Assembly (NCBI GenBank): GCA_938038205.1
Contig: CALHSA010000019.1
Location: forward strand, 1-41,023
DNA from: an uncultured bacterium
GTDB lineage: Bacteria; Bdellovibrionota_C; UBA2361; JANWWW01
Length of the DNA: 41,023 nucleotides
Direction: 5' to 3'
Part shown: piece after piece, positions 1 through 41,023 of the stretch
Numbering within the stretch: the stretch's first letter is position 1
How the letters are laid out: the number at the start of each line of letters is the position of its first letter
Position numbers and translations under genes: made by a program
Notes under the pieces: model-generated
Told to the model about the DNA's origin: nothing
Database searches by the model: none
The model's input: only the letters and a program-made list of their open reading frames with translations

Positions 1-281
1 TTAAGCACAAACTGTTTAGCTCTTTGCTCGTGGTTACCTATCATAACTTCTAATAAATTTATGCTTTCTAAGTTTGTGCTACTATCATTTATGGCTTTAA
101 TTGTAGAGTTGAATAACTCAAAAAAAATTGGCTCATCTAAAGTAAAAACAAAATTTTCAGACTCCCAAGATTGAAGTGCTTCGGCGATAGCCTTCAAGCT
201 TGGTTCTTGATACATATTCTCGTTGTTTAATGATCTACCTTCGTTTTCAAATCTTCCATGTTTTTCGGGTCCAAACATCAT
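1..281 (-). CDS. Unknown protein, 3'-truncated by window edge
   Basis: An open frame starts with ATG ATG at position 281 on the minus strand and stays open for 93 codons to the first base of the window, so the C-terminus is missing. It begins MMFGPEKHGRFENEG and is hydrophilic, with no signal peptide or membrane segment. It begins 26 bases after the stop of the acyl-CoA carboxylase beta gene and reads in the same direction, so it is probably the third gene of that operon. No strong ribosome binding site is seen upstream. I do not recognise a family; the call rests on the open frame and the operon-like spacing. Confidence 0.6.
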   Translation of the reverse strand, partial: MMFGPEKHGRFENEGRSLNNENMYQEPSLKAIAEALQSWESENFVFTLDEPIFFELFNSTIKAINDSSTNLESINLLEVMIGNHEQRAKQFVL

Positions 282-307
282 TAAGTAAATTGTAAATTAA
301 TATTAGT

Positions 308-1744
308 TTAAAGTGGTATACAGGGAATAGGGGAGTTTTTTGCCCTATTTTTGCATGATTTTAATGCCTTGATAATAGTAGCTCTACTCTCTTTTGGCTG
401 AATTAATTTATCAACAAATCCTAACTCAAGAGCGAATCGCACACTCGCAATATCATGTTTATACTTCTTTATAAACTCAGGAAGTTTCTCAGGAGAATCA
501 TTCAGTTCTTTTCTAAAGATTATCTTAACCGCTGCCTCAGGACCCATTACGGCAATTTCAGAGTTTGGTAGGGCAAAAACAAAATCAGCTCCAATATGTT
601 TAGAGTTCATCACATCATACGCTCCTCCATAAGCCTTTTTTAAAATCAATGTAATTCTAGGAACCTTTGCTTCAGAAAAAGCAAATAATAGCTTAGCCCC
701 ATGTTTAATTACGCCACCTCTCTCTTGCTCACTTCCCGGTAAAAAACCTGGAACATCAACAAGAACAATTAACGGAATGTTGAAACTGTTACATATCCGA
801 ACGAATCGAGCTCCTTTTACACTGGAATTAATATCTAAACACCCTGCTAGCTCTTTAGGTTGATTTGCAACAATACCAACAACTATACCATCCAGGGTGC
901 CAAAACCAGTAACTAAACTTTTGCCAAAGTTTGGCTTTATCTCAAAAAATCTCCCTTCATCAACTAAATCTTTTATTAAATCAAGCACATTATATGGCTG
1001 ATCAGGGCTTAATTGGCTCACCAACTCAAAACTCTCCGTTTCTCGATTTGGTGAATCGGATGTAAATAACCTTTCTGGAATTTCTCTATAATTTTGAGGT
1101 AAAAACATTAGCAAAGATCGGGCAGCCAAAAGTGTAGATTCATCATCGTCAGCTAACAAATCAATTATCCCTGATGTTGAATCGTGCATTACTGCCCCCC
1201 CAAGCTCCTCTTTAGTTAAAGTTTCTCCAGTAACCGCACTAACAACTTCAGGTCCCGTAAGAAACATGAATGCATCTTTGGAGGCAAGAATAAAATCAGT
1301 AAGAGCTGGAGAGTAAACAGCACCACCTGCACAGGCCCCAAGAATAATCGTTATTTGAGGGACAACTCCAGATATCTGGACATTCTTGTAAAAGATATCA
1401 GCGTATGCAGCTAAACTTAAAACTCCCTCGTGAATTCGTGCACCACCACTCTCAACTATTCCAATAACAGGACATAAATGCCTCTCCGCTAACTCAAGTA
1501 ATCTTAAAATTTTTCTTCCATGAGCCTCTCCAAGAGAACCTCCTACGTAACTGGAATCCTGAGAGTAGATAAAAACATTTCTTCCCTGTATTTTTCCAAA
1601 ACCGGTTAAAACACCATCACCTTGTTTTGGTTTAATTCGCTCCGATAAACCATAAGCCCTAAAAGTTACATCGCCTTGGATTTCTTCAAAACTACCAGGA
1701 TCAAGTAAAAACTCAATTCGCTCCTTGGCAGATAATTTTGCCAT
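308..1744 (-). CDS. pccB: Acyl-CoA (probably propionyl-CoA) carboxylase, carboxyltransferase beta subunit
   Basis: This 478-residue protein belongs to the biotin-dependent acyl-CoA carboxylase beta family, which moves the carboxyl group from biotin to an acyl-CoA. The N-terminal half carries GACAGG at 137-142, the oxyanion-hole loop for the acyl-CoA; the C-terminal half carries DVPGFLPG from 330 and KKAYGGAYDVM from 369. The residue after GGAY is Asp377; in characterised relatives Asp here goes with propionyl-CoA, whereas Ile or Cys occurs in acetyl- or broader-specificity enzymes (recalled family knowledge). The protein starts at the LSAKERIEFLLDPGSF block, so it lacks the 20-30 N-terminal residues usual in a family of about 510. 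An AGGG sits about 7 nt before the ATG. It lies 14 bases after an enoyl-CoA hydratase-like gene. The biotin carboxylase partner is not in the window. Confidence 0.9.
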   Translation of the reverse strand: MAKLSAKERIEFLLDPGSFEEIQGDVTFRAYGLSERIKPKQGDGVLTGFGKIQGRNVFIYSQDSSYVGGSLGEAHGRKILRLLELAERHLCPVIGIVESGGARIHEGVLSLAAYADIFYKNVQISGVVPQITIILGACAGGAVYSPALTDFILASKDAFMFLTGPEVVSAVTGETLTKEELGGAVMHDSTSGIIDLLADDDESTLLAARSLLMFLPQNYREIPERLFTSDSPNRETESFELVSQLSPDQPYNVLDLIKDLVDEGRFFEIKPNFGKSLVTGFGTLDGIVVGIVANQPKELAGCLDINSSVKGARFVRICNSFNIPLIVLVDVPGFLPGSEQERGGVIKHGAKLLFAFSEAKVPRITLILKKAYGGAYDVMNSKHIGADFVFALPNSEIAVMGPEAAVKIIFRKELNDSPEKLPEFIKKYKHDIASVRFALELGFVDKLIQPKESRATIIKALKSCKNRAKNSPIPCIPL

Positions 1745-1758
1745 ATAAACCCTGAGCT

Positions 1759-2403
1759 TTAATTTTTTAAATTACTGCTTACAAACTCAGATAGCTTTTT
1801 TCTAACTCTTTCACTAACTACGAGCTCTGTAACAGTTTGAACTAAGCATTCAAAATCAGCCTCTATTTTTGGTTTTAGCATTTTTTTACTTAATTTAAAC
1901 CAATAATTTTCTGCATCTAAATCTAAATCGCTCGGAGCAAGGTTTAAAAAGTTCATTGATTCATTATAATCTACCCATCTACCAGTTGATACTAATGATA
2001 GCATGTTAAAATACCCAATACGGGCTGACACAAAAGGTGATATAACATATGGACCAAAACCGAGTCCTATTTCAGAGAAACGCCATTTGAAATTAGCAGA
2101 AGCAAAGCAAATGTCTGAAACCATAATAAAACCAACACCCCCACCCACTGATTTACCTTTAGCATCGCATACAACAAGATCTTCCCAATTCCATAACTGA
2201 TTTAAAATGTTAGCAAGCGTATAAAAGAAATCTTTTATCTCTGATTTAGAACCTTTTAGAAGAAAATTTAAATCAGCCCCAGCATTAAAAATATCTTCGG
2301 AGAAAGAACTTATCTTAATCGGGCCTCTTGCCTTTATTAATTCCTGCTGAAAATTTTTAAGAAAATCCAGATCTAATACTTTATTTAATTTTATCTGGTA
2401 CAT
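1759..2403 (-). CDS. Enoyl-CoA hydratase/isomerase family protein (LiuC-like)
   Basis: A 214-residue crotonase-fold protein, shorter than the usual 255-265. NAGADL at 40-45 is the CoA-binding loop, GGGVG at 87-91 helps form the oxyanion hole, and FSEIGLGFGPYVISPFV from 109 matches the second catalytic region. Glu111 corresponds to the second catalytic glutamate of hydratases; the first is replaced by Gly91, as in methylglutaconyl-CoA hydratase-like (LiuC) sequences. It is first in a likely operon with the carboxylase beta subunit, suggesting branched-chain or odd-chain acyl-CoA breakdown, though the exact substrate is not shown. The ATG directly follows the T-tract of the porin terminator, leaving no room for a normal leader or ribosome binding site, and no other in-frame ATG, GTG or TTG occurs before the NAGADL loop. 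Confidence 0.8.
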   Translation of the reverse strand: MYQIKLNKVLDLDFLKNFQQELIKARGPIKISSFSEDIFNAGADLNFLLKGSKSEIKDFFYTLANILNQLWNWEDLVVCDAKGKSVGGGVGFIMVSDICFASANFKWRFSEIGLGFGPYVISPFVSARIGYFNMLSLVSTGRWVDYNESMNFLNLAPSDLDLDAENYWFKLSKKMLKPKIEADFECLVQTVTELVVSERVRKKLSEFVSSNLKN

Positions 2404-2434
2404 AAAAAAAAGGCCGGCATCTCTCAGCCGGCCC
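2404..2434 (-). terminator. Rho-independent terminator of the porin gene
   Basis: Read on the minus strand, a perfect 7-bp GC-only stem, GGCCGGC (2433-2427) and GCCGGCC (2418-2412), encloses an 8-base loop and runs into a stretch of T (2411-2404). It lies 26 bases after the porin stop codon. The T-run ends directly against the ATG of the downstream enoyl-CoA hydratase gene. It is the only clear intrinsic terminator I found in the window. Confidence 0.92.
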
Positions 2435-2459
2435 TAACTTATGTTACTTTAAGTTAATA

Positions 2460-3656
2460 TTAAAAATATGTACTTAAAAATACCGTTACTCTCTGATCAT
2501 CATTCGCGGTTCTTGAGGATGAATTCCCAAAATCAACAAATGAGTATTCAGCTCCTATTCTATGGTACCTGGAGCCAAGATGATAACTAACTCCAGCCGA
2601 GTACTCAAAAACATCATCACCTGCAGATCTATCACAAACTAGATATGCACCCGATTTAAGTGAAGCAGCTTTGCAATCAAGGCCAGAGAACCTTCCGTAA
2701 ATCTGAGTTTCCGGCATTACAAAATAACCTGCTTGTACGTAATACCCAATTCCATCATCTCCTTCTCCATCATCAGGATCATAATCCCTCCAAAAGAGTT
2801 CTCCATTCAAACTAAAACCTTGATACCTTAAGTGAGCTCCAACAGCTACATCATTAAAAGTAACAGATGTTGATCCCGATTCAAACTCATATTCGTTCTT
2901 GGAGTAACTGTAACCCGCTGAAACAGCCAAGTTTACATCGTTTGAAATTTCAAAATCACTTTCGGATAAATGATCTACTCTACCTAAAACGTTGTACCTA
3001 CCAGAGACTAGAAATCTGTGCTCAGTATCAACCCCTGGTCTGTTCTGACCCTCTGAGCCATAATAGTAGTTCTCTAATCCAATGCTTTCAGATTCTCCAT
3101 TAAAAATCCCAAGATTAAGTGAGAACCTACTATCTTCGCTTGGATCCATTATCCTTACAGAAACTCCTTGGTTTCTACCCAAGCTGTAGAATTGAGTAGC
3201 TAATGAATCCCTTACATAAAACTGACTTAAGAAATCATCTGCCATATATTGAGCAGGAAGACCCTGTTTCATCTGTCCAGCTGACAACCTAACCCAATCA
3301 TTAACTTGCCACCAAACTAATGCATCGGAAAGCTGAAAATCATTCTCCTTGTTTAAACCTGCCTCCGCAAAATCTCCTTGTAGTTTGTAACCAACAGAGA
3401 ATGAGCTACTCTCTCCCTGAAGCTGTAATCTAGCTAAACCTACATCAAAACTACTAGAGTCTGGATCAGACCCCATCCTCTGATTTAGTTTTGAATATGT
3501 ATAACCTGCTTTGATACCAATATTTAGTCTATTCTTAAATCCTGATTCAGCAACTTCAAATACTGTCCCGTTGTCATAACTAACATTAACAGGACTAGCA
3601 TTTAAAGCGCCAGTAAAACTACAAATTAAAAAACCACTTAATACAATCTTTCTCAT
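2460..3656 (-). CDS. Outer-membrane porin, OprP/OprO family
   Basis: A 398-residue outer-membrane protein. Residues 1-20 form a signal peptide with a likely cleavage after ALNAS. The rest alternates short amphipathic strands and acidic loops, as in a beta barrel, and it ends with Phe (STYF), the usual Bam-recognition terminus. GRNQGVSVRI, LNLGIFNG and RYHRIGAEYSF resemble strands of the phosphate-selective porin (OprP/OprO) family. Two cysteines (in GLDCK and LVCDR) may form a disulfide in a surface loop. The start is supported by AGAGAGG just before the ATG. It appears monocistronic, with its own terminator and a gap of more than 1 kb upstream. The substrate cannot be read from the sequence; no Pho box was recognised upstream. 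Confidence 0.85.
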   Translation of the reverse strand: MRKIVLSGFLICSFTGALNASPVNVSYDNGTVFEVAESGFKNRLNIGIKAGYTYSKLNQRMGSDPDSSSFDVGLARLQLQGESSSFSVGYKLQGDFAEAGLNKENDFQLSDALVWWQVNDWVRLSAGQMKQGLPAQYMADDFLSQFYVRDSLATQFYSLGRNQGVSVRIMDPSEDSRFSLNLGIFNGESESIGLENYYYGSEGQNRPGVDTEHRFLVSGRYNVLGRVDHLSESDFEISNDVNLAVSAGYSYSKNEYEFESGSTSVTFNDVAVGAHLRYQGFSLNGELFWRDYDPDDGEGDDGIGYYVQAGYFVMPETQIYGRFSGLDCKAASLKSGAYLVCDRSAGDDVFEYSAGVSYHLGSRYHRIGAEYSFVDFGNSSSRTANDDQRVTVFLSTYF

Positions 3657-4746
3657 AAGCCTCTCTGAGCAAAAAGTTAATTAAACTAAACGTAAAAGTA
3701 AAGAAAATTTATGAGATTATGAAGAACTAAATTAAAATCTTGTTTTTTAGTAATTAATTAACCTTTTTACAGGCACTTAAAAATATATATTGTTCTAAAT
3801 TAAAACAAATTAGAGTTAAACCTGTGTTCTACTGTAGTAAGAAAAGATATTAATCACTGTTATTAATATTCCTTTTATTTTAAATTCGTTAAAAATCAAT
3901 TTTGCAAAAAACCGGGTTAGAGATTCTGTTGATATAGCTAAAACTTGAATCAATGTATTTAGCTTGCTCTAATTATAATTACATGTAAATAAAAACAGAA
4001 ACTTTATCGGTTCTTTTTTAATTAATAAAAAAGACTGTTCCATAAAAATTTTACTCCGTCATTTAAATAAGATTTTATGCCTTAATTTAAATTTTAAATT
4101 TAAAAACAAAAAAGAATCTCTCTAAAACTCAAACAGCAAAAATTAAAGTTACTTCAGATACAAATTAAATTTTTATCAAACAAATTAAAATTTCGAAAAG
4201 TTATTACTAATCTTTCTTAAGCCTTGCAATAAAGGCTGCAGCAGCTTAAATCGCTACAGGTTTGACACTCCGAGTATCTTTTCAATGTTTAAAAATTCAA
4301 AATACAATGATTCTGAAAATTTATTTAGGCAAGTACTATTTTTAAGTAAAAAAACCTTTAGGAAGGAATTCAAATTTTCTTGGAAAAGGTAGATGTTTAA
4401 GAGCCGCTCTAAAATATACCTAACTCTGAATTTCATTTAATAAAAACCTGATTTTTTAATAATTAAAATTAATCAATATTTAAGAAATATTTAAAAACAT
4501 TTCAAAAATTTGTATTCAAATGTTTTATTAAAAATTGCTAATTGAGTTTAAGTAGTTTGTTTTATTTATATTCCCATAACTTAAACAAGTTTATACCTAA
4601 TTTAATGGAAGTTGGAGTAGCTTTTTTTTAAATTCTACAATTCAAATTTGAACTAATTCACCACTTGTTAAAAACAAATACTAAACATGCATTCGATAAA
4701 CCTCAGAACTACAGCCAAGTTGGTTTAAAGTAGCTAGGTTTTTATG
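3657..4746. other. AT-rich gene-poor gap, about 1.1 kb
   Basis: Both strands are broken by frequent stops. The longest frame, 60 codons on the minus strand at 4254-4436, has no ribosome binding site and a low-complexity composition typical of chance frames in AT-rich DNA. The right-hand end before the porin start must hold its promoter, but no single strong -35/-10 pair stands out. A compact inverted repeat at 4217-4249 is listed separately. No tRNA, DnaA-box cluster or insertion-sequence end was recognised. Confidence 0.6.
4217..4249. repeat. Nested inverted repeat in intergenic DNA
   Basis: TTAAGC (4217-4222) is complementary to GCTTAA (4244-4249); inside lies an alternative stem AGCCTT (4220-4225) with AAGGCT (4232-4237), followed by the short palindrome GCTGC-A-GCAGC (4235-4245). 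It is the only GC-richer, structured patch in the gap. It could be part of a small RNA, a protein-binding site or a chance structure; no T-run follows, so it is not a standard terminator. Confidence 0.35.
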
Positions 4747-5463
4747 TTATTGCAACCTTTCTCTATAAACTTTAGCAGGAGTGCCAAAAGCTACCACATT
4801 CTCAGGAATATCATTATTAACAAACGAGTTAGCACCTATTACCGTATTGTCACCGATTCTTACACCATCAAGGATAACCGAATTAGCTCCTATCCAAACA
4901 TTGTTCCCAATATAAACCCCTTCTGAATTAACCTCCTTTTCAACAGTTGACTCAAAAGATTCAAGAGAATGATTAGGAGCTCCTATATAACAGTGAGAGG
5001 CTATTAAACTGCTTTTACCAATTGTGATATCTCCTGTGGAAGCGATTCTACAATGACTACTTACATTAACCCCTTCTTTTAAAACTATTTTTCCTTTTTT
5101 TGCCGATATAATCGAAAATTGATTAACGAAGCAGCTATTCTCTAGAATAATCTCTCCTCCAAAGCGAGTCTCTAAGGAGCAGCATCTCCTTATAATGACG
5201 TTGCTACCTAAGGATATTCGCTTTCCACCCAAAAAATTAACACCCTCCTCAACTATCACTTTTTTACCAACTTTCTTAAGTATCAATGGCAAAATTAGCC
5301 TTCTTAAAATTATTCCGCTTAGGCCTCCAAAGATTTTACCAAAGTTTTCATAAAAAGTTTCTCGCATAAGTAACACCCAAAAACTATCTGTTCCGGCTGT
5401 AGCATCAAGAACATCTTTAAGAGATGGAGATTGAAACCTTCTGATTTGAGGGGTAAGACGCAC
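4747..5463 (-). CDS. Hexapeptide-repeat (left-handed beta-helix) acyltransferase
   Basis: A 238-residue acyltransferase of the LbH/maltose O-acetyltransferase-like group. After an N-terminal segment of about 65 residues with a hydrophobic stretch ([12 protein letters not shown]), repeats of the (I/V)-G-X-X-X-X type run to the end: [66 protein letters not shown]. The end [10 protein letters not shown] is typical of WcaF/VatB-like O-acetyltransferases. It probably acetylates a sugar of a surface polysaccharide. The start is GTG at 5463, seven bases after a TATAAT on the minus strand, so the mRNA may be leaderless. It follows pilU by 29 bases and may also be read from that operon. Confidence 0.8.
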
Positions 5464-5470
5464 CAGTGAG

Positions 5471-5476
5471 ATTATA
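5471..5476 (-). promoter_or_regulatory. -10 hexamer TATAAT seven bases before a GTG start
   Basis: A consensus TATAAT on the minus strand lies in the 29-bp gap between pilU and the acyltransferase gene, ending seven bases before its GTG. No good -35 is seen at 17 nt. The expected transcription start coincides with the start codon, implying a leaderless transcript. Confidence 0.5.
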
Positions 5477-5492
5477 TACTTTTTTTAAACTA

Positions 5493-6593
5493 TTATTGCA
5501 GCTTCAAACCAGTTTTTAGTTTACCAAACTCAGTGTTAGAGTTCATTTTTATTTTTAATCTGAGATTATTCTGACTTTCCGCATTGGATAAAGCCTCTTC
5601 AAGGGAGATTAAACCTTTAGAGTACAGCTGATACAAACACTCGTCAAACGAAATCATTCCATAATTCGCTCCTTTTTGAATTGCTTCAGGAATCTCATCA
5701 AATTTTCTTCTACATATTAAGTCTTTAACTCTTGGCGAATCCCGAAGGATCTCAACTGCTGGTACCCTAGAACCACTGTTAGACTGAATCAGTCTCTGCG
5801 CTATAATCGCCCTCAAACATGAACTGAGGTCCTGTAAAAGTTGGTTAGCCTTTGATGGATCAAAAAAGTTGATAATACGTTCAAGCGCCTGAACTGCGTT
5901 AGCACTATGAAGTGTAGCCAGACACAAATGTCCAGTTAGCGAAGCATGTATAACTGTCTCCATAGTTTCAGCATCACGAACCTCCCCAACCAGTATAACA
6001 TCAGGAGCCTGTCTTAAAGCATTCTTAAGACCAGTACTGAAATCTTTGGTATCAATACCAATCTCCCTCTGCGTTATTATGGATTTTTTGTGATCCAAAT
6101 AAAACTCAATTGGATCTTCCAATGTGATTATATGCCCAGATAAATTTGAGTTTCTATAGTCAAGTAAACTGGCAATAGTCGTAGTTTTCCCACTTCCAGT
6201 AGGCCCCACAACTAAAATCAACCCTGATTTTAAGTGCATTAGCTGAGTAATATCATTTGGTAGGTTAAGCTCATCAACAGTGGGTATGCTAGTTTTTATA
6301 CGTCTTATAACCATACCAATTAAGCCCCTTTGACGAAACACGTTGATCCTAAATCTCCCAAAAGCCTTAAAATATAAGGCAGTGTTTAGCTCATTCGTTT
6401 CGTAAAACTGAGCAATTTGATTATCTGTTAAAACATCCTTCACCAGATTTTCTGTTTCTTCCTCGGTCAAAGGCTCAATATCTATAAACCTTGTTTCTCC
6501 CTCAATCCTGACCCCAACAGGAGCCCCCACAGTGACGTAACAGTCAGATGCGTTGTACTGAGCCATGAAATCTAAAATATTCTCTATTTTCAT
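5493..6593 (-). CDS. pilU: Type IV pilus retraction ATPase PilU
   Basis: A 366-residue PilT-family hexameric ATPase. The N-terminal PAS-like region (about 1-105) is followed by Walker A GPTGSGKTTT near residue 130, the Asp box ITLEDPIEF, the Walker B region DVILVGEVRDAET and the His box TGHLCLATLHS. It overlaps the preceding pilT by 4 bases (ATGA) and is slightly longer than it, with an extra C-terminal tail, so I assign it as pilU rather than a second pilT. It would act on the cytoplasmic side of the type IV pilus base and assist PilT during retraction. No pilin or assembly genes are in the window. Confidence 0.9.
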   Translation of the reverse strand: MKIENILDFMAQYNASDCYVTVGAPVGVRIEGETRFIDIEPLTEEETENLVKDVLTDNQIAQFYETNELNTALYFKAFGRFRINVFRQRGLIGMVIRRIKTSIPTVDELNLPNDITQLMHLKSGLILVVGPTGSGKTTTIASLLDYRNSNLSGHIITLEDPIEFYLDHKKSIITQREIGIDTKDFSTGLKNALRQAPDVILVGEVRDAETMETVIHASLTGHLCLATLHSANAVQALERIINFFDPSKANQLLQDLSSCLRAIIAQRLIQSNSGSRVPAVEILRDSPRVKDLICRRKFDEIPEAIQKGANYGMISFDECLYQLYSKGLISLEEALSNAESQNNLRLKIKMNSNTEFGKLKTGLKLQ

Positions 6594-7621
6594 GACCGTA
6601 TACTACCTAGTTTCTCTTGCATCACCTCGGTGGAGATGAGCTTTCTATCAACCAAACTCTTTAAGCTTGCCTCAAGAGTTTGCATGCCAAGTGAAGCGGA
6701 AGTTTGAATAACCCCCGGCAATTGATGAATCTTACCCTCTCTTATAAGATTCCTCACCGCAGGCGTCCCAAGCATTATTTCCAGAGCAGCTACTCTACCC
6801 CCACCAATTTTTCTGCATAATGTTTGTGAAATAACAGCTTGAATCGACTCAGCAAACATAGATCGCACCTGTTGCTGCTGTTCAGGTGGAAAAACATCAA
6901 CTATTCTATCTACAGTTTTTGGAGCGCTAGAGGTGTGAAGAGTCCCAAACACTAAATGCCCAGTTTCGGCAGCTGTGAGAGCTAGCTGAATAGTCTCCAG
7001 GTCTCGCATCTCACCAACCAAAATAACATCTGGATCCTCTCTCAAAGCAGCCCTTAAAGCAGCTGCAAAAGATTTTGTATGAGTCCCTACTTCCCTCTGA
7101 TTTACAAGACTCCTCTTAGGCTTATGCACAAACTCGATCGGATCCTCAATAGTTAAAATATGGTATTCAAAATTTTCATTGATGTAATCAATCATAGCTG
7201 CAAGAGTTGTAGATTTACCCGACCCAGTGGGTCCAGTAACAAGGACTAGCCCTCTTGGTTGTTTTGCAATTTCTTTAAAGATTTGAGGAAGCCCTAATTC
7301 GTCAATGCTAAGTATTTTCTGTGGAATTTTTCGAAAAACAGCACCGTATCCTCTGCTTTGTTTAAATACGTTAACCCTAAAGCGCGCTAGATTACCTAAC
7401 TCTATGGAAAAATCTAGATCTGATCTTTCCTCGAATATTTTACGTTGCTCATCATTCATTATATCGTAAATCATTGCTCTAGCATCCTCAGCACTTAAAG
7501 GCGGCATTTTGACTCTCCGCAGACTCCCATGAATTCTCAGCATGGGGGATTCCAGAGCGCTAATATGTAAATCACTAGCATCTTGTGAGTATGCAAATTC
7601 TAAGAGTTTAGTAATATCCAT
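6590..7621 (-). CDS. pilT: Type IV pilus twitching motility ATPase PilT
   Basis: A 343-residue retraction ATPase. It has Walker A GPTGSGKSTT near residue 135, Asp box TIEDPIEF, Walker B DVILVGEMRDLET, His box TGHLVFGTLHT and the C-terminal PilT motif AVRNLIREGKIHQ, which is needed for retraction in characterised PilTs. It powers depolymerisation of type IV pili at the inner membrane. It is first in the pilT-pilU-acyltransferase operon and is divergent from mfd, with 50 bp between start codons. A TATATT ends ten bases before the ATG, giving a very short leader at most, and no Shine-Dalgarno sequence is visible. Confidence 0.95.
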   Translation of the reverse strand: MDITKLLEFAYSQDASDLHISALESPMLRIHGSLRRVKMPPLSAEDARAMIYDIMNDEQRKIFEERSDLDFSIELGNLARFRVNVFKQSRGYGAVFRKIPQKILSIDELGLPQIFKEIAKQPRGLVLVTGPTGSGKSTTLAAMIDYINENFEYHILTIEDPIEFVHKPKRSLVNQREVGTHTKSFAAALRAALREDPDVILVGEMRDLETIQLALTAAETGHLVFGTLHTSSAPKTVDRIVDVFPPEQQQQVRSMFAESIQAVISQTLCRKIGGGRVAALEIMLGTPAVRNLIREGKIHQLPGVIQTSASLGMQTLEASLKSLVDRKLISTEVMQEKLGSIRS

Positions 7622-7631
7622 TAACTTTGCT

Positions 7632-7639
7632 AATATAAT
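7632..7639. promoter_or_regulatory. Overlapping divergent -10 hexamers for pilT and mfd
   Basis: TATATT on the minus strand (7637-7632) ends ten bases before the pilT ATG. TATAAT on the plus strand (7634-7639) lies 32 bases before the mfd ATG. The two overlap, so RNA polymerase could probably not use both at once. No convincing -35 is seen for either. Confidence 0.45.
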
Positions 7640-7671
7640 TTCGGAATTATTTATTTTTTTTCCAGATTTAC

Positions 7672-10600
7672 ATGCATAAAAATTTTATTGGCGTTGTACT
7701 TCGTTTGATTGATCTTTATAGAGATAATCCGAGGATTTTAGTGGTAGTTAACAACAATGAAGAAATCTTTGAGTTTAAAAAGATTGTAAATAGTTTAAAC
7801 GTAGAGCATAAATTCTTTTTTTTTCCAAATATTTACTCTGACACCCTGAGTTTAAATGTAATCTCCCAAGAGATTTTAGCTGATAGAATCAAATTCTTGT
7901 CGAATATTACCTCAAATGGGGTATTCTTTATCCCTTTGAAAGGATTGAAATACAAAATAATTAATCCAGATTTCTTTTCTAAACAAAAACTTGAAATTAA
8001 CGAGGGAACTTACTTTGATTTAAATCAACTGGAAACTCACATAAAAAAGTTGGGTTTCCAAAACTCTAACATCTGCTCCCAACAGAGATTTTACACGCTG
8101 AAGGGCAAAATACTAGATATAGCTCCCATAGAGCTACCGAACGGTGTAAGAATAGAGTTCGAAAACCAAAAAGTATCTAAAATATCGATCTTTGACCTTA
8201 TAACTCAAAGAAGCTTCTCCCAGCTAAACCAGATCATAATCTTCCCTCAGTATGAAATAGATTTCGAATCAGTAGATCAGAAAAAACTCGAAGGAATACT
8301 GAACTTAATGACTCCAGACATATTCTTTAAAATTAAAGATCACATTATTGAAAGAAGATACTTACCCGGTATAGAAAATTTTAATTTAATTTTGAATCCA
8401 ACATGTGTGATTTCGGACTTTTTTAAACTCGCGTTCTGTACTGAAAACTTTGATTTTAAATTACTTGATACAGAGGAGAATTCCTCAGTGTTAAAACCAA
8501 TTTATGATAGGATTAGTATTAAGAGACTGGATTTTAAAACACTTTCCAGTGCAAACCCTAAGTTTTTACAAATTCCTAAGGATAAGAAAACTTTAGCAGC
8601 AACAATACTTGCAAAAATAAAAATTGGTAGCAAGTGTATTATGTTCATTCCCGAGAAATTCGATGAAACATTAGTTACAGCAGAGCTAAAAAAAATTTTT
8701 AAATTCGATATTCAGCTAACCGAGGATATTACAAAAGCTCTTATTAATGAACACACCGTTAACTTAGTTAAAGGGTCCTTCAGTGAATTTTTTGAATGGC
8801 CGGAAAAGAATTTAATAGTGCTTAGTGCAGTGAGTCTACTATCTAACCTAAAAACAAAAAAAGAGTATATCTCCGATTTATCCTTAATCTTAGACCAATT
8901 AAGCGGTTTTAGAGAGGGAGATTTTTTAGTTCATAAAGATTACGGTATTTGTAAATTTGGTGGTTTGTCTCTTAAAACTTTAAACTCAACTTTGGTTGAG
9001 CTAATAAAGCTTGAATTCGCTGATGCAATACTTTACCTGCCAGTTGAGCAAATTCAGAGAATCGAAAAATATGCCTCATTTAATCTTCTAAATGCTCCCA
9101 AATTGGATTCTCTGTCTAAAAAAGGAGTTTGGCTTGAGAAGAAAAAACAGGCAAAAAAATTAGCTACTGAATTTGCAAGTTACATTGTAAAAAATTTTGC
9201 AGTTCGTAAATTGCCGAGAGGCTTTTCATATCCACCTAAAAATGAATTAGATGAGATATTTGCTCAAGATTTTCCATTCACCGAAACCATTGATCAAATA
9301 AAATCAACTGAGGAGGTTTTTCAGGATCTATCAAGCCCTAAATTGATGGATCGAATAATATGTGGGGATGCTGGATATGGAAAAACTGAGGTTGCTCTTA
9401 GGGCTGCCTTTAAAGTACTTAGTTTTGGTAAGCAGGTTGCCGTTCTGTGTCCCACAAATCTTCTTTGTGAACAAAATTACAAAGTATTTAGTTCAAGATT
9501 AAGTAAATATGATTTCAAAGTTGAGAGGTTAAACAGGTTTTTGTCGGACAGCCAGAAAAAGGAAATAATCCAAAGATTTAACGAAGAAAAAATTCATTGT
9601 CTAATTGCAACAACAAGCCTTCTTTCTCCACGAATATTCCCGAAGAACTTAGGTTTACTTATAGTTGACGAAGAGCATAAATTTGGAGTTAGGCATAAGG
9701 AAAAAATAACAAATCTCCCAAGCAAAATTGATAAGATATACCTCAGTGCAACTCCCCTACCAAGATCTTTAAATCTAGTAATTCATGATTTAAGAAGCTT
9801 AAGTCTGATAGTAACACCTCCTTCAAACAGGAAAAAACATTATGTTGTTGTTGACGAGTTTCGATGGGAAACCGTAAGAACTGCAATAAAAAGAGAGCTT
9901 GATAGAGGAGGGCAGGTTTATTTTGTGATATCAGAGATACGTAAATTCAAAGAATATATGCATGAATTAAAACAGCTTGTACCACCTGAGCATTTCGGAG
10001 AAATTCACGGAAAAATGAAGGCAAGCGAAATTGAGGCTCGGTTCAAAAAGTTTTTAGATGGCACAACTAAACTGCTTATGGCAACAAAAATAGTAGAGGC
10101 AGGACTCGACATACCTAATGCAAACACCATCATTGTTGCTGATGCTGAAAAGTTTGGCTTGGCAGAACTCTATCAGCTTAAAGGGAGAGTAGGTAGATCG
10201 GATGTCCAAGGTTTTGCCTATTTTTTATTCAGTAATTTCTCAAATTTAACAAAAAGTGCTAAAGGAAGAATAGATGCATTAATGGAGTTAGGACAAGTGG
10301 GCGAATCTTACAGATTAGCCGTAAGAGACATGGAGATGCGTGGTGTTGGAAATTTTTTAGGTAAAGAACAGAAGGGAAAAGTGAATTTGGTTGGTTACGA
10401 TACATTTATTGATTTAGTTAAAGAAGCGATTCTAGAGATAAGAGGTTCTCCACTTAGGATTCTCCAAAGTTTTGATCCAGAGATAACTACTATTTGGCCA
10501 GCTTACATACCAAGCGAATATATATCAGATCCATTTATTAGATTAAGCATTTATAGAAAAACAAGTTCAGTTAAAACTCCTTTTGAACTTGAAGAAATTT

Positions 10601-10938
10601 ATGATTACCTAAAGGATGTTTTTGGAACGCTTCCACAAGAGGTTGAAAACTACTTAATTCTTGCACATTGTAAACTCATCTTAAAGATACTTGGAATATC
10701 TAAACTAAGTTACAAGAATGATAAACTTACCTGTTTTTTCACATCTATAAAGAGCCTTAATGAATCCGTCTTGTCACGGTTGACTGAACAAGCTTGGAAG
10801 GTTAATTTGGCTGAAGCAAGTTTAAACTATTACCGCACGATATCATCACCTGAAGCTTTAAAAAATCTACTGATTGAATTATCCTCGTTACTAACAGGAG
10901 ATAAGCATGCGCATATTACTTTTTTTTCTGATACTTAA
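7672..10938 (+). CDS. mfd: Transcription-repair coupling factor Mfd
   Basis: A 1088-residue Mfd, slightly shorter than the E. coli protein (1148). The N-terminal third is the UvrB-homology part that recruits UvrA; the CarD-like RNA-polymerase interaction domain begins near FREGDFLVHKDYG (about 412). The translocase has GDAGYGKTEVA (Walker A, about 565), IVDEEHKFGVRHK (Walker B, DEEH form of the usual DEEQ) and LSATPLPRSL; motifs IV-VI include KIVEAGLDIPNANT and QLKGRVGRSD, followed by a C-terminal TRCF domain. It displaces stalled RNA polymerase and hands the lesion to UvrA. The ATG lacks a clear Shine-Dalgarno sequence. Its last 32 bases overlap a SurA-like gene. Confidence 0.96.
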   Translation: MHKNFIGVVLRLIDLYRDNPRILVVVNNNEEIFEFKKIVNSLNVEHKFFFFPNIYSDTLSLNVISQEILADRIKFLSNITSNGVFFIPLKGLKYKIINPDFFSKQKLEINEGTYFDLNQLETHIKKLGFQNSNICSQQRFYTLKGKILDIAPIELPNGVRIEFENQKVSKISIFDLITQRSFSQLNQIIIFPQYEIDFESVDQKKLEGILNLMTPDIFFKIKDHIIERRYLPGIENFNLILNPTCVISDFFKLAFCTENFDFKLLDTEENSSVLKPIYDRISIKRLDFKTLSSANPKFLQIPKDKKTLAATILAKIKIGSKCIMFIPEKFDETLVTAELKKIFKFDIQLTEDITKALINEHTVNLVKGSFSEFFEWPEKNLIVLSAVSLLSNLKTKKEYISDLSLILDQLSGFREGDFLVHKDYGICKFGGLSLKTLNSTLVELIKLEFADAILYLPVEQIQRIEKYASFNLLNAPKLDSLSKKGVWLEKKKQAKKLATEFASYIVKNFAVRKLPRGFSYPPKNELDEIFAQDFPFTETIDQIKSTEEVFQDLSSPKLMDRIICGDAGYGKTEVALRAAFKVLSFGKQVAVLCPTNLLCEQNYKVFSSRLSKYDFKVERLNRFLSDSQKKEIIQRFNEEKIHCLIATTSLLSPRIFPKNLGLLIVDEEHKFGVRHKEKITNLPSKIDKIYLSATPLPRSLNLVIHDLRSLSLIVTPPSNRKKHYVVVDEFRWETVRTAIKRELDRGGQVYFVISEIRKFKEYMHELKQLVPPEHFGEIHGKMKASEIEARFKKFLDGTTKLLMATKIVEAGLDIPNANTIIVADAEKFGLAELYQLKGRVGRSDVQGFAYFLFSNFSNLTKSAKGRIDALMELGQVGESYRLAVRDMEMRGVGNFLGKEQKGKVNLVGYDTFIDLVKEAILEIRGSPLRILQSFDPEITTIWPAYIPSEYISDPFIRLSIYRKTSSVKTPFELEEIYDYLKDVFGTLPQEVENYLILAHCKLILKILGISKLSYKNDKLTCFFTSIKSLNESVLSRLTEQAWKVNLAEASLNYYRTISSPEALKNLLIELSSLLTGDKHAHITFFSDT

Positions 10939-11662
10939 ATCTTTTTCGGAAGACCTTATACTTTTGGATAGGGTTATTGGGTTCTTAGATAAGGAGCCAA
11001 TTCTACAATCAAAACTTTCTGACACATCACCATGCTCAATCTTGAAAGAGGTGTTAAAAAAAAAGGATATAAAGATAAATTCTGATCAAATTTTAAGTCT
11101 AATATCCACTCTCAAGGGTCTTAATCCAAATCTTGAAAGAGTTAATGAAACTTATTTTAGTAACATAGCCACGGTAATTAGCCTTCGCGGTAAAGACTTA
11201 ATTCAAAACCTAGTAGATTCAGATATACTACCAGTGTTACCCGCAGTAGCCCCATCCGTCCAGTTAGAACCAAGTAGTAAGGAAAAAATGAATATTCTTA
11301 TATTCACTTTAAATTCTAAAGAGGAATTGCTGCTTTTTATGCAAAACAAATTTGATAAACAGATTAGTAAATTTCAGAATGAGGAAGTTAATTTAACAGA
11401 AACTGAATTAGATGCAAATATTTGGCAGGGATTATCCATAGTCCCAAAAGATCAGTGTTCATTGCCACTATTTAGTGAAAGTAAAATTTTGGTTTTTTGC
11501 GTTAAAGGTAGAACACGAAAAACATCCTTAGATCTAGTACCATCTGAGCTACAGAATGCAGTTAAAATACTAGCACTGGCTTATAAATTATTGAAAAAAA
11601 ATGATGTAGAGGAGATGTGTAAGCAAATACTACCGGATGTTGGCTTTGAGTATCTATCGTAA
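10907..11662 (+). CDS. SurA-like exported protein lacking a recognisable PPIase domain
   Basis: A 251-residue protein starting inside the 3' end of mfd. A strong AGGAG (10896-10900) six bases before the ATG supports the start. Residues 1-15 are a hydrophobic signal sequence (MRILLFFLILKSF). LLDRVIGFLDKEPILQSKL (about 18-36) resembles the first strand and helix of mature SurA-type chaperones (DRVVAVVNDEPILRSEL-like). No parvulin motif is visible in the rest. Known neighbourhoods with mfd followed by SurA-like genes support the assignment, but it is inference from one short motif. It would be a periplasmic chaperone for outer-membrane proteins. It is convergent with the heme O synthase gene, overlapping it by 9 bases. 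Confidence 0.6.
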   Translation: MRILLFFLILKSFSEDLILLDRVIGFLDKEPILQSKLSDTSPCSILKEVLKKKDIKINSDQILSLISTLKGLNPNLERVNETYFSNIATVISLRGKDLIQNLVDSDILPVLPAVAPSVQLEPSSKEKMNILIFTLNSKEELLLFMQNKFDKQISKFQNEEVNLTETELDANIWQGLSIVPKDQCSLPLFSESKILVFCVKGRTRKTSLDLVPSELQNAVKILALAYKLLKKNDVEEMCKQILPDVGFEYLS

Positions 11663-12511
11663 AAAAATCACAATAATGAGACATAGCAATGTGAAAGATA
11701 GATTTTTCACAGCTAAAACGCTTGATTCTTGATTTAAATTTTTTAGTAAGAAAAACACCGAAATTGCAGAACTAACCTGAGTTATAAAAATCACAAAGAA
11801 GCTGAAGAAATTTGGTTTTAAATAAATTAAGTATAAATTGCAAAAAATAAACCCCATAGAGCAAAGAGTCGTTAGTATCAGATAGAATTTTTTCGTTCTC
11901 TCATTTAAACCAATTTTGAAACCAGCGGCCTCATAATCAGCGCTATATAAAGCTCCTAACCCAGCAAAATGCAAAACTTGCCAAAAAATTAAAACACAAA
12001 AGAATGTAGTAGCTTGTAAACTAATTGTATTCCCTGTAGCAAGTGCTCCACCTAAAACCGGTAAAGCTCCTGGGATAGTGCCGATCAGTACCGCAAAAAT
12101 GGTAATCTTCTTTAATGGAGTGTAAATAAAGTTATACAAAAGGAAAGTTAATATGGACAAAAAAGCTACATAAGGATTAAATTTTAATAGAAAGCCTAAA
12201 CTCGAAGTAACGGTTAAAACGCCGGCAGTCAATAATGCTACCTCTTTTGAAACCTTACCAGTACAAATTGGTCTTTCCCTAGTTCTTCTCATAATAGAAT
12301 CCTCTCTAACCTCCAAAGCCTCATTAGCTACAGCTGCTCCCGAACTTGAAATAAAAGCAAAAAGCATAACAAGAAAAAACTCAGTAGATATCAGCCCTCC
12401 ATTTGTTAAGTAACCACAGCCAGAGGTAAGCGCTACAAATAAACTAACTCTGAATTTTATAAGCTGAGATAGAGTGCTTAATTTATCTAATAATCCTGTA
12501 AAGGTTTTCAT
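11654..12511 (-). CDS. ctaB: Protoheme IX farnesyltransferase (heme O synthase)
   Basis: A 285-residue polytopic UbiA-superfamily prenyltransferase with about nine hydrophobic segments. The first Asp-rich motif appears as NEALEVREDSIMRRTRERP (from about 64), with the MxRTRxRP signature of heme O synthases; YTPLKK and YSADYEAAGF are the later conserved loops. It farnesylates heme b to heme O for a heme-copper oxidase, which implies aerobic respiration, although no oxidase genes are in the window. Its start overlaps the PpiD-like gene by 29 bases, indicating cotranscription. The first motif is somewhat divergent (NEALE rather than N-D/Q-x-x-E-R-D), but the rest is typical. Confidence 0.9.
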   Translation of the reverse strand: MKTFTGLLDKLSTLSQLIKFRVSLFVALTSGCGYLTNGGLISTEFFLVMLFAFISSSGAAVANEALEVREDSIMRRTRERPICTGKVSKEVALLTAGVLTVTSSLGFLLKFNPYVAFLSILTFLLYNFIYTPLKKITIFAVLIGTIPGALPVLGGALATGNTISLQATTFFCVLIFWQVLHFAGLGALYSADYEAAGFKIGLNERTKKFYLILTTLCSMGFIFCNLYLIYLKPNFFSFFVIFITQVSSAISVFFLLKNLNQESSVLAVKNLSFTLLCLIIVIFLR

Positions 12512-14147
12512 TTAAAATTTCCAAGTTTTCAAATTTGTATTGGCTTATTAACTCATTTAAAGCAAGTTGGTTAAGCTTATCTAATGCAATTTTTTTCTCT
12601 TCCTCTGCAACAAAAGTAACTGAGTTCGGATCCTTAATATCCTCTACCTCAACCAAAAACCCAGAGTCAACATTAAAAAAAGGTCCGTAAAGCCCCTTAG
12701 CCGCTGGAATAGACAGTAAAAATGCGAAGTCATCATCAAAAATAGTTTTTTTCTCAAATCTAACCTCTTTAGTTTTTAAACCAGATAAAGCCTCATACCC
12801 CTCTTTTATGGCCCTACTCAAAATACTCTGCATTTGCGAAAATTGGATCTTATTCTGTACCTTGATTTTAACCTCATTTTTTACTTCCTCAAATGATTTA
12901 AAACGTGAAGGGACCTTACTAGTAATTTGAACATATTTAATTCTTTGATCCTCGGGAATGAACCTAAAACCCCCATCAAATGCCGGTATTCCAATGATAT
13001 TTTCCAAATCTTGCTCAGTAACTCCACTAAACTGATCTATTTTTTTAAAATCGAATTTCTTTTTAAATTCCTCTAAATCCTCCGTACTTTTGTCACTTAG
13101 TAAGTCCTTCAGAATAGGTCCTGCGTTATTCAAAATGTACTCACTTTTTACGCTCTCTTTTACTTCTTTGAAATCCAAATACTCTCCCCTCTTTATCTCT
13201 GCAACATAACAAACACTCCAGCCTCTTTCACTTTTTACCGGGCCAAAAAGCATGTTTATCTCAGGTTCCGCATCAAAAATATTTTTAAATTCTTGTCCTG
13301 AATAACTGCTTGAGCTTTGTATCCCAATCAAATTAAGTCTTTCAAATTCTTTCTGGAGGTCTTCTACAGTGTTAGCTGAAATAGTTTTTAGAATATCAGG
13401 ATCCTGTATATTAAAGGTGTAATTTAAACATAAAATTGAATCATCCTTTTTGTAATTATTCCTGTTTGAAACGTAGAAATCCTCCAACAATTCATCAGTA
13501 GTGGGGATCAAACTCTCGAGGGAATTTAACTCAATAAAACCAAACTCTCCAGAATAAATTGCAGGTTGAATGAATTCATTTAAGTGAGATTCGTAATATT
13601 CCTGCAAAACCTCATCGCCTAATTCTGAGATCGGTATGTCTTTTGCCTCTAAGATAACTTTGCGCCCCGAGAATTGTTTACCTAGAATACGCAAGGCTCT
13701 CTCTGCATCCTCTTTTGAGAAAAAACTTAAATGTTTGAAAAAAACCTCAAGTGATGAAACCACTGCTAAGTTTTTAAAGAATTCGTTTAATTCTTCAATC
13801 CTAACTCCAAGAGCCAAAGCCACAGACCTCGGATCTGATCGCTGAAAAATTGCAGAATATAACTGTTGAGCGGCAAAATCAGAACCCAGAAAACCTAAAG
13901 ATTTCAAAACCTCAAATCTTATAACACCATCAAGAAGCTCAGTAACATCGAGGTCCTCTCGATTAAGTTTATTTAGGATTTTCTGATAAGCCTTAAATTG
14001 ACTTGCTTTAAAAACATCTTTTTTTGACTTTATTACCTCAAAATCCTCATCATAGCTACTCGGTAGAAAAGTTATACTTATAGAGCTCAAAGCGAAAGCA
14101 ATTATAAGAATCGTAGTAATTACAATAACCGTTCTCTTTTTCTTCAT
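12483..14147 (-). CDS. PpiD/SurA-like membrane-anchored parvulin chaperone
   Basis: A 554-residue protein with one N-terminal membrane anchor (about residues 6-29, KKRTVIVITTILIIAFAL) and a long periplasmic part, the topology of PpiD. A SurA_N-like helical region with DVFKASQFKAYQKILNK is followed by LQEYYESHLNEF, typical of the segment before a parvulin domain. GPVKSERGWSVCYVAEIKRGEYLDF, in two halves near 300, resembles the end of the parvulin fold, and KSFEEVKNEVKIKVQNK resembles the later SurA/PpiD helix. Catalytic residues of the PPIase are not obvious, so it may act as a chaperone only. A GGAG about ten bases before the ATG supports the start. It is cotranscribed with ctaB. Confidence 0.75.
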   Translation of the reverse strand: MKKKRTVIVITTILIIAFALSSISITFLPSSYDEDFEVIKSKKDVFKASQFKAYQKILNKLNREDLDVTELLDGVIRFEVLKSLGFLGSDFAAQQLYSAIFQRSDPRSVALALGVRIEELNEFFKNLAVVSSLEVFFKHLSFFSKEDAERALRILGKQFSGRKVILEAKDIPISELGDEVLQEYYESHLNEFIQPAIYSGEFGFIELNSLESLIPTTDELLEDFYVSNRNNYKKDDSILCLNYTFNIQDPDILKTISANTVEDLQKEFERLNLIGIQSSSSYSGQEFKNIFDAEPEINMLFGPVKSERGWSVCYVAEIKRGEYLDFKEVKESVKSEYILNNAGPILKDLLSDKSTEDLEEFKKKFDFKKIDQFSGVTEQDLENIIGIPAFDGGFRFIPEDQRIKYVQITSKVPSRFKSFEEVKNEVKIKVQNKIQFSQMQSILSRAIKEGYEALSGLKTKEVRFEKKTIFDDDFAFLLSIPAAKGLYGPFFNVDSGFLVEVEDIKDPNSVTFVAEEEKKIALDKLNQLALNELISQYKFENLEILNENLYRIIR

Positions 14148-14432
14148 ATGAGGATTTCTCCAGCATAATTTTAGAATAAAAGCTTTACGTAAACCTACTG
14201 TAATAAAAGATTTTAAAAAACTCGTTGTCCAGTTTGGCTTGATCAGGAGCTCGGTCTGGTCACTCTGAATTAGTTTATAAAATTTTTATCGATTTGGACT
14301 TAAGAGTACCAGAAAAAATATTAACGGTTAAAATTTTTAATTCATGGTTTAAAGCTTACACTTAAAAAAATTTTAGAATATACCTTATAAAATTATACCA
14401 AGTTATAAAACAGTGTTAATCAAAAAGGTATC

Positions 14433-14466
14433 TAAACACTCAGAGTACTTAAACACTTAGAGTATG
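14433..14466. repeat. Tandem pair of 17-bp direct repeats
   Basis: TAAACACTCAGAGTACT (14433-14449) is followed directly by TAAACACTTAGAGTATG (14450-14466); 14 of 17 bases match. Two adjacent same-orientation half sites of this length could bind a regulator, or be a slippage duplication. Confidence 0.6.
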
Positions 14467-14555
14467 ATTGTCTTGATGTGCAATTAACTAACCCTAAGCT
14501 AAGAAATAACGAATAAAAATTTGTGAGTCAAAAAATATTTAATCAGCTCCAGATT

Positions 14556-14604
14556 TAGTATGTACTTAAATTTGCTAAGAGGTGTAGTATGTCCTTAAAT
14601 TTGC
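14556..14604. repeat. Direct repeat pair, 29-bp period
   Basis: TAGTATGTACTTAAATTTGC (14556-14575) recurs as TAGTATGTCCTTAAATTTGC (14585-14604), differing at one of 20 positions. Repeated TGTNCTTAAATTTGC-like blocks remind me of the multiple inner repeats at ends of IS21- or IS481-type elements, but no transposase remnant is nearby, so this is only a suggestion. Confidence 0.6.
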
Positions 14605-14727
14605 CACGAAACTTAACGTAAAGTAAGCTTTTTTTAAAAAATTTAAAAAATTAGCCTCAAAGAGAGGAATTCTTATAAAAATGTTCAAACTGCCAAAAAT
14701 CAATCAAGTTTTAAAAATGCTTATGAT

Positions 14728-15600
14728 TTAAATATTCAAAATGTCATCTAACGCTTCCGATTCTCCATCATCATGAGAATTGAATAGAAACCAAGCCTGT
14801 TCTTTTATCTCCTTGATCTTACTGATTTCTTTCAACATATTGTTTAAAATCTCCTCCTCTACCTCAAAACTCATTCTATCAAGTAAACTTAAAGGATCTT
14901 CCTTAAAAAACAATCGCACCCAAAAATGCAAACTGGCAAACTTCTCCTGGTTCTGGTTATCTATCTGTTCATCTAACAGCCCAAAAGTATAAGCTTCAGC
15001 TATGTGTTTACCAAAACCGATAGCCTGTAAAATTGTACCGCCTAACTCCTCGATAGAGATTTTCAAGCCTAAATCCTCTAACTTAAAGTTTAAAGACCTT
15101 GAGCTTTCGATTTCAGCAATGATTTTATTGAAAGCATCTTTATCTAACAAAGAAACCAAACTGATGGAACTTGGATAAACAGATCCATACAATGTTGAAT
15201 AGATAAGACCCACCTCAGGGATAAACTTTCCAAAACAGAGTGAAATTGAGGCAAACTGACTAAAAAAATCTTTAAATGTTTTAGTGTTGGTAGAAATTTT
15301 ACAAACCTTTATCGCTCTTCGTGCAATGTAATAAGAGGCTAGAACAACTGCTGACAATTCAGGGGAGAAAACATTAAAAACATCATCCGGAGTTTCGATA
15401 ATGTTTTTTAAGTATTTTTTTGAATATGCCTTAAATCCATCAAAAACCATTCTTGAGCCCAACGACCTCTTAAGCGCAAACTTAGAAAATTGACTATACT
15501 CACCTTTTTCAAGCACCATATCTGCCAAACAACTACGAATAGTCTCCCAGACCAACTGATTTAGACCCAAAAATTTATTAACCTCAGCTAAAATATCCAT
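14728..15600 (-). CDS. Unknown cytoplasmic protein
   Basis: A 290-residue protein I do not recognise. It is predicted soluble, mainly helical, with no signal peptide; it begins MDILAEVNKFLGLNQLVWE and ends in an acidic tail (HDDGESEALDDILNI). Short motifs such as VVLASYYIARRAIKV and IEELGGTILQAIGFGKHIAEAY suggest an all-helical fold; a divergent HDOD- or HD-like domain is possible, but no HD dyad is visible. It lies 16 bases after the PlsC-type acyltransferase gene on the same strand, so the two are probably cotranscribed. AAGAG directly before the ATG is a weak ribosome binding site. Confidence 0.7.
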   Translation of the reverse strand: MDILAEVNKFLGLNQLVWETIRSCLADMVLEKGEYSQFSKFALKRSLGSRMVFDGFKAYSKKYLKNIIETPDDVFNVFSPELSAVVLASYYIARRAIKVCKISTNTKTFKDFFSQFASISLCFGKFIPEVGLIYSTLYGSVYPSSISLVSLLDKDAFNKIIAEIESSRSLNFKLEDLGLKISIEELGGTILQAIGFGKHIAEAYTFGLLDEQIDNQNQEKFASLHFWVRLFFKEDPLSLLDRMSFEVEEEILNNMLKEISKIKEIKEQAWFLFNSHDDGESEALDDILNI

Positions 15601-15616
15601 CTCTTATTGCAGTATT

Positions 15617-16438
15617 TTAATTTATTTTTAGATTAAAAGTATTGAGGTAAACTGTATTTAGATCTTCAAATATCTGAGAAACAAAACTTTCAGAATTCAA
15701 TGAGCCTCTACTAAAGTCGTACTCTTGTACAAAGACCATTTCAGATTTCACAAAAAAAGGGAAAAAAAGGGGGTTCCCGAACCTGTAATTCTTTGAAAAT
15801 ATAAAAGAGACAATTTTTGCCTCACCGAGGTGATCAAGGATCGTCACCAGTCCTCTTCTTTTTAGAGGTCCTAGAGCGCCTGATCTTGACCTGGTTCCCT
15901 CAGGGAATATTACAAGATTTGGTGTTTTCTCTAAATTTAAAAAATCTACTATCCTTTTAACCGCTTCAAAGGAATTAGATCTATCAATTAGGATACCATT
16001 GTACTCTCGTAAAAGTAATGAAACTGAGGGGATACCTTTCCCGAGCTCCCTCTTAGCAATAAAATAAAAACGCAGGTTTGGGAATGTAAGAACTATTGAA
16101 GATATATCAAAAGCACTCTGGTGATTAGATATCACAATAACAGGTTTGGAAGTTTGAACATCCTTTCGAGGTCGAATAACACGGCATCCAGTAGTAAAGA
16201 AAAGAACTAAATGACACACCTTACACAGCCAGATTAAAGCTTTTTGAGTGATAAGTAATTTAGTTCTTAAGCTTAGCAAAATGATTGGGTGAAAAATAAC
16301 AAAAGTTAAAAAAAAGCTCAGATAGAATGGGATAAGTAATACCGAGTAAGTATAAATTTTTAAAATATTGTATAATTTTTCAAGTGAGAAAAATTCTGTT
16401 CTTTCTCCTTTTTTCAACACTTCTTTTCTCTCAATCAA
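15617..16438 (-). CDS. plsC: 1-acyl-sn-glycerol-3-phosphate acyltransferase (PlsC-like)
   Basis: A 273-residue membrane-bound acyltransferase. Two hydrophobic N-terminal segments (about 28-60) precede motif I SNHQSAFD, with the catalytic His and Asp, then motif II GILIDRSNS and motif III FPEGTRSRSG. It esterifies lysophosphatidic acid to phosphatidic acid in phospholipid synthesis. The ATG at 16438 overlaps the start of the divergent DUF3108 gene by 55 bases; in-frame GTG (16420) and TTG (16417) could serve as later starts, but the hydrophobic segment requires most of the overlap to be coding. Some homologues act on ornithine lipids or other lysolipids, so the exact acceptor is inferred. Confidence 0.88.
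   Translation of the reverse strand: MIERKEVLKKGERTEFFSLEKLYNILKIYTYSVLLIPFYLSFFLTFVIFHPIILLSLRTKLLITQKALIWLCKVCHLVLFFTTGCRVIRPRKDVQTSKPVIVISNHQSAFDISSIVLTFPNLRFYFIAKRELGKGIPSVSLLLREYNGILIDRSNSFEAVKRIVDFLNLEKTPNLVIFPEGTRSRSGALGPLKRRGLVTILDHLGEAKIVSFIFSKNYRFGNPLFFPFFVKSEMVFVQEYDFSRGSLNSESFVSQIFEDLNTVYLNTFNLKIN
16371..16376 (+). promoter_or_regulatory. -10 hexamer TATAAT inside plsC, seven bases before a GTG start
   Basis: A consensus TATAAT lies within the 5' coding region of the opposing plsC gene and ends seven bases before the GTG of the DUF3108 gene. No clear -35 is seen. The expected start of transcription is at or next to the GTG. Confidence 0.5.
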
Positions 16439-17109
16439 TAAGAGATGGAATATATAAATATACAGTTAGTTGGGAAAATATAAAATCTGCTGATGTTTCT
16501 GTTGAATTAAGCACTCAGCTGGATGGATACACAATTTCATTAAAACTTGAAACCCTTCCGTGGTTAAAACCTATTTACAATTTAGTTTACGAGGCTGAGA
16601 TTCATGTGTCAAAAAATTTTTTGAACACTCAAGCAGTTGCTTTAAAAAAAGATAGAAAAGGTGAAGAGAAAATAAGATATCTTAAAAATGGCCGGATTTT
16701 AGAGATAACCAGATCTACTAAAAAAAATAAAAAGGAGGAAAAAATCGCTCGAACAGTGAGGGACATGCTAGATCCATTCTCCTCATCTATATTAGCAATG
16801 CTTTACGTTTGGGATAAAAACGTTGAACACAAATTCGTAGTAACAAACGGAAAGACTGATTATGAAATAATCCTAACTTGTTTTGATGTAAAAAAACATT
16901 TAAATACTACTGAGTATAGAATCAAGCCAACCTTAAAAACCTCAAACAAGTCTCAAGCAAAAAAGTTTAAGTCAGCGGAAATAATACTAAGTGATGATGG
17001 TAAGCAAAGATTTATTAAAAGTATCAGTAGTAAAGTCTTTATTGGTACAGTTTACGTTAAACTTAGAGAGTTTACTCCAAAAGATTTTTTTGTTGCGGAT
17101 TTACGTTAA
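16384..17109 (+). CDS. Exported DUF3108-family protein
   Basis: A 241-residue protein with a signal peptide (MRKILFFLLFSTLLFSQS) followed by a beta-rich domain. The opening DGIYKYTVSWENIKSADVSVEL, in two halves, and MLDPFSSSILAMLY resemble DUF3108 proteins, which are periplasmic or envelope proteins of unknown function. The start is GTG at 16384, seven bases after a TATAAT. Its first 55 bases overlap the start of plsC on the other strand. It is followed after about ten bases by a small HExxH protein, and then fliD, all on the plus strand. Confidence 0.75.
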   Translation: MRKILFFLLFSTLLFSQSIRDGIYKYTVSWENIKSADVSVELSTQLDGYTISLKLETLPWLKPIYNLVYEAEIHVSKNFLNTQAVALKKDRKGEEKIRYLKNGRILEITRSTKKNKKEEKIARTVRDMLDPFSSSILAMLYVWDKNVEHKFVVTNGKTDYEIILTCFDVKKHLNTTEYRIKPTLKTSNKSQAKKFKSAEIILSDDGKQRFIKSISSKVFIGTVYVKLREFTPKDFFVADLR

Positions 17110-17119
17110 GTTTATTTTT

Positions 17120-17512
17120 TTGTTCTTTCGTTTACTTCAATCCAATGAGCTGGACATAACTGATTCTGAGCTTATTAGAGAATTAAAATCAAAAGAGTTG
17201 ATTAAATTTGATGGAGTAAAAATTTTCCTAACAAGACATGAAACTTATACATATGAAAATAAAATTTTTATATCTTGTTCAAAATTAATTAAACCAGAGA
17301 TTTTTTTGAATGCTCTTCTGCATGAACTTTGTCATATAATCAACCCATCATTTGAGGAAAAGCTTGTTGCACGTTGCTCAGAAAGGCTCATGTCAAAAAT
17401 CATCAGCACTGAGGAAGGTAATACAAATTTTAATAAAAACCTAAATCTTCCACTCTGGCTGAAGTATCTGAGGCTAAAAGAGCAGGCAAAATTTTTGCAT
17501 CAATGTTTTTAA
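17120..17512 (+). CDS. Small predicted zinc metallopeptidase-like protein (HELCH motif)
   Basis: A frame of 130 codons from a TTG at 17120, ten bases after the DUF3108 stop. A longer version of the same frame reaches back to 16991, but that part lies inside the DUF3108 gene. The key feature is LLHELCHIINP, an HExxH zinc-binding motif at about residues 68-72 with Glu79 and Glu80 a few residues further as possible third ligands. No signal peptide follows from the TTG start, although the first residues (FFRLL) are hydrophobic. The family is not recognised; SprT- or ImmA-like folds share this motif. Its place between DUF3108 and fliD suggests cotranscription. Confidence 0.65.
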   Translation: MFFRLLQSNELDITDSELIRELKSKELIKFDGVKIFLTRHETYTYENKIFISCSKLIKPEIFLNALLHELCHIINPSFEEKLVARCSERLMSKIISTEEGNTNFNKNLNLPLWLKYLRLKEQAKFLHQCF

Positions 17513-17528
17513 TTAGGAAAAATTATCG

Positions 17529-19001
17529 ATGCCATTAGCAACTTTTTCAGGTTTAGCTTCAGGAATTGATTCGTCAAGTCTAATTAAAGCTCTTTTGGAT
17601 GAAAAACGAAAAATAAAGATTTTACCATTAAAAACAGAAATCCAAGATATTGGACAAACAGTGAATGCGTTAGGAGAGCTTAAAAATTTGGTTCAAACAC
17701 TCGCAGAGAAGGCCAGAGTTTTTAGTCCAACCTATGGGGGTCCAATATACAAAAAAGCATCCAGCTCAAATGAAAGCATTTTAACGGCATCAGCATCCTC
17801 ATTAGCCGCAAACGGCACTTATGATATAACTGTAACGCAACTAGCAACCGTTAGCACTGTAACTTTCAATGCCTCTTATACATCCTCTAATCAACAGCTG
17901 ATACCAGGAATTGATGACTTACTTCCAGCCTCCGAACGTACAATTACAATTAGTTATGGCCAAGGAGCAAATCAAATCACTAAAACCTTTGAAATCACAT
18001 CGTCCACCACTGTCGATGATTTCATTAGTAGCTTTAATTCGCAATTTTCAGGCGTAGCCTCTGCAATCTTAGTTAATCTTGGCACAACTAGCTCTCCCAA
18101 CTTTAAAATCATGCTTAAGAGTAACAAAACCGGTTTAACGGAGGGGGAAGTTACAATTTCTGTGGACTCAAACGCAGACCCCAACCTAAGTGCGTGGGTA
18201 GCAAATAAGACTCTCACTCAAGCTCAGAACTTAGAAATGACAGTCTCCGGGATCTCAGGGATAATTTCTAAGCCCTCTAACACTGTCACAGATTTATTCC
18301 CAGGGGTCTCTTTAACTGTTAAACAAACTGGAAACGCAACAATCACCGTAGACACCGATACTTCAAGCATGATAGAAAAATTAGGCAGTTTTGTTGATAA
18401 ATTTAACGAAATAGTTAGATACATCGCTAAAAATAACAAAACATCTGTTACAACAACCTCGGATGGGGAGAGTAGGGCAAAGTTCTCACCTCTAAATCGA
18501 GTCAAGGTTGATGACTCTTTTCTGGATCAATTAAAATCGAAGCTTTCTTCGCTAACTGCCTATGATGATCCTCCACCCTCAACTGCTAAAGTATTCAAAT
18601 TAGTTGATCTGGGAATCTCAACAACTGGTAGAGATGCGAACGGAGCCTTGGATGGCACATTTGCTTTCGACTCTACTAAATTTTCTCAAGCCCTAGCTAA
18701 CGACTTCCAAGGTGTATCTAACCTACTTACAAAATTAGGCAATGAGTTAGCTTCAGCAAATGGATTTTTGGAGGATTTTATTGGATACAACAAGCTTTTT
18801 GATACATCTACATCAACTCTAAATCAGCAAAAAAAAGATTTAGAGAATCGTTTAGCGGATGCAGAGAAAGCCCTAAAACAGGAAGAAGAAACGCTTCTTC
18901 AAACATTCGCTAGATTGGAGAGCATTATGGGAAGGCTTAGAGGTATTCAAACTAGCCTTACTCAAGCTCTCGCAACCTTACCACGGTACGACAAAAGATA
19001 A
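17529..19001 (+). CDS. fliD: Flagellar filament cap protein FliD (HAP2)
   Basis: A 490-residue FliD. The N-terminus ATFSGLASGIDSSSLI is the family signature; FliD_N covers about 10-110. A variable Ser/Thr-rich middle carries the exposed domains, and FliD_C is followed by a long coiled coil near 425-475 (LNQQKKDLENRLADAEKAL, then QTFARLESIMGRL). It caps the growing flagellar filament outside the cell and promotes flagellin folding. An AGGA about ten bases before the ATG supports the start. Unusually, no fliC, fliS or other filament genes are adjacent. Its stop codon is three bases from the 3' end of the opposing tRNA-Pro gene. Confidence 0.93.
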   Translation: MPLATFSGLASGIDSSSLIKALLDEKRKIKILPLKTEIQDIGQTVNALGELKNLVQTLAEKARVFSPTYGGPIYKKASSSNESILTASASSLAANGTYDITVTQLATVSTVTFNASYTSSNQQLIPGIDDLLPASERTITISYGQGANQITKTFEITSSTTVDDFISSFNSQFSGVASAILVNLGTTSSPNFKIMLKSNKTGLTEGEVTISVDSNADPNLSAWVANKTLTQAQNLEMTVSGISGIISKPSNTVTDLFPGVSLTVKQTGNATITVDTDTSSMIEKLGSFVDKFNEIVRYIAKNNKTSVTTTSDGESRAKFSPLNRVKVDDSFLDQLKSKLSSLTAYDDPPPSTAKVFKLVDLGISTTGRDANGALDGTFAFDSTKFSQALANDFQGVSNLLTKLGNELASANGFLEDFIGYNKLFDTSTSTLNQQKKDLENRLADAEKALKQEEETLLQTFARLESIMGRLRGIQTSLTQALATLPRYDKR

Positions 19002-19004
19002 ATA

Positions 19005-19079
19005 TCGGGGTGAGAGGATTTGAACCTCCGACCTCTAGTGCCCAAGACTAGCGCTCTTGCCAGGCTGAGCTACACCCCG
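19005..19079 (-). tRNA. tRNA-Pro (anticodon TGG)
   Basis: On the minus strand the acceptor CGGGGTG pairs with CACCCCG, with discriminator A. The anticodon arm is CTAGT-CTTGGGC-ACTAG, giving anticodon TGG, and the T arm carries GGTTCAAATCC. No CCA is encoded. A TATGAT (19096-19091) ends 11 bases upstream and probably drives it. Confidence 0.97.
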
Positions 19080-19106
19080 TAATTTTTGGAATCATACCAG
19101 AACTAA

Positions 19107-19135
19107 TTAAAATTTAAAATCCACTTAGGTATACT
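19107..19135 (+). promoter_or_regulatory. asnS promoter with -10 seven bases before the ATG
   Basis: TATACT (19130-19135) ends seven bases before the asnS ATG at 19143. A weak -35, TTAAAA (19107-19112), is at the ideal 17-base spacing. It lies in the 63-bp gap between the divergent tRNA-Pro and asnS, and no Shine-Dalgarno sequence precedes the ATG. Confidence 0.5.
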
Positions 19136-19142
19136 TTGTTTT

Positions 19143-20498
19143 ATGACTCTTACAATTAAAAGAATTTTTAAATCTCCTCCCTTGGATGAGGAGATACTTG
19201 TTCATGGTTGGGTACGAACACTTAGAAAAGGTGGTTCAGTCTATTTTATGGAACTAAATGATGGTAGTTGCTTTGAAAATCTTCAGATTGTAATAGATGT
19301 AAATAATTTCTCAATCTCCTTAAATCAGGTTAACTTAGGTGTAGCTGTTGCAGTAAGAGGAAAACTTGTAAAGAGCCCGGCTCCTAAACAACCAATAGAG
19401 TTACAAGCACACTCTATTCAAATCCTTGGTGAGCATAATTTTGAGGAGTATCCAATTCAGAAAAAGGCAACCTCACTGGAGTTTTTGCGTGAAATTGCTC
19501 ATTTGAGACCAAGAACAAACACTATTGGAGCTGCCATGAGAATAAGATCAACGGTAAGCTATATAATCCATAAATTTTTTCAAGAGAGGGATTTTTATTA
19601 CATTCACACCCCAATTATAACAGCCAGTGATTGTGAGGGCGCAGGTGAAATGTTTCGAGTAACCACGTTGGAACCGGGAGATACAAATATCCAAACTGAT
19701 TTTTTTTGTAGGAATGCTTACTTAACAGTTTCAGGACAATTAGAAGCTGAAGCCCTTGCTTTGGCCCTTGGTAGAGTTTACACTTTTGGGCCAACTTTTA
19801 GGGCTGAAAATTCGAATACCACGCGTCACCTTGCTGAATTTTGGATGATAGAACCTGAAATCGCTTTTTTTAATTTGTCTGATAATATAGATTTGGCAGA
19901 GGAGTTACTAAAATACTGCTGCTCCGCGGTACTTGAACTTCATGAAGCAGATCTGCATTGGCTTGAAAAATTTAATGAATTTAACTTATTGAAAAATCTT
20001 GCCGATTTTATAGACAAACCTGTTAATCGAATAACGTACACAGAGGCGGTGGAGATACTTCGTAAAAACAAGGATCAATTCGAGTTTGAGCCGGTTTGGG
20101 GAGATGATCTAAAAACAGAGCATGAAAAATTTTTAGTTGACAACTATTTTAAAGGAGCAGTGGTAGTAACAAATTATCCAAAAAAAATTAAAGCTTTTTA
20201 CATGTACCAAAATGATGATGAAACTGTTGCTTGCCTAGATTTTCTCTTGCCAAGAGTTGGTGAAACTATAGGAGGAAGCCAAAGGGAGCATAGGTATGAT
20301 AAGTTACTATCACGCATGACCGAACTAGGTATGGATTTAGAAAATTACAAATGGTATCTCGACCTAAGACGTTTTGGATCTGTCCCACACTCTGGCTTCG
20401 GTTTAGGCTTAGAAAGATTTCTCTTATTTTTAACCGGTTTGAAAAACGTTAGAGATGTTATTCCATTCCCAAGATATCCTGGCAACGTAGACTTCTAG
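19143..20498 (+). CDS. asnS: Asparaginyl-tRNA synthetase
   Basis: A 451-residue class IIb synthetase that charges tRNA-Asn. The N-terminal OB-fold anticodon-binding domain (about 1-110, VHGWVRTLRKGG) is followed by the catalytic core. FGPTFRAENSNTTRHLAEFW is class II motif 2 and GFGLGLERFLLFLTG is motif 3; the NTTRHLAEFWMIEPE context is typical of AsnRS. Length matches the family. It is transcribed alone from a short promoter region and ends with a 4-base overlap of the convergent CBS-domain gene. A dedicated AsnRS means Asn-tRNA need not be made by amidation, although a GatCAB pathway elsewhere is not excluded. Confidence 0.95.
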   Translation: MTLTIKRIFKSPPLDEEILVHGWVRTLRKGGSVYFMELNDGSCFENLQIVIDVNNFSISLNQVNLGVAVAVRGKLVKSPAPKQPIELQAHSIQILGEHNFEEYPIQKKATSLEFLREIAHLRPRTNTIGAAMRIRSTVSYIIHKFFQERDFYYIHTPIITASDCEGAGEMFRVTTLEPGDTNIQTDFFCRNAYLTVSGQLEAEALALALGRVYTFGPTFRAENSNTTRHLAEFWMIEPEIAFFNLSDNIDLAEELLKYCCSAVLELHEADLHWLEKFNEFNLLKNLADFIDKPVNRITYTEAVEILRKNKDQFEFEPVWGDDLKTEHEKFLVDNYFKGAVVVTNYPKKIKAFYMYQNDDETVACLDFLLPRVGETIGGSQREHRYDKLLSRMTELGMDLENYKWYLDLRRFGSVPHSGFGLGLERFLLFLTGLKNVRDVIPFPRYPGNVDF

Positions 20499-20965
20499 CT
20501 TTGAGAAAAGAAAGATAGGATTTTGTTACTTAAAAAATCAATTATATCCCTGACTGAGATAACCCCTAAAAGCTCTCCTTGATCAACGACGGGTAAATGC
20601 CTAAAACCGCCCTTACTCATCAAAGTTAACGCCAGCCCTAGTGGGTCTATTGGTGTTATAGTTTTTACAGGGAAGGTCATGTAATTTTTAATAGGTAACT
20701 CAGGATCAAGTTCAAAATACTTTTTTACAAGATCTCTCTCTGAAAATATACCTTCTATGGTTTGGGTCATGATTATGACTACCCCTCTGTTCGAAATTTG
20801 CAAAAGCTTTATAACATCCTTTGTTTTTGCGCTTGGGGGAACGACTGATACCTCTCTAGGTTTTATTAATCCAACACTTGAGCAGAAAATACTTCCATCT
20901 AGGCCACCGATGTCAGAAACACAAAGCGCATCAAGTAATTTTTGAATATCATCCTCACTTTTCAC
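20495..20965 (-). CDS. CBS-domain pair protein
   Basis: A 156-residue protein of little more than two CBS domains. The first (about 30-90) includes IEGIFSERDLVKKY; the second (about 95-150) includes KGGFRHLPVVDQG and GVISVRDIIDF. Such pairs bind adenine nucleotides or S-adenosylmethionine and act as sensors. It overlaps the end of fapA by 4 bases and is last in the ogg-fapA-CBS run; it also overlaps the convergent asnS by 4 bases. The ligand and target are unknown; no effector domain is attached. Confidence 0.88.
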   Translation of the reverse strand: MKSEDDIQKLLDALCVSDIGGLDGSIFCSSVGLIKPREVSVVPPSAKTKDVIKLLQISNRGVVIIMTQTIEGIFSERDLVKKYFELDPELPIKNYMTFPVKTITPIDPLGLALTLMSKGGFRHLPVVDQGELLGVISVRDIIDFLSNKILSFFSQS

Positions 20966-22311
20966 TCTGCTCTAATTGTATCATCGTGTAATCTAACTGT
21001 GAAAGGCCCTCTTTTTTGCTCTGTTAGTGTCATTTTTTCATCTCCAAATTTAAAAATCACTCCAGGGTACGCTATTTTTAATATCTGTATCTCTCCTTTC
21101 ACTGTTTGATTTTGTTTACTAAGTTGTTTTACAGTTACCACCAAAGTGCTTTTTGCGTGTTGGACTTGCTCCAACTTTTCTCGTAGTTGATTAATTTTAT
21201 CTTGTAATTGTTTAGGCAAATCTGAGGGTTTCTTAAATTCATACGGTCCAAGCTGCATCCTGATTATATTCTCAACTTTGCTAAGCGTTTCAATTTTTTG
21301 ATTTAGCTGCTTTAGCTCAGAAGCAACACCAGCGTCAACAACAATCTCAAGTATAGTCTCTATCCCAGCTTCATTTCCGGCTACATCTATTTTTATTAAG
21401 TTTGAGCAACTGCATAAACCACCAATCATGTTTTTGCACTCTAACTTTTCCCTTGAGTTAATATCACATTGAAGGGAATCTTTTTTTATTAAAACTGATT
21501 TAGCTACAACTTGGCAGCGGATACCACTAAAGAACTCAATCTCCTCCTCAGCATTCAATTTAGCTTGGTCTACATTACCTTTAATAATTATTGATCCCTT
21601 TCCACAGAATAGTTCAGCATGTTTATAAACATCTCCATTCACTACTATCCCTCTATCTGCTTTGACAATAAAACCAACACCAACATTCCCTAAAATCTTT
21701 ACCTTGTTATTGAATCTTATGTTTCCAGTAGTTTGTGATACATCACCGTTTATGACCAACTCCTCCTTTACGTCTATTTGAGCTCCATCATAGTGTAAAT
21801 AACCGAAAGCTTTACTAACCAAAGACTTATGCTTTTCCTGTTCATCAACATTTAAGTTCTCACCAATAATAACAGATACAGTTTTCGGAGAACGGCATTT
21901 TATGATGTTTCCAAAAATATCGTACCCATCCTCCCCTTCTTTTGGGGGAATTATTCTAGCCACCTCTCTACCAGGCTCAATATTATCCAAAAACCTTAAA
22001 CTAGATGAGAATGAGAAAGGCTTAGCCAGAAGAATTAACTTCTCATCAGTTGGGTCAGTCGGTGGCTTGGCTAAACCCAATCTCCTGGGCTTCATAGATG
22101 GTGATGCAAGCATATCTTTAAGAATAGTCTCATCCAATCTAACCCCAGGGAATCGCTCCTGAATTACCTTTTGTAAAATTGGCTTAACCACTAAAAAAGG
22201 TAGCCTTTTGCTTATGACAGCAAAAAGTTTAATTTTATTTTCATCAGTGTAAAAAGGAATTTTTTCATCGAGAACTTCAAGCTCGCATAAAAAATCCAAA
22301 TTATCAAGCAC
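20962..22311 (-). CDS. fapA: FapA/DUF342-family polymerase- or flagellum-associated protein
   Basis: A 449-residue FapA (DUF342) protein. ARIIPPKEGEDGYDIFGN (about 120) is the family hallmark loop, followed by a right-handed beta-helix with repeating V-x-G-D-V units (ELVINGDVSQTTGNIRF, VKILGNVGVGFIVKADRG, GIVVNGDVYKHAELFCG), and then a coiled coil near 330-400 (LKQLNQKIETLSKV, KDKINQLREKLEQVQHAK). Some relatives are flagellar assembly or placement factors, which fits a motile organism, but function is not established for most members. The start is GTG at 22311, 14 bases after the upstream glycosylase gene, without a clear ribosome binding site. Confidence 0.85.
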   Translation of the reverse strand: MLDNLDFLCELEVLDEKIPFYTDENKIKLFAVISKRLPFLVVKPILQKVIQERFPGVRLDETILKDMLASPSMKPRRLGLAKPPTDPTDEKLILLAKPFSFSSSLRFLDNIEPGREVARIIPPKEGEDGYDIFGNIIKCRSPKTVSVIIGENLNVDEQEKHKSLVSKAFGYLHYDGAQIDVKEELVINGDVSQTTGNIRFNNKVKILGNVGVGFIVKADRGIVVNGDVYKHAELFCGKGSIIIKGNVDQAKLNAEEEIEFFSGIRCQVVAKSVLIKKDSLQCDINSREKLECKNMIGGLCSCSNLIKIDVAGNEAGIETILEIVVDAGVASELKQLNQKIETLSKVENIIRMQLGPYEFKKPSDLPKQLQDKINQLREKLEQVQHAKSTLVVTVKQLSKQNQTVKGEIQILKIAYPGVIFKFGDEKMTLTEQKRGPFTVRLHDDTIRAE

Positions 22312-22325
22312 TGAATATTACAAAT

Positions 22326-22949
22326 CTACTTCAGAAAAAAGCCTGTTTTAAACATAAAAACAGCTAAATCAAAAACATCTATATTTAAATTATACTTATG
22401 GCAAAAACTTAAAACTATTTCCTCAGCATGAATATATTTTTTCCTCGTGCTAAGAGATTTTGGAAAATTAGGAACGATATCTGCCATAAAATTGATAATA
22501 TGACGGTCAATTATAGCTAATCCAGTTCGGCCTATGTTTCTAAGAAAATGACTAGCCTCTTTATAACTGAACCCCTCCACATTTGATCTTAAATACTCTC
22601 TTTCCTCATTTACGGAGTTATTCTGTAACAAAAAATCTCGAATGGTTAAAAAATTCTCATTCATTTTTAGAATTCTCTTAGCTTTAGTTATATGAAATCT
22701 CACGTAATGATTTTTATTCTCGAGAATCCTAACGATATCTTTGAGATGTAAATCATTCTTGCTTTGAAGCAAATTAACAACTTTCTGAGACGCTAAATCT
22801 GCGTTTAAAGGAGAAGTTTGAGGAGTGCACAAACAAAATACTAGCTCTAAAAGAATTCTATCTTTCCAATTTTTCGCTAAGTCTGAAAGTCTCTGTTTAA
22901 AAATTGGTAAATTCTTTTGATAGAAGGATTTAAAAGCACAGATGTCCAT
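22326..22949 (-). CDS. ogg: 8-oxoguanine DNA glycosylase/AP lyase, Ogg2 type
   Basis: A 207-residue helix-hairpin-helix glycosylase. The hairpin region VEGFSYKEASHFLRNIG has the catalytic Lys (in SYKEAS), and IIDRHIINF has the catalytic Asp. ELVFCLCTPQTS and HITKAKRI match the N-terminal helices of Ogg2 proteins such as those of Methanocaldococcus and Thermotoga. It excises 8-oxoguanine opposite C and nicks the abasic site. Most bacteria use MutM (Fpg) instead, so this type is less usual. It is first in the run with fapA and the CBS protein. A TATATT lies 14 bases before its ATG, in the 33 bp shared with the divergent tRNA-Gly. Confidence 0.88.
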   Translation of the reverse strand: MDICAFKSFYQKNLPIFKQRLSDLAKNWKDRILLELVFCLCTPQTSPLNADLASQKVVNLLQSKNDLHLKDIVRILENKNHYVRFHITKAKRILKMNENFLTIRDFLLQNNSVNEEREYLRSNVEGFSYKEASHFLRNIGRTGLAIIDRHIINFMADIVPNFPKSLSTRKKYIHAEEIVLSFCHKYNLNIDVFDLAVFMFKTGFFLK

Positions 22950-22982
22950 GTTTAAATAAAACTAATATAATATAGCTTAAAG

Positions 22983-23055
22983 GCGGGCATAGCTCAGATG
23001 GTAGAGCGTTTGCTTCCCAAGCAAAAGGTCGCGGGTTCGAATCCCGTTGCCCGCT
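22983..23055 (+). tRNA. tRNA-Gly (anticodon CCC)
   Basis: Acceptor GCGGGCA pairs with TGCCCGC, discriminator T. The anticodon arm is TTTGC-TTCCCAA-GCAAA, giving anticodon CCC, and GGTTCGAATCC lies in the T arm. A TATAAT (22966-22971) ends 11 bases upstream. No CCA is encoded. motA follows 87 bases downstream. Confidence 0.97.
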
Positions 23056-23142
23056 TGTCCTAGAATTCTAAAACATCCTCTTTTCACCATTTTTAATATT
23101 CAGTTTAGAAAAATTTATTTTTTAACGAACAAATGTAAAGGA

Positions 23143-23997
23143 ATGTTCCTTCTACTTGGTCTTATTCTTTGTGTTGCCTCAATTTTAGGAGGATTTATAA
23201 TGCATGGGGGCAACCTCGCAGCTTTGATGCAGCCTAGTGAATTGATAATTATAGGAGGCGCAGGAATATTCTCTTTTGTTGCAGCAAACCCTCCCCAGGT
23301 TGTTAAAGGATTTATTCCAGGAGTGATACATGCAATAAAGGGAAGTGGTGTTTCAAAAGAAGCTTACAAGGAGCTTCTAGGCCTAATGGCTGAAATATTT
23401 AATGTTATGAGGAGAGAGGGTGTGCTCGGTATTGAAAGTGATCTCTCTAACCCTTATGAAAGTCCAAGATTCAAAAAGTACCCCAAAGTTTTACACAACC
23501 ATCACTTGGTTGAGACATTCATTAGCTCACTTAGACTTTTTGTGGACGGCGTTGTGAACGCTTTTGACTTAGAGAGATTAATGGACTCTGAAATGGAGGC
23601 TCATCACGAGGAAGCGCATGCTCTTCCCTCAGCTGTCACAAATATGGCTGACTCACTTCCAGCCTTTGGTATAGTTGCAGCAGTTCTTGGAGTAATAATA
23701 ACAATGCAATACCTTGACCAACCACCCACAGTTATAGGTCAAAAAGTTGCAGCGGCGTTGGTAGGAACGATGTTGGGGATTTACTTATCTTACGGAGTTT
23801 TTGGACCTCTTGGTAAAGCTCTTGATAATTTAGTGAAAGAGGAGGCTGGCTTATATAAGTGTATACAAGCAGGATTAGTTTCGTTTGCAGGAGGATCCCC
23901 GCCTCAGGTGGCTTTAGAATTTGCAAGAAAAACAATTCCTCCCTCATTCAGGCCAACCTCTGAGGAGCTTGAGGAGATCATAAAGAAAGCTAAATAA
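23143..23997 (+). CDS. motA: Flagellar motor stator protein MotA
   Basis: A 284-residue stator subunit with four membrane segments (about 2-20, 33-50, 169-190, 200-222). SLPAFGIVAAVLGV and YGVFGPLGKAL hold the two conserved prolines next to the proton channel; the cytoplasmic loop between segments 2 and 3 contains the charged residues that contact FliG. I chose ATG at 23143, which follows AAAGGA and gives the family length; the open frame extends back into tRNA-Gly but that part is not part of the protein. The TAA overlaps the motB ATG by one base, so the two are translationally coupled. Confidence 0.96.
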   Translation: MFLLLGLILCVASILGGFIMHGGNLAALMQPSELIIIGGAGIFSFVAANPPQVVKGFIPGVIHAIKGSGVSKEAYKELLGLMAEIFNVMRREGVLGIESDLSNPYESPRFKKYPKVLHNHHLVETFISSLRLFVDGVVNAFDLERLMDSEMEAHHEEAHALPSAVTNMADSLPAFGIVAAVLGVIITMQYLDQPPTVIGQKVAAALVGTMLGIYLSYGVFGPLGKALDNLVKEEAGLYKCIQAGLVSFAGGSPPQVALEFARKTIPPSFRPTSEELEEIIKKAK

Positions 23998-25091
23998 TGG
24001 CAAGTCCAGCAGACAAGCCAGTAATAGTAATCAAAAAAAAGGGAGGAGGTCATGGTCATCATGGAGGAGCTTGGAAAATTGCATACGCGGACTTCGTAAC
24101 GGCAATGATGGCATTTTTCCTTTGCATGTGGCTGGTTAATACTGCAGACTCTGCCGTTAAAACTGCTATTGCTAAGTATTTTAAAAAGCCAGGTGTTTTT
24201 GAAATAGGATCTGGTACTCCATTACAAATTGGAGGCTCTGGGATACTGCCCGAAGCTCATGCTCCAGCAACTAGAGAAGAGGATGATGAAAATGGTGTAG
24301 TTACTCGACCTAAGAAAACACGATTTGAGGATTCACCCGGTGAAACTGATCCAAATACTGAAATGGTTGGAAAACAAGTAGAGGGAATAAAAGAGAAGAA
24401 AAAGGGAGGGAATCCATACCTTGACGAGAGCTTTAGAACTTGGCAGGACTACAAAATGGTTCCTCTTGAAGCTTTGATCGAGAAATTCAAACAAAAAATC
24501 TTGAACTTAAAACTTCCAAAAAGCTTGGGGAATATATCTATCAAAGTTGAGGGAGAGTTTCTAAAAATTGAGCTGTTAGATTTACCACAAGGAGGGATAT
24601 TTTACTCAGGATCAGCTGTAATAAAACCCGAAGCAACTCCAATATTAAACGAGATAACAAATCTTTTACGAGAAATTCCAAACGAGTTTAAGATAGTAGG
24701 TCACACGGATTCTAAAAACCTCTTGAATGGAACTTACTCTAACTGGGAATTATCCACTGATAGAAGTAATGCCTTTAGACAATTCTTGTTTCAGAGTGGT
24801 ATAGATGAGAAACGATTACTAAGCGTTGAGGGGGTAGCAGATAGACAACCATTACAAGGCTTACCTGCAGATCATCCAAGCAATAGAAGAATATCATTAG
24901 AGATTAAATTAAAACCAGAGGATATCCGAGCCCCAGAGATAGAGAAAGATTTTGAAGAAAAAACTGATGCAAGTTCAGAGGTTGGAAAAATCGTAGAGCC
25001 TAATGCCAGTGAGAAATCCTTAGAGACTGAGAGGCTGGCTATTCTAGATTTAAAGAAAGAGTGGAGAGTATTTGATCCATTTGAGCCTTAA
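23997..25091 (+). CDS. motB: Flagellar motor stator protein MotB
   Basis: A 364-residue MotB. After a Lys/His/Gly-rich cytoplasmic start (KKKGGGHGHHGGAW), AYADFVTAMMAFFLCMW forms the single membrane helix with the proton-carrying Asp near 32. A charged linker follows, then an OmpA-like peptidoglycan-binding domain (about 195-305) with IVGHTDSK, WELSTDRSNAFRQFL and SNRRISLEI. The form of the channel motif suggests a proton-driven rather than sodium-driven motor, by family analogy. An acidic tail of about 60 residues follows the OmpA domain. It works with MotA in a torque-generating stator anchored to the cell wall. Confidence 0.95.
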   Translation: MASPADKPVIVIKKKGGGHGHHGGAWKIAYADFVTAMMAFFLCMWLVNTADSAVKTAIAKYFKKPGVFEIGSGTPLQIGGSGILPEAHAPATREEDDENGVVTRPKKTRFEDSPGETDPNTEMVGKQVEGIKEKKKGGNPYLDESFRTWQDYKMVPLEALIEKFKQKILNLKLPKSLGNISIKVEGEFLKIELLDLPQGGIFYSGSAVIKPEATPILNEITNLLREIPNEFKIVGHTDSKNLLNGTYSNWELSTDRSNAFRQFLFQSGIDEKRLLSVEGVADRQPLQGLPADHPSNRRISLEIKLKPEDIRAPEIEKDFEEKTDASSEVGKIVEPNASEKSLETERLAILDLKKEWRVFDPFEP

Positions 25092-25122
25092 TCTTTGACT
25101 TAAAAATTGTATTTAAAAAATG

Positions 25123-25128
25123 TATAAT
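25123..25128 (+). promoter_or_regulatory. -10 hexamer of tRNA-Arg
   Basis: A consensus TATAAT ends eight bases before the tRNA-Arg gene. TTGACT (25095-25100) is 22 bases upstream of it, too far for a standard -35, so the -10 seems to dominate. Since nuoA starts ten bases after this tRNA, the same promoter may also drive nuoA-metG. Confidence 0.5.
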
Positions 25129-25136
25129 TTGCCTGT

Positions 25137-25210
25137 GTGCCTGTAGCTCAGCAGGACAGAGCAACTGCCTTCTAAGCAGTGGGTCGCAGGTTCGAATCCT
25201 GCCAGGCACG
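25137..25210 (+). tRNA. tRNA-Arg (anticodon TCT)
   Basis: Acceptor GTGCCTG pairs with CAGGCAC, discriminator G. The anticodon arm is ACTGC-CTTCTAA-GCAGT, giving anticodon TCT (decodes AGA, and AGG by wobble). GGTTCGAATCC lies in the T arm. No CCA is encoded. The nuoA start codon is only ten bases after the 3' end. Confidence 0.97.
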
Positions 25211-25220
25211 AAAGATTCTT

Positions 25221-25544
25221 ATGATTGTTTACGGGTTCATAGTTTTTGTAGTTATTGCTTCAATCATATTGTTAAGTGTCCTAATCGGTCCAAAGAATCC
25301 CACTCCAACAAAAGACAAACCATTTGAGTGCGGAAACATTAGCTTGGGTAATATTGAAAACACTAAAGTTCCAATATCCTTTTACAAAACGGCGTTAGCA
25401 TTCCTTGTTTTTGATATAGAAATTTTATTTTTACTACCACTAATTTTTGCAGGTCAGTACGGCTTAAAAGTGGCGGTTATCTTTATTTGCATAATCTCTT
25501 TAGGTCTTATATTTGAACTAAAAAATAACAAATTCTTTGTCTAG
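25221..25544 (+). CDS. nuoA: NADH-quinone oxidoreductase subunit A
   Basis: A 107-residue membrane subunit of complex I with three hydrophobic segments (about 2-22, 52-72, 76-96). KPFECG is the conserved loop between helices 1 and 2, in the mobile quinone-site region, and FLVFDIEILFLLP is the hallmark of helix 2. I chose ATG at 25221, ten bases after tRNA-Arg; the open frame runs back through the tRNA. No other nuo gene is next to it, which is unusual because nuoA normally opens a multi-gene operon. Its TAG directly abuts the metG ATG, so both are probably on one mRNA. Confidence 0.92.
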   Translation: MIVYGFIVFVVIASIILLSVLIGPKNPTPTKDKPFECGNISLGNIENTKVPISFYKTALAFLVFDIEILFLLPLIFAGQYGLKVAVIFICIISLGLIFELKNNKFFV

Positions 25545-27230
25545 ATGAGTAGTTTTGAACTACCGGTATATGACTATTTTGAAAACAATAAGCCTTTTAG
25601 CAGAGTAACAAAGGAGGAAACTAGGTTAGTTTTTGTAGCTTGGCCATATATGAATGGCAAGCTGCATGTTGGACATTTGGCAGGATATTTACTGCCAGCA
25701 GATTGTATAGCTCGCGCTTTTAGAATGCTTGGTTACAAAACTTTAATGATTTCTGGATCTGATTGTTATGGTACTCCAATATTGGTCACAGCACTTAAAG
25801 AGCAAACTTCTCCTGAACAAGTAGTGCAGTTTTACCATGAAGAGGTTATCAAATTATTCAAAGCCATTGATATAAGCTTTGATAATTATTCGGCTACGGT
25901 AAATAGAACCCATCATGAGGTTGTTAAAGACGCATTTTATAAAATTCTTTTAAATGGATTTATTAAAAAAGATTTTGATCTTCAGTTTTTCTCTCCAACC
26001 TTAGGAAGATTCCTACCGGACAGATTTGTGGTTGGAGATTGCCCGTTCTGTGGAGCATCGGGTATAAAATCAGACCAGTGCGAGAACTGTTCTGAAATAT
26101 TAACACCACAGCAGGTTCTGAATCCTGTATCAATAGTAGATGGAAAGCCTGTAGAATTAAAAAAAACTGAACACTATTTTTTTGATTGGCCTAAGCTTCA
26201 GGGTAGGCTTGAAAATTACTTTAATGATCGGAAAGCTGAATGGCGAGACTGGATTGTATCAGAAACTAAGAAATGGTTTAACCAGGGTTTAAAACCGAGG
26301 GCTATAACACGAGATATTGACTGGGGAATACCAATACCTTCGGATATTCCTGCATCTATGCTAATTGAGGATTTTGAAAAAAAAAGGATCTATGTTTGGT
26401 TTGAGGCAGTAACAGGTTATCTTTCCTCGACGATAGAGTATTGTCGAAGAAATAATTTGGACGTTAACTTGTTCTGGAGAAATCCTAATTCGAAACACTA
26501 TTATTTTATGGGCAAGGATAATCTCCCCTTTCACACAATATTCTGGCCTGGGCAGTTAATGGCTTTAGACTCAACCTTACACCTACCAGATATTCCTGCC
26601 ATAAACCAGTATCTGCTATTTGGAGATGAGAAATTCTCCAAAAGCGCTGGCCGAATTATCGACAGTTATGATTTTACTCAACAGTATGGAGCTGATGCAG
26701 TTCGATTTTATTTTCTTGCCTTCTCTCCTGAAACAAGCGACTTTAGCTTTAATCTAGAGCATTTCAAAGAGCAAACTAATAGTTTATTAGTGGGCAAAAT
26801 TGGAAATTATATAAGCAGAGTTACTAAACTAGCTGGTAACGGATTTAAACCTTCATTCCAGGCAAAAGCTTTTGAAACGTATGTTAAGTTTCTAGATCAG
26901 TATCTTGAGGGAGTTGATTCAGGATCAAGTAGAAAAATGTGTCAAACTGTTCTTGAGTACACCGATTCATTGAATAAGGCATTTTCAGATGCACAACCCT
27001 GGAACTTAGATAAATCAGATAATAGATTTAAGTCTGTAATATCAGAGGGAATTTGTTCAATAGTTTGCCTGACAAGTCTTTTAAAGCCTATTATTCCCAA
27101 CGCAGTTAGAGTTGTGGAGGAGTCTCTTGCATTTGAGCTTTTTGAAATAATAACCTCCAAGGACGCCTTAGAGGCGGCTTTAACTGACGTGCTGGTGAGG
27201 CAAGGGTTAACCCTTTTTTCTAAATTATAA
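25545..27230 (+). CDS. metG: Methionyl-tRNA synthetase
   Basis: A 561-residue class I synthetase. VAWPYMNGKLHVGHL contains the HIGH-type motif (HVGH), and KFSKSAG is the KMSKS-type motif. CPFCG and CENC form a one-knuckle zinc site in the connecting domain. The helical anticodon-binding domain fills the C-terminal part; the additional Trbp111-like dimerisation domain found in E. coli MetG is absent, giving the short form. It charges initiator and elongator tRNA-Met. The start abuts the nuoA stop codon without a clear ribosome binding site. Its end overlaps the convergent RmlC-like gene by 11 bases. Confidence 0.95.
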   Translation: MSSFELPVYDYFENNKPFSRVTKEETRLVFVAWPYMNGKLHVGHLAGYLLPADCIARAFRMLGYKTLMISGSDCYGTPILVTALKEQTSPEQVVQFYHEEVIKLFKAIDISFDNYSATVNRTHHEVVKDAFYKILLNGFIKKDFDLQFFSPTLGRFLPDRFVVGDCPFCGASGIKSDQCENCSEILTPQQVLNPVSIVDGKPVELKKTEHYFFDWPKLQGRLENYFNDRKAEWRDWIVSETKKWFNQGLKPRAITRDIDWGIPIPSDIPASMLIEDFEKKRIYVWFEAVTGYLSSTIEYCRRNNLDVNLFWRNPNSKHYYFMGKDNLPFHTIFWPGQLMALDSTLHLPDIPAINQYLLFGDEKFSKSAGRIIDSYDFTQQYGADAVRFYFLAFSPETSDFSFNLEHFKEQTNSLLVGKIGNYISRVTKLAGNGFKPSFQAKAFETYVKFLDQYLEGVDSGSSRKMCQTVLEYTDSLNKAFSDAQPWNLDKSDNRFKSVISEGICSIVCLTSLLKPIIPNAVRVVEESLAFELFEIITSKDALEAALTDVLVRQGLTLFSKL

Positions 27231-27705
27231 ATTCCCTTTTATCAGAATCAGAAACTATAATCTTTTTCCCCCAATTGTAACCTATTCTTGTATCATTGAA
27301 CGGGATCCTGCCTTCATCGTTTGGATTATACTCTTGATTTGTGAAATAAACTAAGTGAGCCGAAGCACTTAATACTTTCAAACCATGAAGAACAAGTGGT
27401 GGAATTTTCAAAACAAATGGATCTTCGAGGCACATAAGAAATTCAATAGGAGATCCAAACTTCCCATCTCTAAAGTCCACTATCACAGCCTTGATTTTCC
27501 CTTCAACTAAATACCAATAGTCAGTCTGTTTTTTATGATAGTGCCATGCTTTAACAACATTTCGTTTCATAAATGAGTGAGAAACTTGTAATACTTTAAA
27601 ATCTTTGAAAAAACTTGAGGATTCTTTAAAAATTTCCCTAAAAAAACCCCGCTTATCCTCATATGATCTTAATTTAAAAATCTCAACCCCGTCCGGTAAT
27701 ATCAT
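27220..27705 (-). CDS. RmlC-like cupin (dTDP-4-dehydrorhamnose 3,5-epimerase family)
   Basis: A 161-residue cupin of the RmlC superfamily. DKRGFFREIF near 17 and VKAWHYHKKQTDYWYL near 51 match the start and catalytic region, where the family has a His in the LHYQ-like position; IPPLVLHGLKVL matches the strand with the second conserved His. It is shorter than true RmlC (about 180) and divergent, so the sugar nucleotide acted on is uncertain; isomerases of the same fold are possible. It overlaps the Sua5 gene by 4 bases and is last in a four-gene operon. Confidence 0.75.
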   Translation of the reverse strand: MILPDGVEIFKLRSYEDKRGFFREIFKESSSFFKDFKVLQVSHSFMKRNVVKAWHYHKKQTDYWYLVEGKIKAVIVDFRDGKFGSPIEFLMCLEDPFVLKIPPLVLHGLKVLSASAHLVYFTNQEYNPNDEGRIPFNDTRIGYNWGKKIIVSDSDKREFII

Positions 27706-28604
27706 TCAAAATAAGCTCCCATTTTTTTTAACCTATCAATGATTACATAATCCGGAAATTTATTTGCGTCAAGATTTCCATGTATAACAATTCGAGATAC
27801 TTCTGGTTTTAAATCGGCCTCCCTAAGTAATGAATAAAAATTTTTAACCAAGTTTTCAGAGAAAGACTCAATCACAAAATCATCTGATTTAATTAAGCTC
27901 TTATCCTTAACACAGAGCACGGGTTTACTGGGCGAATAATGAGTATATTTGCTCCCTGGAGAGGCTAAGTGGGATTTCTTTAAGAGCTCTTCTTTACTAA
28001 CTCCAAGTTTTTCTGCGACTAATTCCACAGGCAAAAGCCCTAACCTTAGAATTTTTGGTGAATTGATTAATGAAACAATTGTTGACTCAATACCCAATGG
28101 GCTAGGACCCCTTAGAACAATTACTTTACCTTCAAAATCTCTTTCAACATGCTCTGCTTGTGTGGGAGAGCAGTAGCCACTTTTATTCGCAGATGGAGCT
28201 GCAAGTGGTTTATCTACGATTTTAGCAACTTCAAGAAAAATATCATTAGCAGGTATTCTAACTCCCAGGTATGGTTTATTTGATGAAATGTTTAGTAAAC
28301 GCTTATCTTTCACAGGGAGAATAACGGTTAGTGGACCTGGCCAAAGTTTAAAAAGCTCAGGATATTTATCAAGATATTCATCCAAATGGACAAAAAGACC
28401 AATTTGATCTAGAGATACAAAATGGCATATCAAAGGATTGTCCTTAGGTCTACTTTTTAAAGAGTAAACTAGCTGTACTGCTTCAGAATTTAAAGCATCA
28501 CAAGCAAGCCCATACACTGTCTCTGTAGGAAGAGCCACAACCTCACCAGAGCAAATCAAGTCGGCCGCATATCTGATATTCTCTTGAGTTGGTTCAAGAA
28601 TCAC
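27702..28604 (-). CDS. tsaC: L-threonylcarbamoyladenylate synthase (Sua5 type)
   Basis: A 300-residue long-form enzyme. The YrdC domain (about 1-185) has VALPTETVYGLACDA, KSRPKDNPL, WPGPLTVIL and PSANKSG; the linker SPGSKYTHYSP and a C-terminal Sua5 domain follow, so it is Sua5-like rather than the short TsaC. It makes threonylcarbamoyl-AMP from threonine, bicarbonate and ATP, the first step of t6A modification of ANN-decoding tRNAs. It overlaps the upstream VOC gene by 11 bases and the downstream RmlC-like gene by 4. No other t6A genes are nearby. Confidence 0.92.
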   Translation of the reverse strand: MILEPTQENIRYAADLICSGEVVALPTETVYGLACDALNSEAVQLVYSLKSRPKDNPLICHFVSLDQIGLFVHLDEYLDKYPELFKLWPGPLTVILPVKDKRLLNISSNKPYLGVRIPANDIFLEVAKIVDKPLAAPSANKSGYCSPTQAEHVERDFEGKVIVLRGPSPLGIESTIVSLINSPKILRLGLLPVELVAEKLGVSKEELLKKSHLASPGSKYTHYSPSKPVLCVKDKSLIKSDDFVIESFSENLVKNFYSLLREADLKPEVSRIVIHGNLDANKFPDYVIIDRLKKMGAYFE

Positions 28605-29163
28605 AAGTTATGCTAGTGGCTCCAAGAGTTGAAAAATAGTGATAAATTTTATCAGGATTCCAACCCCATTCCTGAAGTGGGACAACTATCCCCTGGTCAA
28701 TCTCATCAATATCCCATGAAGGATAAATCCATACGTCGTATCCTGCTCTTAAATTTTTGGAAATTAGTACACTTTTTCCCTCGATTTTACATCCAAGATT
28801 CTCACAGAACTCAAATAAAACTGATTCTTTAAGCGCGAACTGAATCAGTTTCCCTTTGTATCCGACTTGAGGGACTTCGTAAGTATACGCATATTTATGG
28901 GTTTTTATAAACTTAAAAATTGAATCAACCCTAAAAGCTAAATGATGAAAAACAGGAGTCTTTTTGTTTCTTATGAAGCTTTCTACAGACTTATTCGAAA
29001 AAGGCTGTATAAACTCTAATGCACATTTCGTCTTTTCTTTGTACCCCACAAAAACACCTTGGTTTTCAAGTAACTCAAACTCAACGTCTAAACCAAAGAC
29101 CCTTTTTACTTCCTCTTTGGATTTAACAGCAAAGCATATGTGGTCAATCTCTAAATCCAACAA
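28594..29163 (-). CDS. VOC/glyoxalase-fold protein, methylmalonyl-CoA epimerase-like N-terminus
   Basis: A vicinal-oxygen-chelate fold: LEIDHICFAVKSKEEV near the start is the first beta-alpha-beta unit with a metal-ligand His, and FHHLAFRVDS is the second unit with another His. This pattern resembles methylmalonyl-CoA epimerase, which would fit with a propionyl-CoA carboxylase elsewhere in the window, but the C-terminal 70 residues (YDVWIYPSWDIDEIDQG, LQEWGWNPDK) are not typical and the family is uncertain. I chose TTG at 29163, directly after the upstream stop codon, where the VOC domain begins; ATG at 29214 would add 17 residues inside the preceding gene. Confidence 0.7.
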   Translation of the reverse strand: MLDLEIDHICFAVKSKEEVKRVFGLDVEFELLENQGVFVGYKEKTKCALEFIQPFSNKSVESFIRNKKTPVFHHLAFRVDSIFKFIKTHKYAYTYEVPQVGYKGKLIQFALKESVLFEFCENLGCKIEGKSVLISKNLRAGYDVWIYPSWDIDEIDQGIVVPLQEWGWNPDKIYHYFSTLGATSITCDS

Positions 29164-29164
29164 G

Positions 29165-29515
29165 TTATGTGTTATTCTCTTCAGAGTATGCTTTTGCAAG
29201 CTGATATAAAGCATCTTTTACAAGTTTATATCTAGACAAAAAAGCTGGGGCATCAGGAATTGCTAAGATCATTCTAGGTTTTAAAATTTCCTCCGCAATC
29301 ATATCAATCCCAAGATCAACAACCTGGAAATCTAGTCCCTCTTGCTGCGAGCTCTCTAAGTAACTGTTCAATCCCTCAAGCAAGAACCAAACTTTTGCAG
29401 TCCCTTGAGTGACATCAGCATCGTCCTGATTTTGATTTAATAAGTTTGTAACTATTTGTTGAACCTTTTCTATAAAGCCATAAAACGCATTATTAAACTG
29501 TTCTTCTGAATCCAT
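29165..29515 (-). CDS. Unknown small acidic protein
   Basis: A 116-residue acidic protein beginning MDSEEQFNNAFYGFIEKV, with no signal peptide or membrane segment, probably helical. I do not recognise a family. It is the first gene of the operon continuing into the VOC, Sua5 and RmlC-like genes, and it has a good promoter: TTGACC at 29551-29546, 17 bases, TAGGAT at 29528-29523, and then only seven bases to the ATG. The start is supported by this promoter rather than by a ribosome binding site. Confidence 0.75.
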   Translation of the reverse strand: MDSEEQFNNAFYGFIEKVQQIVTNLLNQNQDDADVTQGTAKVWFLLEGLNSYLESSQQEGLDFQVVDLGIDMIAEEILKPRMILAIPDAPAFLSRYKLVKDALYQLAKAYSEENNT

Positions 29516-29522
29516 TAGTTCT

Positions 29523-29551
29523 ATCCTACACTATTGATAAGAGATGGTCAA
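29523..29551 (-). promoter_or_regulatory. Promoter of the unknown-VOC-Sua5-RmlC operon
   Basis: On the minus strand -35 TTGACC (29551-29546) and -10 TAGGAT (29528-29523) are 17 bases apart. The -35 lies inside the first codons of the divergent pepP. The -10 ends seven bases before the ATG at 29515, so the transcript should start at or next to the start codon. Confidence 0.7.
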
Positions 29552-30746
29552 AGAGAATTCAGATATCTACCAGAAACGTATACAAAAAGTTCAAGAATTC
29601 TTGAGGAAAGAAAATGGAGTTGCCCTTGTAACGGGCAATCTGCCGATAAAAAAAACTGAAGATCAAGTATATCGTTTTAGAAACTCGAATCTGTTTTTCT
29701 TAACAGGGACCATAGATCAAGATCTTGGAGTTTTAATAACAAAAGATGAGGTCTTTTTGTTCCGTTGGAAGAAGGTAAATCCAGTATGGGAAACTTGTTT
29801 GGAGAACGAAAGGGCTCTTGCAACAAAATTGGGGGCCAAACTAATTGATGAAAGTAAAATTTGGGACCAAATTAGCAAATGTAAGCTTTTTTTTGGTGAT
29901 AGGCTATCTTCCTGGTCAGGTAAATTCATTCAAAAAATTTTAGACTCTCAAATAACATCTTTAAGAGAAAAACCAATTCGTGTCGCTTCCGTTGAAGAGA
30001 TATTAATTCCTCTAAGAGAGGTTAAATCAGAGTATGAAATAAAAATTATGATTGAGGCTGCAAAAAAAGCTACTGAGATATTTAAAAGCTTTAAAAATTT
30101 AGTAAGGCCAGGTTTGTCAGAGATTGAAATTCGTAATATTTTGTACTCACAAATATATGTAAATCATTGTCACCCGAGTTTTGATGCAATAGTCGCTGCG
30201 GGCAAAAATGCGGCTATTTTGCACCATACTCCAACGCATAAACGATGGGAAAAAAATGAGCCCTTACTGGTAGATTTTGGAATCTACTATAACGATTATG
30301 CAATCGATGTAACCAGAATCTTATTCATAAAGCCTTCAAGTAGAGTAAGAGAGATTTATGAAATTGTAAAATCAGTAAATGAGTTAATCTCCTTATCGCT
30401 CAACCCAGAGAAAACATACAATGATATTCTGAACGAAACAAAGCAGTTACTAGGCAAAGAATTAAAAAAAATTATTAAAAGTTTTGATATCGGTGAAGTA
30501 TTTCCTCATGGCTGGGGTCATAGCATTGGGCTAGATGTTCATGATCCCTCAAGCTTTGGGTTAAACAAAAATTCGAGAATCAAAAATGGCATGGTTGTTA
30601 CAGTTGAACCAGGCCTATATTTCAGGAACAAACAAATAGGGGAGGCTTTTGGGATTCGGGTTGAAGATTGTGTAGTTATAAATAAAAAGAAAAATTTAGT
30701 TCTAACTGCAGGAATACCAAAAGAGTTTAAAGATATGATAATCTAA
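29544..30746 (+). CDS. pepP: Xaa-Pro aminopeptidase (M24B family)
   Basis: A 400-residue M24 peptidase. The N-terminal domain (about 1-165) is creatinase-like; the pita-bread catalytic domain has the metal ligands Asp in VDFGIYYNDYAIDVTR (two Asp), His in HGWGHSIGLDVHD, Glu in VTVEPGLYF and Glu in GIRVEDCVV. It removes an N-terminal residue preceding proline. The start at 29544 has a weak GATAAGAG before it, and only 28 bases separate it from the divergent gene. It is followed by tRNA-Ala. Confidence 0.93.
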   Translation: MVKENSDIYQKRIQKVQEFLRKENGVALVTGNLPIKKTEDQVYRFRNSNLFFLTGTIDQDLGVLITKDEVFLFRWKKVNPVWETCLENERALATKLGAKLIDESKIWDQISKCKLFFGDRLSSWSGKFIQKILDSQITSLREKPIRVASVEEILIPLREVKSEYEIKIMIEAAKKATEIFKSFKNLVRPGLSEIEIRNILYSQIYVNHCHPSFDAIVAAGKNAAILHHTPTHKRWEKNEPLLVDFGIYYNDYAIDVTRILFIKPSSRVREIYEIVKSVNELISLSLNPEKTYNDILNETKQLLGKELKKIIKSFDIGEVFPHGWGHSIGLDVHDPSSFGLNKNSRIKNGMVVTVEPGLYFRNKQIGEAFGIRVEDCVVINKKKNLVLTAGIPKEFKDMII

Positions 30747-30773
30747 TCAGGGTTAAATTTTAATTTTAGTGGA

Positions 30774-30846
30774 GGGCCCATAGCTCAGTTGGGAGAGCGC
30801 TTGACTGGCAGTCAAGAGGTCAGCGGTTCGAGTCCGCTTGGGTCCA
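30774..30846 (+). tRNA. tRNA-Ala (anticodon GGC)
   Basis: Acceptor GGGCCCA pairs with TGGGTCC (one G-T pair), discriminator A. The anticodon arm is CTTGA-CTGGCAG-TCAAG, giving anticodon GGC. The T arm has GGTTCGAGTCC. No CCA is encoded. No strong promoter is seen in the 27 bases after pepP, so it may be cotranscribed with it. Confidence 0.97.
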
Positions 30847-30855
30847 ATGCTTTTC

Positions 30856-30883
30856 TTGATTGAAAATCGTAAACAGTTAAAAT
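30856..30883 (+). promoter_or_regulatory. Promoter of the TadG-like gene
   Basis: TTGATT (30856-30861), 16 bases, TAAAAT (30878-30883), then seven bases to the GTG start at 30891. It starts ten bases after the tRNA-Ala gene. The spacing predicts transcription beginning at or next to the GTG. Confidence 0.6.
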
Positions 30884-30890
30884 TAAATAA

Positions 30891-32843
30891 GTGGTTTTTC
30901 CAAGAAGGGGATTTGCAGTTTTTTGGATACTCTTAACAATTATTCCATCTTTAGCGATATTTACAGGAATTATTACAGTGTACGTGAATGAAATGTTTAA
31001 CAGAAATGCAATATTTAACTTGCTTAACGGAGTAAGAAACTTTGGAGCCGGAGCCAATGGTCTTGAAAATTTGGCAAACAACCTTCAAGCTCGTTACCGC
31101 GCAAGAGTAAGATTCCATCGAATCAACCAAAACGAGGTAAGTTTCACAATGAATCTTTTAGGAAAAGATTACCCAATTACAGTAACAAGAGAACCAAGAA
31201 ATGCATATATTTTTTTTGATGCAAGTGATTATAATGCTCCAACAAAGCAAGAGCATCTGAATCCTGAAATATGGATAAATCCAAATACTTCTGGACTTTT
31301 TTCAAGCTTCTTACCAATAACAAGCCACTACAGTAGAGAGGAGAGTGGTCATTTTACAAACATAAATTTATCTTTCGTACGACATTGGACGGGGCCTGAA
31401 GCTTTTGAGAATATTGATTACAGCTTATCGTCAGAAATGAAACGAAGGTTGTTGGCACAATTGTTTAAAGCTGATAATTGCGATATCCTTTGTGCAAGTC
31501 GAGATGACTGCCACGGATATTGGCACTGCTTTAAATGTGAGTCAATATACTCTTGCTTTGGTTTTGATAGCTTCAGAGAGCGGCAAAGCTGCTTGAGGCC
31601 TCTTCTTCGACAGTGTGAAAGAAACTCGCAACTTGGAGTAACAACTTTTCACGGGCAACACTGTTCTAATCCTTTTTTTAATGCTCTAAAAATAGCAAAT
31701 ACCATTATTTGGGATTACTACTCCCTAGATCAACGAGGTAGAATCACCGTTAGAGCTGGTCCAATTGATCTTGACAATAGACCATCTTGGAGAGTTAATG
31801 AGAATAATACTCACCTTGTATTTTCATATGAAAGAGTTCCAAACCCCCTGGCTAACGCAAGTAACACTGCAATTCAAAACTGCACTACAACACAAAGATC
31901 AGCAATTGACCAGGATTGTATTTTAAGTTTGTTTTATGACTCAGATAGATATATTTGGGATATGAGATTAGGTCGTTATTTACCTGCCATAATTTACTCA
32001 TCTGTGTTTAATCGCCCTTACCATTTTATTCCTCAACCTATCTCAGAGCGGGTAATGGACTCATTAAACCAAAATCAAAGACAGAATTACGCTTTCGGAA
32101 TACGAAGATTGCCAGAGCCGTCTTTTTCTGGCTCAGGAAACGCAAATTTAAATGAGAATTATATTTCACGTCTTACTGTAAGAGAGGCGATTTGGGCGCA
32201 GGTTGTCAAACAAAGACCGCAAAGGTTTGAGAGGTTAATTGATGCTGTTATAGATGATATAAACGATATTCGATATCCAAGTAACATACCCACTGACTTT
32301 TTTTTCATATTCGGAGACTTTCCTTGGTTTGATCAACCGAGAGATTACTCGGACGTAGATTGCTCAAGGGAGGAGGTTTTTGGACTTTACAAAGTTAGAC
32401 GAACATTTTTCAGAGGGCCATATCCGTTACCAGCTCTTTTAAGACCTCTTGTTTGTTCAAATGTTTCTTTTGATTCCTCTTCTAGAGTTTATTTTTCTCA
32501 CTTAAGAGATCAATTTGATAGACTTAACAGAGCTCTAAGAAGACGTAATCACCCTACTGCAAACTTATTTTTTATTGTTGCTAGATCTGAAGGCTCATAC
32601 CCATCTCATTCACAAAATTACCACGGATCAAACTGGAATTGCCAAAATAGAGCTTGTAATCCTATTCGAACGGAAGTAAGGTCCATGCTAAATTTTTTAA
32701 ACCAAAATGCACGTAGATGGAACAGACTCTCAATACATTTTGCTTTTATCAACGATCCGGGAAGTTTGGCCTACGAATTGCCAATTTTACTTTTACAAAA
32801 AATAGAGAAAAGTAGGCTTCGAGTAAGAGTATTCGGGGTTTAA
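30891..32843 (+). CDS. Large cysteine-rich surface protein with TadG-like N-terminal anchor
   Basis: A 650-residue protein. RRGFAVFWILLTIIPSLAI (about 5-23) is a pilin- or TadG-like start: basic residues, then one long hydrophobic helix. The rest is predicted outside the inner membrane. It holds about 15 Cys, eight of them in residues 197-242 (C197, C201, C207, C213, C216, C222, C234, C242), which suggests several disulfides. Many Arg, Asn, Phe and Tyr residues are present. No VWA MIDAS motif is clear. The start is GTG at 30891, with a promoter seven bases upstream. A TadE-like gene follows three bases after the stop codon, so the two probably form one surface structure. No other tad genes are present. 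The function is unknown. Confidence 0.7.
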   Translation: MVFPRRGFAVFWILLTIIPSLAIFTGIITVYVNEMFNRNAIFNLLNGVRNFGAGANGLENLANNLQARYRARVRFHRINQNEVSFTMNLLGKDYPITVTREPRNAYIFFDASDYNAPTKQEHLNPEIWINPNTSGLFSSFLPITSHYSREESGHFTNINLSFVRHWTGPEAFENIDYSLSSEMKRRLLAQLFKADNCDILCASRDDCHGYWHCFKCESIYSCFGFDSFRERQSCLRPLLRQCERNSQLGVTTFHGQHCSNPFFNALKIANTIIWDYYSLDQRGRITVRAGPIDLDNRPSWRVNENNTHLVFSYERVPNPLANASNTAIQNCTTTQRSAIDQDCILSLFYDSDRYIWDMRLGRYLPAIIYSSVFNRPYHFIPQPISERVMDSLNQNQRQNYAFGIRRLPEPSFSGSGNANLNENYISRLTVREAIWAQVVKQRPQRFERLIDAVIDDINDIRYPSNIPTDFFFIFGDFPWFDQPRDYSDVDCSREEVFGLYKVRRTFFRGPYPLPALLRPLVCSNVSFDSSSRVYFSHLRDQFDRLNRALRRRNHPTANLFFIVARSEGSYPSHSQNYHGSNWNCQNRACNPIRTEVRSMLNFLNQNARRWNRLSIHFAFINDPGSLAYELPILLLQKIEKSRLRVRVFGV

Positions 32844-32846
32844 GAG

Positions 32847-33527
32847 ATGAGAGCGAGTGTGTCGCTTGAGGCAGCTTTAGTTTTTTTAATTTTTATACCT
32901 GTACTAGTCACGGGTTTAGCTATTTTTGTTTGGGTCAATAATTTACGGGAAATGTCAATTATAGAGCAAACTTGGGGTAGAACCTTACAACCAAGCATTA
33001 ATGAAGCTATTAGAGCAAATTGGGACAGTTTAACAATAGGCAACGTTGCATGGAATCAATTTATTGATAATTCTATTCAGAGGTTTAATGATTACCTAGC
33101 AAGGACGAATTTAAGACAAGATTTAAATATCTTAATTCAAATATCAGTCTGGCAAATTAATTTTAATCCAGAATCAGGAGCCTTCCTGGGCTCGACACTG
33201 CTGACCGAAAGGCAACTGACTTTAAATGATTTTAGGGTTTTCAACCAGGATTTACAAAATTTTAACGCTGAATTAGCTAATGCTCTCCAACGAATTCCTC
33301 CTTTACGAATTACTCTTGGCAGTATCCCAGTTCACTATCACTTTGGCCCTACAATATTTGGTGATGTTACTAGAATTAACTTCTTACCTAATCGTTTTTT
33401 TATCTCCTACTTCTACGGAGTTTTTTTAAACTCAAATATCATGGAATGGGCTTTAAATACTCTTAATCAAATTAACTTAGCACCAAATACTCGATATATA
33501 AGAGGAAGACTACTCCCAGTGATTTGA
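32847..33527 (+). CDS. TadE-like pseudopilin-type protein
   Basis: A 226-residue protein whose N-terminus MRASVSLEAALVFLIFIPVLV resembles TadE/TadG proteins: a short polar lead, Ser-Leu-Glu-Ala-Ala, then a hydrophobic helix. The Glu five residues before the helix core is like that of pilins. The remainder is a periplasmic domain without a recognised family. It starts three bases after the TadG-like gene; GAGATG gives little ribosome binding site. Its stop codon overlaps the -35 of the tRNA-Tyr promoter. It probably partners the upstream gene product. Confidence 0.65.
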   Translation: MRASVSLEAALVFLIFIPVLVTGLAIFVWVNNLREMSIIEQTWGRTLQPSINEAIRANWDSLTIGNVAWNQFIDNSIQRFNDYLARTNLRQDLNILIQISVWQINFNPESGAFLGSTLLTERQLTLNDFRVFNQDLQNFNAELANALQRIPPLRITLGSIPVHYHFGPTIFGDVTRINFLPNRFFISYFYGVFLNSNIMEWALNTLNQINLAPNTRYIRGRLLPVI

Positions 33528-33552
33528 AAATATTAGCTCATTTTGACATAAT
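33524..33552 (+). promoter_or_regulatory. tRNA-Tyr promoter
   Basis: TTGAAA (33524-33529), overlapping the TGA of the TadE-like gene, is 17 bases from CATAAT (33547-33552), which ends nine bases before tRNA-Tyr. Spacing and sequence are those of a housekeeping sigma-70 promoter. Confidence 0.7.
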
Positions 33553-33561
33553 CGGATGTAG

Positions 33562-33645
33562 GGTGAGGTACCCAAGCGGCCAAAGGGGGCAGGCTGTAAA
33601 CCTGCTGGCGGGACGCCTTCGGGGGTTCGAATCCCTCCCTCACCA
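33562..33645 (+). tRNA. tRNA-Tyr (anticodon GTA)
   Basis: Acceptor GGTGAGG pairs with CCTCACC, discriminator A. The anticodon arm is GCAGG-CTGTAAA-CCTGC, anticodon GTA. A long variable arm (class II) is present, in line with tRNA-Tyr, and the T arm has GGGTTCGAATCCC. No CCA is encoded. Confidence 0.97.
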
Positions 33646-33652
33646 CTCATTA

Positions 33653-33801
33653 TTGATAAAATTTGGGTAATTTGTATAATTTGTACATCAGAATTTATTA
33701 GAGCCTCAGCCTCATTGTGTTTTATTTTGTTCGAAAACCTTAGAATTCCCTTATTCCTGAGGTTTATTATATTGACAACTTTTGTTAGAATTTATCCATA
33801 A
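33653..33801 (+). promoter_or_regulatory. rpmI promoter and candidate ribosomal-protein leader
   Basis: TTGATA (33653-33658), 16 bases, TATAAT (33675-33680) would start a transcript near 33687 with a leader of about 115 nt. In it GAGCCTCAG (33701-33709) and AAACCTTAG (33735-33743) can each pair over nine positions (with G-U pairs) with CTGAGGTTT (33757-33765), giving two mutually exclusive stems. A second possible promoter has TAGAAT (33786-33791) ten bases before the rpmI ATG. No Shine-Dalgarno sequence precedes rpmI. In other bacteria L20 binds the leader of this operon and represses it. Confidence 0.5.
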
Positions 33802-34002
33802 ATGCCTAAAATTAAAACTAACAGAACAGTTAAGAAAAGAATAAAAATCTCAAAATCAGGAAGAGCTAAGCGGCATGGTGCTTTTTTAAGCCATAATACT
33901 GCCAAGAAATCTTCAAAAAGAAGGAATAAACTAAATAGGCTTGTTACCGTTCATGCAACTGATATGCCAAAAATAAGAAAAATGCTGCCAGGTATGTTGT
34001 AA
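33802..34002 (+). CDS. rpmI: 50S ribosomal protein L35
   Basis: A 66-residue basic protein. MPKIKTNRTVKKRIKISKSG and KRHGAFLSHNTAKKSSKRRN match L35, including the conserved KRxxxxHxxxxKSxKRRR-like block. It is part of the large ribosomal subunit. Normally infC precedes rpmI and rplT; here the upstream gene is tRNA-Tyr. TAGAAT ends ten bases before the ATG and there is no Shine-Dalgarno sequence, so a near-leaderless transcript is possible besides the longer one from 33653. Confidence 0.95.
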   Translation: MPKIKTNRTVKKRIKISKSGRAKRHGAFLSHNTAKKSSKRRNKLNRLVTVHATDMPKIRKMLPGML

Positions 34003-34008
34003 TCAAAT

Positions 34009-34037
34009 TTGAAATAAAAAAAACCGTTTATTAAAAT
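34009..34037 (+). promoter_or_regulatory. Possible separate rplT promoter
   Basis: In the 43-bp gap between rpmI and rplT, TTGAAA (34009-34014) is 17 bases from TAAAAT (34032-34037), which ends eight bases before the rplT ATG. This would allow rplT to be expressed alone with almost no leader. Confidence 0.55.
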
Positions 34038-34045
34038 ACTGAAGA

Positions 34046-34426
34046 ATGCGAGTCAAAGGAGGGGTTGTAACAAGAAGAAGACACAAAAGGTTGCTAAAAC
34101 TTGCGAGTGGTTTTCGTGGAAGGAGAAAGAACTGCTACAAAATTGCAAAACTAGCAGTTTTCAAGGCTCTTCAGCATGCATATCGAGGTAGAAAAGAAAG
34201 GAAGAGAGAATTTAGAAAATTATGGATTACCAGAATTAACGCAGCTTGCAGAAATCTAGGAATTTCATATTCAAAATTCATAAATTTATTGAGGGGGAAA
34301 AATATTATCCTGAATAGGAAAGTGTTAGCATACTTAGCTGTTGAATATCCACAACATTTTGAGAGTTTAGTTAATCAAGTTTTATCGAATCAAAGCTCAG
34401 TTTCGGTAGCTAATCAACAAATCTAA
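34046..34426 (+). CDS. rplT: 50S ribosomal protein L20
   Basis: A 126-residue basic protein. RVKGGVVTRRRHKRLLKLAS and GFRGRRKNCYKIAK are the N-terminal extension that threads into 23S rRNA, and RKRDFR-like RKREFRKLWITRINAA begins the globular part. It assembles early into the 50S subunit and in many bacteria represses its own operon. A weak GAAGA lies directly before the ATG. The C-terminus has an extra NQSSVSVANQQI tail. It overlaps the convergent phosphoribosyltransferase gene by 4 bases. Confidence 0.95.
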   Translation: MRVKGGVVTRRRHKRLLKLASGFRGRRKNCYKIAKLAVFKALQHAYRGRKERKREFRKLWITRINAACRNLGISYSKFINLLRGKNIILNRKVLAYLAVEYPQHFESLVNQVLSNQSSVSVANQQI

Positions 34427-34926
34427 CCGAGTCTCGTAATAAGGGAGACCGGGGCTCCGGTAAATGCAGAGATTACAGGAACTGGTCCAGGTCCAAATGT
34501 ACGATCTATCAAACTTATCCAAGCGTTAATTCTTAAACCTCGCATTGTTGATGTTGTATGCGCCTCCAAAGTGCTTCGTGCTGTAGTTATAACATCAGTT
34601 ACTAGCACAGTATTTTTACCCCTCAAAAATCCGAGCTTTCCATTCTCAAAAAGAAAATCCGAATACACTTCTAAACTTAAATCATCACTCCCGGTATACT
34701 CACACCAAATGGCAAATAAAACCTCAGCAAAAAGAGTTACACTACCTCCGAGTTTCAACAGCACTTTAATCTGATCTATATCATGTGATTTCTCAAAACG
34801 CCTTAATACGTATGTAGCGCAAAGCTTAATTTCTTCTTCTGTAAGGTCCTCAACCCTATAGTAATAATGACTCTCACATCTACCTCCAATTGGTATTGGG
34901 ATTTCACTATAGTCAGTTATTCTCAT
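34423..34926 (-). CDS. Phosphoribosyltransferase-family protein (PyrE-like)
   Basis: A 167-residue protein from the ATG at 34926, which follows AGGAG (34937-34933) by six bases. VLVTDVITTARSTLEA is the PRPP-binding loop of type I phosphoribosyltransferases (usually VLVVDDVxTTGxS), with one of the two acidic residues replaced by Thr; KVLLKLGGSVTLFAEVLF may correspond to the PPi loop region. The orotate branch (PyrE) is a possibility, but substrate-defining residues are not recognised. A GTG at 34971, nine bases after a TATAAT, would add 15 residues and be leaderless. It is divergent from the kinase-like gene. Confidence 0.7.
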   Translation of the reverse strand: MRITDYSEIPIPIGGRCESHYYYRVEDLTEEEIKLCATYVLRRFEKSHDIDQIKVLLKLGGSVTLFAEVLFAIWCEYTGSDDLSLEVYSDFLFENGKLGFLRGKNTVLVTDVITTARSTLEAHTTSTMRGLRINAWISLIDRTFGPGPVPVISAFTGAPVSLITRLG

Positions 34927-34980
34927 GAAAATCTCCTGGATTCTGTTATAATCAACTTCAGGCAAGTCCACGTAACGGAG

Positions 34981-34988
34981 ATTATACC
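34981..34988. promoter_or_regulatory. Overlapping divergent -10 hexamers
   Basis: On the minus strand TATAAT (34986-34981) lies nine bases before the GTG at 34971. On the plus strand TATACC (34983-34988) ends five bases before the kinase-like ATG at 34994. No -35 is convincing for either. The two promoters overlap, so the two genes probably compete for polymerase. Confidence 0.4.
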
Positions 34989-34993
34989 ATAAG

Positions 34994-37042
34994 ATGGCTT
35001 TTATTGACCTGAATTTTGTTGATGAAAAAACTAGTCAGTTAATATCTGAACTAATCTCAAAATCAAAGTTATCTGACCTTAAAATTCTAGGAATTATTAA
35101 TGAGCCTAACTCGGATTACCCAAGGATAGTTGGGATGCTGAATAACAGAAAGGTTATTGTTAGATTTTTGGACGATTTGTGCAAAGCTCATACAGAGCGA
35201 CTTCAATTATTAAGGAATATGTTAACAAAATGGCACTCTTATTCTGATACAACTTTTTTACAGCTTAATTTAGACTCTGAGCACCCCTTCTACATTCGAG
35301 ATTTCTTCAATCTAACTCTTGAAGATAATCCAAAAGTAAATATTCATGATGTTGTTAAATTACTTCTAAGTTACTCAAGGCTTGGTCTTATTCATGGCCA
35401 TCTAAAGCCGTCTAATATTGGTCTTAAAGACGGCAAAATGTACTTACTAGATCCGTGTGTTGCAATTATTTTTCCTTGGAAGGAGTCAAAGTATTTAGCT
35501 CCTGAAAAAATCTTATCTCCACAGGCTGATTCTTACTCAATGGGAGCTTTGTTATCTGAATTCAGAGATCTTCCCTCTGATCTATCTACTTTCTGTGTTC
35601 TAGCCCTAAATCCGGATCCTACAAAAAGACCAAATCCTTCTGTACTGGAGAACCATCAAGTTTCTGAAGTGATTATTAAAAAAAGTAAAAGAACTAGTAG
35701 AGATTATTCGTCATTTATCATACTTGGAAGCATACTTTTGCTACTAAGCATTTTGTTTTTTAAGTTCCAGGATATCAAGAATGTTCAAAAGCCAGAGTTT
35801 ACTCAAGCAGAATTGATTTCAGGGTTAGAATCTAAGAATGTTCAATTCATAAAATCTATTGCTGAGTATATAATTGAATCAGGTGATAAAAATTACTTTT
35901 TCCTAATTATAAATTTACTCAAGAGAATTAAATCTGAAACTTTTTTAAATCCTGAGGTAAAACAAATACTGACCTCATTACCACTAGATGATTTAAATCA
36001 AACTGATGTTAAAGCTTTAGTCACTGCAACTTTTTTTGAGTTTGTCTCACCGACTGCAGTTCAAAATTTAAGCTTTAAAAATCTGTCTTTATTTGGAGTC
36101 CTTTCAATGAAGGCCCTAAGAGTTAAACTTCCAGATAATCTGCCATTTCCTAAAACCTCAGATCCAAAGCTAAATAATCTAATAACTATATTGAGGCAAA
36201 TAAATCAATTATCACCTAATGCTCCAATTGTTGAGTTGTGGGCTAAACTTACTTTTAATTTGTGCTCAGAAGATGGGTTATCTTCTTATTTCTCACCGAA
36301 CTTATTCAGGGAGGCTTTACTCTTTTTAAGAGTATATTTTGAGAATTTTGAAATACCCACTTCTTGTCAATCCTCACTTGTTGAGCTTATATCCAGAGCC
36401 CCCTTTTTCAATCGGTGGTTCGATAGAAACACCGTTGTAGATTGGAAAAATTTTAACACGGAGGAGAAATTGAAATTATTACTAGGATCGCTACCAAATA
36501 ATCTTGATCTAACTTTTTACCTTGATTTAATCAAATTTCCTCTTCAGGACGTATCAACTAAATCGTATGAAATAGTTGAATCGCGTTGTCCGAATGCTGA
36601 GTGTAAGAAATCGTTTGTGGTATTGCTGCGTTTTAAAGAAACACTCACCCGGGAACAGTTAGTAACTCTAGGTTCTTTATTATTACAACAGGAAATTGAG
36701 GGTAATTTTGTTGCAACATGGTTTTCATTAAATCCACCCTTAAACTTCGTAATTGAATTGATAATTGCAAGAGATAAACTAGTATCAGAGGATGCAATTA
36801 CCTTATACGGTTTATCATATTTACTGGCTTCAGATCCGCCATTAACACTAGAGCAAAAAATTAAAATTTGCACTCACAAGGATCCAGCCATCAGAAAATA
36901 TGGAATATCTAAACTTGACGTAAACAACCATGACGACGTCTCACTTTTAGAGCGCTTATCGCAAATTGAAGCCATTGATGAAAACAAAGAACTAATTAAG
37001 AGAAAACTCCAGCTCGTAAGTAAAAGATTAGCGAAAAATTGA
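34994..37042 (+). CDS. Kinase-like membrane protein, probable pseudokinase with helical-repeat C-terminus
   Basis: A 682-residue protein with an N-terminal Hanks-type kinase-like domain, one membrane helix (about 240-256, SSFIILGSILLLLSILFF) and a C-terminal region of about 420 residues that looks like HEAT/ARM-type helical repeats. The catalytic loop reads HGHLKPSN (134-141): the Asp of H-x-D-x-K-x-x-N is His136 (codon CAT at 35399-35401). DFG reads DPC (153-155), APE is kept (169-171), and an Arg equivalent to that of subdomain XI occurs in DPTKRP. No Gly-rich loop or VAIK-type Lys is evident. It is therefore probably inactive as a kinase. It lies just before rpsE and is divergent from the phosphoribosyltransferase gene. 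Confidence 0.75.
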   Translation: MAFIDLNFVDEKTSQLISELISKSKLSDLKILGIINEPNSDYPRIVGMLNNRKVIVRFLDDLCKAHTERLQLLRNMLTKWHSYSDTTFLQLNLDSEHPFYIRDFFNLTLEDNPKVNIHDVVKLLLSYSRLGLIHGHLKPSNIGLKDGKMYLLDPCVAIIFPWKESKYLAPEKILSPQADSYSMGALLSEFRDLPSDLSTFCVLALNPDPTKRPNPSVLENHQVSEVIIKKSKRTSRDYSSFIILGSILLLLSILFFKFQDIKNVQKPEFTQAELISGLESKNVQFIKSIAEYIIESGDKNYFFLIINLLKRIKSETFLNPEVKQILTSLPLDDLNQTDVKALVTATFFEFVSPTAVQNLSFKNLSLFGVLSMKALRVKLPDNLPFPKTSDPKLNNLITILRQINQLSPNAPIVELWAKLTFNLCSEDGLSSYFSPNLFREALLFLRVYFENFEIPTSCQSSLVELISRAPFFNRWFDRNTVVDWKNFNTEEKLKLLLGSLPNNLDLTFYLDLIKFPLQDVSTKSYEIVESRCPNAECKKSFVVLLRFKETLTREQLVTLGSLLLQQEIEGNFVATWFSLNPPLNFVIELIIARDKLVSEDAITLYGLSYLLASDPPLTLEQKIKICTHKDPAIRKYGISKLDVNNHDDVSLLERLSQIEAIDENKELIKRKLQLVSKRLAKN

Positions 37043-37067
37043 CCGATTTAATTACATATATTAGAAT
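37039..37067 (+). promoter_or_regulatory. rpsE promoter overlapping the kinase-like stop codon
   Basis: TTGACC (37039-37044), overlapping the TGA of the kinase-like gene (37040-37042), is exactly 17 bases from TAGAAT (37062-37067). The rpsE ATG follows after ten bases. It is the best -35/-10 pair in the window, and it leaves a leader of only a few bases. Confidence 0.75.
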
Positions 37068-37077
37068 ACTCTAACCA

Positions 37078-37614
37078 ATGGCCAAAAAGCTTAGATTAGA
37101 GAGCAGAATTCTAATGAACATTAACTCTCAGGATTTTGAAGAGAGGCTAATATACTTAGCTAGAACAGCCAAGGTTGTAGCAGGGGGTAGAAGATTCAGA
37201 TTCTCTGCTCTCGTGGCAGTTGGGGATAAAAAATCTCACATTGGAATAGCCCATGCTAAAGCATCTGAGGTTCCTGAAGCTATCCGAAAAGCTGCTGCAA
37301 AAGCGAAAAAAAGAATAATTAGAATTCCCATTAGAAACGAGACTATTCCTTTTGATGTTGAGGGTCAATTTTGCTCTACTAAAGTCATTTTAAAACCTGC
37401 AAGACCTGGAACAGGCCTAATTGCAGGTAGTGCTTTAAGGTCTGTTATTGAATTAACTGGAGTAAAGAATATTAGATCAAAAGTAATCGGATCAACAAAT
37501 CCACACAATGTAGTTAAAGCCACACTTGTAGCGCTTTTAAAACTACAAGACCCTGAGATAATGGCTGGAGCGAGAGGATTTGGTATACAACAGTTAAATT
37601 ACACACCATTTTAA
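37078..37614 (+). CDS. rpsE: 30S ribosomal protein S5
   Basis: A 178-residue S5. RTAKVVAGGRRFRFSALVAVGD is the double-stranded RNA-binding N-terminal domain start, AKASEVPEAIRKAAAKAK follows, and RPGTGLIAGSALRSVIELTGVKNI and GSTNPHNVVKAT mark the C-terminal domain. S5 helps form the mRNA entry channel and affects decoding fidelity. It is normally in the spc operon between rplR and rpmD; here it has its own promoter and only rpmD follows. No Shine-Dalgarno sequence precedes the ATG. Confidence 0.95.
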   Translation: MAKKLRLESRILMNINSQDFEERLIYLARTAKVVAGGRRFRFSALVAVGDKKSHIGIAHAKASEVPEAIRKAAAKAKKRIIRIPIRNETIPFDVEGQFCSTKVILKPARPGTGLIAGSALRSVIELTGVKNIRSKVIGSTNPHNVVKATLVALLKLQDPEIMAGARGFGIQQLNYTPF

Positions 37615-37615
37615 G

Positions 37616-37795
37616 ATGAAAAGAGCAAGAGTAACACTTGTAAGAGGGCTAGCAGGTAAAACTGAGCGAGTGAAAAGAACTGCACAGTCTCTTGGCCTAA
37701 AAAAAAGAGGAGCAAGCAAAACATTAGTTGTTGACAAAAGTGTGTTGGGTAAACTAAGGGTACTGCAAGATTTTATTGATATAGAAATTCTTTAA
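37616..37795 (+). CDS. rpmD: 50S ribosomal protein L30
   Basis: A 59-residue basic protein starting with ATG at 37616, one base after the rpsE stop codon. It starts MKRARVTLVRGLAGKTERVK, continues LGLKKRGASKTLVVDK and has VLGKLRVLQDFIDIEIL at the end, the usual L30 fold and length. It is part of the large ribosomal subunit and sits directly after rpsE, as in the standard spc operon, although rplO does not follow. Only two bases separate its stop from the stop of the convergent ligA. Confidence 0.93.
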   Translation: MKRARVTLVRGLAGKTERVKRTAQSLGLKKRGASKTLVVDKSVLGKLRVLQDFIDIEIL

Positions 37796-37797
37796 AT

Positions 37798-39789
37798 TTA
37801 AGAAATCATCCGTAAAAATTCATTTTCAGTTAAAATTTGAATTCCAAGTTCACGGGCTTTGTTTAATTTTGAGCCTGGTTTATCTCCTACAATCAGGTAA
37901 TTAACCTTACTAGAAATTGTATCTAAAACTTTTCCCCCTCTCTCCTCAATCCTAGATTTTGCAACTGAACGGGTCATTGATGCCAATGTACCAGTTATAA
38001 CAAAGTTTAATCCTGCCAGCTCTCCACTCATACTAGATTTTTGTTCATTAACATTAATTATTCCGTCATGAATGAGTTGTCTCCATTTATGCCATGTTTC
38101 AGAATTAAAAAATGTCACAACTGCGCTCGCCGTTTCAGGGCCAATACCAGGAATTTGCATAAGCTCATCTCTTGTTGCCTTCTCAAGATTGGTGATGGCA
38201 GTAAATTTATCCGCTAGAATCTTGGCAGTTTCTGTACCAACATGAAAGATTCCTAAAGTTTTAATGAATCTCCATAATTCAATGTTTTGCGTCTTAACTT
38301 TTATTTCACTTATTAATTTATTTGATAATTTATCTTTCACGCTGTAAAGCTTTTTAAGATCATCCTCTTTTAAGAAAAAAATATCAGTGAAATCTTTAAC
38401 TAATTCAGCGTCGAGAAGCTTTTTAATAAGCTTTTTACCTAACCCTTCAATATTTAAACAATCGCGGGATACAATGTAGATTAAATAGTTTTCAAGTTTT
38501 GCTGGACAGTTTAAATTAAGACATCTAAGTCCAGAATTTCCAAATTCAATAAGGTTACCTCCACAGGCTGGACAAAGACTGGGAATTTGAACATCAATTT
38601 CATCTCCATTTCTTCTTTCTGTAACTACCCCAACAATATACGGAATTACATCTCCTTGCCTTCGGACAATAATTGTATCTCCAATCATGATTCCTTTTTT
38701 CTGAAGCTCAACAGTGTTATGAAGTGTTGCCTTCGAAATGAGAGCACCCGACAAAATGACTGGCTCAAAATGGCATACTGGTGTGATTGCACCAGTTCTA
38801 CCTACCTGAAAAATTATATCTTTAACTTTAGTGTAAGCATCACATGGAGGGAATTTAAAAGCCACAGCCCAACGAGGACTTTTACTACGTTCTCCTAATC
38901 TCTCCTGAAGGAAAATCTCATTAACTTTTATAACTAAACCATCAACCTCAAAAGGAAGCTTGTTTCTATTCTCCAGAGCTGAATTATATATACTCAAAAT
39001 TTGCTCTGGGGTAGTACATATCTCAAACAAAGGACTTACAAGAAATCCCTCATTCCTTAATGTCTCAATCACCTCAGCATGAGTTTGAAATTTAAATTCA
39101 TCTCCAAAAGCTTGATAAGCATAAAACTTAAGGTTTCTCCCAGCTGTAATTTTTGTATCTAAGACCCTCAACGATCCTGAAGCTGCATTACGAGGACTCC
39201 GAAAAGGTTCTAGACCCTCCTCAATTCTTTTATCATTAAGTTTCTTGAAATCTTCAATAAACATCACTACTTCACCTCTGACCTCAAAGCGCTTTGATGA
39301 AACATTTTTAAGAGAAAGAGGTATTGATTTTATGGTTCGAAGATTCTCTGTTACATTTTCACCAACAAAACCATCACCTCTTGTTGAACCTAGTTCAAAG
39401 TAGCCATTTTTATATATTAGGGAACATGCTATTCCATCAAATTTATACTCTACCGAGAATGATGGTTTATGATACTCAATATTTCTATGAACGTAATTAA
39501 AAAAATCTACTAACTCTTCAAAATTAAAAGCGTTTTCTAATGACAGCATTGGAATTTCATGTCGAACCTCAGAGAAACCCTCTTGGACTTTACCAGATAC
39601 ACGCCGAGTAGGAGAATCTGCAGGAATTAAATCAGGGAACTCTCTCTCAAGCTCTTTTAATCTTTGCAGTAAACGGTCATATTCTGCATCTGATACAGAT
39701 GGTTTGTTAAGCACATAGTACTCATAGTCATATTGATTTAAAAGCTTAACTAATCTGTAAATCTCTTCTTTGGCCTGTTTCGCTTGCAT
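37798..39789 (-). CDS. ligA: NAD-dependent DNA ligase
   Basis: A 663-residue LigA. DYEYYVLNKPSVSDAEYDRL is the Ia domain that binds NMN, SVEYKFDGIA has the adenylated Lys (KxDG), and GDTIIVRRQGDVIPYI is in the OB fold. CPACG...C...C forms the zinc finger near 405-430, followed by four helix-hairpin-helix motifs and a C-terminal BRCT domain (from about 590, LAGLNFVITGTL). It seals nicks in replication and repair. It is cotranscribed with sufS-sufE, overlapping its 3' end by 44 bases. It is full length compared with E. coli LigA (671). Confidence 0.97.
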   Translation of the reverse strand: MQAKQAKEEIYRLVKLLNQYDYEYYVLNKPSVSDAEYDRLLQRLKELEREFPDLIPADSPTRRVSGKVQEGFSEVRHEIPMLSLENAFNFEELVDFFNYVHRNIEYHKPSFSVEYKFDGIACSLIYKNGYFELGSTRGDGFVGENVTENLRTIKSIPLSLKNVSSKRFEVRGEVVMFIEDFKKLNDKRIEEGLEPFRSPRNAASGSLRVLDTKITAGRNLKFYAYQAFGDEFKFQTHAEVIETLRNEGFLVSPLFEICTTPEQILSIYNSALENRNKLPFEVDGLVIKVNEIFLQERLGERSKSPRWAVAFKFPPCDAYTKVKDIIFQVGRTGAITPVCHFEPVILSGALISKATLHNTVELQKKGIMIGDTIIVRRQGDVIPYIVGVVTERRNGDEIDVQIPSLCPACGGNLIEFGNSGLRCLNLNCPAKLENYLIYIVSRDCLNIEGLGKKLIKKLLDAELVKDFTDIFFLKEDDLKKLYSVKDKLSNKLISEIKVKTQNIELWRFIKTLGIFHVGTETAKILADKFTAITNLEKATRDELMQIPGIGPETASAVVTFFNSETWHKWRQLIHDGIINVNEQKSSMSGELAGLNFVITGTLASMTRSVAKSRIEERGGKVLDTISSKVNYLIVGDKPGSKLNKARELGIQILTENEFLRMIS

Positions 39790-41023
39790 GGCTAATCTTG
39801 GCTTTTATGGTATCTATAAGATTCATAATCCCAAATCTTCTGTTGGTCGTCAAAATTTTAAATAAATTCACAGAATCCAAAAACGAGGCAAAATCGTACT
39901 TTAAAATATCATCCTTGGAAAAATTCACAAGCAACTTTTCCAGTAGTCTGATTAAGCCATTCAAAGTTGGAGTATCTGAGAACCCACTAAAAAAAGGTGG
40001 GTCCTCAATTGACCAAATGTAAACCTTGCTCATACATCCTTTAACTAAATTTTCAGGTTTAAGAAATTCAACACTTGGACGGGGTTTCTCTTTACTTAGA
40101 TCAATAAGGTACTCTAACAGCTCAGAATCAGAGAGATCAGCTAACTGCTCTCCAAAATTAAAGATGGTTGTATGTATAGCTTTTTTATCATTCACAATTC
40201 GATCAAGGTTATCAATCAAATAATCTATTTCTTCAATTGTATTATAACCAGCCATTGAAATCCTCAGAGACTGCTGAATACCTAAAGCTTTGTGCAAAGG
40301 GAGTGTACAGTGATGTCCCAATCTTAAACAAATACCTGCTTCAGAAAGTTTAAAATTGAGAGCTGTAATATCTATAGCGTCAGAATGAATTGTAAAAATC
40401 GGAGCATCAGGTTCTCGATTTATAAATTTTAATCTAGAATCAAATAAAGTAAGTCTATTGCAAAAGTAATCTCTCAACTTTTTCTCCTGAGTTTGCCAAC
40501 CAGTTAAGTTATTCTGCAACCAAGTGATGGCTCTTGATAAGGCAAAAACCTCAGCTATTGGCGGGGTGCCAGCCTCGAACTTGTATGGAGGTTCAGCTAA
40601 TTCAAACCCATCAATTGAAACATCAACAACTGTGCCTCCTCCAACATAAATTGGGTCTAGATCATTCATCAAACCCCGTCTAAACCATAGAATCCCAACA
40701 CCAAACGGACCGAATACTTTATGCCCAGAGAAAGCGTAAAAATCAACATAGCTTAGATTAGGCCTCAAATGCGGAATAGCTTGAGCTCCATCGACCAAAA
40801 AAAAGCCATTATATTTTCGTACTAGTTCACCAATTTCAGAGATAGCTAATTCAATCCCGGTTGTATTTGAGATATGACTCAGTGCCACTAATTTTGGTTT
40901 TAATTTCTCTATAGAACTTAATACTGAGTTTAAAAACTCTTTCTTGTTTAAATTAACCCTAATTACTTCCAACTTAATCCTCTTTCGTTTTGCAACTGTA
41001 ATCCAAGGTAAAAAATTTGAATG
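39746..41023 (-). CDS. sufS: Cysteine desulfurase SufS fused to SufE, N-terminus beyond window
   Basis: The frame is open to the right window edge; its first visible residues are HSNFLPWITVAKRKR, the EHHSNxxPW region of SufS, so roughly the first 120 residues are missing. The SufS part has AFSGHKVFGPFGVGILW with the PLP-binding Lys and LGHHCTLPLH with the active-site Cys. After about residue 270 of the visible sequence a SufE domain follows: ENLVKGCMSKVYIW, with the SufE acceptor Cys, to RRFGIMNLIDTIKAKI. It mobilises sulfur from cysteine and hands it over within one chain, for Fe-S cluster assembly. No other suf genes are visible downstream; ligA overlaps by 44 bases. Confidence 0.92.
   Translation of the reverse strand, partial: HSNFLPWITVAKRKRIKLEVIRVNLNKKEFLNSVLSSIEKLKPKLVALSHISNTTGIELAISEIGELVRKYNGFFLVDGAQAIPHLRPNLSYVDFYAFSGHKVFGPFGVGILWFRRGLMNDLDPIYVGGGTVVDVSIDGFELAEPPYKFEAGTPPIAEVFALSRAITWLQNNLTGWQTQEKKLRDYFCNRLTLFDSRLKFINREPDAPIFTIHSDAIDITALNFKLSEAGICLRLGHHCTLPLHKALGIQQSLRISMAGYNTIEEIDYLIDNLDRIVNDKKAIHTTIFNFGEQLADLSDSELLEYLIDLSKEKPRPSVEFLKPENLVKGCMSKVYIWSIEDPPFFSGFSDTPTLNGLIRLLEKLLVNFSKDDILKYDFASFLDSVNLFKILTTNRRFGIMNLIDTIKAKISHASETGQRRDLQIS

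Follow-up and report, generated by a model that had tools for sequence, protein, structure and literature searches.

A TadG-like and TadE-like gene pair with an eight-cysteine insertion, probably a Tad pilus tip sub-complex encoded apart from its operon

Tad (type IVc) pilus tip proteins have published precedents. In Caulobacter crescentus, CpaL, which has been called a TadG ortholog, is described as a pilin module joined to a split VWA domain; in the published models this domain projects from the end of the pilus, and the small partners of CpaL are minor pilins (PMC12607857). The signature given there for the MIDAS metal site is DxS/TxS/T ... T ... D (PMC12607857). The Kil Tips of Myxococcus xanthus are described as trimers of TadE/F/G-like proteins, of which three out of four are encoded apart from kil-gene cluster II, and the large protein of a Kil Tip has a modular head and predicted intramolecular disulfides (PMC12075869). 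Because such published Tip clusters can be detached, the presence of machinery next to a candidate gene was not treated as essential here. The gene pair described below is very probably a Tad pilus tip sub-complex that is likewise detached from its operon.

The window (the whole 41,023-nucleotide stretch of DNA that was analysed) carries the two genes on its forward strand. The first (30891-32843, +) has a GTG start and encodes a 650 aa protein, designated here a TadG-like large minor pilin on the basis of profile matches. The second (32847-33527, +) has an ATG start, lies 3 bases downstream and encodes a 226 aa protein, designated a TadE-like small minor pilin from its position, its prepilin motif and its counterpart in the sister genus. 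The large protein contains 15 cysteines and the small protein none. Eight of the 15 (residues 197, 201, 207, 213, 216, 222, 234 and 242) fall within 46 residues, the densest such cluster in any of the window's 37 stop-to-stop frames of 120 aa or more; the three frames that rank next have five. The N-terminus of the large protein is a hydrophobic helix and that of the small protein is a canonical prepilin peptidase site, A-SVSLE (residues 3-8; 32853-32870, +). An earlier note, made from the sequence alone, had pointed to two adjacent reading frames with pilin-like starts, the larger one of 650 residues with eight clustered cysteines and about 15 overall, and all of these observations were confirmed.

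The pair is flanked by an M24 peptidase gene and tRNA-Ala on one side and by tRNA-Tyr and a ribosomal L20 gene on the other. The two tRNA genes that bracket it are located at 30774-30846 and 33562-33646; a genomic island was considered on account of this bracketing, and no tRNA was found in the loci of six relatives. Promoter-like sites (13, versus 9.8 +/- 2.9 after shuffling) and terminator-like sites (2, versus 2.4 +/- 1.7) were both close to the shuffle level. Elsewhere in the window, a 682 aa protein (34994-37042, +) has a start that reads like a protein-kinase fold, after which come a hydrophobic segment and a C-terminal part of large size; its single Pfam match (E 0.071) was under the cut-off of that model. 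Pfam matches to FliD (17529-19001), FapA (20962-22311) and MotA/MotB (23047-25091) indicate that the organism probably has a flagellum.

When searched alone, neither the large nor the small protein matched a Pfam or NCBIfam model. In a search of 57 genomes with the single large protein as query, it was found in three: its own, that of a sister genus (G001; 36% identity, residues 5-647) and, weakly, a third (G003). A contig scan with the single protein as query retrieved no relative. A three-row profile matched 11 of the 45 genomes of the class at E ≤ 1e-4, several through short stretches only, and the resulting 12-protein alignment covers all 11 of these genomes, one of which (G028) contributes two proteins. 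The earlier note had proposed a search with TadE and TadG models, which gave no match for the window proteins themselves but did so for their relatives: Pfam Tad (PF13400) matches seven of the 12 aligned large proteins at E ≤ 0.1 (best 1.9e-10), and Pfam TadE matches five at the same threshold (best 0.0087). The TadG-like homology of the window protein is transitive, running through the aligned relatives that match PF13400.

The alignment was used for a test profile of nine distant members, from which the window, G001 and G003 proteins and the first 70 residues were left out. This profile scored 49.0 bits on the window ectodomain, a value that is not fully independent because the nine members had been found by a profile containing the window protein; the scores were 51.4 bits on G001 and 186.2 bits on G003, and those of shuffled and reversed copies were at most 1.7 bits. 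In its untrimmed form it gave 49.5 bits for the window protein and 7.1 bits for one shuffled window copy. A 12-row profile matched 41 of the 45 class genomes at E ≤ 1e-5; many of the weaker hits extended over no more than its N-terminal quarter. It had exactly one match in the genome of the window and gave the window protein an E-value of 3.0e-126; for this protein, as for the other 11 from which the profile was built, the score is inflated. A candidate second TadG gene on contig C36 (E 0.02) was rejected: the 626 aa frame that holds the match looks like a membrane protein with several helices. When solved structures were searched with a profile, there were two weak matches, one to a lipid flippase construct (E 0.12) and one to Mfa5 (E 0.19). 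We found no non-pilus family with sequence homology to the large protein; the VWA fold described below is not itself specific to pili. The eight-cysteine insertion is present in two of the 12 aligned members, those of the window and the sister genus G001, each with eight cysteines of which six are aligned, while C258 and C343 are invariant in all 12.

The structure prediction that the earlier note had suggested yielded a split VWA domain, but at low confidence: the AlphaFold model of the large protein, made from four input sequences, has a mean pLDDT of 51, and 184 of its 650 residues reach 70 or more. It begins with a hydrophobic anchor in a long first helix (residues 6-51; 30906-31043, +), which lacks a Glu at +5 after G7, and continues with a three-strand meander (residues 73-100; 31107-31190, +) that is interpreted as completing a putative pilin-like module. 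Both elements belong to the better part of the model, and no structural match of this stalk to a pilin was found. The first VWA strand (residues 104-110; 31200-31220, +) leads into a MIDAS-like D110-A-S112-D-Y114, and the rest of the predicted domain (residues 254-647; 31650-32831, +) contains low-confidence inserted stretches. Its elements are a core helix (261-278) and strands 285-290, 468-474, 557-564 and 613-620, with helices between. The eight-cysteine stretch (residues 197-242; 31479-31616, +) comes after the first VWA strand (104-110) and before the next confidently modelled core helix (261-278), and is placed between VWA elements on this basis; residues 113-260, which include it, have pLDDT values below 50.

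Foldseek gave no match to this model at E ≤ 0.001. VIA-align, a re-examination of Foldseek candidates (none of them at E 0.001), returned mostly VWA and integrin I-type domains, among them 4fx5 (Z 15.7, rmsd 2.9, 176 aligned). Three pilus-tip proteins were also returned: PitA (Z 13.5), Mfa5 (Z 12.5) and PilB (Z 12.2). We take the Rpn10, TFIIH and Sec23/24 subunit rows to be of VWA type as well; one row, 9c4f_I (Z 14.7), carries the title B19V capsid. The large protein is tentatively modelled as a helix-plus-meander stalk bearing a split VWA domain. D110, S112 and D476 match the MIDAS signature, Y114 departs from it, and no residue could be assigned as the threonine; at the MIDAS-like position the sister genus reads GGGEY.

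The small protein was found in two of the 57 genomes when searched singly, its own and that of the sister genus, where the neighbouring protein is 31% identical. The two distant relatives aligned with it are 14 and 20% identical to it. All seven aligned rows contain one G/A-x4-E site within the first 40 residues. Pfam TadE (PF07811) does not match the small protein, found nothing above its cut-off in the genome of the window and matches one of the seven aligned relatives at E ≤ 0.1 (best 0.0028), so the protein is called "TadE-like" here and is not assigned to the family by Pfam. In the model (mean pLDDT 67), a long helix (2-60) is followed by four strands; VIA-align was uninformative for this model (best Z 5.7, to a kinesin) and listed no pilin. 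From its position, its motif and its counterpart in the sister genus, it is a putative TadE-like minor pilin.

The earlier note had remarked that no tad machinery accompanies the pair, and this holds locally. Pfam scans covered 28 of the window's 35 ORFs of 120 aa or more and recognised no tad gene among them, and a genome-wide scan for secretion ATPases (T2SSE family) had only two matches on the window contig, both PilT-type (5493-7621), so that this 41-kb contig has no TadA-type ATPase. The two PilT-type genes (5493-6593, - and 6590-7621, -) overlap by four bases and suggest a retractable type IVa pilus in addition to the Tad sets. For the genome as a whole the remark does not hold, because a search for tad genes on other contigs found two machinery sets (CpaB-TadA-TadB-TadC). 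Contigs C13 and C33 each encode CpaB, a TadA-type ATPase and two platform-type proteins in a row, with Pfam RcpC, T2SSE and T2SSF matches on both; the TadB gene of C33 has no Pfam match and was named from a phmmer match to TadB of C13. The one prepilin peptidase match in this genome is on contig C38. Further T2SSE-family ATPases are present on C31 and C15, which we take to be PilB- or GspE-type from their long model matches.

Directly upstream of CpaB at the start of C33 is a partial 451 aa ORF (2-1357, +) that has no Pfam match at E ≤ 0.01 and falls outside the TadG family by profile. By eye it looked VWA-like, but as it did not match the TadG profile it is not counted as a TadG gene; it is possibly another tip protein. 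Despite the several T2SSE-family ATPases, no secretin-family match was found in this genome. All 11 of the relatives searched have at least one secretin match above the cut-off, and its lack here is probably a gap in the assembly (1.2 Mb, 81% complete). In G011, one of the four genomes in which the TadG-like gene lies in a Tad operon, the secretin matches listed are on contigs other than that of the operon.

In some relatives the gene order places the family with Tad machinery. At four of 12 loci (L054, L058, L059 and L060), CpaB-TadA-TadB-TadC is followed directly by TadG, and at L057 the machinery is divergent and within a few kb of TadG. For L019, L020, L053, L055, L056 and L061, there was no TadA-type phmmer match in the fetched stretch, which for L019 and L056 is an entire short contig; a CpaB-type phmmer match in L056 (E 8.8e-4) was considered too weak to be counted as machinery. 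In the window and at each of the 11 fetched loci, the immediate neighbour of TadG is a prepilin-type ORF. This count covers the 12 loci of the 11 genomes matched by the three-row profile and not those of the genomes added by the 12-row profile. Five of the fetched loci (L020, L053, L055, L056 and L057) have a further pseudopilin-type ORF near the pair, for which a two-row profile found nothing in the genome of the window (G000) or in G001. Conserved pairing, which the earlier note had singled out as worth checking, is thus observed at every locus covered, and neither of the findings that it named as contrary to its proposal (homology to a non-pilus family, or loss of the second gene in relatives) was encountered.

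Profiles, structure model and gene order in relatives all support the TadG-like/TadE-like reading, and the pair is most likely a relative of a known Tad system as opposed to a new structure. The earlier note had raised the possibility of a new cell-surface structure or adhesin. The first part of this idea is unsupported, since Tad machinery is present in the genome and members of the family are found in a Tad operon at four of the 12 loci; in particular, a new surface structure lacking a secretion system was rejected in view of the Tad-type machinery on C13 and C33. An adhesin-like role at the pilus tip is still plausible.

Three other origins for the pair were weighed against a detached Tad tip. 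It might belong to the tip of a different type IV filament, such as a type IVa pilus or a type II secretion pseudopilus. The T2SSE-family ATPases on C31 and C15 and the PilT-type pair 23 kb away on the same contig would fit such a filament, as would the description of PilB as a VWA minor pilin at a type IVa pilus tip (PMC12075869). We consider this improbable given the Tad operons at four of 12 loci and the seven of 12 members that match Pfam Tad, with the reservation that the neighbours at the remaining loci are known from N-termini and phmmer only, so that type IVa or type II genes are not strictly excluded there. Similarly improbable is a free-standing, membrane-anchored adhesin that no longer enters a filament. 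The separation of the pair from its machinery and the lack of a Glu at +5 of the prepilin site in the large protein could be taken to indicate this, but the motif scan flagged none of the 11 fetched TadG-like proteins, including those in Tad operons, and the missing Glu is therefore no sign of lost function. In addition, the TadE-like partner retains a canonical site and Tad machinery is present.

It is far less probable still that the pair is what is left of a Tad locus decaying in a reduced genome. The small size of the assembly and the apparently incomplete MIDAS-like site are what might be expected of decay, but neither reading frame is broken, and the sister genus retains the pair at nearly full length (with the 36% and 31% identities given above), eight-cysteine insertion included.

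For a Tad tip, the following sequence of events can be proposed. Both proteins would be inserted in the inner membrane and processed near their N-termini, and would co-assemble through their helices. The pair would then prime assembly of the Tad filament and end up at its distal end, where the VWA domain with its cysteine-rich knob would contact a surface or another cell; its most likely role is to prime and cap the filament. The eight-cysteine insertion, presumably disulfide-bonded, would lie in the loop after the first VWA strand, beside the expected ligand face. As the sole TadG-family gene detected in this incomplete genome, the large gene and its partner may serve one or both of the Tad machines. 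A more speculative idea, which we regard as rather unlikely, concerns this small-genome lineage: the eight-cysteine knob would here have replaced the VWA metal site as the part of an exchangeable Tad tip that does the work, and the pilus head would be specialised for a single target (prey, host or surface).

By these results, two genes that lacked annotation are assigned to Tad pilus tips. They come from a poorly characterised class, in which the TadG-like profile has at least a partial match in nearly all genomes (41 of 45) and Pfam and NCBIfam models miss the window pair. PitA, Mfa5 and PilB belong to other pilus systems and have in common with the large protein the VWA fold that is predicted for it, at 6-10% identity, a likeness at the level of fold only. 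By their published descriptions, CpaL and Aggregatibacter TadG have a pilin-like module followed by a VWA domain in two sections, together with small partner pilins, and this resembles the architecture tentatively predicted for the window pair. Unlike CpaL, the window pair has an eight-cysteine insertion, an apparently incomplete MIDAS-like site and a location away from a Tad operon. The insertion in the predicted VWA domain is its distinctive feature, common only to the sister genus among the 12 aligned members. The KilL/KilM/KilN Tips, as described, are also TadE/F/G-like minor pilins encoded in small clusters, some of them distinct from the machinery cluster, but with three minor pilins encoded together in place of two. 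The extra domain of KilN4 is described as having no PDB structural match (PMC12075869), whereas the head predicted here is VWA-like. To the published idea of a tip-customised Tad pilus (PMC12075869), the window pair would add a head design in which a VWA domain carries a cysteine-rich insertion.
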